In this document: positions 1-64,000 of the stretch, piece after piece
Layout of the letters: every line of letters starts with the position of its first letter
Numbering within the stretch: position 1 is the stretch's first letter
NCBI GenBank assembly: GCA_903929535.1
Contig: CAIYVC010000125.1
Location: 1 to 64,000, forward strand
Reading direction: 5' to 3'
DNA length: 64,000 bases
DNA from: an uncultured Caulobacteraceae bacterium
GTDB lineage: Bacteria > Pseudomonadota > Alphaproteobacteria > Caulobacterales > Caulobacteraceae
Program-made: the position numbers and the translations under genes
The notes under the pieces: model-generated
The model's input: the letters and a program-made list of their open reading frames with translations, nothing else
Database searches by the model: none
Told to the model about the DNA's origin: nothing

Positions 1-673
1 CCCAGCCCAGCACCGCCAGGCCGTTGATCATGGTGGTGTGGCTGTCGGTGCCGACCACGGTGTCCGGATAGGCGACGTCGCCGTTCAGCCAGACCGTCTG
101 GGCCAGGTATTCCAGGTTCACCTGGTGACAGATGCCGGTGCCCGGGGGCACCACGCGGAAGTTGTTGAAGGCTGACGAGCCCCAGCGCAGGAAGTTGTAG
201 CGCTCGAGGTTGCGCTCATACTCCTTGGCCACGTTCTGCTCGAACGACTTGGCGGTGCCGAAGTTGTCCACCATCACCGAGTGGTCGATGACCAGATCGA
301 CGGGGGTCAGGGGATTGATCTTCTCGGCGTCGGCGCCGAGCTTGGTCATGGCGTCGCGCATGGCGGCCAGATCGACCACGGCGGGCACGCCGGTGAAGTC
401 CTGCATCAGCACCCGCGCCGGGCGGAACGAGATCTCGTGCTCGACCTTGCCCTTGTTCTCCAGCCAGTTGGCGACCGCTTTCAGGTCGGTTTCGGAGACC
501 GAATCGCCGTCTTCGTTGCGCAGAAGGTTCTCCAGCAGCACCTTCATCGAGACGGGCAGGCGCGAAATGCCGGTCAGGCCGGCGGCTTCCGCCGCGCGCA
601 GGCTGTAATACTGGTAAGAGTTGTTGCCGACCTTTAGGTCTTTGCGAGTGTGCAGGCTGTCGATAGACGGCAT
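1..673 (-). CDS. acnA: Aconitate hydratase, N-terminal part (cut by window edge)
   Basis: TCA-cycle enzyme that isomerises citrate to isocitrate in the cytoplasm with a [4Fe-4S] cluster. The first 224 residues are visible, beginning [13 protein letters not shown] at the ATG complementary to 671-673; the rest, including the cluster-ligating cysteines, lies beyond the left edge. Family landmarks are present: [17 protein letters not shown] near residues 87-103, [13 protein letters not shown] near 177-188, and [12 protein letters not shown] near 203-214, which is the conserved substrate-binding stretch of AcnA/IRP-type aconitases. It is divergent from the ccm operon, with a shared 203-bp upstream gap. 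The family call is secure; AcnA rather than AcnB follows from these motifs. Confidence 0.95.
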
Positions 674-876
674 GGAATGAGGATCCTCTGTCTGTTTAGG
701 GCCGCCCGAAATCCGGTCGCGGGATCGCGCGCGAAACAGATCGGACACACAGCGTCCGGTCCTGCGCAGCGGTGGGCCCGCGCGGCCGCGCGTTTCATAG
801 CCGCCGCGAGGGTCCTCGTCCATGCGCGGCGTGCGCGCATACAGCCGCGCTTGGCCCCCTTTTGCGCGTGCGCCTC

Positions 877-1491
877 ATGATCCGTCAGGTGCAGGTCGAA
901 AACTTGGCGATCGTGCGCGGCGACCGGCTGCTGTTCGAGGGGCTGAATTTCTCGCTGCAGTCGGGCCAGGCCATGTCGCTCACGGGCCGCAACGGCGCGG
1001 GCAAGACCTCGCTGCTGCGCGCCATCGCCGGCTTCCTGCGCCCCGCCGAGGGGAATATCCATTTCAAGGGCGCCTCCGGCCCGCTGGAGCCCGAAGAGGC
1101 CCGCGCCGGCGGTCTGCACATGGCCGGGCACCAGGACGGGCTGAAGTCCAATCGGGTGGCCGAGGACGAATTCCTGTTCCAGGCCCGCTGGACCGGAGCG
1201 ACCCCCGGCGGCATCGCCAAGGCGCGCGAGGCTCTGGATCTGGACGTCATCGCCGATCTTGAGGTGCGCAAGCTCTCGGCGGGCCAGCGCCGCCGCCTGT
1301 CCCTGGCCCGGCTGATCGCCAGCCCGCGCCCGCTGTGGCTGCTGGACGAGCCCCTTGCGCCGCTGGACGCCGCCCACCGCACCGCCTTCGGCCTGATGAT
1401 GCAGGCCCACCTAGCCGGCGGCGGCATGATCCTGGCCGCCGTGCACGATCCCCTGCCCATCGGCACGCTTTCGCTGGAAGTCGGCGGATGA
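877..1491 (+). CDS. ccmA: Haem exporter ATP-binding protein CcmA
   Basis: ATPase subunit of the CcmABCD complex, which releases holo-CcmE in System I cytochrome c maturation at the inner membrane. It has 204 residues, the usual size. The Walker A motif GRNGAGKTS is at residues 37-45, an ABC signature of the form LSAGQ at 133-137, and Walker B LWLLDEP at 153-159. I chose the ATG at 877 ([10 protein letters not shown]) because it matches where family members start; upstream in-frame sequence is low-complexity Arg/Ala. No strong ribosome binding site is visible. The gene overlaps ccmB by 4 bases (ATGA), indicating translational coupling in one operon. Confidence 0.95.
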
Positions 1492-2153
1492 GCGGGTTCT
1501 GGACCCTGTTCAGGCGCGAACTGGCCATGGCCTGGGGCAAGGGCGGCGGCCCGATCGTGGCGGTGGCCTTCTACGCCTGCGTCGCCACCCTGCTGCCCCT
1601 GGCGGTCGGCTCCTCGCCCCAGCGGCTGGCGGCGGTGGCCCCGGGCTCGGCCTGGCTGGCCCTGGCTCTGGCGTCCCTGTTGTCCCTCGAACGCCTGTTC
1701 GAGCGCGACTACGAGGACGGCGCGCTCGATCTTCTGACCCTGGGCCCGGTTCCCCTGGAGATCGTGTCGGCGACCAAATGCCTGGCGCAGTGGGTCTCCA
1801 CCGGCCTGCCGCTGGCCCTGTTCACCCCTATCGCGGCGACGGCTCTGGGGGCCGACACCCGGCTGATCCCCCTGACCCTGGCCAGCGCGGCGCTCGGCGG
1901 CCTGGGCTTCGCCTTCGTCGGCGGCATCGGCGCGGCCCTCAGCCTCGGCAGCCGCCGGGGCGGGGTGCTGATCGCGGTGATCGTCCTGCCCCTGTTTGTC
2001 CCGCCCATCATCCTCGGCGGCGGCGCCATGGCCGCCATGGCCGGCGGGCTCAACTGGCAGCCGGGCTTCCTGCTGCTGGGCGCCTACAGCCTCGCCGCCG
2101 TCGCGCTCGGCCCCTTCGCCATGGCCGCGGCGTGCAGGAACGCTCTCTCGTGA
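1488..2153 (+). CDS. ccmB: Haem exporter membrane subunit CcmB
   Basis: Integral membrane subunit that pairs with CcmA in System I cytochrome c biogenesis. It has 221 residues, starts [12 protein letters not shown] in the ATGA overlap with ccmA, and contains about six hydrophobic segments, with the typical early stretch [20 protein letters not shown] around residues 64-83 that characterises CcmB. It ends at 2153. Unlike the tightly packed ccmA/ccmB and ccmC/ccmD/ccmG junctions, 78 bp separate it from ccmC, and that gap contains a 26-bp palindromic repeat. Confidence 0.95.
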
Positions 2154-2154
2154 C

Positions 2155-2180
2155 GCGCTAAAGCAGCGAAGCGATAGCGC
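2155..2180. repeat. 26-bp intergenic palindrome, copy 1
   Basis: Reads GCGCTAAAGCAGC followed by GAAGCGATAGCGC. The outer GCGCT/AGCGC arms pair perfectly and inner GC pairs support an imperfect hairpin. It sits between ccmB and ccmC, inside an operon. It matches copies at 9890, 16238, 23622, 35643, 41057, 41110, 45832 and 46337. Confidence 0.85.
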
Positions 2181-2231
2181 ATACAAAGACGACAACTTGC
2201 CGGGGCAACCGCCGCGCTTTATCTGCAAGTC

Positions 2232-2953
2232 ATGGGAATAATCACGGCGCTGGCCAATCCGCAGCGGTTTCTCGGCTTTTCCGGCTGGGCCGCGCCTGTT
2301 CTGGCCCTCGTGGCCGTTGTCCTGGCGCTCGGCGGCCTCTGGCTCGGCTTCGCCGTGCCGGACGACTACCAGCAGGGCGCCACCGTCCGGATCATGTTCA
2401 TCCACCTGCCGGCGGTGTTCACCGGCATGATGGCCATGGCTGCCTGGCCGGATCGGCCTTCTTCGGCCTGGTGTTCCGCCACTCCCTGGCCGATGCCGCG
2501 GCCCGCGCCGTAGCGCCCCTGGGCGCCGCCTTCACCTTCCTGGGCCTGATCACCGGCTCCTTCTGGGGCCGGCCGATGTGGGGCGCCTGGTGGGTTTGGG
2601 ACGCGCGGCTGACGTCCTTCCTGGTCCTGTTCCTGTTCTACGTCGGCTACATGGCCCTGCAGGCGGCTATCGACGACGAGGCCAAGGCGGCCCGCGCCGC
2701 CGGCATCCTGGCTCTGGTCGGGGCGGTCAACCTGCCGATCGTCCACTACTCGGTGGTGTGGTGGAACAGCCTGCATCAGGGCGAAACCCTGTTCACCTCC
2801 GGCGGCCCCAAGGCTTCGGTGGTCTATCTTTGGCCACTCGCTTTGATGAGCTTCTCCTACTTCGCCGCCTTCGGGGCCCTGTGGATGGTCCGGGTGCGGG
2901 GTGAGATCTGGCGGCGCCGCGCCGGCGCCCTGGCCGTGCAGGGAGCCCGCTAG
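2232..2953 (+). pseudogene. ccmC: Haem transporter CcmC, interrupted by an apparent 1-base deletion
   Basis: CcmC delivers haem to the chaperone CcmE at the periplasmic face. The reading frame starts MGIITALANPQRFLGFSGWA at 2232 and stays CcmC-like to MFIHLPAVFTGMMAMAA near 2442, then becomes unrelated sequence. The correct protein resumes in the +2 frame from about 2446 (LAGSAFFGLVFRHSLAD), with the haem-handling tryptophan-rich motif WGAWWVWDARLTS near 2583-2621 and on to the stop at 2951-2953. Restoring one C in the run TGCCTGG gives a continuous 240-residue protein, the normal family size. Cytochrome c maturation would fail without CcmC, so a sequencing or assembly error is as likely as a real mutation. 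Confidence 0.85.
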
Positions 2954-3123
2954 TGCCTAATCTCGAATTCGGCAAATACGCCGGCTACATCGTGCCCGCC
3001 TACGCCATCAGCGCTCTGGTGATCGGGGGCCTGGTGGCCGACACCCTGCTGCGCGCCCGCCATTGGAAGAGCGAGGCGGCCCGCCGCGAGGCCCTGGCGG
3101 ACAAGAAGAAGACCCGCTCATGA
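2953..3123 (+). CDS. ccmD: Small membrane protein CcmD
   Basis: A 56-residue protein with a GTG start that overlaps the ccmC stop by one base. It is missed by ATG-based gene finding. It begins (M)PNLEFGKYAGYIVPAY, continues into one transmembrane helix around residues 12-33, and ends in a basic cytoplasmic tail with KKKTRS. This matches CcmD in size, topology and the FGKYAGYI opening typical of the alphaproteobacterial family. CcmD holds the CcmABC complex together for release of holo-CcmE. The ATG of the next gene overlaps its stop by 4 bases, so the operon is translationally coupled. Confidence 0.9.
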   Translation: MPNLEFGKYAGYIVPAYAISALVIGGLVADTLLRARHWKSEAARREALADKKKTRS

Positions 3124-3641
3124 AGCGCATCCTGCCCTTCATCCCCATTGTTGTGATCGTGGCCCTGGGCCTGCTGTTCGCCGGCTACGGCCTGCATCAC
3201 GACCCGCAGGTGCAGCCCAACGCCCTGATCGGCAAACCCCTGCCCACCGCCTCGCTGCCCCCGCTGGACGGCGGTCAGCCGATCCGCATCTCCGGCGCCC
3301 TGAACGGTCCTGGGCTGGTCAATGTGTTCGGCTCGTGGTGCGCCCCCTGCGCCGTTGAAGGCCCGCAGCTGATGAAGCTGAAGCAGAACGGCGTGCAGAT
3401 CGTCGGCGTCAGCTGGATGGACAGGCCCGAGAACACCCACGCCTTCCTCGGCAAGACCGGCAACCCCTTCGCCCTGGTGCTGGTGGGCAATGACGCGACG
3501 GCCATCGACTTCGGCATCACCGGGGCCCCGGAAACCTTCATCGTCGACGCCAAGGGCATGGTCGTGGGCAAGCGGGTCGGCGGGATTACCGACGTCGACG
3601 TCGCCACCCTGACCAAGCAGATCAAGGCGATGAAGCCCTAG
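3120..3641 (+). CDS. ccmG: Thiol:disulfide interchange protein CcmG/DsbE
   Basis: Membrane-tethered periplasmic thioredoxin that reduces apocytochrome c haem-binding cysteines before haem ligation. It has 173 residues: an N-terminal anchor helix (about 5-23), then a thioredoxin fold with active site WCAPC at 73-77, GVSWMD near 96-101 and the cis-proline loop GAPETF around 135-140. The start ATG lies in an ATGA overlap with ccmD. It closes the ccm operon; ccmE, ccmF and ccmH are not in this window. Confidence 0.95.
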   Translation: MKRILPFIPIVVIVALGLLFAGYGLHHDPQVQPNALIGKPLPTASLPPLDGGQPIRISGALNGPGLVNVFGSWCAPCAVEGPQLMKLKQNGVQIVGVSWMDRPENTHAFLGKTGNPFALVLVGNDATAIDFGITGAPETFIVDAKGMVVGKRVGGITDVDVATLTKQIKAMKP

Positions 3642-3680
3642 TTCCTGGCTTGAACGAAGCACGTTAAGCTTTGGGAAACC

Positions 3681-4007
3681 ATGTTTGGTGACCCTTCGTT
3701 AACCATGCCGCCCGAAATCCGCCCCTTTAGTCCGCCCGTCATCGCCCCCGACCGGACGCCCGCGCGCGCCCAGCCGTCCACCGATGCGCGCGCGGCCCAG
3801 CGGGCCTTCTTCCAGCAGGCTTTGGGCGCCGCGGCCCCGGCTTCGGCGCCGGCGGCTCCGGTCCAGACGGCTCAGGTTCCGGCGGTGCAGGCGTCGCAGA
3901 GCCGGGCGATCGAGCCCGTCGTCACACGAGTGCGCACCGAGCCGATCCCCGAAGAGAAGCCCATGGGCTACAAGCGGCCCGGTTCCTACGTCGACATCAA
4001 GGTGTAG
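3681..4007 (+). CDS. Conserved hypothetical protein, Ala/Pro-rich
   Basis: A 108-residue protein that I do not recognise by family. It has no signal peptide or membrane segment. The middle (about 35-75) is rich in Ala, Pro and Gln and looks disordered, while the C terminus is distinctive (YKRPGSYVDIKV) and may be the conserved part. The start MFGDPSLTMPPEIRPF follows ccmG by 39 bp. Its stop codon abuts the stop of the convergent MarR-family gene with zero spacing. It could be cotranscribed with the ccm operon, but nothing in the sequence ties it to cytochrome maturation. Confidence 0.6.
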   Translation: MFGDPSLTMPPEIRPFSPPVIAPDRTPARAQPSTDARAAQRAFFQQALGAAAPASAPAAPVQTAQVPAVQASQSRAIEPVVTRVRTEPIPEEKPMGYKRPGSYVDIKV

Positions 4008-4574
4008 CTAGGCGGCCGGCGCCTCGTCGGCCTTGGTCTTCTTGGCCTTCTTCTTTTTCTTCTTCTTGTCGGCCTTCTCAGGCTTTTCCGCCTTGGCCTT
4101 CTTCGCCTTTTTCGGTTCGGCGTCAGGTTCGGCGACCGTCTTGGCCATGTCGCGCAGGGTCTTGATGAAGGCGTCGCGCTTGCCCGCGGGCATCAGGGCC
4201 AGGATGCGCTCGTCGGCCTTGGCCACCTTGGGGGCGGCTTCCGCCACCGCCAGCCGGCCTTCGGGAGTCAGGCGCACGGTGTTGGCGCGGGCGTCCAGGG
4301 TGGAGCGTTCGCGGCCCAGCATGCCCTTGCCGATCAGCCTCGCGACCAGCTCGGCCAGGGTTGACCGGTCGATGCCGGTGGCGCGCACCAGATCAGACTG
4401 GGTGCAGCCCTCCTTGGCGGCCACGGCGCTCAGCACCGCATACTGACGCTGGGTCACCGAACCTGCGCCGATCTCCTCGGCGTAGATGTCCAGGGCCAGT
4501 TGCAGGGCGCGGTGCAGAAGATGACTGGGCGAGCGGTCAAGAGCCGCGTCGCCGGCATGCAAAGCTTTCGCCAT
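4008..4574 (-). CDS. MarR-family transcriptional regulator with long lysine-rich tail
   Basis: A 188-residue protein. Residues about 18-145 form a MarR winged-helix domain: SVTQRQYAVLSAVA, then the recognition-helix region CTQSDLVRATGIDRSTLAELVARL and the wing RERSTLDARANTVRLTPEGR. From about 150 to the end it is almost wholly Lys, Ala, Glu and Asp, including a run of seven lysines, so the tail could add nonspecific nucleic acid binding. The start MAKALHAGD is the first ATG. The regulated genes and ligand are unknown; ispZ-ftsY-mtaB-dapF lie upstream on the same strand. Confidence 0.85.
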   Translation of the reverse strand: MAKALHAGDAALDRSPSHLLHRALQLALDIYAEEIGAGSVTQRQYAVLSAVAAKEGCTQSDLVRATGIDRSTLAELVARLIGKGMLGRERSTLDARANTVRLTPEGRLAVAEAAPKVAKADERILALMPAGKRDAFIKTLRDMAKTVAEPDAEPKKAKKAKAEKPEKADKKKKKKKAKKTKADEAPAA

Positions 4575-4670
4575 AGGCCTTTCCCCCGTGAAGGTCGGCG
4601 GACCTTAGCGACCTTACGCGTCGGTTTGACGACAGACCATCCGTGGACTGTGAAGGCGCTGTGAAAGCGT

Positions 4671-5282
4671 CTAGGCGCCGTCTTTCGCCTCGCCCGGCTC
4701 ATAGGCGTGCTTCATCAGGAACGGGACCTGGGTCAGGGAGAACAGGATCGAGACCACGAACTTGGCGATCTTGACGCTGGCCCAGACGGTATCGGGCGCC
4801 ACCCGGCGGACCACTTCGTTGGCCACGCCCAGCACCAGGAAGAAGATGGCGTAGCGGTAGGTCAGGGTGCGCCAGGCGGGATCGTGCATGTGCAGGGCCG
4901 AACCGAGCAGCTCCTTCAGCGGGTTCATGCCCAGCTTGGCCCCGGCCAGCAGGCCCAGACCCAGCCCCAGATAGAGGAAGGAGCCCTCCATCTTCAGATA
5001 GTCCGTGTTGCCGGTGACCAGTGTCAGCCCGCCGAACACCAGGCCGAACACACCGACGATCAGAGGCAGGGGGGCGATGCGCTTTTCCACCACCAGCCCG
5101 ACCAGGATGGCGATGAAGGACCCACCGACGATGGCCCAGGTGGCCTTGAGCAGGTCGTGGGTGACGAAGAAGGCCACGCCGAACGCCACCAGGGCGCCGA
5201 AATCCACCGCGGCGCGCAGCCAGTGCGAATCGTTGGCGGGCAGGGCCTTGGCATCGGAGGAGGACGGAGGGGTCTGGGTCAT
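4671..5282 (-). CDS. ispZ: Inner membrane protein YciB/IspZ (septation protein A family)
   Basis: A 203-residue polytopic membrane protein of the YciB/IspZ family, implicated in cell envelope integrity and division. After a short polar N terminus (MTQTPPSSSDAK) there are about five hydrophobic segments, starting AAVDFGALVAFGVAFFVTHD. Diagnostic stretches include GSFLYLGLGLGLLAGA and the C-terminal QVPFLMKHAYEP. It lies 1 bp downstream of the ftsY stop, consistent with cotranscription with ftsY, mtaB and dapF. The reaction or partner is not known for this family. Confidence 0.92.
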   Translation of the reverse strand: MTQTPPSSSDAKALPANDSHWLRAAVDFGALVAFGVAFFVTHDLLKATWAIVGGSFIAILVGLVVEKRIAPLPLIVGVFGLVFGGLTLVTGNTDYLKMEGSFLYLGLGLGLLAGAKLGMNPLKELLGSALHMHDPAWRTLTYRYAIFFLVLGVANEVVRRVAPDTVWASVKIAKFVVSILFSLTQVPFLMKHAYEPGEAKDGA

Positions 5283-5283
5283 G

Positions 5284-6231
5284 TCACTCCGCCTCTAGCC
5301 CAACCAGAGAGCGGGCGAAACCGCGCGCGTTGAACGGCTGCAGGTCGGCGATCCCTTCGCCGACGCCGATCAGCTTGATCGGAGCGTGCGAGGCTTCCGC
5401 CACCGGCACCAGCACCCCGCCGCGCGCCGTACCGTCGAGCTTGGTCATCACCACGCCGGTGACCCCCGCCGTGCGGTCGAAAGCTTCGACTTGCGAAAGC
5501 GCATTGCGCCCGACCGTGGCGTCCAGCACCAGCAGGGTCTCGTGCGGCGCGGTGGGATCCAGCTTCTTCAGCACCCGCACCACCTTAGCCAGCTCGTCCA
5601 TCAGCGCCGTCTTGTTCTGCAGCCGTCCCGCCGTGTCGACCAGCAGCACGTCGATATCGTCCGTCCGCGCCTTCTCCAGGGCTTCGAACACCAGACCGGC
5701 GGCGTCCGCGCCGATATGCTTGGCGATCACCGGAACCCCGGCCCGCTCACCCCACACCTTGAGCTGCTCGATGGCGGCGGCGCGGAAGGTGTCGCCCGCG
5801 GCGATCATCACCTTGGCCCCGCGCCCCTTCAGGTCGGCGGCGATCTTGCCCAGCGTCGTGGTCTTGCCCGATCCGTTCACCCCCACGAACAGCACCACAT
5901 AGGGTTTGTGCGGACTGGACATGGGCTCGAACGCGCCTTCGTGCGGCGCCAGTTCAGCGGCGATGGCCTCGGCCAGGCTTTCCTTGATCTCGATTTCGGA
6001 GGCTTCCCGTCCGAACCGGCTCCGGCCGAAGGCTTCGGCGACGCGCGCCGCCGCCTGGGGCCCGAGGTCGGCCTCGATCAGCAGGTCTTCCAGCTGGTCC
6101 AGCGCCGCCTGGTCGAGCTTGACCTTGGTGAACACCGAGACGACCTGCTCGGTCATCTGTTTGGAGGTGCGGGTCAGGCCCTGGGTCAGGCGGCTGAACC
6201 ACCCGCGTTTCTCTTCGGTCGCGTCAGTCAT
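5284..6231 (-). CDS. ftsY: Signal recognition particle receptor FtsY
   Basis: GTPase that docks ribosome-SRP complexes at the inner membrane for cotranslational insertion. With the start at 6231 (MTDATEEKRGWFSRL) it has 315 residues, lacks the long acidic A domain of enterobacterial FtsY, and carries the N domain followed by the G domain: G1 GVNGSGKTT (117-125), DTAGR (199-203), TKLDGTARGG (263-272). An alternative in-frame ATG lies 36 bases upstream, inside mtaB; I prefer 6231 because the amphipathic RGWFSRLTQGL opening sits at the usual place and it starts 4 bp after the mtaB stop. Confidence 0.95.
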   Translation of the reverse strand: MTDATEEKRGWFSRLTQGLTRTSKQMTEQVVSVFTKVKLDQAALDQLEDLLIEADLGPQAAARVAEAFGRSRFGREASEIEIKESLAEAIAAELAPHEGAFEPMSSPHKPYVVLFVGVNGSGKTTTLGKIAADLKGRGAKVMIAAGDTFRAAAIEQLKVWGERAGVPVIAKHIGADAAGLVFEALEKARTDDIDVLLVDTAGRLQNKTALMDELAKVVRVLKKLDPTAPHETLLVLDATVGRNALSQVEAFDRTAGVTGVVMTKLDGTARGGVLVPVAEASHAPIKLIGVGEGIADLQPFNARGFARSLVGLEAE

Positions 6232-6235
6232 TGGG

Positions 6236-7510
6236 TCAGGCGAGGACGGCTTGGGCTTTGCGGCCATCGTGGCCGGTGACGCGCAGAGCCAGGATCGAAC
6301 CGGGCTCGGCCTCGCCGGTGAAGGCGATCTCGGTGAAATCCTCCGCCCGCGCCAGACCGGGCCGTTCCACCAGGCCGCTGAACGTCAGCCCAACCTTGCG
6401 CTCAAGATGCCGGGTCAGGGCCTCGTCGCCCCGGGCGCGCAGCCGCTCGGCCCGGGCCTTGACCACCTTGCCGCTCACCGGCGGCATCTTGGCGGCGGGC
6501 GTGCCGGGGCGGGCGCTGAACGGAAAGACGTGCAGATAGGAAAGGCCCGCTTCGTCGACCAGCCGCAGGGTGTTGTCGAACATCTCCTCGGTCTCGGTCG
6601 GGAAGCCGGCGATCAGGTCGGCGCCGAAGGCGGTGTCCGGGCGCACAGCGCGCACCGCGGCGATCAGGTCCAGGCTCTGCTGGCGCGTATGGCGGCGCTT
6701 CATCCGCTTCAGGATCATATCGTCGCCGGCCTGCAGGCTGAGATGCAGGTGCGGCTGCAGCCGCGCTTCGGTGGCCAGGCAGCGCATCAGGTCGGGGTCG
6801 ATCTCGGCGGCGTCGATCGACGACAGCCGCAACCGGGGCAGTTCGGGCGCCAGCTTCAATATCCGCGCCACCAGCTGACCCAGAGTCGGCGCGCCGGGCA
6901 GGTCGGCGCCCCAGGAGGTGATGTCCACCCCGGTCAGCACCACCTCGCGGTAGCCCTGGGCGGACAGGCGGCGCACCTGCTCCACCACCTCCCCGGCGGC
7001 GGCGGACCGCGAATTGCCCCGGCCGTAGGGGATGACGCAGAAGGTGCAGCGGTGGTCGCAGCCGTTCTGCACCTCGACATAGGCCCGCGCCCGGTCCGTC
7101 AGCCCGTCGATCAGGTGGCCGGCGTTCTCCTTGACCGAGAAGATGTCGTTGACCCGCACCCGAGCCTCTGTGGGCTGATACGCCCCCGGCGCCGCCTTCT
7201 CGGCGTTGCCGAGCACCAGATCGACCTCGGGCATGGCGGCGAAGGCGTTCGGATCGATCTGCGCGGCGCAGCCGGTGACGATCAGCCGGGCGCCGGGGCG
7301 CTCGCGCCGCGCCTTGCGGATCGCCTGGCGGGCCTGGCGCACCGCCTCGCCGGTGACGGCGCAGGTGTTGAACACCACCGCGTCCTGCAGCCCGTCCTCG
7401 GCGGCCCGCGCGCGGATGGCCTCGCTCTCATAGGCGTTCAGGCGGCAGCCGAATGTGACGATATCGACGTCGGAAGCGCGCGGACGCTCCAGGACCAGGG
7501 CCTGGCTCAT
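6236..7510 (-). CDS. mtaB: tRNA (t6A37) methylthiotransferase MtaB
   Basis: Radical SAM enzyme that converts N6-threonylcarbamoyladenosine-37 of tRNA to its 2-methylthio form. It has 424 residues: an N-terminal UPF0004 domain with cluster ligands Cys22, Cys50 and Cys81, then the radical SAM motif CDHRCTFC (Cys151, Cys155, Cys158) and a C-terminal TRAM-like region. The opening DIVTFGCRLNAYESE is typical of the MtaB subfamily rather than MiaB. Its ATG overlaps the dapF stop (ATGA), and ftsY follows after 4 bp. Confidence 0.95.
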   Translation of the reverse strand: MSQALVLERPRASDVDIVTFGCRLNAYESEAIRARAAEDGLQDAVVFNTCAVTGEAVRQARQAIRKARRERPGARLIVTGCAAQIDPNAFAAMPEVDLVLGNAEKAAPGAYQPTEARVRVNDIFSVKENAGHLIDGLTDRARAYVEVQNGCDHRCTFCVIPYGRGNSRSAAAGEVVEQVRRLSAQGYREVVLTGVDITSWGADLPGAPTLGQLVARILKLAPELPRLRLSSIDAAEIDPDLMRCLATEARLQPHLHLSLQAGDDMILKRMKRRHTRQQSLDLIAAVRAVRPDTAFGADLIAGFPTETEEMFDNTLRLVDEAGLSYLHVFPFSARPGTPAAKMPPVSGKVVKARAERLRARGDEALTRHLERKVGLTFSGLVERPGLARAEDFTEIAFTGEAEPGSILALRVTGHDGRKAQAVLA

Positions 7511-8334
7511 GCTTCCGCTGTCTCAAGCACGCCCTTGAATTCGAATTCGACCGGGCCGGTCATCAGCACGTGATCGTCGCTCTCGCGCCATTCGATCACG
7601 AGGTCGCCGCCGTCCATCTCCACAGTCACCTTGCGCCCGGTCAGGCCGCGCCGCGCCGCCGCCACCACCGCCGCGCAGGCGCCGGTGCCGCAGGCCTTGG
7701 TCAGCCCCGCGCCCCGCTCCCAGACCCGCAGACGCATGCGGTCGGGCGACTTGATCTCGGCGAAGCCGACATTGACCTGCTGGGGGAACAGCGAATGGTA
7801 TTCGATGCGCGGGCCGGTCTGCTCCACTGGGAAGGTTTCCGCGTCGGCGACGAAGAAAACCACGTGTGGATTGCCCATGTTGACCGCGCCGGGGTTGGCC
7901 AGGTCCGGCTCGGCGAACAGATCGAGGCTCACCGTATCCATCGGCTGGGACAGGGGGATCTGGAACCACTCCAGCTGCGGACGGCCCATGTCGATGCGCA
8001 CCCGCAGGTCGCCTGCCCGCTCCACGCCCAGCATGCCGGCGTTGGTCTCAATCACCGCCTGATCCTTCTTGCCCTCCTCCAGCAGCAGCCAGCCGACACA
8101 GCGGGTGGCGTTGCCGCAGGCGTCGACCTGGCCGCCCTGGGCGTTCCAGATGCGCATGAAGGCGTCGGCGGTCTTCGAGGGCTCGATAGCGATCAGCTGG
8201 TCGCAGCCCGACGGCCCCGCGCGATCGGCGATCGCGCGGACCTGCGCCGGGTTCGGCGCGAAGGGCTGGCTGCGGGCCTCGACCACCACGAAGTCGTTGC
8301 CCGCGCCGTTCATCTTGAGGAACGGACGGCTCAT
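7507..8334 (-). CDS. dapF: Diaminopimelate epimerase
   Basis: Converts LL- to meso-diaminopimelate for lysine and peptidoglycan synthesis. It has 275 residues starting MSRPFLKMNGAGNDFVVVE, the diagnostic opening of the family. The two catalytic cysteines are visible: Cys73 in DACGNATRC and Cys215 in KACGTGACA. The frame is open far upstream but that extension lies over another gene, so the start at 8334 is clear. It is the first gene of the dapF-mtaB-ftsY-ispZ run and is divergent from the exported protein at 8416, with 81 bp between them. Confidence 0.97.
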   Translation of the reverse strand: MSRPFLKMNGAGNDFVVVEARSQPFAPNPAQVRAIADRAGPSGCDQLIAIEPSKTADAFMRIWNAQGGQVDACGNATRCVGWLLLEEGKKDQAVIETNAGMLGVERAGDLRVRIDMGRPQLEWFQIPLSQPMDTVSLDLFAEPDLANPGAVNMGNPHVVFFVADAETFPVEQTGPRIEYHSLFPQQVNVGFAEIKSPDRMRLRVWERGAGLTKACGTGACAAVVAAARRGLTGRKVTVEMDGGDLVIEWRESDDHVLMTGPVEFEFKGVLETAEA

Positions 8335-8415
8335 GACGGCAGCATATAGGGGATCGGCGCATAAAACGCTAAGGGCAGAGGGCGGCGCGCGGGCCGGGGC
8401 CACAGGATCGGCGCC

Positions 8416-9345
8416 ATGAAGAGACTGATTCAGGCCTGCCTGTCCGCCGCCCTGCTCATCGGATCGGCGCCCGCCATCGCCGCCCCCGTTATCGTGACGG
8501 TCCAGGATAAGGGCGTGAAGACCCTCTGCGCGGAGGAGGACAACGTCTATGCGGTGATGACCGGGCCGGGCCTGCGCCACTTCACCGTCACCGCCCGCCA
8601 GCCGATCTATGGGCCGAAGCTGACCGAGAACGCCTACAAGGCCGACTTCACCAACTGCGGCATCAGCGGCGCCAAGGACATCAAGTTCAAGCCGCGCGAG
8701 CCGGTGGTTCTCTACGAAGACTCCCATGTGAAGCTGATGGGGATCACCTACGGCGGTTACTGGCGCGAGCAGCAGGTCGCGGTCGAGGTGGCCGGGCGCA
8801 AAGACGGCGGCTTCCACCTGATCCAGCTGTTCGTGAAGCACGGTGCCGACGTGCAGGAGGCCCTGGTGCTGCACGCCATGGACGGCTACTGGCGGCTTCG
8901 TCCCCTGCCGCTGCCCCAGTTCGGCGGCTCGGTTTATGGGTCCTCCTTCCTGATCGGGCCGGTGGAGGAGGAAGGGCGGCCCTTCGTGCGCATCAAGTCG
9001 GTGCGCTTCGACCCCAGGCGGATGGCGTTCCACGTCGCCTTCGAGAAGGGCGGCGCGGCGGACGTCACGATCAAACAGCTGGATCACCAACAGCTCAGCG
9101 CCGCCGTCACCCTCGATCCGCCGGTCTCCGGCGGGCCCTTCGCGGCCCTGCGCTCGATGTATGTGGCCGACGACAACGCGGACACCGCCGAGCTCGACTG
9201 GCGCGGCCCGCTCGGAGGCGACCACAGCGACCCCGCGGTCGGCTTCGGCCAGGTCAGGGCGTCGTCGTTCGGCTTCGTCCGCTGGGTTCCTTCGCGCCAC
9301 AACAGCGCCGCGCCGGACCTATTGTTCGGCGACTTCTCGGACTAG
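8416..9345 (+). CDS. Exported protein of unknown function
   Basis: A 309-residue protein with a clear signal peptide (MKRLIQACLSAALLIGSAPAIAA, cleavage near 23) and no other membrane segment, so it is probably periplasmic. The mature part is a mixed sequence with many short beta-like stretches (GITYGGYWREQQVAVEVAGR, KSVRFDPRRMAFHVAFEKG) and few cysteines. I do not recognise a family. It is transcribed alone: divergent from dapF and overlapping the stop of the convergent VOC gene by 4 bases. Confidence 0.75.
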   Translation: MKRLIQACLSAALLIGSAPAIAAPVIVTVQDKGVKTLCAEEDNVYAVMTGPGLRHFTVTARQPIYGPKLTENAYKADFTNCGISGAKDIKFKPREPVVLYEDSHVKLMGITYGGYWREQQVAVEVAGRKDGGFHLIQLFVKHGADVQEALVLHAMDGYWRLRPLPLPQFGGSVYGSSFLIGPVEEEGRPFVRIKSVRFDPRRMAFHVAFEKGGAADVTIKQLDHQQLSAAVTLDPPVSGGPFAALRSMYVADDNADTAELDWRGPLGGDHSDPAVGFGQVRASSFGFVRWVPSRHNSAAPDLLFGDFSD

Positions 9346-9815
9346 CTGTCGTACGCCGCTTTCAGTTTGGCGATGTCGAGCTTCACCATCTGCATCATGG
9401 CGCCCATCACCTTGCCGACCTTGGCCTTGTCCGGGTCCTTGATCATCTCCATCAGCGCCTTGGGCGTGATCTGCCACGACACGCCGTACTTGTCGGTCAG
9501 CCAGCCGCAGGCGACAGGCCTGCCGCCGTCCGACGTGAGGTTGTCCCACAGGTGGTCGACCTCGGCCTGATCGTCGCAATAGACCATAAGCGATATGGCG
9601 TCGGAGAAGGGGTGGCCGGGTCCGCCGTTCATGGCGTGGAACGTCATGCCGTCCAGTTCGAACTCCACCACCAGCACCTCGCCTGTCGGGCCGGGAGCGT
9701 TCTCGCTATTGCGGCTGATCGCCTTGATCCTCGAATTCTTGAAGATCGAGACATAGAAGTTGGCGGCCGGCTCGGCCTGGCCGTCGAACCACAGGAAGGT
9801 GCTGATCTTCTGCAT
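9342..9815 (-). CDS. VOC/PhnB-like (glyoxalase-fold) protein
   Basis: A 157-residue member of the 3-demethylubiquinone-9 3-methyltransferase-like branch of the vicinal oxygen chelate superfamily. It opens MQKISTFLWFDGQAEPAANF and contains FELDGMTFHAMNGGP and the pattern TDKYGVSWQITPKAL, which are hallmarks of this branch. The start at 9815 is supported by an AGGAAAA sequence about 9 bases upstream. These proteins share the fold but enzymatic activity is generally unproven. It stands between rlmH (upstream, same strand, with a palindromic repeat in the gap) and a convergent exported protein. Confidence 0.88.
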   Translation of the reverse strand: MQKISTFLWFDGQAEPAANFYVSIFKNSRIKAISRNSENAPGPTGEVLVVEFELDGMTFHAMNGGPGHPFSDAISLMVYCDDQAEVDHLWDNLTSDGGRPVACGWLTDKYGVSWQITPKALMEMIKDPDKAKVGKVMGAMMQMVKLDIAKLKAAYDS

Positions 9816-9889
9816 CGGGGGTTTTCCTCTAGGGCTTCCTGCCAAGGACGCACGACTGTGGCCCGCGCCGACACCCTGCTTCATTTTCC

Positions 9890-9915
9890 GCGCTAACGCT
9901 TCGCTGCTTGAGCGC
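9890..9915. repeat. 26-bp intergenic palindrome, copy 2
   Basis: Reads GCGCTAACGCTTC then GCTGCTTGAGCGC. It is identical to the copy at 16238-16263 over all 26 bases. It lies between rlmH (ends at 9924) and the VOC gene, both on the minus strand. Confidence 0.88.
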
Positions 9916-9923
9916 GGCCCAGC

Positions 9924-10388
9924 CTAGTCCCGGTGATACGGGCTGCCCTGCAGGATGGTGACCGCGCGGTAGACCTGTTCGGCAAGCATCACCCGCGCCA
10001 GAGCGTGGGGCCAGGTCTGGGGACCGAAGGCGAGGGTCTCGTCGGCCCTGGCCAGCAGCTCGGGCGAATGGCCGTCGGCGCCGCCGATCACGATCACCAG
10101 TTTGCGCACCCCGTCGTCGCGCAGCCTGGCGATGCGGGTGGCGAAGGCGCGGGAGGGATGGGTCTTGCCGCGTTCGTCGCAGGCGATCACGTGCGCATCG
10201 GCCAGATGCTCGAGCAAAAGCTCGCCTTCGGCGGCCTTGCCGGGCTTTCGGCTCTCAAGCTCGACGATATCGACCGGCCCCAGCCCCAGGGCGCGTCCGG
10301 ACGCGGTGGCCCGCTCGGCGTAGTCCTTGACCAGGCCCGCTTCAGCCGTGCGGCCCAGGCGCCCGATGGCCAGGATCGTGATCTTCAG
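9924..10388 (-). CDS. rlmH: 23S rRNA pseudouridine-1915 N3-methyltransferase RlmH, apparent CTG start
   Basis: SPOUT methyltransferase acting on helix 69 of assembled 70S ribosomes. The conserved C-terminal half includes IGGADGHSPELLARAD and the end LQGSPYHRD. The N terminus (KITILAIGRLGRTAEAGLVKDY) is clearly RlmH, but the only possible initiator is CTG at 10386-10388; no in-frame ATG or GTG exists and the first TTG (10217) would remove 57 residues of conserved protein. With CTG the length is 154, the normal size. The CTG overlaps the rsfS stop as CTGA, the same geometry as the ATGA overlaps seen elsewhere here. Confidence 0.9.
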   Translation of the reverse strand: MKITILAIGRLGRTAEAGLVKDYAERATASGRALGLGPVDIVELESRKPGKAAEGELLLEHLADAHVIACDERGKTHPSRAFATRIARLRDDGVRKLVIVIGGADGHSPELLARADETLAFGPQTWPHALARVMLAEQVYRAVTILQGSPYHRD

Positions 10389-10810
10389 TTGGCGACCGAC
10401 CGCGCAGGCGGCTCCACCGACCAGATCTTCTCGATGTTGTAGAAGCTGCGCACTTCGGGGCGGAACAGGTGGATGATGATGTCCCCCGCGTCGATCAGCA
10501 CCCAGTCGCAGTGCGGCAGACCCTCGACCCGCGCCTTGCCCGCGCCCGCTTCCTTCAGCGCACGCAACAGGTGGTCGGCCAGGGCGCCGACGTGACGGTG
10601 CGAGCGGCCGGAGGCCACGATCATGGTGTCGGCGACGGAGCTCTTATCCTTGAGGTCGATCATGACGATGTCCTGGGCCTTATCCTCGTCGAGGCGGTGC
10701 AGGATCATCTCTTCCAGCGACCCGGTGGTGGTCTGCTGGGGGTCTTCCGAAGATGCGCTCGCGGGCGCTTCATTCGGTACAGGCGCACTGGGCGCGGGTG
10801 GACGGTTCAG
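10385..10810 (-). CDS. rsfS: Ribosomal silencing factor RsfS, likely CTG start
   Basis: RsfS binds ribosomal protein L14 and blocks subunit joining during starvation. The core MILHRLDEDKAQDIVMID through SHRHVGALADHLL, CDWVLIDAGDIIIHLF and RSFYNIEKIW is unmistakable. An ATG start at 10706-10708 would give 107 residues and trim the first helix (SLEE lies just upstream). The frame continues to a CTG at 10808-10810 preceded by AGGAG with 8-base spacing, giving 141 residues with an Ala/Pro/Ser-rich leader. I favour CTG but ATG remains possible. Operon order obgE-proB-proA-nadD-rsfS-rlmH is typical of alphaproteobacteria. Confidence 0.85.
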   Translation of the reverse strand: MNRPPAPSAPVPNEAPASASSEDPQQTTTGSLEEMILHRLDEDKAQDIVMIDLKDKSSVADTMIVASGRSHRHVGALADHLLRALKEAGAGKARVEGLPHCDWVLIDAGDIIIHLFRPEVRSFYNIEKIWSVEPPARSVAN

Positions 10811-10831
10811 CGTGGAAACTCCTCTGTCGCT

Positions 10832-10867
10832 AGAGCGCGTCAGGCGAAAGTGGGTACCGGTTTCGCC
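10832..10867. repeat. Second intergenic palindromic element centred on GGTACC
   Basis: Contains GCGTCAGGCGAAAGTGGG followed by TACCGGTTTCGCC; the GCGAAA and TTTCGC arms flank a GGTACC core. It resembles an intergenic element I recall as widespread in alphaproteobacteria. It lies between the nadD stop and the rsfS ribosome binding site, and only one copy is seen in this window. Confidence 0.6.
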
Positions 10868-10920
10868 GCCCGACGGGCTCCAACATCAAGCCTTCCATAG
10901 CACAAAAGCGGCCGAATTCA

Positions 10921-11589
10921 TCAGGGTGTTTTCAGGGACGCCTTGCGCAGCCTTGCCCTGAGCGCCGTGGACGACGTGAAATTGAGCGGCGCGCGCAGAT
11001 AGACCCAGGCCGGCGGCGCCCGTCCGGCCAGCAGCCGGGCCTCGCGCGAGGGGACCTTGGCGAAGGCGAAACGGCGGGCGGCGGCGGAGAAGCGGCTTTT
11101 GATCTCGGCGCCGGGCCGGGCGATCACCGCCACCGGCATTTCGCGCATGATGTTCACCCAGCCGCGCCAGCTGTGCAGGCTGTCCAGGTTGTCCGCCCCC
11201 ATGATCCAGACGAACTTCACCCCGGGGAAGCGCACCTTCATGATCCGCAGCAGGTCGATGGTGTAGCGCGACCCGATCCGGCTTTCGGCGTTGGTCACGA
11301 TCATCGACGGACCGCGCGCCTCCTGCCGGGCGCCCTTCATGCGCACGGCCAGGCTGGCGCTATCTTCCGCCGGCTTCAGCGGGTTCTGCGGCGACACAAA
11401 CCAGACCACCCGGTCCAGCTGCAGCCGCTTCAGCGCCGTCTCGGCGACGTGGGCGTGGCCGTCATGGGCCGGATTAAACGAGCCGCCGAACAGTCCCACC
11501 CGCATGCCGGGCAAAAGCGTGAAGCCCAGGCGCAGGCCCGAGGGCCGTCCGGCGGTCGGTACGCGTCTGGCGGCGCCGGCGATCCACAT
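10921..11589 (-). CDS. nadD: Nicotinate-nucleotide adenylyltransferase
   Basis: Adenylates nicotinate mononucleotide to deamido-NAD in NAD synthesis. The nucleotidyltransferase motif GGSFNPAHDGH lies at residues 35-45 and the C-terminal phosphate-binding signature appears as FTSSTALRARLR near the end. I start it at the ATG (MWIAGAARRV) sharing one base with the proA stop, giving 222 residues; an internal ATG (MRVGLFGGSFNP) would also give a functional-looking enzyme. The 110 bp between its stop and rsfS include the GGTACC-centred repeat. Confidence 0.93.
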   Translation of the reverse strand: MWIAGAARRVPTAGRPSGLRLGFTLLPGMRVGLFGGSFNPAHDGHAHVAETALKRLQLDRVVWFVSPQNPLKPAEDSASLAVRMKGARQEARGPSMIVTNAESRIGSRYTIDLLRIMKVRFPGVKFVWIMGADNLDSLHSWRGWVNIMREMPVAVIARPGAEIKSRFSAAARRFAFAKVPSREARLLAGRAPPAWVYLRAPLNFTSSTALRARLRKASLKTP

Positions 11590-13091
11590 CAGCGGCGCAG
11601 TTTCGGATCGGACTGGTGCACGCGGCTCCTGACCGTGAACACCCCGTCGCCCGACAAGATGCCCGAGCGGGCGAACAGCCGTCCGTGCTCCCAGTTGGAC
11701 AGGCCCAGCTCGGGCCGGTTCAGGGCGTACTGACCGTCCACCCAGCGGGTGAAGCCGTCGCCGACGAAGGGTGCGTTGATCGCCGCATAGAAGGCGTCGT
11801 GGGCGGCGGGGTCCTGCGAGATCAGGCTGGCGTCGAACTGAGGGCTGTAGCGGTTGAAGAGGGCGATGGCCTCCTGCACGGAGCCGACTACGGCCAGACT
11901 GACCTCCGGCGTCTCCTCCCACTCCCATTCGTGGCCGAGCTGCTCCTCCGGCAGGACCTCGGCGCGGACCTCTTCAACGTCGCCCTCGGCGCGGCGGATC
12001 CTGGCTGTCCGGTCGAGCCAGCCGGGCGGCAGCAGGGTCTGCCCGCCCTCCAGCACATGCAGCTTGCAGCCATGGCCGCGCGACTGTCCGGCCCGCTCCA
12101 GGGCGGCCAGGAAAAGGGGGACCAATTCACCCGCCCGCTCGGTCACGATGCAGCAGACGTTCAGGGTGTTGCAGACCTTGCGGTCCAGCGACGCCTCGAC
12201 CACGGCCTCGAAGCGGGCCGCATCAGCGGTCGCGTCTGCCACCAGCCAGGCCCCGCCGGTCCCGTGCAGGCTCACCGGCACGCCCGCTTGGCGCGCCACC
12301 GCGCCCAGCTGCGCCACCGCCGGTCCGGACCCGCGCGCCACGGCCAGGGCCAGGCGGCGGTCCGAGAACATGGCCCAGCCAGCCGAGCGTTCGGGACTTT
12401 CTACCAGAGACGCGGCGCCTTCAGGCAGGCCTGCGGCGGCCAGGGCCGGAGCCAGGGCGTGCTCGACGATGGCCTGGGCGGTGCCGAGCGCGTCCGAGCC
12501 GATGCGGAAAACCACGGTATTGCCCGAGCGCAGCACGCCGGTGGCGTCGGCGAACACATTGGGCCGGCCCTCGAACACGAAGGCGACCACCCCTAGCGGC
12601 GCGGCGGTCTGTTCGACACTCCAACCCGCATGCTCGACCCGTTCCAGCACCTTGCCGCGCCCGGACGGCGTGTCGCGCCAGCCTTCCAGGCCCTCGATCA
12701 TGCCCTGGCGCATCTTCTCGTCGGCGGTCAGCCGGGTGGTGGAGCGGCCCGCCGCGCGCGCCTTGTCCACGTCATAGGCGTTGGCGATGGCGATGGAGCG
12801 CCAGCGGTCGTCCGAGGCGAGGTTGGCGGCGAAGGCGGCGAAGAAGGCGCTGATCTGCTCGTCCGAGACCCGGCTCATCGCCTCGAAGGCGTCATGCGCT
12901 CGGCCCACCGCGTCCTGCGCGATCGCCTGCACGGCGGCGGGAATGTGCAGCAGGGCGCCGCTGTCCTGCACCACCACCAGGCTGTCGCCGGCTTCAAAGC
13001 GCGCGGCGAGGTCGGCGGAGACCGTTGCGATACGGTTTCCGCCAAACGGGATCGGCATCCCGACCGTCAGCTTTTCAAGCGCAGCTGTCAT
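11589..13091 (-). CDS. proA: Gamma-glutamyl phosphate reductase (divergent, extended ProA)
   Basis: NADPH-dependent second step of proline synthesis, by homology and position after proB. It has 500 residues against the usual 410-430, the excess being an N-terminal extension of about 70 residues. ProA-like blocks include GKVLERVEHAGWSVEQTAAP, then LGVVAFVFEGRPNVFADA (166-183), and the active-site region KVCNTLNVCC with Cys307. Classical ProA has C-N-A-x-E-T after the nucleophile; here it is C-N-T-L-N-V, so the site is atypical. The final part GDGFTRWVDGQYALNRPELGL is typical of the family. Overlap of one base with nadD supports one operon. Confidence 0.85.
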   Translation of the reverse strand: MTAALEKLTVGMPIPFGGNRIATVSADLAARFEAGDSLVVVQDSGALLHIPAAVQAIAQDAVGRAHDAFEAMSRVSDEQISAFFAAFAANLASDDRWRSIAIANAYDVDKARAAGRSTTRLTADEKMRQGMIEGLEGWRDTPSGRGKVLERVEHAGWSVEQTAAPLGVVAFVFEGRPNVFADATGVLRSGNTVVFRIGSDALGTAQAIVEHALAPALAAAGLPEGAASLVESPERSAGWAMFSDRRLALAVARGSGPAVAQLGAVARQAGVPVSLHGTGGAWLVADATADAARFEAVVEASLDRKVCNTLNVCCIVTERAGELVPLFLAALERAGQSRGHGCKLHVLEGGQTLLPPGWLDRTARIRRAEGDVEEVRAEVLPEEQLGHEWEWEETPEVSLAVVGSVQEAIALFNRYSPQFDASLISQDPAAHDAFYAAINAPFVGDGFTRWVDGQYALNRPELGLSNWEHGRLFARSGILSGDGVFTVRSRVHQSDPKLRR

Positions 13092-13159
13092 CGCGTGGTC
13101 ATTAAGGGGTTCAAGACAGTTAGGAAATGGCGCCGGCGGAGCTTTTGCTCAATGGGGGC

Positions 13160-14305
13160 CTAAGCCTGGGCGCGCTTTCCCGCCAGCGCCAGATCGTCGG
13201 CGTGAATCAGGGTGGCGCCTTCGGTGTAGCCCAGCACCCCCTCGATGGCGTCCGAGCGCAGGCCCATGATCCGCTCGGCCTCCGCCGCGTCGTAGCGCGT
13301 GAGGCCCCGCCCGACCTCGCGCCCGGCGGGGTCCAGCACCAGCACCGCGTCGCCCTTGCCGAACCGGCCCTCGACCTTGCGCACCCCCGCCGGCAGCAGG
13401 CTCTTGCCCGCCTTCAGCGCGGTGACCGCCCCCGCGTCGATGGTCAGCGAGCCCTGGGGCGCCAGGGATCCGGCGATCCACTGCTTGTAGGCCGCCGAGG
13501 CGCTCTGCGAGGGCTCGATCAGGGTGGCGGCGGCGCCGTCTTCCACGGCCTGGAGTGGTGCGGGGCGGCGGCCGAGCGTGATCAGCGTCGCGCAGCCCGC
13601 GCCTTGCGCGATGCGGGCGGCGGTCAGCTTGGTGGCCATGCCGCCGGTGCCGACCCCGGCCTCGGCGTTGGAGCCCCCGGCCATGGCTTCGATCTCGGCG
13701 GTGAGTTCGGAGATCACCGCGATGCGCGTGGCGCCCGTGTCCTTGCGCGGATCGGCTGTGTAGAGGCCGTCGACGTCCGACAGCAGCACCAGAAGGTCCG
13801 CCCCGATCATCTGGGCCACGCGGGCCGCCAGCCGGTCGTTGTCGCCGTAGCGGATTTCCTCGGTGGCCACCGTGTCGTTCTCGTTGACGATGGGCGCCAC
13901 GCCCAGGGCCAGCAGGGTCTCCATGGTCGCCTTGGCGTTCAGCCAGCGTCCGCGCGTCTCGGTGTCGTCGCGGGTCAGCAGCACCTGGGCAGCCTGCAAT
14001 CCGTGAGGCTCGAAGGCTTCTTCCCAGGCGCGCATCAACAGGCCCTGTCCGGCGGCGGCCGCCGCCTGCTTTTCCGGCAGGGTCAGGGCGCGGCGGCCCA
14101 GCCCCAGGCGCTTGCGGCCCAGCGCCACGGCGCCGGAGGAGACGATCAGGAACTGCTGCCCGCGTTTGCTCAGCCGCGCGGCGTCGGCGACCAGCGCGCC
14201 CAGCCAGGCGCGGTCCGGCTCTCCGGTCTCGCTATCGACCACCAGGGCCGAGCCGACCTTCAGCACGATGCGGCGGGCGGTCGCGAGCGAGGTCACGGAC
14301 GCCAC
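13160..14305 (-). CDS. proB: Glutamate 5-kinase
   Basis: Phosphorylates glutamate to gamma-glutamyl phosphate, the first committed step of proline synthesis and usually the proline-inhibited step. It has 381 residues: an amino-acid kinase domain ([13 protein letters not shown] near 12-24, [35 protein letters not shown]) and a C-terminal PUA domain (about 285-370, from [20 protein letters not shown]). Its start overlaps the end of obgE by 13 bases. proA follows after 68 bp. Confidence 0.96.
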
Positions 14306-15360
14306 CCGCCCTCGGGCGCGCGTTCCTCGTCGATGTCGTCGGTGCGGGGCGCCTGGCCTTCCTCGGCGCGGCGGGCCTGCACTTCGTTGAAGGCGGCGCG
14401 CAGCAGATCGACCACGCCCTCGCCGGAAACGCCGGACACCCGCATCACCTTGTGACCGCAGGCGGCCTCGACCTCGGCCACCGCCGCGTCGCGCGCCTCG
14501 GGCGTCAGGGCGTCGATCTTGTTCAGGGCGACGATCTCGGACTTGTCCTCCAGCCCCTCGCCGTAAGCTTCAAGCTCGCCCCGGATGGTGGCCCAGGCTT
14601 CGCCCAGGTTCTCCTGGGTCCCGTCGATCAGGTGGATCAGCACGGCGGTGCGCTCCACATGGCCCAGGAACTTGACGCCCAGCCCCGCGCCCTCCGACGC
14701 CCCCTCGATGATGCCGGGGATGTCGGCCAGCACGAACCGTTCCTGGGGCGACAGGTCGACCACGCCCAGGTTGGGGGTCAAGGTGGTGAAGGGATAGTCG
14801 GCGATCTTAGGCTTGGCGGCGGAGGTGGCGGCCAGGAAGGTCGACTTGCCCGCGTTGGGCAGGCCCACCAGGCCCACATCTGCGATAAGCTTGAGTCGCA
14901 GCCACAGCCAGCGTTCCTGGCCGGCCAGGCCGGGGTTGGCATGGCGCGGGGCCTGGTTGATCGGGCCCTTGAAATAGGCGTTGCCGAAGCCGCCGTTGCC
15001 GCCGCGCGCCAGCATGAAGCGCATGCCCGCGTGGTCCAGATCGACGATCAGGGTCTCGCGGTCCTCCTCGAACACCTGGGTGCCCACCGGAACCTTGAGG
15101 ATGATGTCCTCGCCGTTATGGCCCGCGCGGTTGCGGCCCATGCCGTGGACGCCGGTGTCGGCCTTGAAATGCTGCTGGTAGCGGAAGTCGATCAGGGTGT
15201 TGAGCCCGTTGACCGCCACGATCCACACGTCTCCGCCCCGGCCGCCGTCGCCGCCGTCCGGACCGCCGTATTCGACGAACTTCTCGCGCCGGAACGACAC
15301 CGATCCGCCGCCGCCGTCGCCCGAGCGGATATAGATCTTGCACTGGTCGAGGAACTTCAT
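14293..15360 (-). CDS. obgE: Obg-family GTPase CgtA
   Basis: Essential GTPase in 50S subunit assembly and stringent-response coupling. It has 355 residues. The glycine-rich Obg domain starts [20 protein letters not shown] and covers about 1-158. The G domain has GLPNAGKST (166-174), the switch [20 protein letters not shown], and NKID. The acidic/basic C-terminal tail is short, as in Caulobacter CgtA. The start ATG at 15358-15360 is unambiguous from the Obg-domain opening. rplU-rpmA, often upstream, are not here; a 141-bp noncoding gap separates it from a divergent gene. Confidence 0.97.
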
Positions 15361-15501
15361 GGCCCCCTTTTGTCCCAGGCGGGGCCTCCAGTCGAGCGCC
15401 GCTTTGGTCGGGCGGTCGACGGATTCAGCATCGATTAGGACTCTTGGGCGATAACCGGCGGGTGGCCACAGGGGGTGGCCAAGCTTCCCTGTGACGTCTG
15501 A

Positions 15502-15987
15502 ATGTTCCAGACCCGCCCCGCGCATAGTGCTCCGGCTTCTGAGCATCCCATCGCGCAATTCCCGCCCGCCGACCCTGTCTCGGCCCAGGCCCTGATCGAC
15601 GAAAAGGCCGGCTGGCTGCCTCAGGGAACGTGGGGCAAGACTGCGTATTTCAGCCTTTTCCGCCTCTGGCACGGCCGGGTGCGCGCCGAATACACGGCCC
15701 ACGCCACGCCCCACTTCCTGTTCCTGCTGGCCATGCTGCCGGTGCTGACCAAGGCGCGCGACGAGCTGAAGTCCATGACCCTGTGGGACCCGCCGGCGGG
15801 TCCGCTCAAGGATGTGCGCGACGGCCAGCCCGCTTGGCGCCAGTACAGCGCCTTCCTGCCCCGCATCGAGCAGACGGTGGCCGAGGTCGGCCCCTACAGC
15901 GAAATCAAGCTGCCGCAGGACCTGGATCACCTGCTGGAAAACATGACGGTGGCTGAAAGCGCCTTCCGCGAAGGCCCGCCCGCCTGA
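15502..15987 (+). CDS. Conserved hypothetical protein
   Basis: A 161-residue cytoplasmic-looking protein that I cannot assign. It has one moderately hydrophobic helix ([19 protein letters not shown], about 72-90) and polar flanks; no signal peptide, metal motif or repeat stands out. The start [14 protein letters not shown] is the first ATG of the frame. It is followed after 38 bp by the small SDHAF4-like gene in the same direction, so the two may be cotranscribed. Confidence 0.6.
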
Positions 15988-16025
15988 CCCTTCACGGGGC
16001 CGCCCGCAGGACCTATGTCTGCGGC

Positions 16026-16226
16026 ATGAGCGAAGACAGCCCCATCCCCGGCGCCGCCCCCGGCAAGCCTCTGACGCCCGCCGCGGAGCGCGCCCTGCAG
16101 GAAGCCGCCGAGCGCCGCGCCGCCGAAGCCAAGGTCCAGGCCGCCCACGAAGTCGGCGGCCCCAAGGGCCCCGAACCCACCCGTTACGGCGACTGGGAGC
16201 GTAAGGGCCTGGCGGTGGATTTTTAG
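16026..16226 (+). CDS. DUF1674/SDHAF4-like protein (succinate dehydrogenase assembly factor 4 family)
   Basis: A 66-residue protein whose last 24 residues ([18 protein letters not shown] followed by LAVDF) are the hallmark of DUF1674, the family containing eukaryotic SDHAF4, which binds flavinylated SdhA during complex II assembly. The N-terminal half is Ala/Glu/Arg-rich helix ([19 protein letters not shown]). Bacterial function is inferred from homology. It ends 12 bp before a 26-bp palindrome that separates it from the convergent pyrF. Confidence 0.88.
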
Positions 16227-16237
16227 TCTTTTTCTTT

Positions 16238-16263
16238 GCGCTAACGCTTCGCTGCTTGAGCGC
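16238..16263. repeat. 26-bp intergenic palindrome, copy 3
   Basis: Same 26 bases as the copy at 9890. It fills the short gap between the convergent DUF1674 gene and pyrF; its last base is the final base of the pyrF stop codon. A T-rich stretch (16221-16236) precedes it, so it could act as a terminator for pyrF on the minus strand. Confidence 0.88.
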
Positions 16264-16949
16264 TAGGCCATTTCCTGAACGATCCGCAGCGCCGCCTCGC
16301 GCGGATTGGGCGCTGCGGTGATCGGGCGGCCGCAGACCAGATGGCTGGCGCCGTTCTTGAGCGCGGCTGCGGGGGTCGAGGCGCGGGCCTGATCGTCCTT
16401 GCCCGACCAGTCGGGCCGCACACCGGGCGTCACCACCAGGAAATCAGGGCCCCCGATGCGCCGGGCGAGCGCCGCCTCGTGCGGGCTGGCCACCACTCCG
16501 TCGGCGCCGGCGTCGATGGCCTGGCGGATGCGCCGCTCGACCAGGGCGGCGACGCCCAGCCCATAGCCCAGGTCCTTCAGGTCGTCCTCGCTGAGGCTGG
16601 TCAGCACCGTCACGCCCAGGATTTTCACTTCCGAAGCCCCGCCTCGGCCCTTGACCGCCGCCTGCATCACCTGTGGCTCGGCGTGGACGGTCAGCAGATC
16701 GCAGGTCCCGGTTGCGGCGATGGCGGCGGTCGCCTTTTCCACGGTCGCCCCGATGTCGTGCAGCTTCCAGTCCAGGAACAGGCTGCGGCCCGAGGCCTTC
16801 AGCGCCTTGGCCATGGCCATGCCCTCGGTCGCCAGCAGCTGCAGCCCGATCTTGTAGAACGACACGGCGTCTCCCAGCCGGTCGACCATGGCCTCGGCCT
16901 CGGCGCGGGTGGGCAGGTCCAGCGGCAGGATCAGGCGGGGGTCGGACAC
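16263..16949 (-). CDS. pyrF: Orotidine 5'-phosphate decarboxylase
   Basis: Last step of UMP synthesis. It has 228 residues from a GTG start at 16947-16949; the choice is supported by GAGGAG six to seven bases upstream and by the family opening [11 protein letters not shown]. Catalytic residues are visible in [13 protein letters not shown] (Asp60, Lys62, Asp65), with the phosphate-binding ends VVTPGVRPD and LVCGRPIT. A longer ATG start exists upstream but would add unconserved sequence. It appears monocistronic. Confidence 0.95.
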
Positions 16950-17047
16950 GGGCGGCTCCTCGGAATCGGCAGCTATCAGGGTAGGCGCCGCCGCGAGCCC
17001 GACAATCGATTTCCGCGCCGGGCCTTCGTGAGCCCTGATCACATTGA

Positions 17048-17845
17048 CTAACGGAGTCGGCGCGCCGCCCGCCTGGCGATCCTCATCACCACATCCTCAG
17101 GAAGAAGTCGCGCCAGGGCGACGATCACCCGGTTGGGCCAGCCGGTGATGCACATGGGCCGATTGGCCTCCACGGCTGCGAACCCCGCCCGGGCCACGGT
17201 CTCGGCGTCCTGCCACATCAGCTGGGGGATGCGGCCCATCTGGGCGCGCATTCCGTTGACGTCGTGGAATTCCGAATAGGTCAGGCCGGGGCAGAGCGCG
17301 GTGACATGCACCCCCTTGCCCAGCATCTCCAGATGCAGGCTCTGCGAGAACTTGACCACGAAGCTCTTGGCCGGGCCGTAAAGCGTATGGCTGGGCATGG
17401 CCGGGACCAGGCCCGCCACCGAGGCCACATTGATCACCCGGCCAAAGCCGCGCTCGGCCATGCCGGGGGCCAGGCGGTGGGTCAGTTCGCATACGGCTGT
17501 CACGAGCACCTGGAGAAACGCCTGCTGCTCGCGCCAGTCGGTGCGGATGTAGGTCCCCGGCAGGCCGTAGCCGGCGTTGTTGACCAGGGCGTCGACCGTG
17601 CGGCCCTCGGCGGCGATGGCGGCGACGAGACGTTCAATGGCGCCGGGTTCCGCGAGATCGGCGGTGAAGGTCAGGGCCTGCACCCCGAACCGGCCCTGAA
17701 TGTCGCGCGCCAGGGCCTCCAGCCGCTCGGTCCGCCGCGCGGTCAGGGCGACGTCATAGCCGTTGGCGGCATAGACGCGGGCGAAGGCTTCGCCGATGCC
17801 GGCGGAGGCGCCGGTGATCAGGCAGAGTCTGCGGGTCTGGCTCAG
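17048..17845 (-). CDS. Short-chain dehydrogenase/reductase, apparent CTG start
   Basis: Classical SDR oxidoreductase with NAD(P)-binding TGASAGIG (11-18), NNAG (89-92), catalytic Ser142 in ASVAG and Tyr156-x3-Lys160 in YGPAK. The Rossmann opening RRLCLITGASAGIG can only be included if translation starts at CTG (17843-17845), since no in-frame ATG, GTG or TTG occurs before the GTG at 17683, which would delete the cofactor site. The CTG overlaps the upstream Rrf2 gene stop as CTGA. With it the protein is 265 residues, normal for the family. Substrate unknown. Confidence 0.85.
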   Translation of the reverse strand: MSQTRRLCLITGASAGIGEAFARVYAANGYDVALTARRTERLEALARDIQGRFGVQALTFTADLAEPGAIERLVAAIAAEGRTVDALVNNAGYGLPGTYIRTDWREQQAFLQVLVTAVCELTHRLAPGMAERGFGRVINVASVAGLVPAMPSHTLYGPAKSFVVKFSQSLHLEMLGKGVHVTALCPGLTYSEFHDVNGMRAQMGRIPQLMWQDAETVARAGFAAVEANRPMCITGWPNRVIVALARLLPEDVVMRIARRAARRLR

Positions 17846-18279
17846 GCGGCCGCCGAGGCGCCGGCGCCCTCGAGCAGGTCGGCGACGGTCACGTGCGACA
17901 GCCGGTCTGCGGCGGCGGTGTCGGCGGCCTTGATGGCGGCGGCCACGGCGCGGGGGATGTGTTCGCTGACCGGGCAGCCCTTGGCCCCCAGCGTCGGCAC
18001 GCCCAGGTGAGCGCAGCCGTTCACCGAGCGCAGCACCAGATCAAGCGTGATGGTTTCCGGCGCCCGGGTCAGCCAGGCCCCGCCGCCCGCGCCCGTGCGG
18101 GTGCAGATCAGCCCGGCGCGGGCCAGCATCGCCGTCACCCGCCGCACCACCACCGGATTGGTGGGCACCGACGCGGCCAGAGCCGCGCTCGACACCGCGG
18201 CCGGCGGCGAGAACGCGCCCTTGTGGGCGAGATAGGCCAGCACATGGGCCGCCACAGGAAATCTTTGGCTATCGGACAT
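17842..18279 (-). CDS. Rrf2-family transcriptional regulator
   Basis: A 145-residue winged-helix protein of the Rrf2 family (relatives: IscR, NsrR). It opens MSDSQRFPVAAHVLAYLAHK and has the helix-turn-helix VSSAALAASVPTNPVVVRRVTA... around residues 29-52, and wing GAGGGAWLTRAPETITL. Three cysteines (in GLICTR, NGCAHLG and KGCPVS) might bind a cofactor, though their spacing differs from the IscR cluster. It is divergent from kup, with 213 bp between, and translationally coupled to the downstream SDR gene. Confidence 0.88.
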   Translation of the reverse strand: MSDSQRFPVAAHVLAYLAHKGAFSPPAAVSSAALAASVPTNPVVVRRVTAMLARAGLICTRTGAGGGAWLTRAPETITLDLVLRSVNGCAHLGVPTLGAKGCPVSEHIPRAVAAAIKAADTAAADRLSHVTVADLLEGAGASAAA

Positions 18280-18492
18280 CTGTGCTCAAGGTAATGTCTG
18301 CGGCCTTTTCTTCAATGGTTTGTTGCCGGATTTGCTTGGCCGGGCCCTGTATTGAGCGCCAAATCGAGCGCCCATTGAACTCGTCTTCGCGCCAGCGATT
18401 GAAGGGGGCGAGGAAAGGGAGTATTGGCGCCGCCTGCAATCGAGTGGGCCGTCCGACCGGATCAATTCCACGGACTTCCCCGGAGAGTTTGA

Positions 18493-20463
18493 ATGGCTGA
18501 AGAAGCCGAGCCTATTCCATCGGCGGAGGCCACTGCGGCGACCGGCGCCGCAGGTCACCATACAACCGACAAGACCCCCGACACCGGCCACGGCGGCCAC
18601 GGTTCGCAGGGCTTCGCGACCATGGCTCTTGGCGCCATCGGCGTGGTGTTCGGCGACATCGGCACCAGCCCCCTCTATGCCATGCGCGAGGCGCTATCGC
18701 ACGCCCGCACCACCGACAATATCGAGCTCTCGGTGCTGGGGGTGGTCTCGCTGGTGCTGTGGGCCCTGACCCTGATCGTCACGGTCAAGTACGTCATCTT
18801 CCTGATGCGGGCCGACAACAAGGGCGAGGGCGGCACCCTGGCCCTGATGGCCCTGGCGCAGCGGGCTCTGGGCCGCCGGTCCACCACCGTCTTCTTCCTC
18901 GGCGTTGTCGGCGCCTCGCTGTTCTACGGCGACGGCATGATCACCCCCGCCATCTCAGTCATGGGCGCCATCGAGGGCCTGAAGGACGCGCCGGGCATCG
19001 GCCATGCGCTCAGGCCCTACGTCCTGCCGCTTTCAGCCTTCATCCTGATCATTATCTTCATGGTGCAGTCGCGCGGGACGCAGAAGATCGCCACCCTGTT
19101 CGGGCCGATCACCACCCTGTGGTTCCTGACCCTGGCGGCGCTGGGCGTCTATCATCTGATGGACGACTGGTCGATTTTGCGCGCCTTCAGCCCCTATTAC
19201 GGCGTGCGCTTCCTGCTGGAGAACGGCTTCATCGGCTTCGTCATCCTGGGCAGCGTCTTCCTGGCGGTGACCGGCGCCGAGGCGCTCTACGCCGACATGG
19301 GCCACTTCGGCAAAGCCCCGATCCGCGCCGCCTGGCTCGTCTTGGTCTTCCCCAGCCTGGCGCTGAACTATCTGGGCCAGGGCGCCATGGTGCTGGACCA
19401 CCCGGCAACCGCCGTCGACCCCTTCTACCGCATGGTGCCTCAGGCGGTTTACTGGCCGGTCCTGCTGCTGGCCACCGCCGCCGCCGTCATCGCCAGCCAG
19501 GCGGTGATCACCGGCGCCTTCTCCATGACCCAGCAGGCCGTGCAGCTGGGTCTTCTGCCCCGCATCGAGATCAAGCGTACCTCCGAGACCCAGGCCGGCC
19601 AGATCTTCGTGCCCTCGGTCAATCAGCTGCTGATGTTCGGCGTCCTGGCTCTGCTGTTCATGTTCCGCAGCTCCACCCGCCTGGCCTCGGCCTACGGCAT
19701 CGCCGTGACCGGCTCGATGTTCGTGGACACCCTGCTGGCCTTTGTGGTCCTGCGTAAATTCTTCCATTGGTCGACCGCGCGCACGCTCTGCCTGATCGTG
19801 CCGCTGGGCCTTCTGGACCTGGTGTTCATCTCCTCCAATCTGCTCAAGATCCCCGACGGCGCCTGGTTGCCGCTGGTGTTCGGCCTGGTGCTGGTGCTGA
19901 TGATGTGGACCTGGACTCGCGGCGCCCACATCCTCACCGAGAAGGCCCGCCGCGACAGCGTCCGCCTGGACGAGCTGATCGAGATCCTTCGCGCCCGCGC
20001 GCCCCACCGGGTGCCCGGCGCAGCCATCTTCCTGACTTCCGATCCGGACATGGCGCCCGTCGCCCTGATGCATAATCTCAAGCACAACAAGGTGCTGCAC
20101 GAGAAGAACGTGATCCTGACGGTGCGCACCGCCGAGACGCCGCGGGTCGATGACGACGCCCGCCTGACCATCGAGGCCATCAACGACGACTTCAAGAAGG
20201 TGGTGGTCTTCTACGGCTTCATGGAAAGCCCGAACCTGCCCAAGGCGCTGGCGCTCTGCCGCAAGCACGGGCTGAAGTTCGACATCATGTCGACCTCCTT
20301 CTTCCTGGGCCGCCGTTCGGTGGTGCCCTCGGCTCACTCGGGCATGCCGCTGTGGCAGGACAAGGTGTTCATCTACCTGATGAAGAACGCCGCCAATCCA
20401 ACCGAATTCTTCAAGATCCCGCCCGGCCGCGTGGTCGAGCTGGGCGCTCAGGTCACGGTCTAG
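18493..20463 (+). CDS. kup: Low-affinity potassium transporter Kup
   Basis: Proton-coupled potassium importer of the KUP/HAK/KT family in the inner membrane. It has 656 residues: a polar N-terminal tail rich in His and Thr (1-38), GDIGTSPLYAMREA (54-67, the family signature), about twelve transmembrane segments to roughly residue 480, then a cytoplasmic C-terminal domain (HRVPGAAIFLTSDPDMAPVA and on). The 213-bp upstream region shared with the Rrf2 regulator shows no riboswitch that I recognise. The last 11 bases overlap the convergent nucleotidase gene. Confidence 0.97.
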   Translation: MAEEAEPIPSAEATAATGAAGHHTTDKTPDTGHGGHGSQGFATMALGAIGVVFGDIGTSPLYAMREALSHARTTDNIELSVLGVVSLVLWALTLIVTVKYVIFLMRADNKGEGGTLALMALAQRALGRRSTTVFFLGVVGASLFYGDGMITPAISVMGAIEGLKDAPGIGHALRPYVLPLSAFILIIIFMVQSRGTQKIATLFGPITTLWFLTLAALGVYHLMDDWSILRAFSPYYGVRFLLENGFIGFVILGSVFLAVTGAEALYADMGHFGKAPIRAAWLVLVFPSLALNYLGQGAMVLDHPATAVDPFYRMVPQAVYWPVLLLATAAAVIASQAVITGAFSMTQQAVQLGLLPRIEIKRTSETQAGQIFVPSVNQLLMFGVLALLFMFRSSTRLASAYGIAVTGSMFVDTLLAFVVLRKFFHWSTARTLCLIVPLGLLDLVFISSNLLKIPDGAWLPLVFGLVLVLMMWTWTRGAHILTEKARRDSVRLDELIEILRARAPHRVPGAAIFLTSDPDMAPVALMHNLKHNKVLHEKNVILTVRTAETPRVDDDARLTIEAINDDFKKVVVFYGFMESPNLPKALALCRKHGLKFDIMSTSFFLGRRSVVPSAHSGMPLWQDKVFIYLMKNAANPTEFFKIPPGRVVELGAQVTV

Positions 20464-22204
20464 CGCTGAGGTTCGTGACCCGGTCCGGCGTCGGCGGCGT
20501 CACCGGGGCGCCGCTGAGATAGGCCTGCAGGGCGTCGATATCCTGGGGTCCGCCCAGCGGCTGGGTCCCCTTGGCCAAGGCTTCAAAGCCCCCGCCGCCC
20601 TGCGCCAGGAAGGTGTTCAGCGTCACCCGGTAAGCCGTGGCGTCCTCCACCGGCTTGCCGTCCAGCGTCAGCGCCACGATCCGCTGTCCCACCGGCCGGG
20701 CCGCGTCGAAACTGTAGCGGGCGCCGGAGGAGACCATCAGGGAGTCGATGGTGCCGGGCTGGCCGTTGGCGCCCGGAAACTCCGCCTCCAGAGCGTCCTT
20801 GATCTGCCGTCCGGTCAGGCTGACCACGATCAGGGCGTCGCCGAACGGCTGGACGGTGAACAGCTGATCGTAGGCGACCGCGCCGCCCGCGCCGGGGATC
20901 AGTTCGGCCCGCACTCCGCCGGCGTTGATCATGGCGATCTGAGCGCCGCCCATCTTGGTATCGCGGGTCGCGGCCAGCTCGGCATCAGCCACCAGGTCTC
21001 CGATCACGGTCTCGCGGCCCAGCGTCTCGACCCGCGTCGCCGCCCCGGTCAGATGCCCGGCGGTCTGCGAAGCCAAGGGGGCGGCGGCGGCGGCGTAGCG
21101 GGCGACCAGGGCGGCGGCGGCGGGATCGGCGGGGAAGACCGGAAAGGTCGGCTGCAGGGGCACAGGTCCCCGGTTGCCCGTATAGGCCTCGCCCTGGACG
21201 ATCACATTGTCGGCCCGCTTGCCGGTCACGCGATGATGCGCGGGGTCGATGGTCAGGGTGACGTCGGTCAGGAGCTTGCCGTTGAGCCCCGCGCTGGTCA
21301 GCAGGAAGGGCTTGTTCGGATTGATGCGACCGTAATCGCAGACATAGGCCTCATGCGTATGGCCCGACAGGACCACGTCCACCCGGCTGTCGAGCCGGTC
21401 TAGGATCGGCAGGATCGCGCCCGTGAAGCCCGCGCAGCTCTTGTCGTTGTAGCCCACCGTGGTCACCCCGCCCTGGTGGATCAGCAGTACGATGGCGTCG
21501 GCGCCTGCCTTGCGCAGCTTGGGGACTAGGGCGTTTACCGTGTCCGCCTCGTCCTTGAAGCTGAGGCCCGCCACCCCCGACGGCGACACGATCTCCGGCG
21601 CGCTCTTCAGAGTCAGGCCGATGAAGGCGACGCGGACGCGCCCCTTGCCCTTGCCGAACGTGCGGATGGCGTAGGGGTCAAAAAGCGGCGCGCCGGTCTC
21701 GGTCAGGATGTTGGCCGTCAGGTAGTGGAAGTTCGCGCCCGTGAAGTCCTTGTCTACCGCGCAGGGCTGTTTCGTTGTCAGCTTCTGGCAGCCGCCGTGG
21801 GCCAGCCGCTGCAGTTCGGGGCGGCTGCGGTCCAGTTCGTGGTTACCCACCGCGCTGAAATCCAGCCCGGCCAGGTTCATGGCCTCGATGCTCGGCTCGT
21901 CGAGGAACAGGGCCGAAAGCAGGGGCGAGGCGCCGATCAGGTCCCCGGCGGCCACGGTCACATGGTTGGGGCTCCTGGCCTCCAGCCGCTTGATGGCCGA
22001 GACCAGATAGGCGGCTCCTCCGGCGGGCACGGCGGCGGTCCCGCCCCCAGGTAGAGGCGCGGTTATGCTCTGACGCGGCGGCGCCAGGTTGCCGTGGAAG
22101 TCGTTGAAGGCGACGATCTTGACCGTGACCGGCTTGGCCCACACCGTCCCGCCGCCGAGGCAGCAGGTCAGGGCGAGGGCGGCGGCGGCCAGTGTCGATC
22201 TCAT
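20453..22204 (-). CDS. Exported bifunctional metallophosphatase/5'-nucleotidase (UshA-like)
   Basis: Periplasmic nucleotide or sugar-nucleotide hydrolase with 583 residues. A signal peptide (MRSTLAAAALALTCCLGGG, cleavage near AKA/WAK) is followed by a calcineurin-like metallophosphatase domain with AFNDFHGNL (32-40), GDLIGASPL, GNHELDRS (120-127) and a GHTHE metal site, then the 5'-nucleotidase C-terminal domain (GGVRAELIPG, LNTFLAQGGGGFEAL near the end). I choose the ATG at 22202 because it begins the signal sequence. It is divergent from argG. Substrate is not determined by sequence. Confidence 0.92.
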   Translation of the reverse strand: MRSTLAAAALALTCCLGGGTVWAKPVTVKIVAFNDFHGNLAPPRQSITAPLPGGGTAAVPAGGAAYLVSAIKRLEARSPNHVTVAAGDLIGASPLLSALFLDEPSIEAMNLAGLDFSAVGNHELDRSRPELQRLAHGGCQKLTTKQPCAVDKDFTGANFHYLTANILTETGAPLFDPYAIRTFGKGKGRVRVAFIGLTLKSAPEIVSPSGVAGLSFKDEADTVNALVPKLRKAGADAIVLLIHQGGVTTVGYNDKSCAGFTGAILPILDRLDSRVDVVLSGHTHEAYVCDYGRINPNKPFLLTSAGLNGKLLTDVTLTIDPAHHRVTGKRADNVIVQGEAYTGNRGPVPLQPTFPVFPADPAAAALVARYAAAAAPLASQTAGHLTGAATRVETLGRETVIGDLVADAELAATRDTKMGGAQIAMINAGGVRAELIPGAGGAVAYDQLFTVQPFGDALIVVSLTGRQIKDALEAEFPGANGQPGTIDSLMVSSGARYSFDAARPVGQRIVALTLDGKPVEDATAYRVTLNTFLAQGGGGFEALAKGTQPLGGPQDIDALQAYLSGAPVTPPTPDRVTNLSARP

Positions 22205-22365
22205 GCGTCCGGATGCTCCGTGGTCGAACGGCTCCAAGCAAGCCATGAGGCCGCCCGGCGCGCCAGCGTTTCTGCGTTTGCGACACGTTCAGGGTTGAAC
22301 GGCGCGCCAATCCGCCTTTTAACGCGCCAGCCTGTCTTCTCTCCGCCCGCCTAAAGGTAAAGCCC

Positions 22366-23610
22366 ATGGCCGCCAGCAGCGCCCAGCCCGTCAAGAAAGT
22401 CGTCCTGGCCTATTCCGGCGGCCTGGACACCTCGATCATCCTGAAGTGGCTGCAGCAGACCTACAACTGCGAGGTGGTCACCTTCACCGCCGATCTCGGC
22501 CAGGGCGAGGAGCTGGAGCCCGCGCGCAAGAAGGCCCTGCTGCTGGGCATCAAGCCCGAGAACATCTTCATCGAGGACCTGCGCGAGGAATTCGTGCGCG
22601 ACTACGTCTTCCCGATGTTCCGCGCCAACACCGTCTACGAAGGCCAGTACCTGCTGGGAACCTCCATCGCCCGCCCGCTGATCGCCAAGACCCAGATCGA
22701 CATCGCCCGCAAAGTCGGCGCCGACGCCGTCTGTCACGGGGCCACCGGCAAGGGCAACGACCAGGTCCGCTTCGAGGTCGGCTACTACGCGCTGGAGCCC
22801 GACATCCGGGTGATCGCCCCCTGGCGCGAGTGGGACTTCGTCAGCCGCGAGCAGCTGATCGCCTTCGCCGAGGAAAACCAAATCCCGATCGCCAAGGACA
22901 AGCGCGGCGAGAGCCCCTTCTCGGTCGACGCCAACCTTCTGCACTCCTCCTCCGAGGGCAAGGTGCTGGAGGACCCGGCGGTCGAGGCGCCGGAATTCGT
23001 CTATCAGCGCACCATCGCGCCCGAGGATGCGCCCGACACGCCGGTCGTCTTCACCATGGATTTCGAGCGCGGCGATCCGGTGGCCATCGACGGCCAGCGC
23101 CTGTCTCCGGCGGCCCTGCTCACCAAGCTGAACCAGCTCGGCCATGACTCGGGCGTCGGGCGTCTGGATCTGGTGGAAAACCGCTATGTCGGGATGAAGT
23201 CGCGCGGCGTCTACGAGACCCCCGGCGGCACCATCCTGCTGGGCGCCCACCGCGGCATCGAGTCGATCACGTTGGACCGCGGCGCCGGCCACCTGAAGGA
23301 CGAGCTGATGCCCCGCTATGCGGAGCTGATCTACAACGGCTTCTGGTTCTCGCCCGAGCGCATCATGCTGCAGGCCCTGATCGACAAGAGCCAGGAACTG
23401 GTCACCGGCCAAGTCACGATCAAGCTCTACAAGGGCAATGTCTCGATCATTGGCCGCACTAGCCCCTATTCGCTCTACGACCAGGAGCTGGTCACCTTTG
23501 AAGAGGGCAAGGTGGCCTATGACCACCGCGACGCGGCGGGCTTCATCAAGCTCAACGCCCTGCGCCTGCGGGTCGCCGCCAAGCGCGATCGCCGGGCGGC
23601 TCCCGAGTAG
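22366..23610 (+). CDS. argG: Argininosuccinate synthase
   Basis: Condenses citrulline and aspartate using ATP in arginine synthesis. It has 414 residues, with the N-type ATP pyrophosphatase P-loop AYSGGLDTS at 15-23, [13 protein letters not shown], and [18 protein letters not shown] near the C terminus. It starts [19 protein letters not shown]. The stop is followed after 11 bp by a 29-bp variant of the palindromic repeat, then by a convergent small gene. Confidence 0.98.
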
Positions 23611-23621
23611 GCTCTAAGCTT

Positions 23622-23650
23622 GCGCTATCGCCTCGCGGCTGCTTGAGCGC
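23622..23650. repeat. Intergenic palindrome, 29-bp variant (copy 4)
   Basis: Reads GCGCTATCGCCTCG then CGGCTGCTTGAGCGC. It is the same element with a 3-base insertion in the loop, keeping the GCGCT/AGCGC arms. It fills the gap between argG and the convergent glycine-zipper gene. Confidence 0.8.
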
Positions 23651-23653
23651 GGC

Positions 23654-23881
23654 CTAGTGGCGGTGATGGCGGTACCAGGCGCGACTGTGATGCACCACCA
23701 CGCGGTGATGGCGGCTGCCGACCACGGCCCCGGCGACGCCGCCGACGACCGCGCCCGGAGGTCCGGCGATCAACAGGCCCGAGCCCGCGCCGATGGCGGC
23801 GCCCGCGACGGGGCCTGCAGAGGCGGCGGTGGCCGCGCCCATCAGAGTCAGGGCGGCGGCGGAGATCATCAGAATCTTCAT
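23654..23881 (-). CDS. Small exported glycine-zipper protein with His-rich C terminus
   Basis: A 75-residue protein with signal peptide MKILMISAAALTLMGAATAASA, then a glycine-zipper stretch (GAAIGAGSGLLIAGPPGAVV, then GGVAGAVVG; about 26-55) and a basic His-rich end (RHHRVVVHHSRAWYRHHRH). Such proteins are common envelope-associated small proteins in alphaproteobacteria; the function is unknown. Its stop lies 3 bp from a palindromic repeat separating it from argG. Confidence 0.8.
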   Translation of the reverse strand: MKILMISAAALTLMGAATAASAGPVAGAAIGAGSGLLIAGPPGAVVGGVAGAVVGSRHHRVVVHHSRAWYRHHRH

Positions 23882-23985
23882 GGTCTAATCCAATCGTATG
23901 GGTTTTGGCCGCTCTAGACGCGGCCAGTGTGAACCGAACGCGCGCCTGCTCTGTCCGTTCCACCTCCGGCTGCTATCGTGCACTC

Positions 23986-24615
23986 ATGACCCTGCCCGTC
24001 GATCCCGCCCGCTACCTGACCTTCCTCGGCGCCATGGCCATCCTCGCCATCACCCCGGGCCCGGCCAATCTGTTCGCCGTGGCCAACGGCATGAGCCGGG
24101 GCAAGAAGGCGGTGCTGATGGGGGTGCTGGGCATGAACACCGCCACCCTGATCTGGTACGTGGCCGCCGCGCTTGGCCTCGGCGCCCTGGCCCTGGCCTT
24201 CCCCAAGGCGGTCCAGGCCCTCATCGTCGTGGGCGCGGCCTATCTGGTGTGGCTGGCCTACGGCGCCCTGAAGTCGGGTTTCGCCCCGCACGGCGGTCTC
24301 GGCCACGCCGCGATCAAGCCGGACCGCTCCGCCTACTGGGACGCCTTCACGGTGCAGATCACCAACCCGAAGATTCTGCTCTTCTTCGGCGCGGTCCTGC
24401 CGCCCTTCCTGGACTTCAAGCGCCCCCTGGCGGCGCAGTTCGTGATGTTCGCCGTGGCCACCGTGGCGCTCGATGTCGCCGCCGTCCTCGCCTACGGCTT
24501 CGGCGGCGCGGCCCTGGCTTCGCGCATGACCGACGCCCGTTTCCGCCGAGGCTTCTCCATTGCCGTGGCCGTGGTGCTGACCGCCGCGGCGGTGCTGATC
24601 GTCACCCGCCTCTAG
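23986..24615 (+). CDS. LysE/RhtB-family amino acid exporter
   Basis: A 209-residue inner membrane protein with about six transmembrane segments. The opening FLGAMAILAITPGPANLFAV carries the ITPGP motif of the LysE/RhtB family, and VQITNPKILLFFGAVLPPF is the second conserved block. I start it at the ATG at 23986 (MTLPVDPARYL), since the in-frame extension upstream is polar and not family-like. The substrate cannot be predicted; no LysR/LysG regulator is adjacent. Confidence 0.92.
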   Translation: MTLPVDPARYLTFLGAMAILAITPGPANLFAVANGMSRGKKAVLMGVLGMNTATLIWYVAAALGLGALALAFPKAVQALIVVGAAYLVWLAYGALKSGFAPHGGLGHAAIKPDRSAYWDAFTVQITNPKILLFFGAVLPPFLDFKRPLAAQFVMFAVATVALDVAAVLAYGFGGAALASRMTDARFRRGFSIAVAVVLTAAAVLIVTRL

Positions 24616-24765
24616 CAGCCCCGAACTCGGCGAACCAAGTTTTCGGAAACATTGGCGATGTCCAACGTCGGCCCGGAAACAAAGACCGTGCGCGGCAACC
24701 CAACTTCCGCCACGGTGTTTTGCTGTATTGTCCGCCGAACTATTTGCATTTGCCCGGAGCGGCCC

Positions 24766-25350
24766 ATGAAACGCGCCCTTATCGCCCTCGCCGCGACCGT
24801 CGCCTTCGCCGGCCTCGCCGCCTGCGAAACCGCCACCCCCTATCAGCCGCTCAAGATCGGCGACACCGAGACCGGCGGCTACAGCGACACCAAGCTCAAC
24901 GCCGACCACTTCCGCGTGGTCTTCTCCGGCAACGACCTGACTTCGCGTGAGACGACCGAGCGCTACCTGCTCTACCGGGCGGCGGAACTGACTGTCAGCC
25001 AGGGCTTCGACTGGTTCACCACCACCGACCGCCACACCGACAAGAAGAGCCAGGCCTTCATCGACCCGGACTACGGTTTCGGCTGGAGTCCCAACTGGCG
25101 ATTCCGCGGCCGCGTGGGCTGGGGCGGATGGGGCGCCTGGGGCGGCGGCTGGGGCGGACCCTGGGGTCCGGGTTGGGGCGGCGGCTGGGGCAGTCCATAC
25201 GGACCCGCCTCCGTGCAGGAGTTCAGCCGCTATGAGGTTTCCGCCGAGATCGCCCTGGGCCACGGCCCCCGACCCTCCGACGGCCGGGCGCTCGACGCCC
25301 GCGAGGTGATGATGAACCTCGGTCCCCAGATCCAGCGGCCTAAGGCCTGA
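24766..25350 (+). CDS. CC0125/CC1285-type lipoprotein with Gly/Trp-rich insert
   Basis: A 194-residue lipoprotein. The signal MKRALIALAATVAFAGLAAC has a lipobox (LAAC) placing Cys20 at the mature N terminus. Conserved-looking parts are GGYSDTKLNADHFRVVFSGN, SRETTERYLLYRAAELTVSQ and FDWFTTTDR. Residues about 112-145 are a low-complexity run of Gly, Trp and Pro. I recall Caulobacteraceae lipoproteins named CC0125/CC1285 with the same layout; the function is unknown. The 150-bp gap before it shows no obvious feature. Confidence 0.8.
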   Translation: MKRALIALAATVAFAGLAACETATPYQPLKIGDTETGGYSDTKLNADHFRVVFSGNDLTSRETTERYLLYRAAELTVSQGFDWFTTTDRHTDKKSQAFIDPDYGFGWSPNWRFRGRVGWGGWGAWGGGWGGPWGPGWGGGWGSPYGPASVQEFSRYEVSAEIALGHGPRPSDGRALDAREVMMNLGPQIQRPKA

Positions 25351-25429
25351 CGCCCGTACAGCACTGGTTTTTGTCCCTTAACCTCCCATCTGCTATGGCT
25401 CGCCGTCATTCGCAGAAGGAACACAGGTC

Positions 25430-26587
25430 TTGGGCGTCACCCTCGATCTCAAGCGCCCGGCTCTAGCCGCGCCGCAGGGCTCGCCCAACCTGTCGGGGAT
25501 GACCCGCGCCCAGATGCAGGCCGCTCTCGTCGAGCACGGCGCGGTCGGCCCGGACAAGGCGCGCATGCGCACGAACCAGATCTGGCGCTGGATCCACAAC
25601 TTCGGCGTCACCGAGTTCGGCCCGATGACCGATATCGGCAAGGACGTGCGCGCCGTGCTGGAGCGCGACTTCTCGCTCGGCCGCCCCGAGGTGGTGGAGC
25701 GTCAGGTCAGCCGCGATGGCACCCGCAAATGGCTGATCCGCTTCTCGCCCGGCGTCGAGGCCGAGACGGTGTTTATTCCGGGCGTGGGCCGCGCCGGGGC
25801 TCTGTGCGTCTCCAGCCAGGTCGGCTGCACCCTCAACTGCACCTTCTGCCACACCGGCACCCAGCCCCTGGTGCGCAATCTGACCGCCGCCGAGATCATG
25901 GCCCAGGTGCAGATCGCGCGGGACGACCTCGGCGAATGGCCCTCGCCCGCCGGCGAGCGCCAGCTCAGCAACATCGTCTTCATGGGCATGGGCGAGCCGC
26001 TCTACAATCTGGACAGCGTCGCGGACGCCATCGAGATCATTTCCGACAACGAGGGCACCGCCATCTCGCGGCGGCGGATCACCATCTCGACCTCCGGCGT
26101 GGTCCCCGAGATCCCCCGCGCGGGCGAGCTGACCCAGGCCATGCTGGCCATCTCCCTGCACGCCACCAACGACGCCCTGCGCGACGAACTGGTGCCGCTC
26201 AACCGCCGCTATCCGATCCAGGAGCTGCTGGCCGCCATCAAGGCCTATCCGGGCCTCAGCAACGCCCGCCGCGTCACCTTCGAATACGTCATGCTGAAGG
26301 GGATCAACGACAGCCCCGCTGAGGCCAAGGCGCTGGTCAGCCTGCTCAAGGGCATCCCGGCCAAGATCAACCTGATCCCGTTCAACCCTTGGCCCGGCAG
26401 CCCCTACGCCTGCTCCGACTGGGGCACGATCGAGAAGTTCGCCGCCATCATCAACCGCGCCGGCTACGCCTCCCCGATCCGCACCCCGCGCGGCCGCGAC
26501 ATCCTCGCCGCCTGCGGCCAGCTCAAGTCCGAGAGCGAGAAGACTCGGGCCAGCGACCTGCGCAAACAGGCCAAGGCCGAAGCCTAG
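25430..26587 (+). CDS. rlmN: Dual-specificity RNA methyltransferase RlmN
   Basis: Radical SAM enzyme that methylates C2 of A2503 in 23S rRNA and A37 in some tRNAs. It has 385 residues. The cluster motif is C-T-L-N-C-T-F-C (Cys133, Cys137, Cys140); Cys126 and Cys362 correspond to the resolving and methyl-carrying cysteines of E. coli RlmN. The start is TTG at 25430, preceded by AGAAGGA with 9-base spacing; the next ATG ([10 protein letters not shown]) would trim about 23 residues. Its stop overlaps the convergent M16 protease stop by 4 bases. Confidence 0.95.
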
Positions 26588-29427
26588 CGCAGCGACGCGC
26601 TGTCCAGGTTCAGCTTGTCGGCCTCGATCACCTCGGCCTGCGGATATTTCGCCTTCAGCGCCGGCAGGAACATCTTGGCGTCTCCGGCGACCACGATGGT
26701 GACGCCCTTGGGGTCCATCAGCTCCGTGGCCGTGGCCCGCACCTCGGCGGCGGTCACCGCCTGGACGCTGGGCGCATAGCGATTGATTTCCTTCAGATCG
26801 ACGCCCTGCAGGGCGAGGCCCGACAGATAGGTGGCCAGGCCCGTGGTCGTGGCGACGTTGCGGCCGAAACCGCCGGTCAGGGTCGCCTGGCGCGCGGCCA
26901 GTTCTGCGGCGTCGGGGGGTGAGGTCTTCAGCCCGTCCAGCTCCTTGAGCATCACATCCACCACCTCGGCGGCGGACTCGTTCTTGGTCTGGGACGAGGC
27001 GGCCATCGGACCGACCCCGTGGCGGGCGTCCAGCACCGAATTGGCGCCGTAGCTGAGGCCGCGCTTGACCCGCACCTCCTCGTTCAGCCGGGCGGAATAG
27101 CCGCCGCCCAGCACGGCGTTGGACACCAGCACCTTGTAGTATCGCGGGTCAGTCCGCTTGATCGCCTGCAGATAGAGGTTCACCGCCGCCTGGCCGGTGC
27201 CGGGCAGGTCGATGACGATCACCCGCGGCTTGGCCGACGGCTCGGCGCTTTGAGCGACGGGCAGGGGCGCGGCGGGCTTGGCCCAGTCGCCGAACGCCTT
27301 CTGCGCCAGGGCGAACCCGGCCTCGGGCGTGATGTCCCCGGTCAGCACCAGGGTGGCGTTGTCGGGCCGGTACCAGGCGCGGTGGAAGGTGATCACGTCC
27401 TCGCGGGTAATGGCCTTCAGCGACTTGGGCGTGCCGGTGAGGACATGGCCGTAGGGCGTTCCGGCGAACACGGCCTCGGCTGCGGCGTAGCGGGCCAGGA
27501 CGCCGGGCTCCTGTAGCTGCACCTGCAGACTGTCCAGGGTGCGGGCGCGCAGCCGGTCCAGCTCGTCCTGGGCGAAGGTCGGCTTCCTCACCACATCGGC
27601 CATGATGGCCATGGCGGCGGGCAGCTTGCCGGTCAGGGAGCCCAGATCGGTGCGGCTGCCGTCCCAGGCGCCGTTGGCGTCCAGCCGGGCGCCCAGCGCC
27701 TCGACGTCCTGGGCGATGTCGGTGGCCGAGCGGGCTCCGGCGCCCTGCGTCAGCAGCGAAGCGGTCACATCGGCCAACCCGGCCTTGCCCGCAGGATCGG
27801 CGGCGCCGCCCGCCTTCACGGTCAGCTGGGCGGTGACCAGGGGCAGGGCGGTGGAATGGGCCACGATCACCCGCAGGCCGTTGGGCAGCGTCCGTTCAGA
27901 CGCCACCGGCAGCACCGGGCTCACCGGCGCGCCCGGCGCGGGGGGCTGGGTCAGGCCGCCGGCGGAGACGGCGGGCGGGGGCGTGGCCACGTTCGGTTCC
28001 TTGGCGGCGACCGGGGCGGAGGGCTTGGACGGGCTGGCGACGCCCTCGGCGGCGCCCTCGCCTTTCGGGCGCTCCTTTTCCGAGACGTAGCGGATGGTCA
28101 CCCGGCGGTCCTCGGGCAGATACTTGCGGGCTACCCGCTGCACGTCGGCGATGGTGACGGCCTGCAGTTTGCCGATGTCGTCATTGACCCGGCTGACGTC
28201 GCCCTCGACCCATTGGGCGTTGCCGATGGCGTAGCCGCGCCCGTCCACGGTCTCGCGCGAGCGGATGGCGCGGGCGATCAGGCCGGTCTTGGCCTTGTCC
28301 AGTTCGGCGGCGCTGACGGCGGCGTCGCGCACCTTGGCCAGTTCGAGCAGCAGGGCCTTCTCGCCCTGATCGGGCGTCTTGCCGTCGGCCATGATGGCGC
28401 CGACGTAGAACAGCCCCGGCTGCTGGCGGGTGTCGTCGGCGGAGAAGACGTTCTGCACCAGCTGCTGGCGGTAGACGAGGCTCTCGTTCAGCCGCGCGGA
28501 GTCGCCGCCGGTCAGGATGGCGTCCAGCACCGTCAGGGCCGCATCGTCGGCGTCGGAGGCGGCGGGGGCCAGCCAGGTGATGGCCACGGCGGGCAGGGGC
28601 ACGTTGGGCCCGTAGGTGGTCACGGTGCGCGCCCCGGTGCGCGGCGGTTCCTTGACGGTAACCCGCGGCACTGCGCCGGCGGGGGCCTTGATCGGTGCGA
28701 AGTAGCGGTCGATCCAGGCGTCCAGCACCTTGGGATCGAAATCGCCGACCACGATCAGCAGGGCGTTGTCGGGCCGGTAATAGGTAGCGTGAAAGGCGCG
28801 CACGTCCTGGAGGCTCGCGGCGTCCAGATCGGCGATCGAGCCGATGCCGGGGCGCTTATATGGGTGGGCGGTGAAGGAGTTCTGCGGGATCGCCAGGGAC
28901 TCGAAGCGCCCGTAGGGGTCGGCCAGCACCCGCTGGCGCAGCTCTTCCTCGACCACCGCCCGCTCGGACTTGAAGTTGGCCTCGTCCACCGACAGCGAGC
29001 TCATCCGCTCCGCCTCGGCCCACAGCAGCCGCTCGATGTGGTTGGCCGGAACGACACCGTAGTAGTTGGTGTAGTCGTCGGCGGTGGAGGCGTTGTTCAT
29101 GCCGCCCACATCCTCGGTCAGCCGGTCCATGTACTCCGCCGGCATGTCCTTGGTGGCCTTGAACATCATGTGTTCGAACAGATGCGCGAAGCCCGAGCGG
29201 CCCTCCGGATCGTCCTTGGAGCCGACCCCGTAGAAGACCTGGACAGTCGCCACCGGGGCGGTGTGATCCAGCGCCGTGACCACCTTCAGCCCGTTGGGCA
29301 GGGTCCGCGTCTCGTACTTCAGCGGCGGCACGACGATCGAGGCGGCGGAGCCCGGAGCCGGGGTCTGCGCCTGCACGGCCGGGGCAAGCATAAGGGCGGC
29401 GGCGAGGCAGGCGGCGATACGCTTCAT
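26584..29427 (-). CDS. M16-family zinc metalloprotease, two-domain, exported
   Basis: A 947-residue pitrilysin-type protease. The signal peptide [20 protein letters not shown] is followed by an active M16 half with inverted zinc motif HLFEH (82-86) and the third ligand in AVVEEELRQ about 75 residues on. After a Pro/Ala/Ser linker near 455-515 comes a second M16 unit starting [20 protein letters not shown] that lacks HxxEH, as expected for the non-catalytic half. It is probably periplasmic. The start at 29427 is chosen over an upstream ATG because it opens the signal peptide. Confidence 0.95.
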
Positions 29428-29489
29428 AGGCAGGCTCCAGAAGAAGGGCGGCACGCTAGCACGGCGAACGGGGCGATCTAGAGGCGTTC

Positions 29490-30506
29490 CTACGCCTCTT
29501 CCTCGTCCTCATATCCCACCAGCGTCAGCGGACGCGCCGCGATCCCGTTCAGTTCGGCCCAGCGCGCCAGGGCCTCCTCGCGGCCGTGGGTGATCCACAG
29601 CTCCTGCGGGCGCAGCTCCGCGACCGTGGCGGTCAGCTCGTTCCAGTCGGCGTGGTCGGACAGGATCAGCGGCAGCTCCACCGCCCTCTGCCGCGCCCGG
29701 GCGCGCACCCGCATCCAGCCGGAGGCGAACGCCGTCACCGGATCGGGGAACCGCCGCGCCCAGCGGTCGGCGATGGCCGAGGGTGGCGCCAGCACGATCT
29801 GGCCTTCGAAATCGCTCTTTTTTGCCGTGGTGGCTGGAAGCAGCGGCCCCAGCGCCACGCCGTGCTGTTCGTACAGGGCGCAGAGCCGCTCCAGCGCCCC
29901 ATGCACATAGATCGGCCTGTCCCAGCCGCCCTCGCGCAGCAGGGCGATCAGCCGCTGCGCCTTGCCCAGGGCATAGACCCCGACGATGTGCGAGCGCTCG
30001 GGGAATTGGGCGACGGAATGAAGCAAGGTGGCCACCACCTCCGCCGGGTCGGGAAAGCAGAACACCGGCAGGCCGAAGGTCGCCTCGCTGACGAAGACGT
30101 CGCAGGGCACCGGCTCGAACGGCGGGCAGGTGGGGTCGCGGCTCCTCTTATAGTCGCCCGAAACGACGATGGTCATGCCCTTCCACCGCACCACCGCCTG
30201 GGCCGAGCCGAGGATGTGGCCGGCGGGGGCGAACGACAGCTCCACCCCGTTGCGCGTGATCGTCTCGCCATAGGGCAGAGCCTGGGCCTGACCGGCGAAG
30301 TCCTCGCCGTAGCGCACCGCCATGATGCCGAGCGTCTCGGGCGTCGCCACCGCGACCCCGTGGCCGGCGCGGGCGTGGTCGGAATGGCCATGGGTGATGA
30401 TAGCCCGATCCACCGGCCGCACTGGGTCGATGTAGAAGTCCCCCGGCGGGCAGTAGAGGCCCTCGGGCTTGGGACAGAGCAGGGCTTCCGGCTTCAGCAG
30501 CGCCAT
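29490..30506 (-). CDS. Ligase-associated DNA exonuclease (metallo-beta-lactamase fold)
   Basis: A 338-residue member of the family of exonucleases normally encoded beside an ATP-dependent DNA ligase and an Lhr-like helicase. The metal motif THGHSDHARAG lies at 38-48, with FAPAGHILGSAQAVV and VVSGDYKRS downstream, and a late LILSDHADWNELTATV. It resembles the CPSF/beta-CASP-like mRNA 3'-end group. I choose the ATG at 30506; a TTG 9 bases upstream is possible. Neither ligase nor helicase is adjacent: the neighbours are an M16 protease and a divergent lipoprotein. Confidence 0.88.
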   Translation of the reverse strand: MALLKPEALLCPKPEGLYCPPGDFYIDPVRPVDRAIITHGHSDHARAGHGVAVATPETLGIMAVRYGEDFAGQAQALPYGETITRNGVELSFAPAGHILGSAQAVVRWKGMTIVVSGDYKRSRDPTCPPFEPVPCDVFVSEATFGLPVFCFPDPAEVVATLLHSVAQFPERSHIVGVYALGKAQRLIALLREGGWDRPIYVHGALERLCALYEQHGVALGPLLPATTAKKSDFEGQIVLAPPSAIADRWARRFPDPVTAFASGWMRVRARARQRAVELPLILSDHADWNELTATVAELRPQELWITHGREEALARWAELNGIAARPLTLVGYEDEEEA

Positions 30507-30564
30507 GCGATCCAAATGCTGCCAGGAGGGGGACGTTGCAAGGTCAGCCTGCTAGGCTGACGCC

Positions 30565-31236
30565 ATGCGCTTCCTCATGCTCGCCTTCGCCGCCCTGACC
30601 TTGGGGGCCTGCGATCAGGTCTATTCGCGTACGCCCCTGATCTCCGAGGCGCGCGAGCAGGGCGATCCGGAGCTGCGCCCCGGCCTCTGGCAGCTGGCTG
30701 GCTATCAGGACCCCGCCTGCCAATTCGATATCCGCCAGCCGACCTTCCGCTGGCCGGAATGCGCCGCCGGGGCGGAGTATCAGCGCGGACAGTGGTGGCT
30801 GGTCTCGCGCCAGAACCGGCTCCTGGCCCAGACGGTGCGCCTGACCGAGGCCGACCCGGCCCAGCCCGGGCTGCAGGTCTTGGCTCAGAGCCACTTCAGC
30901 GCCGACGTCTTCGCCGATCCCCGCATCCGTCCGCCGCAGACAGCCGACAACCCCATGTTCGGCTGGACCTATGCGGCCCTGACCGTGGTCAAGACCGACG
31001 CCGCCGCCCGCATCGTCGAGGCCAAGGTGATCCAGCCCCGCTGCGGCCCCGTCCAGCCCGCCCAGCTGAAGGACGGCGCCTTCACCGCCAAGGCGGGCGC
31101 CTACAAGACCTATCCCGGCCTGACCCTGGTCGGGACCGCCTGCGCGGCCAAGGACCTCGACACGATCAAGGCGGCGCTGAAGCTCTCCGGCGACTCCGAG
31201 CCCCGCACCATCCGCTGGCTCCGCGACCGGCCCTGA
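30565..31236 (+). CDS. Putative lipoprotein of unknown function
   Basis: A 223-residue protein with a short signal and lipobox LTLGAC (Cys16), so it is likely lipid-anchored in the envelope. The mature region contains PGLWQLAGYQDPACQFD and several cysteines (in PACQF, PECAAG, PRCGP, TACAAK) that may form disulfides. The family is not recognised. It sits between the divergent exonuclease gene and lysS, 51 bp upstream of the latter and in the same direction. Confidence 0.7.
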   Translation: MRFLMLAFAALTLGACDQVYSRTPLISEAREQGDPELRPGLWQLAGYQDPACQFDIRQPTFRWPECAAGAEYQRGQWWLVSRQNRLLAQTVRLTEADPAQPGLQVLAQSHFSADVFADPRIRPPQTADNPMFGWTYAALTVVKTDAAARIVEAKVIQPRCGPVQPAQLKDGAFTAKAGAYKTYPGLTLVGTACAAKDLDTIKAALKLSGDSEPRTIRWLRDRP

Positions 31237-31287
31237 GAACTGGCCCTGAGGTTGCCCGAGACGTCCGCCTCCTGTAACCCGTCGGCC

Positions 31288-32997
31288 ATGTTCCAAGGCC
31301 TTTCCCATCACGCGCGCGACGCCAAGTCCTGGCCGTTTGAGCAGGCGCGCAATCTCCTCGCCCGCATCCTGACCTACGGGCTGGAGACTGACGCCGAGCG
31401 CGACCTCGCCTCGACCCTGATCAACGCCGGCAAGACCGACGAGGCGGTGAAGGAACTGAAGGCGCTGGGCCGCCCGGTGCGGTTCGAGACCGGCTACGGC
31501 CCGTCCGGCCTGCCCCACATCGGCACCTTCGGCGAGGTCGCCCGCACCACCATGGTCCGCGCCGCCTTCCGCGCCCTGACCGACGACGCCATCCCGACCC
31601 GGCTGCTGTGCTTCTCGGATGACATGGACGGCCTGCGCAAGGTGCCGGACAACATCGAGAACAAGGCGGTCCTGGAAGAGGATCTGGGCAAGCCCCTGAC
31701 GGTGGTGCGCGACCCGTTCGGCGAGTACCCCAGCTTCGGCGCCCACAACAACGCCCGCCTGCGCGCCTTCCTCGACAGCTTCGGCTTCGAGTACGAATTC
31801 CTGTCCTCAACCGACTGCTACAAGGGCGGCCTGTTCGACACGACCCTGCTTTGGGCGCTGCAGAAGTTCGACGCCATCCAGGAGGTCATGCTGCCGACGC
31901 TCGGCGAAGAGCGCCGCGCCTCCTATTCGCCCTTCCTGCCGATCAGCCCCAAGACCGGGCGGGTGCTGCAGGTCCCGACGCTGGAGCGCAATCCCGGCAA
32001 GGGCACCATCACCTTCCGCGACGAGGACGGCGAGCTGACCGAGGTCATGGTCACCGGCGGCCGGGTCAAGATGCAGTGGAAGCCCGACTGGGCTATGCGC
32101 TGGACCGCTCTGGGCATCGACTACGAGATGGCCGGCAAGGACCTGATCGACTCGGTCAAGGCCTCCGCCAAGATCTGCCACATCCTCGGCGGCGAGCCCC
32201 CCGAGGGCTTCAACTACGAGCTGTTCCTCGACGAGAACAACCAGAAGATATCCAAGTCCAAGGGCAATGGCCTGACCATGGAGGACTGGCTGCGCTACGG
32301 CGCGCCGGAGAGCCTGGCCTACTACATGTTCCAGTCGCCCAAATCGGCCAAGCGGCTGTTCTTCGACGTCATCCCCAAGGCGACCGACGAATATCTGCAG
32401 CAGCTGGAGGCCCTGAACCGGCCGAAGCCCGAGCCAGTCCCGGGCGAGGCGCCCAAGCCCGTCCCCAATCCGGTCGACAACCCGGTTTGGCACGTCCACG
32501 CCGGCGCCCCGCCCGCGCAATCCTCGCCGGTGTCCTTCTCCCTGCTGCTGAACCTGACTTCGGCGGCCAACGCCTCCAACCAGGACATCCTGTGGGGCTT
32601 CATCTCGCGCTACATCCCCGGCGCGACCGCCGAGACCCAGCCCCTGCTGGCCAAGCTGGCGGCGGGCGCGATCAACTATTACGAGGACTTCGTCCGCCCC
32701 AATAAGGTGTTCCGCGCCCCCACCGACCAGGAGCGGGCGGCGATGCAGGACCTGCTGGCCCGGCTGAAGGCCCTGCCGGCCGGCTGCCAGGACGCCGAGC
32801 TGATCCAGAACGAGGTCTATGCCGCGGGCAAGGACGCCGGCTTCGAGCCCCTGCGTCTGTGGTTTACCGCCCTCTACGAGGTGCTGCTGGGTCAGAGCCA
32901 GGGCCCCCGCTTCGGATCCTTCGTCGCCATCTACGGCGTGGCCGAGACCGTGGACCTGATCGAACGGGCGCTAAGGGGCGAGGACCTCGCGGCCTAG
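31288..32997 (+). CDS. lysS: Lysyl-tRNA synthetase, class I
   Basis: Charges tRNA-Lys using the archaeal-type class I enzyme rather than class II LysS; class I is common in alphaproteobacteria. It has 569 residues, with the HIGH-like motif PHIGT at 76-80, KISKSKG at 320-326 and the C-terminal helical anticodon-binding region. I start it at the ATG at 31288 ([20 protein letters not shown]), matching the family opening. Its last 27 bases overlap the convergent vsr gene. Confidence 0.97.
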
Positions 32998-33384
32998 CGT
33001 CGCCTCCAGCGCGTCTTCGTCCTTCAGCTCGCACTCCCACAGCGTCAGCACCCGCCAGCCCCGCGCCTCGAGCGCGGTCCGGTGCTCCACGTCCCGCGCC
33101 CGGTTGCGCCCGACCTTGCTCTCCCAGTAGTCCCGGTTGGCCTTAGGCACCCGCGCCCCTCGCGCGCAGTCGTGGCCGTGCCAGAAGCAGCCGTGGACGA
33201 AGATGGCCAGCTTGCGCCCCGCCATCACGACGTCGGGCTTTCCCGGCAGGTCCTTGCGGTGCAGCCGGTAGCCGACGCCCATCCAGGTCAGCAGGCGTCG
33301 GACCTTCAGTTCGGGCGAGGTGTCCTTGCTCTTCACCCGGCGCATCACCGATGAGCGCTTCTCCGGGCTGAAGACATCGGTCAC
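32971..33384 (-). CDS. vsr: Very short patch repair endonuclease Vsr
   Basis: Nicks 5' of T in T:G mismatches that arise by deamination of 5-methylcytosine. It has 137 residues: [16 protein letters not shown] near 10-25, catalytic Asp51 in GKPDVVM, then [12 protein letters not shown] with His64, His69 and zinc-type Cys66/Cys73. These numbers coincide with E. coli Vsr Asp51, His64 and His69. The cognate C5 methyltransferase is probably the gene at 34463, with cysK between them on the same strand. It overlaps lysS by 27 bases tail to tail. Confidence 0.96.
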
Positions 33385-33391
33385 GGCCGGG

Positions 33392-34369
<978 letters not shown>

Positions 34370-34462
34370 AGCGCGACCTCTGAAGGGTGCTGATCGTTGG
34401 CCCGCAACCTAGCCGCGCGGGCGCGCGCCGTCACGTCAGCTTCTCTAGGGGCGCAGTGGGAT

Positions 34463-35596
34463 TTACTCGGCGGCGATGCGCGAGGCCCCGTTCAGAAGCG
34501 GCTCCAGCAAACGCTCTGCCAGGAACCGCACGACCGGGACCGCCACCCCGTCGCCCACCACATGCAAGGCGCCGTTGGCGGACTTCGGCAGGCGGTAGTC
34601 GTCGTGGAGCCCCATCAGCCGCGCCCCCTCGCGCCCTGACAGCAGACGGGTGCGCACCTGCCCACCTTCCGCGATCAGCAAAATCTGGCGCGAGGAGCCG
34701 CCGCGCGGGGTGCGCAGGCAGCCGGCCACGCCGTCGAAGCGCACCTCCGCCCGCTGCTGGCTTTTGCCGTTCTCGATGCGGGTGCGGCGGAACACCGCCC
34801 CGACCTGCCGGGCGCCGGACGCGCGGGCCTGCTCGACCTTGGCCTGGTGCAGGGGGGCCATCAGCGACAGCAGATGCTGGGTCTGGTCGGGCCTGTGCCA
34901 GACCACGGCGGCGTCGGGCTCCAGCAGAGCCGCAAGCTCGGTGTTGCGCCGGGGCGCGGCGCCCGGCGACCACCACAGCCACTTCGCCTTCAGGGCGGCG
35001 GGCAGGGCGGCGTGGGCTTGGCGCACCGCGGGCGTATGGAAGGCGCTGTCGCCGATCAGGCCCGGCGGGGGCGGCTCGCGCGTCGCGATGATGAACACCC
35101 TAGGGCGTGACTGGGGCAGGAAGGCCGCCGCGTCTATCTCCAGCGCGCCGAACCGATAGCCTTGGGCCGCTACAGCCTCGCCGAGCGCCGCGAAATCCGC
35201 TCCGCCGTGAGAGCTCAGCAGACCAGAGACGTTCTCGATCACTAGGGCGCGGGGTGCGCGGCCTTCGCCCGCCAGGGCCTCGATCAGCTTCCAGAAGCCC
35301 CAGAAGGCCGACGACCGTCCGCCCTTCAGCCCCGCCCGTCCACCGGCCAGGCTGAAGTCCTGACAGGGCGAGGACGCCCAGGCCAGATCGGCCCGCCCAG
35401 GCAGCCGCGCGGCGTCCAACGCCCAGACGTCGCCCTCCACGAGGTCGTCGCCCGGCCAGTTGGCGCGGTAGGTCTTGGCTTTGAGAGGGTCTAAATCGTT
35501 GGCGAAGGCGGTCGACCAGCCTTCGCCCAGTCCGGCGCGGGCCATGCCGCCGCCGGCGAAGAATTCATAGGCGATCAGGGTGCGGGCGCGACTCAC
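34463..35596 (-). CDS. dcm: DNA (cytosine-5) methyltransferase
   Basis: Transfers methyl groups to C5 of cytosine in double-stranded DNA. It has 377 residues with the m5C motifs in order: motif I AYEFFAGGGMARAGLG (9-24), motif IV SSPCQDFSLAGG with nucleophile Cys78, motif VI ENVSGLL (from 121), motif VIII PQSRPRVF (161-168), and the late motifs IX/X around GARLMGLHDDYRLP. The target-recognition region lies between about 200 and 300; the recognised site cannot be read from sequence. No restriction endonuclease is adjacent, so it looks like a solitary methylase working with vsr. Confidence 0.95.
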   Translation of the reverse strand: MSRARTLIAYEFFAGGGMARAGLGEGWSTAFANDLDPLKAKTYRANWPGDDLVEGDVWALDAARLPGRADLAWASSPCQDFSLAGGRAGLKGGRSSAFWGFWKLIEALAGEGRAPRALVIENVSGLLSSHGGADFAALGEAVAAQGYRFGALEIDAAAFLPQSRPRVFIIATREPPPPGLIGDSAFHTPAVRQAHAALPAALKAKWLWWSPGAAPRRNTELAALLEPDAAVVWHRPDQTQHLLSLMAPLHQAKVEQARASGARQVGAVFRRTRIENGKSQQRAEVRFDGVAGCLRTPRGGSSRQILLIAEGGQVRTRLLSGREGARLMGLHDDYRLPKSANGALHVVGDGVAVPVVRFLAERLLEPLLNGASRIAAE

Positions 35597-35642
35597 GCCC
35601 CGATGGTAGGCGCCTCACGCGGAAACAGGAATGCCCGTCCCC

Positions 35643-35665
35643 GCGCTCAAGCAGCGCGCTAGCGC
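35643..35665. repeat. Intergenic palindrome, 23-bp variant (copy 5)
   Basis: Reads GCGCTCAAGCAG then CGCGCTAGCGC. It is the same family with 3 bases fewer in the loop. It lies in the 74-bp gap between the DUF1150 gene and the methyltransferase gene. Confidence 0.75.
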
Positions 35666-35670
35666 GAAAC

Positions 35671-35925
35671 TCAATGAACGGAAACGGGAGCCAGTTCGTG
35701 CGCGATCGCCGCAGCCATGGCGGATTCGCGATCGACCATCACGGCGAGGCGTTCGCCGTCGGCGCGGTGCACCGCGTAAAAGGTCTGGACGGAATCGAAC
35801 TCGATGCCCTCGATTTCATCGACCGGCGTGGACGCGAGCACTTCCTTGGCCGTGATCGGACGGACGTAGACCAGGTCCGGGGCGCCCAGGGCGGCGAAAG
35901 CTTCGGATGTCAGTATCGGTGTCAT
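35671..35925 (-). CDS. DUF1150-family protein
   Basis: An 84-residue protein of the DUF1150 family, which is typically encoded next to Hsp20 genes in alphaproteobacteria, as here. It begins MTPILTSEAFAALGAPDLVYV and includes VRPITAKEV, then FYAVHRADGERLAVMVDRES. The start at 35925 is fixed by AGGAGG eight bases upstream; a GTG 9 bases further up would overlap that site. It lies 45 bp downstream of hsp20, on the same strand, and is likely cotranscribed. Function is unknown. Confidence 0.9.
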   Translation of the reverse strand: MTPILTSEAFAALGAPDLVYVRPITAKEVLASTPVDEIEGIEFDSVQTFYAVHRADGERLAVMVDRESAMAAAIAHELAPVSVH

Positions 35926-35970
35926 GACGACCACCTCCTAAAAAAATCAACGCACTGATCGGCCGCCGGT

Positions 35971-36402
35971 TCAGCCGGCCGAGTGGATGGCGATACGCTT
36001 CACAAGCTTGGCGGGCGGGACTCGCGACACATCGATGTGCAGCAGGCCGTGTTCCAGCAGGGCGCCGGAGACCTCCATTCCGTCCGCCAGCACGAAGCTG
36101 CGCAGGAAGGCGCGGGCGGCGATGCCCCGGTGGAGGAAGGCGGACGGATCGATGGGGGCCTTGGCCTCCGCGTCACGCTTGCCGGCGATCACCAGCTGGT
36201 TGTCCTCGACGGTCACCTCGAGCTGGTTCGGCGAGAAGCCCGCCACCGCCAGGGTGATGCGGATATTGCCGTCGCCGCGGTCCTCGACGTTGTAGGGCGG
36301 ATAGCTCTCGGCCGCCGCCTTGGTCGCCCGCTCGACGAGATCGCGCGTCCGCTCGAACCCGAGCAGGAAGGGGCTGTCGAAAAAGATCGTCGTCCGGTTC
36401 AC
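35971..36402 (-). CDS. Hsp20-family small heat-shock protein
   Basis: ATP-independent holdase chaperone with 143 residues. A short N-terminal arm opens (M)NRTTIFFDSPFLLGFERTRD, then an alpha-crystallin domain spans about 35-130: YPPYNVEDRGDGNIRITLAV, AGFSPNQLEVTVEDNQLVIAG, then the signature FLHRGIAARAFLRSFVLADG. The I-x-I/V tail is weak. The GTG at 36400-36402 is chosen because it gives the usual opening of the alphaproteobacterial IbpA-like group. I see no clear RpoH promoter or ROSE thermometer in the 152-bp upstream gap. Confidence 0.92.
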   Translation of the reverse strand: MNRTTIFFDSPFLLGFERTRDLVERATKAAAESYPPYNVEDRGDGNIRITLAVAGFSPNQLEVTVEDNQLVIAGKRDAEAKAPIDPSAFLHRGIAARAFLRSFVLADGMEVSGALLEHGLLHIDVSRVPPAKLVKRIAIHSAG

Positions 36403-36554
36403 CTGAAGCCCTCGCTGGAAGCGACTTCGCCAATTGCGTCCAGCTCGGCCCAATTTCGGCGCCGACTGGTTCGCTAGGCTTAGATGGTGAGGCGTCCCGC
36501 CCTTGGCAACCGGCGCCTCGCGTCCTGTTCAGCGGGGGCTGTAGGGCGTGGTTA

Positions 36555-37193
36555 TTGTCTCTGCCGAAAAGACATCGGAAGCGCGCGGCCGGGGCCTCGG
36601 CCGTCTCCCTGATCCTGCACGTCCTGTTCCTCGCCGCCATGGTGGCGGGCCTGCGCGTGGTCGCCCCGCCCGTGGAGGACCGGCCAATCGAGATTAGTCT
36701 GCTGCGGCCCGCGCCCATCGACCCTGTGACCCGGCCCACGCCCGCGCCGTCGCGCACGCCTGAACGTGTCGCCCCCGGTCCGGTCGTGCGTCCGCGCCCT
36801 GTCCTCGCCGCGCCGTCCCCGGCGACGATCCCGCAGGCGCCCGCGCCGTCCGCTCCCGACGCGGTCAATCCCGGCGATATCGGCGGACCCAAGGGCCTGC
36901 TGCCCAGCCTCACCGCGCGGGCGGGCTGCGACGACCCTCTGAGCTTCCATCTGAACGATCAGCAGCGCGCGGCCTGCGATCAGAAGCTGGCCGAGCGGGC
37001 CCACGCGGCCGAGCCGCTCGCCCTCAACTTCGCCAAGGCCAAGCTGGCGGAGTTCGAGCGTCAGGAACGCTGCAAGAAGCTCTACACCCGCGGCGGCATC
37101 CCCTCGTCCTCGTCCCACGACGATTCCACCGGCGTCATGGCCGGCCTCGGCTACAACCCGAGCCTCAGGGAATGCGGGCCTAAAGACAGGTAG
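36555..37193 (+). CDS. Single-pass membrane protein with proline-rich periplasmic region
   Basis: A 212-residue protein with a basic N terminus (MSLPKRHRKRAAG), one transmembrane helix (about 14-33), then a Pro/Ala/Arg-rich linker (50-110) and a C-terminal region with cysteines (AGCDDPLSF, ACDQKL, ERCKKLY, RECGPKDR). The layout resembles TonB- or TolA-like anchored proteins, but no TonB C-terminal domain is evident. The start is TTG at 36555 with no good alternative. It is divergent from hsp20 and ends 7 bp from the convergent tcuC gene. Confidence 0.75.
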   Translation: MSLPKRHRKRAAGASAVSLILHVLFLAAMVAGLRVVAPPVEDRPIEISLLRPAPIDPVTRPTPAPSRTPERVAPGPVVRPRPVLAAPSPATIPQAPAPSAPDAVNPGDIGGPKGLLPSLTARAGCDDPLSFHLNDQQRAACDQKLAERAHAAEPLALNFAKAKLAEFERQERCKKLYTRGGIPSSSSHDDSTGVMAGLGYNPSLRECGPKDR

Positions 37194-37200
37194 GGGCTAG

Positions 37201-38496
37201 CTAGGCGTCGATCTCGAAGCTGTCCGGCACGCCCTTGTTGATGTTGCGGCCGAGGAAGGCGCCCAGCAGGCTGATCGCCGCGCCCAGCATCAGCCACAGG
37301 GCCGGGGCCGCCTTATTGCCCGTGGCGTGGATCAGATAGGTGGCGATGGCCGGGGTGAAGCCGCCGAAGATGGCGGTGGCCAAGCTGAAGGCCAGGGCGA
37401 AGGCGGCGGTGCGCACGCGCGGCTCCACCATCTCGGTCAAGCGCGCCACCATCGCCCCGTTGTAGAGGCCGAACATCAGCGAGACGAACAGCTCGGCGGT
37501 CAGCAGCTTGCCGAAGGTCGGCGCGGCCACCAGCCAGTTCATCACCGGATAGACGCCGAGGATGGCGACGATGGGCACGCAATAGAGCAGGACCTGCCGC
37601 CCGAACCGGTCCGACAAGGCTCCGCCGATGGGCAGCCAGATGAAGTTGGAGGCCCCTACGAACAGGGTCACCAGCATCACCTCCATTGCGCTCAGATGCA
37701 GCGCCTCGCGGCCGAAGGTCGGGGTGTAGGCGGTGATCAGGTAGAAGGCGGTGGTGGTGAAGACCGACATCAGCATGCCGATGCCCACCACGGTCCAGTT
37801 CTTGGCGACGATGGCTAGCAGCTCGGCGGCCTTGAGCTGGGTGCGGCGGCGCTTGAACACCTCGGTCTCCTCCAGCGAGCGGCGCAGCCACAGCACCACC
37901 GGGATCACCAGACACCCGATCACCAGCGGCACGCGCCAGCCCCAGGCGCTCATGTCCGGCGCCGAGACGGTCAAGGCCAGGGCCACCCCGATCAGGGCGG
38001 CGAACATCACCGCCACCTGCTGGCTGCCGGATTGGAAGGACGTGTAGAAGCCCCTGTGGCCTGGCGTGGCGATCTCGGCCAGATAGACCGACACCCCGCC
38101 CAGCTCCACGCCCGCCGACAGCCCCTGCAGCAGCCGTCCGGCCACCACGATCAGGGGGGCGGCGATGCCGATGGACGCGTAGCCGGGGGTAAAGGCGACG
38201 GTGGCGCTGCCGATGGCCATAAGTCCCAGGGTCAGCAACAGCCCTTTGCGACGGCCGTGGCGGTCGATGTAGGCGCCCAGGATGATGGCCCCGAGCGGCC
38301 GCATCAGATAGCCGACGCCGAAGGTCGCCAGCGACAGCATCAGGGAGGCGAAGGGGTCCTTGGAGGGGAAGAAGGCGTCGCCGATGGCCTTGGCGTAGTA
38401 GCCGTAGACCATGAAGTCATACATCTCGATGAAGTTGCCGCTCGAGACGCGGATGACGGCGGCGGTCTTGGCGCGGCGTTCGGCGGCCGTCAGCAT
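37201..38496 (-). CDS. tcuC: MFS tricarballylate/citrate:proton symporter (TcuC-like)
   Basis: A 431-residue major facilitator with about twelve transmembrane segments. The metabolite:H+ symporter group is indicated by SSGNFIEMYDFMVYGYYAKA near 18-37 and the loop motif IDRHGRRKGLLLTLGLMAIG. Adjacent tcuA and tcuB homologues make a tricarballylate or citrate/aconitate import role likely. It starts MLTAAERRAK, 29 bp after the tcuB stop. TcuC and CitA-type citrate carriers are close relatives, so substrate choice is inference. Confidence 0.88.
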   Translation of the reverse strand: MLTAAERRAKTAAVIRVSSGNFIEMYDFMVYGYYAKAIGDAFFPSKDPFASLMLSLATFGVGYLMRPLGAIILGAYIDRHGRRKGLLLTLGLMAIGSATVAFTPGYASIGIAAPLIVVAGRLLQGLSAGVELGGVSVYLAEIATPGHRGFYTSFQSGSQQVAVMFAALIGVALALTVSAPDMSAWGWRVPLVIGCLVIPVVLWLRRSLEETEVFKRRRTQLKAAELLAIVAKNWTVVGIGMLMSVFTTTAFYLITAYTPTFGREALHLSAMEVMLVTLFVGASNFIWLPIGGALSDRFGRQVLLYCVPIVAILGVYPVMNWLVAAPTFGKLLTAELFVSLMFGLYNGAMVARLTEMVEPRVRTAAFALAFSLATAIFGGFTPAIATYLIHATGNKAAPALWLMLGAAISLLGAFLGRNINKGVPDSFEIDA

Positions 38497-38525
38497 GGTT
38501 TCCCCCAGCGCCGGTTAGCCCGGCT

Positions 38526-39623
38526 CTATTGGTCGTTGCGTTCCTCGGTCGCGGACCGCAGCAGCGCCAGCCCACGATACAGGCCGTGGACCATCTTGCT
38601 ATAGGGCGCGAGCACCAGGAACGACAGGATCACCCCCAGGTGCAGGGCCAGCAGGCTTCCCATCAGCGCCGTTTCGCGCACGGCCATGAGCAGCAGGCCC
38701 GTAGCCGCCGCCGCCAGCAGCAGCCAAAGCAGGGCGTATTCCGATCCCAGCACGGCCTTGGCCGTGGGCGCCGGATCCTCGATCCGCTTCAGCCACAGAA
38801 GGCCCGCGCAGCCCAGGGTCATGCCGATCCCGCCCAGCGTCCCGCACAGCACCGGCAGGCTGGTCAGCGGATAGGGCGCCGCCCAGTGCAGATAGTGGTC
38901 GTAGCCGAAGGCGATGGTCGTGGAAGCGAAGCAGAGGCCAAAGCCGTAGAACAGCAGGTGGTGGAAGCGCCGCCGCTTCTGGCTGAACCGTTCGCCGGTA
39001 TCGTTGCAGCCGTCCTGTCCGCCATGCCCGCCGCCCAGATAGCGCAGGGTCAGGACCGCGTGCGCCGCCTGGGCGGCAGCCCCGCCCTTGGCCACGCCGC
39101 CGCCGGTCCCCCGCCAGAAGCGCACCGCGCCTATCGTCAGGGCGAGGAGCGAGAAGGCTGCCGCCACGCCCGCCGTCCCCGCCATCACCGCCCACGGGAT
39201 CACCGCATAGAAGGCGCCTTCGCCGGTCGCGGGCGTGGACAGAGCTTCCGGCCGCAGGGCTAGCATCAGACCGAACACCAGGGCGATGCCGAGGCTGGTC
39301 GCAGCCGCCACCACGACGCCGTTCTTCCGGTAGAGCGCCGCCAGCGGCCCCGGCCAGGCATAGCGCGCGTAGCTGTCAGCCCGCAGCGCCGACAGGGCCT
39401 GGGGCACATTGACCGCGAATTCGTGCGGCGGGGCGTACTGGCAGGCGGGGAAACAGGCGCGGCAGCCGTGGCAAAGGTTGGCCAGGTAGTCGAGGTCGGC
39501 GTCGGTGAACTCGCGCCGGCGCATCATCGCCGGGAACACCGCGCAATAGCCCTCGCAGTAGCGGCAGGCGTTGCAGATCTCCATCTGCCGCCGGGCTTCC
39601 GGAAGGACCTCAGCCGAGGGCAT
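38526..39623 (-). CDS. tcuB: Tricarballylate utilisation Fe-S membrane protein TcuB
   Basis: Electron-transfer partner that reoxidises the FADH2 of TcuA through iron-sulfur clusters and a membrane domain. It has 365 residues. Two cluster motifs occur near the N terminus: C-N-A-C-R-Y-C-E-G-Y-C (Cys17, 20, 23, 27) and C-H-G-C-R-A-C-F-P-A-C (Cys51, 54, 57, 61). The remainder holds about six hydrophobic segments with His residues (LLFYGFGLCF region) that may bind haem. The start overlaps tcuA by 14 bases, indicating coupled translation. Confidence 0.93.
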   Translation of the reverse strand: MPSAEVLPEARRQMEICNACRYCEGYCAVFPAMMRRREFTDADLDYLANLCHGCRACFPACQYAPPHEFAVNVPQALSALRADSYARYAWPGPLAALYRKNGVVVAAATSLGIALVFGLMLALRPEALSTPATGEGAFYAVIPWAVMAGTAGVAAAFSLLALTIGAVRFWRGTGGGVAKGGAAAQAAHAVLTLRYLGGGHGGQDGCNDTGERFSQKRRRFHHLLFYGFGLCFASTTIAFGYDHYLHWAAPYPLTSLPVLCGTLGGIGMTLGCAGLLWLKRIEDPAPTAKAVLGSEYALLWLLLAAAATGLLLMAVRETALMGSLLALHLGVILSFLVLAPYSKMVHGLYRGLALLRSATEERNDQ

Positions 39624-41013
39624 GGCGCGCCGCCTCCGCTCCGGCGATCCGGCCGAACACCGTGCCGATGGTCATGCCGAACCCCGCCAGATAGCCCTTG
39701 CCGAGAATGTTGCCGGCCATGATCTCCCCCGCCGCCCACAGGTTCTTGGCCCCGCCGCCGCTCTGAAGCTGCACCCGCGCCATCTCGTCCGTTTTCAGGC
39801 CCAGATAGGTGAAGGTGATGCCGGGGCGCAGGGGATAGGCGCTGAACGGGGCCGTATCGATGGCGCGGGCCCAATGCGTCTTGGGTGGCTCCAGCCCTTC
39901 GGTGGCGCAGCCGTCGTCGATGGAGGTCGGGTTGAAGGCGCCGGGCCGCACCGCTGCGTTGTAGTCGGCGATGGTCGCCTCCAGCGTCGCCCTGTCGAGG
40001 CCGAGCTTGGCCGCCAGTTCGCCGATCGAGCCCGCACGGATCGCCGGGAACACCGAGGGCATGAACAGTTCCTCGGCCTTGGCGTCGAAGATCGACCAGG
40101 CGATCTGATCGCTCTGCTGGGCCACCAGCCGCCCCCAGATGGCGTAGCGCTTGGGCCAGACGTCCTGGCCCTCGTCGTAGAACCGCTTGGCGTCGCGGTT
40201 GACCACCACCGAGAAGGGCACGCAGTCCAGCCGCGTGACGATGCCGCCGTCGAACTTGGGCGCGCGCGCGTCGATGGCCACCGCATGACACTGGGTCGGA
40301 TCGCCCACCGGCGCCGCGCCCTGCGCCAGCAGGTTCTCCAGCACCACGCCCTTGGCGTAGGGGGTGCCCCGGATCAGGAAGTTGTGGGCCGCCGGGCCCC
40401 AGGCCCGCGCCAGCCACTCCAGATTGGCCTGGAAGCCGCCCGAGGCCGCCACCACCGCCTTGGCCCGCACCGTCAGCGGCTCACCATCCTTGACCGCTTC
40501 GACCGAGGTCACCTTGCCGCCGTCCAGCGTGATCTGGCGCACTTCCGCGCCATAGGCCACCTCGACCCCCAGGGCCTCCGCGGTCGCGTAGTATGCGTTG
40601 ACCAGGGCCTTGCCGCCGCCGAGGAAGAAGGCGTTGGTCCGGCTGAGGCTCAAGGTGCCCGACAGGGCCGGCTGAAAGCGCACGCCGCACCCGTCCATGA
40701 AATCCAGCGCCGCCCGGCTGGCGCGGATCGTCATCCGCGCCAGGCCCTCGTCGGTCTCACCGCCGGTGACCCTGAGCAGGTCCTGCCAGTACTCCTCCTC
40801 AAGATAGCTGTCGGTCAGCACCTCGGTCGGTTCGGCGTGCAGGGCGCGCAGGTTGCGGGTGTGGCGGCTGTTGCCGCCCCGGAAATGGCGCGGGGCGTGT
40901 TCCAGCACCAGCACGCTGGCGCCCGCCCGCCGCGCGGTCACGGCGGCGCACAGGGCGGCGTTGCCGCCCCCGACCACCAGCACATCGATGTCGCGGGTCT
41001 TCGCCTGGTCCAT
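39610..41013 (-). CDS. tcuA: FAD-dependent tricarballylate dehydrogenase TcuA
   Basis: Flavoprotein that oxidises tricarballylate to cis-aconitate, feeding the TCA cycle. It has 467 residues of the fumarate reductase/succinate dehydrogenase flavoprotein type. The dinucleotide-binding motif DIDVLVVGGGNAALCAAV is at 9-26; GGNSRHTRNLR follows, and the C-terminal FAD contact is NLWAAGEIMAGNILGKGYLA. I prefer the ATG at 41013; a TTG at 41052 would add 13 residues. No TcuR/LysR regulator is nearby. A cluster of palindromic repeats occupies the upstream region. Confidence 0.93.
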   Translation of the reverse strand: MDQAKTRDIDVLVVGGGNAALCAAVTARRAGASVLVLEHAPRHFRGGNSRHTRNLRALHAEPTEVLTDSYLEEEYWQDLLRVTGGETDEGLARMTIRASRAALDFMDGCGVRFQPALSGTLSLSRTNAFFLGGGKALVNAYYATAEALGVEVAYGAEVRQITLDGGKVTSVEAVKDGEPLTVRAKAVVAASGGFQANLEWLARAWGPAAHNFLIRGTPYAKGVVLENLLAQGAAPVGDPTQCHAVAIDARAPKFDGGIVTRLDCVPFSVVVNRDAKRFYDEGQDVWPKRYAIWGRLVAQQSDQIAWSIFDAKAEELFMPSVFPAIRAGSIGELAAKLGLDRATLEATIADYNAAVRPGAFNPTSIDDGCATEGLEPPKTHWARAIDTAPFSAYPLRPGITFTYLGLKTDEMARVQLQSGGGAKNLWAAGEIMAGNILGKGYLAGFGMTIGTVFGRIAGAEAARHALG

Positions 41014-41056
41014 CACCGCCGCAAATGCCGATGTTTTCGGGGGGATCGTCAAGACT

Positions 41057-41082
41057 GCGCTAAAGCAGCGAAGCGGTAGCGC
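41057..41082. repeat. 26-bp intergenic palindrome, copy 6
   Basis: Reads GCGCTAAAGCAGC then GAAGCGGTAGCGC. It is the first of a local cluster of whole and broken copies between tcuA and tRNA-Ala. Confidence 0.88.
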
Positions 41083-41093
41083 CTAGGAAGACC

Positions 41094-41154
41094 GCGCTGA
41101 AGCAGCACTGCGCTCAAGCAGCGAAGCGGCAGCGCCTAAAATCAGCGATAGCGC
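41094..41154. repeat. Cluster: truncated copy, full copy (41110-41135) and half copy of the 26-bp palindrome
   Basis: A truncated unit GCGCTGAAGCAGC at 41094 is followed by a complete unit at 41110-41135 (GCGCTCAAGCAGC, GAAGCGGCAGCGC) and by a right half AGCGATAGCGC ending at 41154. Together with copy 6 this makes a run of nested degenerate units over about 100 bp. It lies between the tcuA start and the tRNA-Ala terminator, where otherwise nothing is encoded. Confidence 0.75.
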
Positions 41155-41164
41155 CCTAAATGGA

Positions 41165-41194
41165 AAAGGCCCCGGCGTTTCCGCCAGGGCCTTT
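41165..41194 (-). terminator. Intrinsic terminator downstream of tRNA-Ala
   Basis: A hairpin with AAAGGCCC and GGGCCTTT arms, extended by CGGCG/CGCCA, and a GAAA-type loop lies directly after the 3' end of the tRNA on the minus strand and runs into T-rich sequence. It is placed where a tRNA terminator is expected. Confidence 0.8.
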
Positions 41195-41195
41195 A

Positions 41196-41271
41196 TGGTG
41201 GAGCTAAGCGGAGTCGAACCGCTGACCTCTTGAATGCCATTCAAGCGCTCTACCAACTGAGCTATAGCCCC
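41196..41271 (-). tRNA. tRNA-Ala (anticodon GGC)
   Basis: A 76-base tRNA read on the minus strand with CCA encoded. The acceptor GGGGCTA pairs with TAGCTCC (one G-U), the D arm is GCTCAGTTGGTAGAGC, the anticodon stem CTTGA/TCAAG encloses loop ATGGCAT with anticodon GGC, and the T arm is AGCGG-TTCGACT-CCGCT. It reads the codon GCC, heavily used in this GC-rich genome. Confidence 0.97.
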
Positions 41272-41390
41272 ACGCGTCTTGGGATGCCGCCGGACCCGAG
41301 GGGTCCCGCGAGGCGGCGGAACCTATGCCGAATGATCCGGGCGATCAAGCGGCTTTCCGCAGCGATTTTTGCAGGCTTTTGAAGGCCCGC

Positions 41391-41414
41391 CGCCCGCCGT
41401 TTTCACGGCGGGCG
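41391..41414 (-). terminator. Stable hairpin after the FYDLN-protein gene
   Basis: CGCCCGCCG and CGGCGGGCG arms pair perfectly around a 6-base loop, 20 bp after the stop of the gene at 41434 on the minus strand. A clear T run is lacking, so it could be a weak terminator or a 3' stabilising hairpin. Confidence 0.55.
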
Positions 41415-41433
41415 CTAGTTCCAGACTTGAGCC

Positions 41434-41898
41434 TTAGCCCTCGTCCTCGCCCGGGATTTCGATCTCTTCGTCGACGAAGTCCTCGTCCTCGTCTTCGAGG
41501 AAGGGCACCGCGTCGTCTTCAGCGTCGTCCTCGACCTCTTCCTCGGCGAAGTCCACGCCAAGGTCGCCGTCGGGGGCGGCCGGCGTGTCGCCGGTGTCGG
41601 TGTCGTCGTCGGTCTCGATCGGCTCGGCCGCGGCCTCGTCGTCGATTTCCGGGGTTTGATCGGGTTCGTCCTCGAAGCCCTCGACATCCGGATCGACGGG
41701 CTTCACCGGCTTTTCGTCGTCGGCCTCATAGTCGGCCGGGACCGCCGTGCGGGCGCGGATGCGGCGGTTGCGCACCGCCTCTTCGGGATCGAACGACGTG
41801 GAACACTTGGGGCAAACTGCCGGACGCCGGCCAAGGTCGTAGAATTTGGCCTGGCAATTGGGGCAAATCTGTTTGGCGCCGAGTTCGGGATTGGCCAA
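41434..41898 (-). CDS. FYDLN-acid domain protein (TIGR02300 family)
   Basis: A 154-residue alphaproteobacterial protein of unknown function. The N terminus is a zinc-ribbon-like module: (M)ANPELGAKQICPNCQAKFYD with Cys12, Cys15, Cys29 and Cys32, including the eponymous FYDLGRRP. From about residue 60 the chain is overwhelmingly Asp and Glu (for example DDTDTGDTPAAPDGD and EEEVEDDAEDD), giving a very acidic tail. TTG at 41896-41898 is the start, preceded by GAGG at 8-base spacing. It is divergent from aroA, the usual arrangement. Confidence 0.9.
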   Translation of the reverse strand: MANPELGAKQICPNCQAKFYDLGRRPAVCPKCSTSFDPEEAVRNRRIRARTAVPADYEADDEKPVKPVDPDVEGFEDEPDQTPEIDDEAAAEPIETDDDTDTGDTPAAPDGDLGVDFAEEEVEDDAEDDAVPFLEDEDEDFVDEEIEIPGEDEG

Positions 41899-42000
41899 CG
41901 GATCGGACCTCTGGATATGTGTGCTGAAGCGGCGGCTCCCTTGCCACGCGGTTAGGCCGCTGTCAAAAGCAAACCCCTTCAAACCGGAGGCTCCCCTGTA

Positions 42001-43320
42001 ATGAGCGCGGCCACGCTGACCGCGCGCCCCCGTGGTCCCCTCAAAGGCCGCGTCCGGGCGCCCGGCGATAAGTCGATTTCCCACCGCGCCCTGATCCTCG
42101 GGGCGCTGGCCGAGGGCGTGACCCATATCGACGGTCTGCTGCAGAGCGACGACGTGCTGGCCACCGCCGAAGCGGTCGCCGCCTTCGACGCCAAGGTGAC
42201 CCGCGACGACAACGACCACTGGACCGTCACCGGCAAGGGCGTGTTCGACCAGCCGATCGAGATCATCGACTGCGGCAACTCGGGCACCGGCGTGCGCCTT
42301 TTGATGGGCGCGGCGGCCGGCTTCCCGATTTCCGTGCAGTTCACCGGCGACTCGTCGCTGCAGTCCCGCCCGATGAAGCGGGTGCTGACCCCGCTCGGCC
42401 AGATGGGCGCCCGCTGGGAGGGCAAGATCGAGGACCGCCTGCCCCTGACCCTGACCGGCGGTTCGCTGAAGGCCATCTCCTACCGACTGCCGGTGCCCTC
42501 GGCCCAGGTGAAGTCCGCCGTGCTGCTGGCCGGGGTCAACGCCGATGGCGTCACCGAGGTGATCGAGCCGGAAGCGACCCGCGATCACACCGAGCGCATG
42601 CTCACCGCCTTCGGCGCCAAGCTCGACATCACGCCCGAAGGGCAGGGCAGGCGCATCCGTCTGGCCGGCGGCCAGCCCCTGAAGGGGACCCATGTCCGCG
42701 TGCCGGGCGATCCGTCCTCCGCCGCCTTCCTGATTGTCGCCGCCCTGATCACCCCGGGCTCAGAGGTGACGGTGGAGGGCGTGCTGCTCAATCCCCTGCG
42801 CGCCGGCCTGTTCGAGACCCTCAAGGAGATGGGCGCGGACCTCGTCGTCGAGAACGCCCGCGAGGAGAGCGGTGAGCCGGTCGGCGACCTGACCGCCCGC
42901 TTCGGCCCGCTGAAAGGCGTCGAGGTCCCGCCTGAGCGCGCGCCCTCGATGATCGACGAATATCCGATCCTGGCCGTGGCCGCGGCCTTCGCAAGCGGCG
43001 GCACCGCCATGCGCGGCATCGGCGAGATGCGGGTCAAGGAGAGCGATCGCATCGCCCTGATGGCCACCGGGCTGAAGGCCTGCGGGGTCGAGGTCGCCGA
43101 GGAGCCCGAGGCCATGATCGTCACCGGAACCGGGGTCGCGCCCCAGGGCGGCGGTGTGGTGACCACCCACGGCGACCACCGCATCGCCATGGCCCATCTG
43201 GTGCTCGGCATGGCCGCCCGCGAGGCCGTCACCGTCGACGAGCCCGGCATGATCGCCACCAGTTTCCCGACCTTCCAGTCCCTGATGAAGACCCTAGGCG
43301 CGCAGATCGAGGAAGGCTGA
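42001..43320 (+). CDS. aroA: 3-phosphoshikimate 1-carboxyvinyltransferase (EPSP synthase)
   Basis: Sixth step of the shikimate pathway, adding enolpyruvyl from PEP to shikimate-3-phosphate. It has 439 residues. Substrate-binding motifs: [18 protein letters not shown] (20-37), [46 protein letters not shown] and [15 protein letters not shown]. The PEP-site context suggests a class II-like enzyme, but I would not assign the class from this alone. It starts [12 protein letters not shown] at 42001 and shares one base with cmk. Confidence 0.97.
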
Positions 43321-43964
43321 TGAGCGGCTTCGTCATCGCCGTCGACGGCCCCGCCGCCTCGGGTAAGGGCACCGTCGCTCAAGGCCTCGCCACCCTCTAC
43401 GGCCTGCCCTACCTCGACACCGGCCTGCTCTACCGCGCCGTCGGCGTGTCCGCGCAGCGTCAAGCGGGCGGCGTCGGCGAAGCCTCGGCCACGGCGGCGG
43501 CTCAAGCCCTTGATCCCGCCCTGTTGGACGATCCCGAATTGCGCACCCGCGCGGCGGGCGAGCTGGCCAGTCAGGCGGCGGTGTTCACCGGGGTCCGCGC
43601 CGCCCTGCTCAGGTTCCAGAGGGATTTCGCCGCCCAAGGGTCCGGCGCCGTCCTGGACGGACGCGATATCGGCACCATCATCGCCCCAGAAGCTCCGGCC
43701 AAGCTGTTCGTTACCGCCAGTCCCGAGGTCCGCGCCGAGCGCCGCTGGAAGCAGCTTAGCGGCCAGGGCGAGAGCGTGGCTCTGGCCGATATCCTGGCCG
43801 ACATCCGCCTCAGGGACGAACGGGATTCCGGCCGCGCCGCCGCGCCTCTGGTCAAGGCGGACGACGCCGTCTTGCTGGACACCTCCGTTTTGAGTATAGA
43901 GCAGGCCGCCGATGCGGCCCGTCGCATCGTCGAGACGGCGCGAGCCAACTGGGCGAAAGCTTAG
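43320..43964 (+). CDS. cmk: Cytidylate kinase
   Basis: Phosphorylates CMP and dCMP. It has 214 residues. The P-loop DGPAASGKGT is at 9-18; YLDTGLLYRAVG and VLDGRDIGTIIAPEAPAKLF follow as family signatures, and the C-terminal LADIRLRDERDSGRAAAPL matches the lid region. The ATG overlaps the aroA stop by one base; rpsA follows after 149 bp, the common aroA-cmk-rpsA-ihfB arrangement of proteobacteria. Confidence 0.97.
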   Translation: MSGFVIAVDGPAASGKGTVAQGLATLYGLPYLDTGLLYRAVGVSAQRQAGGVGEASATAAAQALDPALLDDPELRTRAAGELASQAAVFTGVRAALLRFQRDFAAQGSGAVLDGRDIGTIIAPEAPAKLFVTASPEVRAERRWKQLSGQGESVALADILADIRLRDERDSGRAAAPLVKADDAVLLDTSVLSIEQAADAARRIVETARANWAKA

Positions 43965-44113
43965 TCGGCAATCCAAACACGCCACTCTCGGTCGACGTCG
44001 GGCGCCCTGTTCTCACCGAACCCACCGGCCCGGACTCCCATAAAACCCCTAGAGCGATCGCCCCGGGCCGCACGCGTGCGCCCGCGCCTCGCATTGAAAG
44101 ACGGAATAGCCAT

Positions 44114-45823
44114 ATGGCTGATGATATGAGCATGACCCCGACCCGCGACGATTTCGCGGCTCTTCTCGACGAGGCCATGGGTGGCCGCGACTTCGTCGAA
44201 GGCTCCGTGGTCAAGGGCATCGTTGTCGCGATCGAAAAGGATTTCGCGATCATCGACGTCGGTCTGAAGACCGAAGGTCGGATCTCGGTGAAGGAATTCG
44301 CCGACGCCGAAGGCAAGCCGGCCGACATCAAGGTCGGCGACAACGTCGAGGTCTACCTCGAGCGCGTCGAGAACGCCCTGGGCGAAGCGGTCATCAGCCG
44401 CGAAAAGGCTCGCCGCGAAGAAGCCTGGACGCGCCTCGAAGGCGTGTTCGGCAAGAACGAGCCGGTCATGGGTTCGATCGTCGGCCGCGTCAAAGGCGGC
44501 TTCACCGTCGATCTGGGCGGCGCCTCGGCCTTCCTGCCGGGCTCGCAGGTCGACATCCGCCCCGTGCGCGACGTCGGTCCGCTGATGGGCAAGGAACAGC
44601 CCTTCGCCATCCTCAAGATGGACCGCCCGCGCGGCAACATCGTGGTCTCGCGCCGCGCCATCCTGGAAGAAGCCCGCGCCGAACAGCGCACCGAGCTGGT
44701 CAGCCAGCTGCAAGAGGGTGAAATCCGCGAAGGCGTGGTCAAGAACATCACCGATTACGGCGCGTTCGTGGACCTGGGCGGCATCGACGGCCTGCTGCAC
44801 GTCACCGACATGAGCTGGAAGCGCGTGTCTCACCCCAGCCAAGTCCTGGCTGTGGGCGACACCGTCAAGGTGCAGATCGTCAAGATCAACCCCGACACCC
44901 AGCGCATCTCGCTGGGCATGAAGCAGCTCCAGTCCGACCCCTGGGACGGCGTGGAAGAGAAGTACCCGGTGGGCTCGCGCTTCACCGGCCGCATCACCAA
45001 CATCACCGACTACGGCGCCTTCGTGGAGCTGGAGGCTGGCGTCGAAGGCTTGGTGCACGTGTCCGAGATGTCCTGGACCAAGAAGAACGTCCACCCCGGC
45101 AAGATCGTCTCGACCTCGCAGGAAGTCGAAGTGGTCGTGCTGGACGTCGACGCCTCCAAGCGCCGCGTCTCGCTCGGTCTCAAGCAGGCCATGGCCAACC
45201 CCTGGGAGCAGTTCGTCGAACAGCACCCGGTCGGTTCGACCGTCGAAGGCGAGGTCAAGAACACCACCGAATTCGGTCTGTTCATCGGCCTGGACAACGA
45301 CATCGACGGCATGGTGCACCTGTCGGATATCGACTGGGCCGTGGCCGGCGAAGAAGCGGTCGCCCGCTACAAGAAGGGCGACATGGTCAAGGCCAAGGTC
45401 CTGGATGTGGACGTCGAGAAGGAGCGCATCTCCCTCGGCATCAAGCAGCTGGGCGGCGATCCGCTGGCCAATGAGACCTACCGCAAGGGCCAGACCGTCA
45501 CCGTCACCGTCACCGAGATCACCTCGGGCGGCATCGAGGTGAAGTTCGGCGACGACGACGCGCCGGTCACCGCCTTCATCCGCAAGGCCGACCTGTCGCG
45601 CGACCGGTCCGAGCAGCGCGCCGAACGCTTCGCCGTCGGCGACCGCATCGACGCCTCCATCACCAACATCGACAAGGGCGCTCGCCGCGTCTCCCTGTCG
45701 GTCAAGGCGCTGGAAATGGCCGAGGACAAGGAAGCCATCGAGAAGTTCGGGTCTTCGGACTCCGGCGCCTCGCTGGGCGATATCCTCGGCGCCGCGATGC
45801 GCGAGAAGGCTAATAAGGAATAG
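44114..45823 (+). CDS. rpsA: 30S ribosomal protein S1
   Basis: Binds mRNA leaders and helps the 30S subunit unfold and position them. It has 569 residues with six S1 (OB-fold) repeats; the best copies begin VVKNITDYGAFVDLGGIDGL (about 211-230), GRITNITDYGAFVELEAGVE and GEVKNTTEFGLFIGLDNDID. The 149-bp leader presumably holds its own promoter, but I cannot define it. A palindromic repeat and a strong terminator follow the stop. Confidence 0.98.
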   Translation: MADDMSMTPTRDDFAALLDEAMGGRDFVEGSVVKGIVVAIEKDFAIIDVGLKTEGRISVKEFADAEGKPADIKVGDNVEVYLERVENALGEAVISREKARREEAWTRLEGVFGKNEPVMGSIVGRVKGGFTVDLGGASAFLPGSQVDIRPVRDVGPLMGKEQPFAILKMDRPRGNIVVSRRAILEEARAEQRTELVSQLQEGEIREGVVKNITDYGAFVDLGGIDGLLHVTDMSWKRVSHPSQVLAVGDTVKVQIVKINPDTQRISLGMKQLQSDPWDGVEEKYPVGSRFTGRITNITDYGAFVELEAGVEGLVHVSEMSWTKKNVHPGKIVSTSQEVEVVVLDVDASKRRVSLGLKQAMANPWEQFVEQHPVGSTVEGEVKNTTEFGLFIGLDNDIDGMVHLSDIDWAVAGEEAVARYKKGDMVKAKVLDVDVEKERISLGIKQLGGDPLANETYRKGQTVTVTVTEITSGGIEVKFGDDDAPVTAFIRKADLSRDRSEQRAERFAVGDRIDASITNIDKGARRVSLSVKALEMAEDKEAIEKFGSSDSGASLGDILGAAMREKANKE

Positions 45824-45831
45824 ATGCTTCT

Positions 45832-45857
45832 GCGCTCAAGCAGCGCAGCGGTAGCGC
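45832..45857. repeat. 26-bp intergenic palindrome, copy 8
   Basis: Reads GCGCTCAAGCAGC then GCAGCGGTAGCGC. It lies 8 bp after the rpsA stop and just before the rpsA terminator, so the transcript would carry both hairpins. Confidence 0.88.
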
Positions 45858-45868
45858 ACTAAAAGAAT

Positions 45869-45900
45869 GCCCCGTCCGGAGTATCCGGGCGGGGCGTTTT
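45869..45900 (+). terminator. Intrinsic terminator of rpsA
   Basis: GCCCCGTCCGGA pairs with TCCGGGCGGGGC around the loop GTA/GTAT, followed by GTTTT. It is a classic strong terminator 45 bp past the rpsA stop, implying that ihfB has its own promoter. Confidence 0.9.
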
Positions 45901-46029
45901 GCTTGCCGATGCGGCGCCGTGAACGGATTCAGAAGCGAGCCCATGAATCTGTCTGGTTTCCGACACGCAACCCCTTGAAAGCGCACCGATACTCGGACAT
46001 GGTCCGCGCGGGGAAATTGGGGCTTATCG

Positions 46030-46310
46030 ATGATCAAGTCGGAATTGATCGCCAAACTGGCCGCTGAAAATCCGCATCTGACGCAAAAGGATGTGGAACG
46101 GGTCGTCGGCGTGATCCTGGACAGCATGACTCAAGCGCTGGAAGACGGCGGCCGGGTCGAGCTGCGCGGCTTGGCGCCTTCTCCGTGCGCGGCCGCCCGG
46201 CCCGCTCGGGCCGCAACCCCCGCACCGGCGAAACCGTTTCGGTCCGCGCCAAGGCCGTGCCCTTCTTCAAGAGCGGCAAAGAGCTGCGTGAAAGGCTGAA
46301 CGCCGACTAG
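46030..46310 (+). pseudogene. ihfB: Integration host factor beta subunit, interrupted by an apparent 1-base deletion
   Basis: IHF is a DNA-bending heterodimer used in replication, recombination and sigma-54 promoters; in Caulobacter it also serves cell-cycle promoters. The frame is normal for 47 residues ([20 protein letters not shown] to GGRVELRG), then shifts. Inserting one C after TT at 46171-46172 (giving TTCGGCGCC) restores the proline-containing arm [20 protein letters not shown] and the C terminus [17 protein letters not shown], ending at 46308-46310 with 93 residues. As given, the shifted frame runs to 46299 and lacks the DNA-binding arm. A sequencing error is quite possible. Confidence 0.88.
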
Positions 46311-46336
46311 GTCGGCATTCACCCTTCTTTATGTTT

Positions 46337-46362
46337 GCGCTATCGCTTCGCTGCATGAGCGC
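46337..46362. repeat. 26-bp intergenic palindrome, copy 9
   Basis: Reads GCGCTATCGCTTC then GCTGCATGAGCGC. It lies 26 bp after the ihfB stop and 30 bp before the next gene. Confidence 0.85.
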
Positions 46363-46391
46363 GTGTTGAACGCCGATAGCTGAGTGGTGCC

Positions 46392-47117
46392 ATGCCGCTA
46401 GTCACCTACCGCATCCTTGGACCTGGCCTGCCGCCTCGTCCGACCCAGATGCCGGTGCCCGGTTGGGGCGGCGATGCGAAGCCGCGCGCGGACGGCTCCC
46501 ACCAGCAGCCCTGGCACTGCCAGCCCTTCTCCGAAGGCGCCAAGTACGGAATCGAGATCCTCTATCCGTTCGAGCAGGAGCTGCGCGTCCGCACGCTGGA
46601 CGGCAAGGTCTCGCTGGAGGCCGACTGGGGACCCGATCCGGAAAACGGCATGAACTGGCCGCCCTTCCGCCCCTTCGGCGATGAGTTCTACTCCTATCAG
46701 ATCGCGCTGGACCTGAAGTGCCCGCCCGGCTGGGGGGTGCGCATGGACGCCCATCCCCGCTACTTCGTCGACCTGTCCAACGAAACGCCCCTGGCGGTGC
46801 CCGCGATGCTGCGCACCGAATGGTGGCCGATGATCTTCTTCATCATCTTCAAGGCGCCGCCCCCCGGCGTGACCCACGTCTTCCGCCACGGCGAGCCCTT
46901 CGTCCAGGCCATGATCCTGCCCGTCGAAGCCGAGATCGCGCTGGAGCCCATGTCCGAGGAAGAGGCCGCCGAGCGCGAGCTCATGGCCCGCCGCATGCAT
47001 GAGGCCCGCGACACCCTCTCGGCGGGCACGCGCTGGGTGTCGGACAGCAACACCGTGTTCGATGGCACCTATCGCCACCTGTCACGCGCGGCCAAGGCCC
47101 GCGACCCCCAAACGTAA
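46392..47117 (+). CDS. Conserved protein, DUF6065-like
   Basis: A 241-residue cytoplasmic protein without signal or membrane helices. Segments such as GIEILYPFEQELRV, FRPFGDEFYSYQIALDLKCP and VFRHGEPFVQAMILPVE recall the DUF6065 family as I remember it, in which a GEPF motif is followed by polar helices; I cannot confirm this here. The C terminus (EEEAAERELMARRMHEARDT) is helical. It starts MPLVTYRILGPG at 46392 and ends directly before a bidirectional terminator. The function is unknown. Confidence 0.65.
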   Translation: MPLVTYRILGPGLPPRPTQMPVPGWGGDAKPRADGSHQQPWHCQPFSEGAKYGIEILYPFEQELRVRTLDGKVSLEADWGPDPENGMNWPPFRPFGDEFYSYQIALDLKCPPGWGVRMDAHPRYFVDLSNETPLAVPAMLRTEWWPMIFFIIFKAPPPGVTHVFRHGEPFVQAMILPVEAEIALEPMSEEEAAERELMARRMHEARDTLSAGTRWVSDSNTVFDGTYRHLSRAAKARDPQT

Positions 47118-47143
47118 AAAGCCCCGCCGAAGCGGGGCTTTTC
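47115..47143. terminator. Bidirectional intrinsic terminator
   Basis: GCCCCGC and GCGGGGC arms around CGAA, flanked by AAAAA on the left and TTTT on the right, so it can terminate transcription from both sides. It separates the gene at 46392 from the convergent His-repeat gene. Confidence 0.9.
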
Positions 47144-47165
47144 GATCTTAAGACTGAACCTGAAC

Positions 47166-47519
47166 TCAGGTCCCGGCGGGCTTCTTGGCCGCGGCGGCGT
47201 GGTGGTGGTGATCCGCCGCTCCCTTGGAGGTCTGGGCGTGGTGATGATGATCGGCCGCCGGCTTCTTGGCTGCGGCGGCGTGGTGGTGGTGATCGGCCGC
47301 CGGCTTCTTGGCCGCGGCGGCATGATGGTGATGGTCCGCCGCCTGCATCCGCGTGCGGATCAGCTGGGCGTCCTGCGCGTCGGCCAGCTTCAGGCGTTCC
47401 ACCGCGTTGGGGATCGGCTGCAGCAGATCGGCGAAGGTCTGGGCCGGGGCCACTGCGGGGACGGCCGCCGCCATGGCGGTGATGGCGCCGATAACGCCGG
47501 CTTTGGTCTTCCTGCTCAT
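47166..47519 (-). CDS. Exported protein with four tetra-histidine repeats
   Basis: A 117-residue protein. A signal-like N terminus (MSRKTKAGVIGAITAMAAAV, ending near AQT at 26-28) precedes a short helix (LLQPIPNAVERLKLADAQDA), then four tandem units of ADHHHHAAAAKKPA; the third is ADHHHHAQTSKGA. Sixteen of the last 57 residues are His, in four runs of four, each after Asp. This suggests binding of transition metals in the periplasm, but no family is recognised. The repeats are nearly identical in DNA, pointing to recent duplication. The start ATG has GGGAG upstream. Confidence 0.75.
   Translation of the reverse strand: MSRKTKAGVIGAITAMAAAVPAVAPAQTFADLLQPIPNAVERLKLADAQDAQLIRTRMQAADHHHHAAAAKKPAADHHHHAAAAKKPAADHHHHAQTSKGAADHHHHAAAAKKPAGT
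47175..47339. repeat. Tandem repeat of about 42 bp encoding His-rich units
   Basis: Four in-frame units within the gene at 47166. On the plus strand each contains GCGTGGTGGTGGTGATC or a close variant. Three units are 42 bp and the second from the left is 39 bp. Such tandem coding repeats readily expand or contract. Confidence 0.85.
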
Positions 47520-47663
47520 CGTCGTTTTCTCCCTGTTATGTCTTAACGGGCAGGACGCCAGATTTAGGCGCGGTCGTCAATCTGGCCGAAGGCCGGATTC
47601 AACTCTCCGCTGCTTGAGCCTGAGCCGGTTTTGAGGCCCAATCCGTCCAAACGGAGCAGTCTC

Positions 47664-48068
47664 ATGAGCGTCTTCAAGGAATTTCGCGAATTCATCTCGC
47701 GCGGCAACGTCGTCGACCTCGCCGTCGGCGTGATCATCGGTGCGGCCTTCAACAGCATCGTCAAGAGCCTGGTCGACCAGGTGATCATGCCGCCGATCGG
47801 CCTGCTGACCTCGGGCGTGGACTTCGCCAAGCTGGAATGGGTGCTCAAGCCCGAGAACCCCGCCGCCAAGAAGGCCGCCGTGGCGATCCAGTACGGGGCC
47901 TTCATCAACACCCTGATCCAGTTCCTGATCGTCGCTGCGGTGGTCTTCCTGCTGGTCAAGCTGATCAACAACCTGCGCCGCCAGGAAGCCGAAGCCCCGG
48001 CCGCGCCGCCGGCCCCCACCGCCACCGAGGCGCTGCTGATGGAAATCCGCGACGCGTTGAAGAAGTAG
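47664..48068 (+). CDS. mscL: Large-conductance mechanosensitive channel
   Basis: Pentameric emergency valve opened by membrane tension on osmotic downshock. It has 134 residues: [20 protein letters not shown] opens TM1, with [16 protein letters not shown], a periplasmic loop rich in Lys/Pro, TM2 [20 protein letters not shown] and a charged C-terminal helix. I use the ATG at 47664 (MSVFKEFRE), preceded by GGAG; an upstream in-frame start would add 11 unconserved residues. The family is usually 130-150 residues. Confidence 0.96.
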
Positions 48069-48112
48069 CCGACCCCTTGCAATAGGGCCCCCGCACCCCC
48101 TAATCCGGGGCC

Positions 48113-48760
48113 ATGCCTGCGACCCAAGCCAAGATCTGTGGTCTGAAGACGCCCGAGGCGGTGGCCGCCGCCGCCCTCGGCGGCGCGGCCTATGTCGGCA
48201 TGAACTTCTTCGCCAAAAGCCCGCGCTATGTCCTGCCCGAGGAAGCCGCGCGGCTGACCGCGCCGCTCGTCCGCACCGCGGTCCAGGGCGTGGCCCTGGT
48301 GGTCGACCCCGCCGACGGCGAGCTCGACGCCATCCTGGCCGCCTTCACCCCCGATCTGATCCAGCTGCACGGCGCCGAGACCCCCGCCCGCGTCGCCGCC
48401 ATCGCCGCCCGCACCGGCCTGCCGATCATCAAGGTCATCGGGGTCCATGACCGCTCCGACATCGCCGCCGCCTGTGCCTATGAGGGCGCCGCCGACCACC
48501 TGATGTTCGACGCCAAACCGCCCAAGGACGCGGACCTTCCCGGCGGCAACGGCGTCGTCTTCGACTGGACCCTGCTGGACGACGTCAAGCTCGCCCGCCC
48601 CTGGTTCCTGGCCGGAGGGCTCGATCCCTGGAACGTGGCCGAGGCGGTCAGGCTGTCGCGCGCGCCCCTGGTGGACGTTTCCTCTGGCGTGGAGCGCGGC
48701 CCCGGCGTAAAGGACCCCGACCTCATCACGGCCTTCCTTTCGGCCGTCAGCCGGGCCTGA
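48113..48760 (+). CDS. trpF: Phosphoribosylanthranilate isomerase
   Basis: Third step of tryptophan synthesis, a TIM-barrel Amadori isomerisation. It has 215 residues, with the catalytic cysteine in [15 protein letters not shown] near residue 8, the mid-barrel [21 protein letters not shown], and the phosphate-binding [15 protein letters not shown] and [19 protein letters not shown]. It leads a trpF-trpB-trpA run, with 41 bp before trpB. The other trp genes (trpC, trpD, trpE) are not in the window. Confidence 0.97.
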
Positions 48761-48801
48761 TTGGCCAAGGCGTTGCAGCCAAATCGAGGACTCTTTCGCG
48801 C

Positions 48802-50028
<1,227 letters not shown>

Positions 50029-50030
50029 GC

Positions 50031-50852
50031 GTGACCCAGCAGCGTATCGAAGCCTGTTTCGCCCGGTGCAAGGCCGAGGGCCGCGCCGCCTTCATCGCCT
50101 ATGTCATGGCCGGCGATCCCGATCTGAAGACCGCCCTTGAGATCATCAAGGGCCTGCCGGGCGCCGGCGCCGACATCATCGAAGTCGGCATGCCCTTCTC
50201 CGATCCGATGGCGGAGGGCCCGCCGATCCAGCGCGCCGCCCAGCGCTCGCTGAAGGCCGGGACCAAGACTAGCGACGTTCTGGAAACCGTGCGCGCCTTC
50301 CGCGCCGGCGACGCCGTGACCCCGATCATCCTGATGGGTTATCTGAACCCCGTGTTGTCGCGCGGCTACGCGCGCTTCGCCGCCGAGGCCGCCGAGGCCG
50401 GCGCCGATGGCCTGATCATCGTCGATGCGCCGCCAGAGGATTCCGAGGATCTCGACGCCGCCCTGAAGACGGAAGCCCTGTCGCGCATCTGGCTGGCCGC
50501 CCCGACCACCGACGACGAACGGTTGAAGACCCTGGTCAAGGGCGCCACGGGCTTCCTCTACTACGTCTCCGTGGCCGGCGTGACCGGGGTCAAGGAAGCC
50601 GACGCCGACGCCGTGCGCCCCGCCGTGGAGCGGCTGCGCGCCGCTTCCGGCCTGCCTGTCGCCGTAGGCTTCGGCATCAAGACCCCCGAGCGCGCCGCCG
50701 CCGTGGCCAAGGTCGCCGATGGCGTGGTGGTGGGTTCGGTCCTGGTCGAGCAGATCGCCCAGGCGCTGGAGGCGAACCAATCGCCGGTCCCGAAAGTTCT
50801 GGCCACGGCCCAGGCGCTGGCTCAGGCTGTGCGCGACTCGCGACGTTCCTGA
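50031..50852 (+). CDS. trpA: Tryptophan synthase alpha chain
   Basis: Cleaves indole-3-glycerol phosphate and channels indole to TrpB. It has 273 residues from a GTG start at 50031, two bases after trpB; the frame extends upstream but only into trpB. Catalytic Glu is in ADIIEVGMPFSDPMAEGPPI (Glu51). The second catalytic position, Asp60 in Salmonella, is Glu62 here, a conservative change. Phosphate binding is by GVTGVKEAD and VAVGFGIKTPE, GVVVGSVLVE. Confidence 0.96.
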   Translation: MTQQRIEACFARCKAEGRAAFIAYVMAGDPDLKTALEIIKGLPGAGADIIEVGMPFSDPMAEGPPIQRAAQRSLKAGTKTSDVLETVRAFRAGDAVTPIILMGYLNPVLSRGYARFAAEAAEAGADGLIIVDAPPEDSEDLDAALKTEALSRIWLAAPTTDDERLKTLVKGATGFLYYVSVAGVTGVKEADADAVRPAVERLRAASGLPVAVGFGIKTPERAAAVAKVADGVVVGSVLVEQIAQALEANQSPVPKVLATAQALAQAVRDSRRS

Positions 50853-50869
50853 CCCCACAAGGCGTGAAC

Positions 50870-51865
50870 ATGGCCAAGACTCCCACCAAACCGCCCAAGG
50901 CCGCCAAGCCTGCCGCCCCTAAAGCTGCTCAGAAGGCCGCCGCTGCCCCGGCTCCCGCCGCTGCGCCCGCTCCAGCGGCCAAGCCCGCCCGCGGCGGCTG
51001 GCTGTCGAAGTTCGCTCCCGGCGTACGCAACCTGGTGGCCAAGCCAGCTGCCGGCAAACCCACGCCGGAGAACCTGTGGGTCAAGGACCCAGACAACGGC
51101 GAGATGATCTATCGCCCCGACCTGGAGGCGGCCCTGTGGGTCACGCCGGGCGGACGGCACATGCGCATTCGGCCCAAGCTTCGCTTCGCCTACACCTTCG
51201 ACGACGGCGCCTATAAGGACCTGCCGACCCCGACGGTGGCCGACGATCCGCTGAAATTCGTCGACGACCGCGCCTATGTCGACCGCCTGAAATCGGCCCG
51301 GTCCGCCACCGGCGAGAGCGACGCCATGGCGCTGGCCCACGGCAAGGTCGGCGGGGTGCCCACGGTGGTCCTGGTTCAGGACTTCGCCTTCATGGGCGGA
51401 TCGCTGGGCATGGCCGCGGGCGAGGGCTTCATCGCCGCCGCCGAAGCCGCCGTGAAACGCTCCAGCCCCCTCGTCATCTTCACCGCCGCAGGCGGCGCCC
51501 GGATGCAGGAGGGCGCCCTCTCCCTGATGCAGATGGCGCGCACCACCCTGGCCATCCAGGACCTGAAGAAGGCCCGCCTGCCCTATATCGTGGTGCTGAC
51601 CGACCCCACCACCGGCGGCGTCACCGCCTCTTACGCCATGCTGGGCGACATCCATCTGGCCGAGCCGGGCGCCATGATCGGCTTCGCCGGTCCCCGAGTG
51701 ATCGAGGAGACCATCCGCGAGACCCTGCCGCCGGGCTTCCAGCGCTCTGAATACCTGCTGGAAAAGGGCATGGTCGATCGCGTCGTGCCCCGCAGCGAGC
51801 TTCGCGCCGTGCTTGGTTCGATCCTGGAAACCCTGATGATGGGCCGCCGGAGCGTGGCGGCTTAG
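50870..51865 (+). CDS. accD: Acetyl-CoA carboxylase carboxyltransferase beta subunit, zinc ribbon degenerate
   Basis: Transfers CO2 from biotin to acetyl-CoA in fatty acid synthesis. It has 331 residues. An Ala/Pro/Lys-rich N-terminal region (2-45) is followed by ENLWVKDPDNGEMIYRPDLE, where other AccD proteins have a Cys4 zinc ribbon; none of the four cysteines is present. The carboxyltransferase core is intact: GKVGGVPTVVLVQDFAFMGG, FTAAGGARMQEGALSLMQMA and TDPTTGGVTASYAML. I use the ATG at 50870 (AAGGC upstream); a GTG 6 bases earlier is possible. It follows trpA by 17 bp. Confidence 0.96.
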   Translation: MAKTPTKPPKAAKPAAPKAAQKAAAAPAPAAAPAPAAKPARGGWLSKFAPGVRNLVAKPAAGKPTPENLWVKDPDNGEMIYRPDLEAALWVTPGGRHMRIRPKLRFAYTFDDGAYKDLPTPTVADDPLKFVDDRAYVDRLKSARSATGESDAMALAHGKVGGVPTVVLVQDFAFMGGSLGMAAGEGFIAAAEAAVKRSSPLVIFTAAGGARMQEGALSLMQMARTTLAIQDLKKARLPYIVVLTDPTTGGVTASYAMLGDIHLAEPGAMIGFAGPRVIEETIRETLPPGFQRSEYLLEKGMVDRVVPRSELRAVLGSILETLMMGRRSVAA

Positions 51866-51870
51866 GGAAG

Positions 51871-52212
51871 ATGGCCTTCGACGCGGTCCTGGCTGAGCGC
51901 CTGCGCGACATCTTCCAGCCGATTGGTCCGGTGCGCGAGGTCCGCATGTTCGGCGGTATCGCCTTCATGTTCCACGGCCACATGTGCGTCTGCGTCCGCG
52001 ACGAGGAGATCTACGTCCGGCTGGGCCAGGACGGCGTGAGCGCGGCCATCGCGGCGGGCGAGGCCCAGGCCTTCCGTCCCACCCGCAACGCCACCGCCAT
52101 CGGCCTTGCCACCGTCCCGGACGCTGCCAGCCTGGACGACGAGGACCTGGAGGCCTGGGTCCATCGCGCGGCGGCCTTCGTGCGCACCCTGCCGCCCAAG
52201 CCCATCTCATGA
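51871..52212 (+). CDS. TfoX/Sxy N-terminal domain protein
   Basis: A 113-residue protein consisting only of the TfoX/Sxy N-terminal domain: LRDIFQPIGPVREVRMFGGI, AFMFHGHMCVCVRDEEIYVR and a final Trp/Arg-containing helix. Related domains occur in competence regulators, but standalone forms are widespread and of unknown function. It sits 5 bp after accD and overlaps folC by 4 bases (ATGA), thus splitting the usual accD-folC pair in an otherwise coupled operon. Confidence 0.9.
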   Translation: MAFDAVLAERLRDIFQPIGPVREVRMFGGIAFMFHGHMCVCVRDEEIYVRLGQDGVSAAIAAGEAQAFRPTRNATAIGLATVPDAASLDDEDLEAWVHRAAAFVRTLPPKPIS

Positions 52213-53519
52213 GCGACCACCTGCGCCCCCACGACGCCGCGCTGGAGCGGCTGCGCGGCCTGCATCCGATCAAGATCGACCTGTCGCTCGGCCGCATCGA
52301 GCGGTTGCTCGAGGCGCTCGGCCGCCCTCAGGACCGTCTGCCGCCGGTCATCCATGTCGCGGGCACCAACGGCAAGGGCTCCACCTGCGCCTTCCTGCGC
52401 AGCATTGCCGAGGCGGCGGGCCTGAAGGTCCACGTCTTGACCTCGCCCAACCTGGTCCGCTTCGTCGAGCGCATCCGTCTGGCCGGGACCCTGATCACCG
52501 AAACTCACTTGGCCGAGGTCCTGGCGCGGGTCGAGGCGGCCAACGCCGGCCAGCCGATCACCTTCTTCGAGATCGTCACCGCCGCGGCCCTGGTCGCCTT
52601 CGCCGAGGAGCCCGCGGATCTTCTTGTTCTGGAGGTCGGCCTCGGCGGCCGGTTCGACGCCACCAACGTCATCGCCGCCCCCGCCGTTTCGGTGATCGCT
52701 CCGGTCGACTACGACCACCGCGAATTCCTCGGCGACGATCTGGGCGGCATCGCCGGCGAGAAGGCCGGGATCATCAAGGCCGGGCGTCCGGTGGTCAGCG
52801 CCCGTCAGGCCGAGGCGGCGGAACAGGTGATCGCGCGTCAGGCAGCCCGGCTACACGCGCCGCTCGCCATCATGGGTCAGGACTTCGACGCCTGGGAGGA
52901 GGGAGGTCGGATGCTCTACCAGGGCTCCGACCGTCTGCTCGACCTACCCCCGCCGTCCCTGGCCGGCGCGCACCAGGTCGCCAACGCCGGTCTGGCGATT
53001 GCCGCGTTGCTGGCCTGGAAACCCGATATCGATGACGCCGCCATCGCCAAGGGCGTCACGTCCGCCGTCTGGCCCGCCCGTATGCAGCGTCTGACCGCAG
53101 GGCCTTACGGCGCGATGGCCAAGGCTGCCGGCTGCGATCTCTGGCTCGACGGCGGGCACAATCCGCATGGCGCGCGGGCGGTGGCCCAGACGCTGGAAGG
53201 CCTGGCCCGCGACGGCCGCCCGTTAGCCCTGGTCGCGGGGACCCTGGCCAACAAGGACGCGGTCGGCTTCTTCGCCGCCTTCAAGGCGCTCGATCCCACG
53301 GTCTTCGCCACCGGCTTCGACGCGGACGCCGCCGCCACCGCCGAACAGACCGCCGCCGCCGCGCGAACGGCAGGGCTGAACGTCGAAATCGCGGTCGACA
53401 TCCCAGACGCAGTACGGCGCGCCCTGGGCTCCCAAGGCGCGCCGCATGTGCTCATCTGTGGCTCGCTCTACCTGGCCGGCGAAGTGCTGGCCGCGAGCGA
53501 GGAAACTTGGCCTACCTGA
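52209..53519 (+). CDS. folC: Folylpolyglutamate synthase/dihydrofolate synthase
   Basis: Adds glutamate to dihydropteroate and extends folate polyglutamate tails. It has 436 residues. The Mur-ligase-type P-loop is HVAGTNGKGSTCAFLRSIAE (about 48-67); TSPNLVRFVERIRL, EVGLGGRFDATNVI, the lysine-carbamate region AGEKAGIIKAGRPVVS and DGGHNPHGARA follow. The ATG overlaps the upstream gene by 4 bases. The stop is flush with the stop of convergent trxA. Confidence 0.97.
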   Translation: MSDHLRPHDAALERLRGLHPIKIDLSLGRIERLLEALGRPQDRLPPVIHVAGTNGKGSTCAFLRSIAEAAGLKVHVLTSPNLVRFVERIRLAGTLITETHLAEVLARVEAANAGQPITFFEIVTAAALVAFAEEPADLLVLEVGLGGRFDATNVIAAPAVSVIAPVDYDHREFLGDDLGGIAGEKAGIIKAGRPVVSARQAEAAEQVIARQAARLHAPLAIMGQDFDAWEEGGRMLYQGSDRLLDLPPPSLAGAHQVANAGLAIAALLAWKPDIDDAAIAKGVTSAVWPARMQRLTAGPYGAMAKAAGCDLWLDGGHNPHGARAVAQTLEGLARDGRPLALVAGTLANKDAVGFFAAFKALDPTVFATGFDADAAATAEQTAAAARTAGLNVEIAVDIPDAVRRALGSQGAPHVLICGSLYLAGEVLAASEETWPT

Positions 53520-53858
53520 TTAGGCGGTTTGAGCCTGGACGCCGGTTTCCTGAAGCCACTCCAGGATCTTCTGCTTGGGCATGGCGCCGACCTTCATCGA
53601 GGCCATCTGCCCGTCGCGGAACAGCATCAGCGTCGGGATGCCACGCACGCCGTAGCGCGAGGGGATGGTCGGGCTCTCTTCGATATTGACCTTGGCGATG
53701 GTCACCGCCCCGGCCAGCTCTTCGGAGATCTGGTCCAGCGCCGGAGCGATCTGCTTGCAGGGCCCGCACCATTCGGCCCAGAAGTCCACCAGCACGGGCG
53801 TGCCGGACTGCAGGACGTCGCGTTCGAAACTTTCGTCGGTCACCTTCACGGTGCTCAT
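53520..53858 (-). CDS. trxA: Thioredoxin 1
   Basis: General cytoplasmic disulfide reductase. It has 112 residues, opening MSTVKVTDESFERDVLQSGT, with active site WCGPC at 30-34 and cis-proline in GIPTLMLF around 78-85. Start supported by GGGAG about 9 bases upstream. It lies 75 bp downstream of addA on the same strand and touches folC tail to tail. Confidence 0.97.
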   Translation of the reverse strand: MSTVKVTDESFERDVLQSGTPVLVDFWAEWCGPCKQIAPALDQISEELAGAVTIAKVNIEESPTIPSRYGVRGIPTLMLFRDGQMASMKVGAMPKQKILEWLQETGVQAQTA

Positions 53859-53933
53859 GGATTTTGCTCCCATCGGGGAAATGGACCTGGCCACGCCAAG
53901 CCCTCTAGGCTCAACGATGTAGGTCTCCCGACC

Positions 53934-56900
53934 TTAGCTATCAACCGATTGGGCCAGTCTGGCGAGCGCATTCGCCGTCAAGTTTTCTGGTATCGGCATC
54001 AGCCTGGGTCCATCGGTCCACACCAGCGCGGTCTCGATGCGGCGGTCCGGGAAGATCGACCCGAGCACGGCGGCATAGACCGCCATCTGCCGGATATAGG
54101 CCGGGTCGGCCGTCTCGATGCTCGCGGGAGCCGGGCGGTTGGTCTTGAAATCCACCACCAGCACCCGGTCCTTCTCCACCAGCAGCCGGTCGACCCGGCC
54201 CGACACCGCCCCGATCCGGCCCAGTCCCGGCGCCAGTCCGGCCACCGCCACCTCGGCGCGCGATCCGGGTCCGAACACGGCGGCGAACCGCCCATCCTCC
54301 AGCACTCCCAGGGCGGCGGCGGCCATCTCGGCGCGCTGGCCGTCGGTCAGGTCGCGCTCGCGGACCAGCATCCGCCGGGCGGCGTCGGCGCGCTCGGCGG
54401 GCGCGAAATCGGGCAGCAGCTGCAGCAGCTTGTGGATCAGGTCGCCGCGCCGGTAGCGCCCCAGCCCCCCGCTTTCCGCCAGCGGCGACGGCGCCAGGGC
54501 CATGTCCGCCTCTTCGTCTCCCAGCCGCGAGGGCGAGGCGTAACGCAGGGCGGATTCCGGAGCGGCGACGGTCCGTGCCCAGGCGGGCAGGGCTTCCGCC
54601 GCTTTGTCACTCGGCTGATAGGGGGCGGCCAGCTCTGGATCGGGCCCGAACCGGCGCACGGCCATGCCCTGAACCTCTGTGGTCCGCACCTGCCCGGCCA
54701 GCTCCTCGCGTTCGAAGGCCGCCCCGGCGGCGGCGTACCAGCCGCCCACATTCTCCAGCTTGTCGCGGGCGTTGATCCGGCCGCACAGCACCAGCCGGTC
54801 ACGGGCGCGGGTCAGGGCGACGTAGAACAGCCGCTGCGCCTCCTCCTCGTCCTTTCGCGCGCGTGTCTCGCGGGCGGCCGCCGAAGCCTCGCTGTCCTGC
54901 TTGCCGGACGCAGCCCACAGGAACCCGCCGTCCTCCGTCTGAAGCAGCGGCGAGCCCCGAGCCCCGCGCTTCAGCGTCGTCTCCGGCAGGAAGACGATCG
55001 GCGCCTCCAGCCCCTTGGCCCCGTGCACGGTCATCACCCGCACCTCGCCGCGCGCGCCCTCCATCTCGCGCTTCACGGTGATGTCGAGCTTGGCGAAGTC
55101 GGCGATCAACTGCTCCAGATCCGCCACCCCGCGCCGCTCGGCCTCCAGCACCTGGGCCAGGAACTCGTCCAGTACGTCCTGCGCCTCGGACCCCAGCCGG
55201 GTCAGGATGCGGGCGCGCACCGAGCGGCCCTCGCCGTTGGCGATCCCCAGCAGGCGCGAGAAGAAGTCGAACGGCCGCCGGCCCTTGGCGTCGGCGCGAG
55301 CCCGGTCAAGGAACTCCAGGGCCGCCGTCCAGTCCGCCCGCTCAGAGGCTCTGGCCTGCAGCCGCTCCCACATCGTGGTATCGCGCCCATACGCCAGGGC
55401 GAACAGCGACGCCTCGTCCAGCGCCAGGAACGGGCTTTTCAGCAGGGCCGCCAGGGTCAGGTCGTCGCCGGGGAACTGGATGAAGCGCGCCAGGGCGACC
55501 AGATCGTCGAAGGCGATGTGCTGCGACAGGCTCAGGCGATCCGCCCCCGCCACCGGCACGCCGCAGCGCTTGAGCGCCCGCAGGATTTCCTCGAACAGCG
55601 CCCGCCGCCGCCGTACCAGGATCAGCACGTCGCCAAAGTGAGCCCCGCGCGCCTCGCCCTTCTCGATCACCGCGTCGCCCCGCGCCACCAGGGCCTTGAT
55701 CTCGGCGGCGATGCGTTCCGCTAATCGCCGGTTGGCGCTGCGCGGTCCCTCGGCGTCCAGCGGATCGGTCCAGGCGTCGCGCTCCTCGCCCGCCTCCTCG
55801 CGCTCCAGAGGCCAGATGTCGACGCAGCCGGTGTGGTTCTCGCGGATGGTCAGGTGGCGCACCACCGCCTCGCCGCTGGGCGGCGGCACCCCGCGCCATT
55901 CTTCCGGGTCGGCGAACACCGCATCGACGAACCCCAGGACCTGAGGCGTGGAGCGGAACGAGGTGATCAGCGGCACGGCCTCCGATCGCCGCCCGGCCCC
56001 CTGTATCATCTCGTGATACATGCCTGTCTCGACCCGCAACTGGGCCGGATCCGCGCCCTGGAAACTGTAGATCGACTGCTTCTCGTCGCCGACCACGAAC
56101 AGGCTCCGCTCCAGCGCCGCCTGTAGCCGCACCGCCCCCGCTCCGGCGAAGAATTCCGAGGTCAGGGCGCGCAGGATTTCCCACTGCTCGGGCGCGGTGT
56201 CCTGGGCCTCGTCCACCAGGATGTGGTCGATGCCGCCGTCCAGCTTGAACAGCACCCAGGCCGCGTCGGCGCGGCTGTTCAGCAGCTCACAGGTCTTCAG
56301 GATCAGGTCGGCGAAATCCAGCGCCCCCCCGGCGTGCTTGGCCGCTTCGTAAGCCCGTCCATAGACCTGGGCCAGGATCAGCACATGGACGCTGTCCTCC
56401 GCCACCCGCGCCGCTCGCGCCTGCCCGCGCGCCTCCTCAAGCATGGCCTGCTGGTCCAGCAGCCGCCCGCGCAGATCCTCGCGCTCCTTGAAAGCGGCCG
56501 TCTTGCCGACCCATACGGCGGGCGTTCCAGCGCCCTTCTCGGTGAACAGGGCCCCCAGCGCCTCGGGGAAGGTGGCCAGTCCAGCCTCCAGCGCCGCCGC
56601 CACTTCCATCAGAGCTCCGGCGCACTTGCCGTCCGCCGGTTTGCCGCTGGCGGTCAGCAGCGCGGCGCAGGCCCACCACAGATCGGCGTCCAGCCCCTCC
56701 AGCGCCTCCGCCTCGATCGCCGCGCCCGAGGTCAGGCCCGCAAAGCCGCAGCGCCGCCACACATCGGACGGCATCCCCGCCAGCCCGCCGCAGCGGCTCA
56801 CATAGGCGTCGATGGCGGCCCGCCGGTCCTCGAAGGCGGCGAACATCGACTGGAAGTCGTCATAGGCCAGGGCCACCGACAGATGGGCATAGGCGTCCGC

Positions 56901-57428
56901 CACCGGCCCCGGCCCCTTCATCGCTTCGGCGGCGACCTTGCCGCGCGCCTCCGCCACGATCTCGTTCGCGGCGGGGTCGTCCATCACCCGGAAGCCGGGC
57001 GAGACGGCCGCCTCCAGCGGGAACCGCTTCAGCAGCTTCTCGCAGAAGGCATGGATGGTCTGGATCTTCAGCCCGCCGGGGGTCTCCAGCGCTCGGGCGA
57101 ACAGGGCGCGGGCGCGCGACAGGTATTCGAAGTCGAATTCGGCGGCGGCGCGGCCCTGCAGCTGCGCCATTTCAAGCCCCAGCGCCTCGTCCTCCATCAC
57201 CGACCAGCCGCCCAGCCGCTGGAACAGCCGCCGCTGCATCTCCGCCGCCGCCGCCTTGGTGTAGGTCACGCACAGTATCGCCTCGGGCATGGCGCCGGCC
57301 AGCAGCAGCCGCGCCACCCGGTCCACCAGGGTGGTGGTCTTGCCCGATCCCGCATTGGCGGTGACGAAGATGGAGGCGGCGGGGTCGGAGGCCCGCCGCT
57401 GGGCCTGGCGCGGATCGGGGACGCTCAT
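53934..57428 (-). CDS. addA: Double-strand break repair helicase-nuclease subunit AddA
   Basis: With AddB, processes DNA ends for RecA-mediated recombination, functionally replacing RecBCD. It has 1164 residues of UvrD/RecB type. Walker A VTANAGSGKTTTL is at 22-34; ILVDEAQDTAPEQWEILRAL and VVGDEKQSIYSFQGADP are helicase motifs II and III, VMTVHGAKGLEAPIVFLPE motif V, YVALTRARDRLVL motif VI. The C-terminal RecB-like nuclease has RRGDLIHKLLQLLPDF and VVDFKTNRPAP (Asp-x-Lys). It starts in an ATGA overlap with addB. Confidence 0.97.
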   Translation of the reverse strand: MSVPDPRQAQRRASDPAASIFVTANAGSGKTTTLVDRVARLLLAGAMPEAILCVTYTKAAAAEMQRRLFQRLGGWSVMEDEALGLEMAQLQGRAAAEFDFEYLSRARALFARALETPGGLKIQTIHAFCEKLLKRFPLEAAVSPGFRVMDDPAANEIVAEARGKVAAEAMKGPGPVADAYAHLSVALAYDDFQSMFAAFEDRRAAIDAYVSRCGGLAGMPSDVWRRCGFAGLTSGAAIEAEALEGLDADLWWACAALLTASGKPADGKCAGALMEVAAALEAGLATFPEALGALFTEKGAGTPAVWVGKTAAFKEREDLRGRLLDQQAMLEEARGQARAARVAEDSVHVLILAQVYGRAYEAAKHAGGALDFADLILKTCELLNSRADAAWVLFKLDGGIDHILVDEAQDTAPEQWEILRALTSEFFAGAGAVRLQAALERSLFVVGDEKQSIYSFQGADPAQLRVETGMYHEMIQGAGRRSEAVPLITSFRSTPQVLGFVDAVFADPEEWRGVPPPSGEAVVRHLTIRENHTGCVDIWPLEREEAGEERDAWTDPLDAEGPRSANRRLAERIAAEIKALVARGDAVIEKGEARGAHFGDVLILVRRRRALFEEILRALKRCGVPVAGADRLSLSQHIAFDDLVALARFIQFPGDDLTLAALLKSPFLALDEASLFALAYGRDTTMWERLQARASERADWTAALEFLDRARADAKGRRPFDFFSRLLGIANGEGRSVRARILTRLGSEAQDVLDEFLAQVLEAERRGVADLEQLIADFAKLDITVKREMEGARGEVRVMTVHGAKGLEAPIVFLPETTLKRGARGSPLLQTEDGGFLWAASGKQDSEASAAARETRARKDEEEAQRLFYVALTRARDRLVLCGRINARDKLENVGGWYAAAGAAFEREELAGQVRTTEVQGMAVRRFGPDPELAAPYQPSDKAAEALPAWARTVAAPESALRYASPSRLGDEEADMALAPSPLAESGGLGRYRRGDLIHKLLQLLPDFAPAERADAARRMLVRERDLTDGQRAEMAAAALGVLEDGRFAAVFGPGSRAEVAVAGLAPGLGRIGAVSGRVDRLLVEKDRVLVVDFKTNRPAPASIETADPAYIRQMAVYAAVLGSIFPDRRIETALVWTDGPRLMPIPENLTANALARLAQSVDS

Positions 57429-60400
57429 TCGCCCTCTCCGTCGTCGTCGCTGGTGGACCACTCATAGACCCGCGCCAGGTGGTCGTAGTCGCTGGCGTAG
57501 CTCTTCACGAACTGCGGCGCGGTGCGCGAGCGGTAGGGGTGGGCGGGGTTCTCATAGCGGGCGATGAGGTCCTGGAGCCCGGCATAGGCCTTCTCGGAAC
57601 CCTCCTCGCTCTCATGACCGGCGGCCAGCGAGACCACCTCCTTGCCTGCCGGACTGCGCCCGGTGATGCGGACATAGACCAGATCGCCTGGTGGACGGGG
57701 GCCCAGATCAGTGAAGCCGCCGCGCGCGATGATGGCGGCGGTCAGGGTCAGCTGGGGCGAGAAGCCGGCTTCGACCATCTTCGTGCTGGGCTCGGGCCCG
57801 GTCTTGAAGTCCAGCACATGCACCCGGCCGTCGGCGGTCAGCTCCAGACGGTCGGCCTTGGCGGTGACGGTGAAGGCGCCCCGGGCGGTCTTGAAGCTGG
57901 CTTTGCCGGTCTTCTCGACGATCACCTCGGTCCCATCGGCGCGGCGGCGCTCCTCCATGTCGGCGATCCAGGCTCCCGCCTCGGTCGCCAAGGCCGCTTC
58001 ACGGGCAAGGGCCGTCTCGGGCGCACCAGCGCGGCGTAGCTCCTCCATGTAGAGGGCGGCGAAACGCGGCCCCGCCGCCTCCGCCTGGAGGTGCGGCCAT
58101 TCGCGGGCCAGCCGTTCGAAGGCCTCATGGATGGCGGTGCCGCGCGCCTTCTGCTCCATCGGCTCGTCCGGCCTGGGCTTGGGCCGCAGCTTCAGCACAT
58201 TGCGGGCGTAGACGGCGTAGGGGTCGCGGGTCAGGGCCTCGACCTGGGTCACCGGCAGCTGGATCGGCCGCGCCGACAGCGGCGGAGCGAACTCGGCGCG
58301 GGAAACGGGGCTGTAGGCGCCGGGCTCGTCCAGGGCGCGGGCCCAGGCGGCCAGCTGCGGGCGCTCGGGCAGGGCGGTTCCGGCGCCGCGCGCCAGGGTC
58401 TTCAGCCGCCAGAGCCAGCGCGACTCCACTGCCGGCGCCCCTTCGCGCCGCTCGCTGTGCAGCAGGAACACCTCCGGGGCGCAGGCGGCCTGGGCGAAGT
58501 CGTGGGCCGATAGGCCGATCCGCCGTTCGGGCGGCGGCAGGCCCAGCGCCTTGCGCATGGGCCGCGACAGGAAGGGGTCGATCGGCGCGCCCTGGGGCCA
58601 GACGCCTTCCTCCAGGCCTGCCAGGATCAGCCGGTCGGCGCGGATCAGCCGCGCCTCGATGGCCCCGAGAATGCGCAGCCGAGGATGGGTCGCTCCGCCC
58701 ACACGCACCGTGGCCCCGGCCATCAAAGCCTCGACCAGATGGGCGAAGCCGGACGGCGTGGTCTCGGGCAGCCCCTCGCTCTCGCCCATCAGAGCGCTCA
58801 AAAGCTGTCCCGCCGCCTCGCCCGAAGGCCCGGCCCACAGGGCGCCCAGCCCCCCGTCCGGCCCCAGGGCCAGGGCTTCCACGGCCTCGGTCAGAGCCCG
58901 CGCCTGCGCTGCCGCGGTGACGCGATCCTCGGAGGGCGCCACACGGTCGAGGGCCGCCCGCGCCCGGATCAGCAGGTCCGCCGCGCCCGGGTCGCCCTTT
59001 CGTGCCAAGTTGGCGGCCAGGGCCTCCCAGCCGTTGGGGCGCGGGCCGCGCAGGCCGTCATCTTCCAATGTCCGCAGGGCCGCTTCGCGCGCCGCGTCCT
59101 CCAGTCCCAGCCGGACCAGGGGATGCTTCAGGATCGCCAGCAGCCGCACCGGATCGCAGGGATCGACGGCGGCGCGCGCGACCAGGCCGATCAGCACCCC
59201 CACAGGGCAGTGCGACAGCGGCGCGCCGGCCGATGAGTCCGCCGCGACGCCCCAGCGGGCCAGCTTGGCCGAGACCCGGCGCGCCAAGTCTCGGTCCGGC
59301 GTCACCAGGGCGGCGGTCTTGCCCGGCGTCTCCAGCGCCTCGCGCAGCAGCAGGGCCGCCATCCCGGCGCAGTCCTCCTCGCCGCGCCCGGCGATCACGG
59401 TCAGCCCCTCCAGGCCGAGCGCGATAGGGTCCTCGCCTTGATCAGCAGCCTCTTCGCGGATCTTGGCGATCTGCTGGCGCCAGTCGGCGGTCTTCTCGGC
59501 GGGCCGCAGAGCCTCGTTGATCAGCCGCCGCCGCCAGCGCCCGCGCGCCTCCCCGGTCAACGGCCCGACCGGCCAGATGCGCACCGCGCCCCGGTCCACC
59601 CCGGCCTTGACCAGCAGCCGTCGCATGGCGCCCTGCGGATGCTGTTCGCCGACCTCGTTCCAGGCGTCCTCGGCCAATTCCAGGTCGAGTCCCGGCAAGA
59701 CCACGGCCCCCAGGGGCGCGGCGGCGATGGCGCGCAGCAGGTCGGCGGTGGCCGGGGCCGTGCCGGTCGATCCGGCGGCGATCAGCGGTACGGTGGGCGG
59801 ATTGTCGGTCCACTGCCGCTCCAGCAGCCGCAGCAGCTTCACCCGCCGCTCGGCAACATCCATCAGCCCCAGCTCTTTCAGCCGCCGGGGCCAGGCGTCC
59901 AGCGCCAGGGTCAGGAAGCGGGCGGAGATGCGCCAGTGGCGGGCCAGATCGCCCTCCACCAGGGTCTCGATATCGGCGCCCGTCGCCTCCTCGATCTGCA
60001 GGCTGTCGAGAAAGCCCGCCAGGGCGTCGGCCAGCTCCAGGGCTCCGGCGGCGTCGATGGTCCGCTCCAGCAGGCCGGCGTTTTCGCTCACCAGCCGCGC
60101 CAGTTCGAACCGGCGGCGGTAGCCAGACACGGCGGGCAGAAGATCGAGCCCGATGTCGCCCGGCTCGAAGGGCGGCTCGCCCTCGTCCAGGTCGCCGATC
60201 GCCCGCACCTGGGGCAACAGCACAGCCTTGCCGCCCGAAACGGTCAGGAAGGCCTCGGCCAGGGCCCGCGCCCCGCGCCGGGTCGGGGTCAGCACGATCG
60301 CCTGCGACAGGGCCTCGGGCCCCAGCGGCTGCAAAGCCAGGGTCAGGCCTCGGGCCAGGTCCTCGACGAAGGGGCGGTGCGCCGGGATGGTGAACCAGCG

Positions 60401-60436
60401 CGGCCCCGGTCCGGAGAAGGGGCCGGCCTCGCTCAT
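57425..60436 (-). CDS. addB: Double-strand break repair protein AddB (alphaproteobacterial type)
   Basis: Partner of AddA, an inactivated helicase with a nuclease domain. It has 1003 residues, opening MSEAGPFSGPGPRWFTIPAH. Landmarks are VLTPTRRGARALAEAF (about 48-63), AGLEEGVWPQGAPIDPFLSR, TQVEALTRDPYAVYARNVL, GTAIHEAFERLAREWP and the nuclease motif VHVLDFKTGPEP. The C terminus lacks the cysteine cluster that binds 4Fe-4S in Bacillus AddB. It is coupled by ATGA overlaps to murU upstream and addA downstream. Confidence 0.96.
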   Translation of the reverse strand: MSEAGPFSGPGPRWFTIPAHRPFVEDLARGLTLALQPLGPEALSQAIVLTPTRRGARALAEAFLTVSGGKAVLLPQVRAIGDLDEGEPPFEPGDIGLDLLPAVSGYRRRFELARLVSENAGLLERTIDAAGALELADALAGFLDSLQIEEATGADIETLVEGDLARHWRISARFLTLALDAWPRRLKELGLMDVAERRVKLLRLLERQWTDNPPTVPLIAAGSTGTAPATADLLRAIAAAPLGAVVLPGLDLELAEDAWNEVGEQHPQGAMRRLLVKAGVDRGAVRIWPVGPLTGEARGRWRRRLINEALRPAEKTADWRQQIAKIREEAADQGEDPIALGLEGLTVIAGRGEEDCAGMAALLLREALETPGKTAALVTPDRDLARRVSAKLARWGVAADSSAGAPLSHCPVGVLIGLVARAAVDPCDPVRLLAILKHPLVRLGLEDAAREAALRTLEDDGLRGPRPNGWEALAANLARKGDPGAADLLIRARAALDRVAPSEDRVTAAAQARALTEAVEALALGPDGGLGALWAGPSGEAAGQLLSALMGESEGLPETTPSGFAHLVEALMAGATVRVGGATHPRLRILGAIEARLIRADRLILAGLEEGVWPQGAPIDPFLSRPMRKALGLPPPERRIGLSAHDFAQAACAPEVFLLHSERREGAPAVESRWLWRLKTLARGAGTALPERPQLAAWARALDEPGAYSPVSRAEFAPPLSARPIQLPVTQVEALTRDPYAVYARNVLKLRPKPRPDEPMEQKARGTAIHEAFERLAREWPHLQAEAAGPRFAALYMEELRRAGAPETALAREAALATEAGAWIADMEERRRADGTEVIVEKTGKASFKTARGAFTVTAKADRLELTADGRVHVLDFKTGPEPSTKMVEAGFSPQLTLTAAIIARGGFTDLGPRPPGDLVYVRITGRSPAGKEVVSLAAGHESEEGSEKAYAGLQDLIARYENPAHPYRSRTAPQFVKSYASDYDHLARVYEWSTSDDDGEGE

Positions 60437-61140
60437 GTCAGCCGCGCTTCGGCCAGGTCCCGCGCGGCGGGGTCGCCGACATGCATCCAGAAGCCGTCCA
60501 TCACCACCCCATAGAGGCGGCCCTTGGCCATGGCCTCCATCCAGCTGGCGAACACCGAGAAGGGCCCGTCCGGCCCATTGTCGACGATCTGCGGCTTGAG
60601 GATCTGCACCCCGATATAGGCGTAGGGCGCGCTGGGTTCCTTGCCGCGATGGGTCAGCCGTCCGTCCTCGCCCAGGAAGAAGTCCCCCGGCCCGTCCAGG
60701 CCCAGCAGATTGTCCATCGGCGCCAGCAGCAGGCAGGCGTCCATCCTTTCCGGGTCCCAGGCGTCGGCCAGGGTCTGTAGCGCCGGCCTGGCGCCCTCGA
60801 TCCAGACGGAATCGATATTGGCCACCCACACCGGGTCCTCGCCCAGCAGGGGCCGCGCCTTCTTCAGCCCGCCGCCGGTCTCCAGCAGCCGGTCACGCTC
60901 GTCCGAGACGATGATCCAGGGTGTCTGGCGCGCCTCGACATGGGCGATCAGCCGCTCGCCGAAATGGTGGGCGTTGACCACCGCGTCGGTCACCCCGGCG
61001 TCCGCCAGCCGGTCCAGCATATGGTCGATCAGAGCCTTGCCCCCGACCTCCACCAGCGCCTTGGGCCGGTCGTCGGTCAAAGGCCGCATCCGGCTGCCGA
61101 CGCCCGCGGCCAGGACCATCGCTGTCTTGGGTGCGCTCAT
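60433..61140 (-). CDS. murU: N-acetylmuramate alpha-1-phosphate uridylyltransferase
   Basis: Converts MurNAc-1-phosphate to UDP-MurNAc in the peptidoglycan recycling route that bypasses fosfomycin-sensitive MurA. It has 235 residues with the nucleotidyltransferase signature AAGVGSRMRPLTDDRPKALV (11-30), ETGGGLKKA and the metal-binding NIDSVW where many relatives have NGD. The assignment to MurU rests on the adjacent amgK gene. It starts MSAPKTAMVL just upstream of addB and overlaps amgK by 4 bases. Confidence 0.9.
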   Translation of the reverse strand: MSAPKTAMVLAAGVGSRMRPLTDDRPKALVEVGGKALIDHMLDRLADAGVTDAVVNAHHFGERLIAHVEARQTPWIIVSDERDRLLETGGGLKKARPLLGEDPVWVANIDSVWIEGARPALQTLADAWDPERMDACLLLAPMDNLLGLDGPGDFFLGEDGRLTHRGKEPSAPYAYIGVQILKPQIVDNGPDGPFSVFASWMEAMAKGRLYGVVMDGFWMHVGDPAARDLAEARLT

Positions 61141-62237
61141 GCTCTGGCCTCCGCAGGCACATGCCGGTCGAACCAGCGCTTCAGATCCGCGAGCGCCGGA
61201 TTCTTCAAGTTCCGCTCCAGCTGGCGCCACATGCGCGGCATGAACTGGCGGTAGCGCGGCTTGCCGTCGCGCACGATCAGGCGGGCGAAGACCCCGAGGA
61301 TGCGGGCCTCGTTCAGCGCGGCCAGGGCGGCGTAGTCGGCCATGAAGGCCTCGCGGTCCAGCGCCGGGCGGTGGCCGAAGTAGCGGTCCAGCGCCGCCGT
61401 CTCCAGCTCCGGCGACACGTCGCGCCGGGCGTCCTGCAGCAGGGAATGCAGGTCCCAGCTCGGATGGGCCAGGACCGCGTCCTGGAAGTCGATCAGCCCG
61501 ACCCGCGCCGCACCCGCCCGCTCAGGCAGCCAAAGCAGGTTCTCGGCGTGGAAGTCGCGGTGGGCGAAGACGGAGGCGCCCGCCTCGCCGCCCTCGGCGA
61601 TATCGGTCCACAGGGCGTCCCACTCGGCCCTGGCGCCGGGGCCGAAGTCCAGCGCCGGGCTCAGCTTGGGCTGCCAGTCGACGAACAGGTCCGCCCCGGC
61701 CTTCAGCGCCACGGCGTCATAGGGCAGCAACGGCCAGGAGACGTCGCCCGCTGTCAGCACCTCGGGCGCCGCCGCCGCGTGAATCCGGGCCTGGGCGTCG
61801 ATGGCGGCGAAATAGAGCTCGGTCTCGTCCTGGCCGTCCTCGATCAGCCGGGCGAACACCCCCTCGCCGAAGTCCTCCATCACCGCCAGTCCGGCGGGCG
61901 CGTCCATAGCCAGGATATCCGGGGCCGACAGGCCCTCTCCACGCAGCCAGGCGGCGGTTGCGGCGAAGGCGTCGACTCGGCCCGCGGCCAACCGCGCGGT
62001 GGCGTTCCATCCGGCGGCCAGGCGCTGCTCGGCGCTCCAAGCCGGATCGCAGTACGGGCTCTCGGCCAGGGGCGGGGCGTCCATCAGCATCAGGCTCTGG
62101 CCGCCGGGCAGGGTCAGGCGCTCATAGCGCCGCGTCGAGGCGTCGCCAGGCAGGGGATACCGCTCGGCATGGGCCAGCCCCGCCTGCTTCAGGAAGGCGG
62201 TTTTGAGCTGGTCTCGGTCTGAAGCACTAGAACTCAA
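61137..62237 (-). CDS. amgK: N-acetylmuramate/N-acetylglucosamine kinase AmgK
   Basis: Anomeric sugar kinase of the aminoglycoside-phosphotransferase fold that makes MurNAc-1-phosphate for MurU. It has 366 residues, with the phosphate loop PGDASTRRYERL (30-41), catalytic HRDFHAENLLWLPE and metal-binding GLIDFQDAVLAHPSWDL. The start is TTG at 62235-62237, in the end of tsaE, with AAGG 4 bases before it; the next ATG is too far inside. Operon tsaE-amgK-murU-addB-addA is a known alphaproteobacterial arrangement. Confidence 0.93.
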   Translation of the reverse strand: MSSSASDRDQLKTAFLKQAGLAHAERYPLPGDASTRRYERLTLPGGQSLMLMDAPPLAESPYCDPAWSAEQRLAAGWNATARLAAGRVDAFAATAAWLRGEGLSAPDILAMDAPAGLAVMEDFGEGVFARLIEDGQDETELYFAAIDAQARIHAAAAPEVLTAGDVSWPLLPYDAVALKAGADLFVDWQPKLSPALDFGPGARAEWDALWTDIAEGGEAGASVFAHRDFHAENLLWLPERAGAARVGLIDFQDAVLAHPSWDLHSLLQDARRDVSPELETAALDRYFGHRPALDREAFMADYAALAALNEARILGVFARLIVRDGKPRYRQFMPRMWRQLERNLKNPALADLKRWFDRHVPAEARA

Positions 62238-62676
62238 TCGGCCGGCCTTCCCATGCGCCGTGGGGGGTCAGGCGCGCGGTCCGCCCGCCGCCTTCCATGG
62301 CGATCTCTATATCGAGTCGGTGTCCAGGCAGCCGCCCGTCCAGCCGCTGGGGCCACTCGATCAGGGCCGCCCCATCCTCCAGCGCCTCATCCAGCCCGAT
62401 CTCATAGGCCTCCTCGGCCCGGGTGAGGCGGTAGAGGTCGAAATGGGCCAGGGGGAAGCGTTCGGCGGGATAGAATTGAACCAGCGTGAAGGTTGGGCTC
62501 GGAACCTCCTCATCCGCCTTGGTCAGCGCTCGGACGAGGCCCCGCGCCAGGGTCGTCTTGCCCGCGCCCAGCGGCCCGGACAGGCAGACGGCCTCGCCGG
62601 CCCGCAGCGCATGCGCCACCGCCGCGCCCAGGCGCGTGGTGGCTTCCTCATCGGGTAGGGAGATGGTGAGGGTCAT
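62227..62676 (-). CDS. tsaE: tRNA threonylcarbamoyladenosine biosynthesis ATPase TsaE
   Basis: ATPase of the TsaBDE complex that forms t6A37 in tRNAs reading ANN codons. It has 149 residues: Walker A SGPLGAGKTTLARGL (33-47), SPTFTLVQFYP, HFDLYRLTRAEEAYEIGLDE and LIEWPQRL. I use the ATG at 62676 (MTLTISLPDEEATTRLG). Upstream in-frame extension is not family-like. MtaB, encoded at 6236, acts on the same t6A product. Confidence 0.95.
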   Translation of the reverse strand: MTLTISLPDEEATTRLGAAVAHALRAGEAVCLSGPLGAGKTTLARGLVRALTKADEEVPSPTFTLVQFYPAERFPLAHFDLYRLTRAEEAYEIGLDEALEDGAALIEWPQRLDGRLPGHRLDIEIAMEGGGRTARLTPHGAWEGRPIEF

Positions 62677-62710
62677 GCCCCGGCTTAGCGCTCTTCGGGC
62701 CGGGATGGAA

Positions 62711-63541
62711 TCAGGCGAACGGCTGATCCGGATGCTTCGGCAGCACACGCTCGACATAGGCCTTCAGCTTCAGGGTCATGGCAGCGGAGTCGTCGTCGAT
62801 CCGGTCGGTCGGGATCAGGGGCCCGCAGGTCACGCTGAAGGTCTTGCCGTGCTTGTTGAGCAACTCGTGGAACAGGGTGATGTCGCGCAGCTCCAGCGAC
62901 ACCCGGTCCAGCAGGTTGAACAGCCGCGACGGCGGCCCCGCCACATGCACCGGCAGGATCGCCGCCCCGTATTTGCGCGCCAGCGACACCGCGGTCGGGG
63001 CCCAGGGCGGATCGGTCAGCAGGCCGTGCTCCTTCACCGAGATGCGCCCCGCCGGGAACACAACCAGGGCCCGTCCCGCCTCGAACGCCTCCTGCGCCCG
63101 TTTCAGGGTCACCCGCGTCCGCTCGCGGGTCCGCTTGGCTTCGACCCACTCCACCGGAATGAAGATCTCCGAGAGGCGCGGATTGACCCGGTGGGCGTCG
63201 GAATTGGCGAAGAACATCACCTCCGGCCGGGCGGCCTTCAGGGCGTCGAACACCGCCACCCCGTCGGCCAGGCCCGTGGGGTGGTTGCAGACGATCACCA
63301 GCTTGCCGAACTGCGGGATGCGCCCGGCGCCCCTCACCCGGACCTTCAGGCCTAGCAGGCTGGAGACGTAGTCCATGGTGGCCCGACCGCCCATCCGCGC
63401 GATCGCTTCGGCCATGGCCCGCGCGGTCCCGTAGCCCAGGATCGGATAGACCAGCGGTCTGATAAGCGGCCAGAAGCGCGAGCCGGTCAGGCGCGGCGCC
63501 CGCTCGGCGATCAGGGTGTCGATGATGTGCGGTTCTGACAT
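62711..63541 (-). CDS. PlsC-like acyltransferase (hemolysin/lysophospholipid acyltransferase family)
   Basis: A 276-residue putative membrane-associated acyltransferase. The catalytic block is KLVIVCNHPTGLADGVAVFD with His87 and the following Asp; substrate motifs PAGRIS (as in FPEG-type positions) and AILPVHVAG follow. The N terminus has a hydrophobic stretch RPLVYPILGYGTARAMAEAI. Acyl donor and acceptor cannot be told; GPAT, LPAAT and ornithine-lipid enzymes are all possible. It lies 34 bp upstream of tsaE on the same strand and may be the first gene of that operon. Confidence 0.88.
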   Translation of the reverse strand: MSEPHIIDTLIAERAPRLTGSRFWPLIRPLVYPILGYGTARAMAEAIARMGGRATMDYVSSLLGLKVRVRGAGRIPQFGKLVIVCNHPTGLADGVAVFDALKAARPEVMFFANSDAHRVNPRLSEIFIPVEWVEAKRTRERTRVTLKRAQEAFEAGRALVVFPAGRISVKEHGLLTDPPWAPTAVSLARKYGAAILPVHVAGPPSRLFNLLDRVSLELRDITLFHELLNKHGKTFSVTCGPLIPTDRIDDDSAAMTLKLKAYVERVLPKHPDQPFA

Positions 63542-63617
63542 GGGTCTGATACGGCTTTAGTTGAGCTTGCGGATCAAATGATGACGATGCCGTAAGCGCC
63601 TGCTAACTCGGGCCGCG

Positions 63618-64000
63618 ATGGCTCAGACCCTCCGCACAGCCTACAGCCAGCGCCTGGAGCGCGGGGAGCTGAAGCCGGACGCCGCTCAGGCTCAGGCGGT
63701 GGAGGCCCTGTCCCGGCTGGAAAGCGAGCTCAATTCGCACGGCGAACCCGGCTTCCTGACCTTCCTGAAGAAGCCCAAGGCCCCGCGCGGCGTCTACCTC
63801 TGGGGCCCGGTGGGCCGGGGCAAGTCCATGCTGATGGACCTGTTCTTCGAAGAAGCGCCGGTCGAGAAGAAGCGGCGCATCCACTTTTACGCCTTCATGG
63901 CCCAGGTCCACGGCCTGATCGACCAGTGGCGCAAGGGCGACGCCGCCGAGCGCAAGCGCGTGTTCGGGACCAACAAGGGCGACGATCCGATCGGTCCGAC
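63618..64000 (+). CDS. zapE: Cell division protein ZapE/AFG1-family ATPase, N-terminal part (cut by window edge)
   Basis: AFG1-like ATPase, linked in bacteria to Z-ring behaviour under stress. The first 127 residues are visible: an N-terminal helix [20 protein letters not shown], then Walker [21 protein letters not shown] (Walker motif at 63-71) and [19 protein letters not shown]. Walker B and the rest lie past the right edge. It is divergent from the acyltransferase gene, with 76 bp between. Confidence 0.93.

Follow-up and report, generated by a model that had tools for sequence, protein, structure and literature searches.

The window, a stretch of 64,000 nucleotides from an uncultured Caulobacteraceae bacterium, belongs to a draft, MAG-like genome (G000 below) of 3.02 Mb in 172 contigs, the only one available for its species. 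On its minus strand, two pairs of neighbouring genes share the four letters CTGA, in which the upstream gene ends with TGA and the downstream one would open with CTG:

17842..18279, minus strand: Rrf2-family regulator, 145 residues, upstream partner of the SDR (open reading frame and Pfam)
17842..17845, minus strand: CTGA junction, proposed start of the SDR (sequence reading); CTGA-only also in genomes G142 and G038
17048..17845, minus strand: short-chain dehydrogenase (SDR), 265 residues from CTG, with the cofactor motif TGASAGIG near its N-terminus (Pfam)
10385..10708, minus strand: rsfS, ribosome silencing factor, upstream partner of rlmH (profile match)
10385..10388, minus strand: CTGA, CTG start of rlmH in the rsfS stop, with position 1 of the RlmH model at the CTG
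9924..10388, minus strand: rlmH, 23S rRNA methyltransferase, 154 residues from CTG (profile match)

Two CTGA junctions in the window

At the Rrf2/SDR junction, CTGA occupies minus-strand positions 17845-17842, and its CTG (17845-17843) shares letters with the Rrf2 stop TGA (17844-17842). The SDR frame runs without a stop from 18040 to 17048. Its first ATG, GTG or TTG, a GTG at 17683, lies some 55 codons inside the gene, after TGASAGIG, and this motif is included only when translation begins before that codon. Gene finders restricted to ATG, GTG and TTG would shorten the SDR to the 211 residues begun there, the cofactor motif being lost; rlmH would be shortened too. Read from CTG, the SDR shows both the adh_short profile (PF00106, E 3.1e-42, residues 8-193) and the glycine-rich TGxxxGxG required for membership of that family, and the upstream reading frame matches Rrf2 (4.2e-26). 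An earlier note on this DNA had placed the SDR start at the CTG in the Rrf2 stop, with the motif ahead of every conventional start; the reading frames and the junction bear this out. A paralogue of the SDR elsewhere in the genome (contig C63, 20011-20799, L004), 48% identical, has an ordinary ATG start.

The same note had seen this arrangement twice, and its earlier CTGA is most likely the rsfS/rlmH junction at 10388-10385 on the minus strand, 7.5 kb off. This is the stronger of the window's two CTGA cases. Both partners are well matched in Pfam (SPOUT_MTase, 1.4e-39, for rlmH; RsfS, 2.9e-32, for rsfS), and the NCBI model NF000988 recognizes RlmH at 240.2 bits, above its cut-off of 199, with protein residues 1-154 on model positions 1-156. 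In this alignment the CTG is exactly residue 1 of RlmH, the gene opening CTG AAG ATC ACG ATC. Compared with the aligned rlmH of G002, which also has a CTG start, dN/dS is 0.085; a value of 0.96 for the same two genomes was rejected as an artefact of an unaligned indel. Both junctions thus have the four-nucleotide sharing of stop and start on one strand that characterizes ATGA-type pairs. The ATG, GTG or TTG start of such pairs is lacking, with none in frame within 60 nt on either side.

The junctions in related genomes

Of 149 family genomes, 145 have a match to RlmH; the start of rlmH was read in 130 of them, the 15 left out including two truncated loci. ATG opens the gene in 72 genomes, GTG in 23, TTG in 21 and CTG in 14. 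Twelve of the 14 CTG starts lie inside an overlap with the rsfS stop, as against 3 of the 116 other starts, all three TTGA. The CTGA overlap is thus present in 12/130 family genomes, from five genera:

Genus g1: G000, G002
Genus g6: G087
Genus g15: G016, G031, G043
Genus g22: G023, G047
Genus g21: G022, G035, G054, G104 (loci L178, L171, L134, L168)

In g21, rlmH opens CTG AGC CTN: here the CTGA lies 6 nt, or two codons, ahead of the point where the gene usually starts, and the codon at that point is CTT, CTA, CTC or CTG. The association between CTG and overlap gives a Fisher p of 1.4e-12, a statistic that ignores kinship; a phylogeny-aware pairs test retained three usable pairs, on starred branches only, with a median p of 0.5. 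On the best rsfS/rlmH tree (109 rows and 143 columns, 21 rows without a readable rsfS being dropped), in which many forks are open, the CTGA-overlap state changes five times. CTG-start rlmH genes are under purifying selection, with dN/dS of 0.06-0.20 in nine pairs. CTG starts of rlmH are also found without stop overlap in G041 (L142), G107 (L093) and at L301, so that overlap is not required. Shine-Dalgarno pairing is predicted to be stronger in G107 and G041 (mean -6.2 kcal/mol), an estimate of anti-SD strength that does not cleanly separate the start groups.

A wider pattern search matched 83 of 390 family genomes. Among the 34 matches that were typed, 32 are true overlaps, opening with C in 15, T in 15, G in 2 and A in none. 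The pattern is incomplete and misses, for example, G002 and G087; applied to 385 genomes spread over the class, it matched G000 alone. In a collection of named genomes, 40 stretches fitted the CTGA pattern, of which 25 are not rsfS/rlmH and were set aside. Of the 15 real pairs, 14 are titled Caulobacter, Phenylobacterium or Caulobacteraceae, and the remaining one, titled only ‘bacterium’, lies near the Phenylobacterium ones. Thirteen are exact CTGA overlaps and one has the form CTGAGCCTG; in Phenylobacterium sp. Root1290, the CTG of rlmH is beyond a TAA.

The Rrf2/SDR pair is common in the family. Rrf2 is matched in 98 and the SDR in 139 of the 149 Caulobacteraceae genomes, many of them adjacent, and this recurrent pair suggests a predicted redox- or electrophile-sensing operon. 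Junctions were read in 50 rows from 48 genomes, picked mostly for closeness of both genes; in two further rows the SDR start was not found. CTGA without a conventional start occurs in 3/48 genomes: the window genome, G142 (CTG AGC GGC CAA) and G038 (CTG AGC CGC TCC, with 18 extra nt ahead of the conserved part). The overlap takes the form ATGA in G004, G065 and G049, GTGA in G111, G080 and G134, and TTGA in G091, the remaining rows having CTGATG or a separate start. With these relatives in view, the Rrf2/SDR CTGA is no longer an isolated curiosity but a recurring arrangement.

All 29 of the other best-matching family loci examined have an ATG at residue 3 of the window SDR, two codons further in. 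The same-genus relative G001 carries the pair, with 74% identity to the window for the SDR and 94% for Rrf2; no close match of the SDR was found in G002. In G001, the Rrf2 stop is followed by about 16 nt and then ATG ACG CGC CGG CTC TGC. The window, about 14 nt shorter, reads CAG ACC CGC AGA CTC TGC at that position.

CTG among the start codons of the genome

The census of G000 took in the window plus 40 contig stretches, 518,664 bases (17% of the genome) in all. A codon-based caller kept 418 strong open reading frames, of which the 375 complete ones were examined; a frame was flagged when no ATG, GTG or TTG lay in the interval between 90 nt upstream and 60 nt downstream of its coding onset. 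Only three of the 375 were flagged: the SDR, rlmH and one frame without an upstream gene. With two of the three at CTGA, this is more than chance loss of start codons, but infrequent. The third (L369 15141-15708, plus strand, contig C39) opens right after a stop and has no upstream gene on its strand.

In-frame junctions of the NTGA type begin with A in 33 cases, G in 12, T in 4 and C in 17. Another start lies nearby in 14 of the 17 CTGA junctions. Of the three without one, just two have their coding onset near the junction, both in the window; the remaining 455 kb of the sample yielded no CTGA-only junction, so that the presence of two in 8 kb owes something to the luck of this window. CTG therefore accounts for about 2/51 (~4%) of the starts at four-base overlaps. 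Yet C is the commonest base before TGA, in 91/164 strong frames (55%) compared with 10/164 for T, so that CTG is tolerated rather than favoured and even avoided relative to its supply. The even ratio of T to C at the rlmH overlaps (15:15, many close kin included), where T stands above that supply, points the same way.

The earlier note had proposed a genome survey as the test that could refute CTGA as a signal enriched in this lineage, and the 2/51 overlaps obtained despite the abundance of C speak against enrichment. Its idea of a tolerated coupled-start signal survives as far as tolerance is concerned, given the 12/130 genomes at rsfS/rlmH and the 3/48 at Rrf2/SDR; as an enriched signal, it fails in the 17% sample. 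CTG at an overlap is an uncommon, tolerated start and not a lineage-wide signal.

The one-contig relative G047 was surveyed over 400 kb in a comparable way, and two of the 266 frames examined there were flagged. One of these (L341, 9674, minus strand), serine-hydrolase-like by eye, was rejected as a CTGA-only case, an ATG lying about 31 codons in. The second opens next to what looks, by eye, like a tRNA.

Such a low rate is familiar from C. crescentus, of the same family, in which ribosome profiling and LC-MS of 3235 CDSs gave 74.3% ATG, 14.5% GTG, 10.3% TTG and 0.7% CTG starts, a Shine-Dalgarno site preceding only 24.6% of all starts (Schrader et al. 2014, PMC4117421, in its available text). 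The 0.7% is close to the 2/375 strong complete frames (below 1%) found here, although the C. crescentus starts were mapped by profiling and ours are deduced from sequence; the available text draws no link to overlaps. Such CTG starts had thus been measured in Caulobacter before, and rsfS/rlmH and Rrf2/SDR provide a natural test case. At ATGA and TGATG overlaps, termination-reinitiation is an established process (Huber et al. 2019, PMC6728339), and a 2023 follow-up gives four-nucleotide overlaps as ATGA or GTGA (PMC10666635); CTGA is absent from the main texts of both. The window junctions share with these pairs the four-nucleotide overlap on one strand, with no intergenic gap, but start with CTG and are putatively coupled. 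Switches to CUG between close relatives are documented as very rare (2/61,358 ancestral AUG starts; PMC5622118, available text), whereas here CTG recurs at one junction. According to the accessible part of PMC11497404, CUG pairs weakly at its first position when initiation complexes carry a variant initiator tRNA. The literature searched, mostly outside subscription texts and supplements, describes neither CTGA junctions nor a CTG start of rlmH, and no priority is claimed.

Reinitiation on CTG and its alternatives

The reading that we favour, at a probability of about 0.7, is that the SDR is translated from CTG through termination-reinitiation at the overlapping Rrf2 TGA, on a weak start codon. 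The ribosome would end Rrf2 at TGA and then restart on the overlapping CTG, as at ATGA junctions, the initiator tRNA reading CTG as fMet. CTG would be a poor start made usable by termination-reinitiation, tolerated for two reasons: the terminating ribosome already sits there, and in high-GC genomes about half of the genes have a C in front of TGA. As for the order of events, which we infer from the comparison with the sister species G001, the ordinary SDR start would have been lost through the net deletion of about 14 nt.

Loss of that start may also have left a young pseudogene or a weakly expressed gene, which we regard as unlikely. The start codon conserved in relatives is indeed absent, the SDR dN/dS between the window and G001 (0.325) is higher than that of rlmH, and the distance to the outgroup is slightly greater for the window (dN 0.257) than for G001 (0.215). 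Nevertheless, the frame is intact over 265 codons without a stop, the deletion fell in the sole phase that gives a CTG overlap, and G142 and G038 offer parallel CTGA cases.

An assembly or sequencing error that deleted a real ATG of the SDR is, in our view, quite improbable. The draft state of this lone 172-contig genome and the ATG kept in 29/29 other loci would fit such an error, which would nevertheless have to remove a net ~14 nt and still end in the overlap phase with an open frame. The CTGA-only junctions of G142 and G038 speak against it, as does the CTGA rlmH seen in many assemblies, among them that of G047, in one contig, and that of the named isolate Caulobacter sp. SLTY. The earlier note had argued against a sequencing error, and the recurrence of CTGA in relatives strengthens its case: at rlmH an error is now unlikely, and at the SDR it is less likely than before.

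There is little to recommend a start of the SDR at some other near-cognate codon, either upstream or at a second in-frame CTG at residue 9, just ahead of ITGASAGIG. Beginning at the latter would presumably cut the first Rossmann strand of the SDR fold, upstream codons fall within the Rrf2 coding sequence, and in most relatives the SDR starts no more than two codons from the first CTG. Other near-cognate starts do occur, in 0.25% of C. crescentus CDSs (PMC4117421, available text). Hardly credible is a -1 frameshift fusing each downstream protein to its upstream neighbour with no new start: the downstream frames are open above the junctions (195 nt for the SDR, 255 nt for rlmH), but direct reading revealed no slippery heptamer at either one, the CTG coincides exactly with the RlmH start residue, relatives have separate genes with free ATG, GTG or TTG starts, and the rlmH frame of G043 opens just 21 nt upstream.

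Beyond reinitiation at the SDR, a broader and rather doubtful proposal is that Caulobacteraceae ribosomes accept after termination a CTG that they mostly refuse in ordinary initiation, CTGA being then a functional reinitiation junction. If so, there would be a class of start codon whose use depends on an overlapping stop codon, with rsfS/rlmH as a standing natural example, repeatedly gained or lost in five genera, and Rrf2/SDR as a fresh one created by a small deletion. In near kin of a model organism, rsfS/rlmH comes with CTGA, TTGA, GTGA or separated starts, a ready set for asking if reinitiating ribosomes proofread the start codon less strictly, a question that for CTG lies outside the available texts of PMC6728339 and PMC10666635. 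In the Phenylobacterium-like genus g6, TTGA outnumbers CTGA by 14 to 4 at rsfS/rlmH, though T rarely precedes TGA, a surplus hinting at possible selection on this base as part of a start codon.
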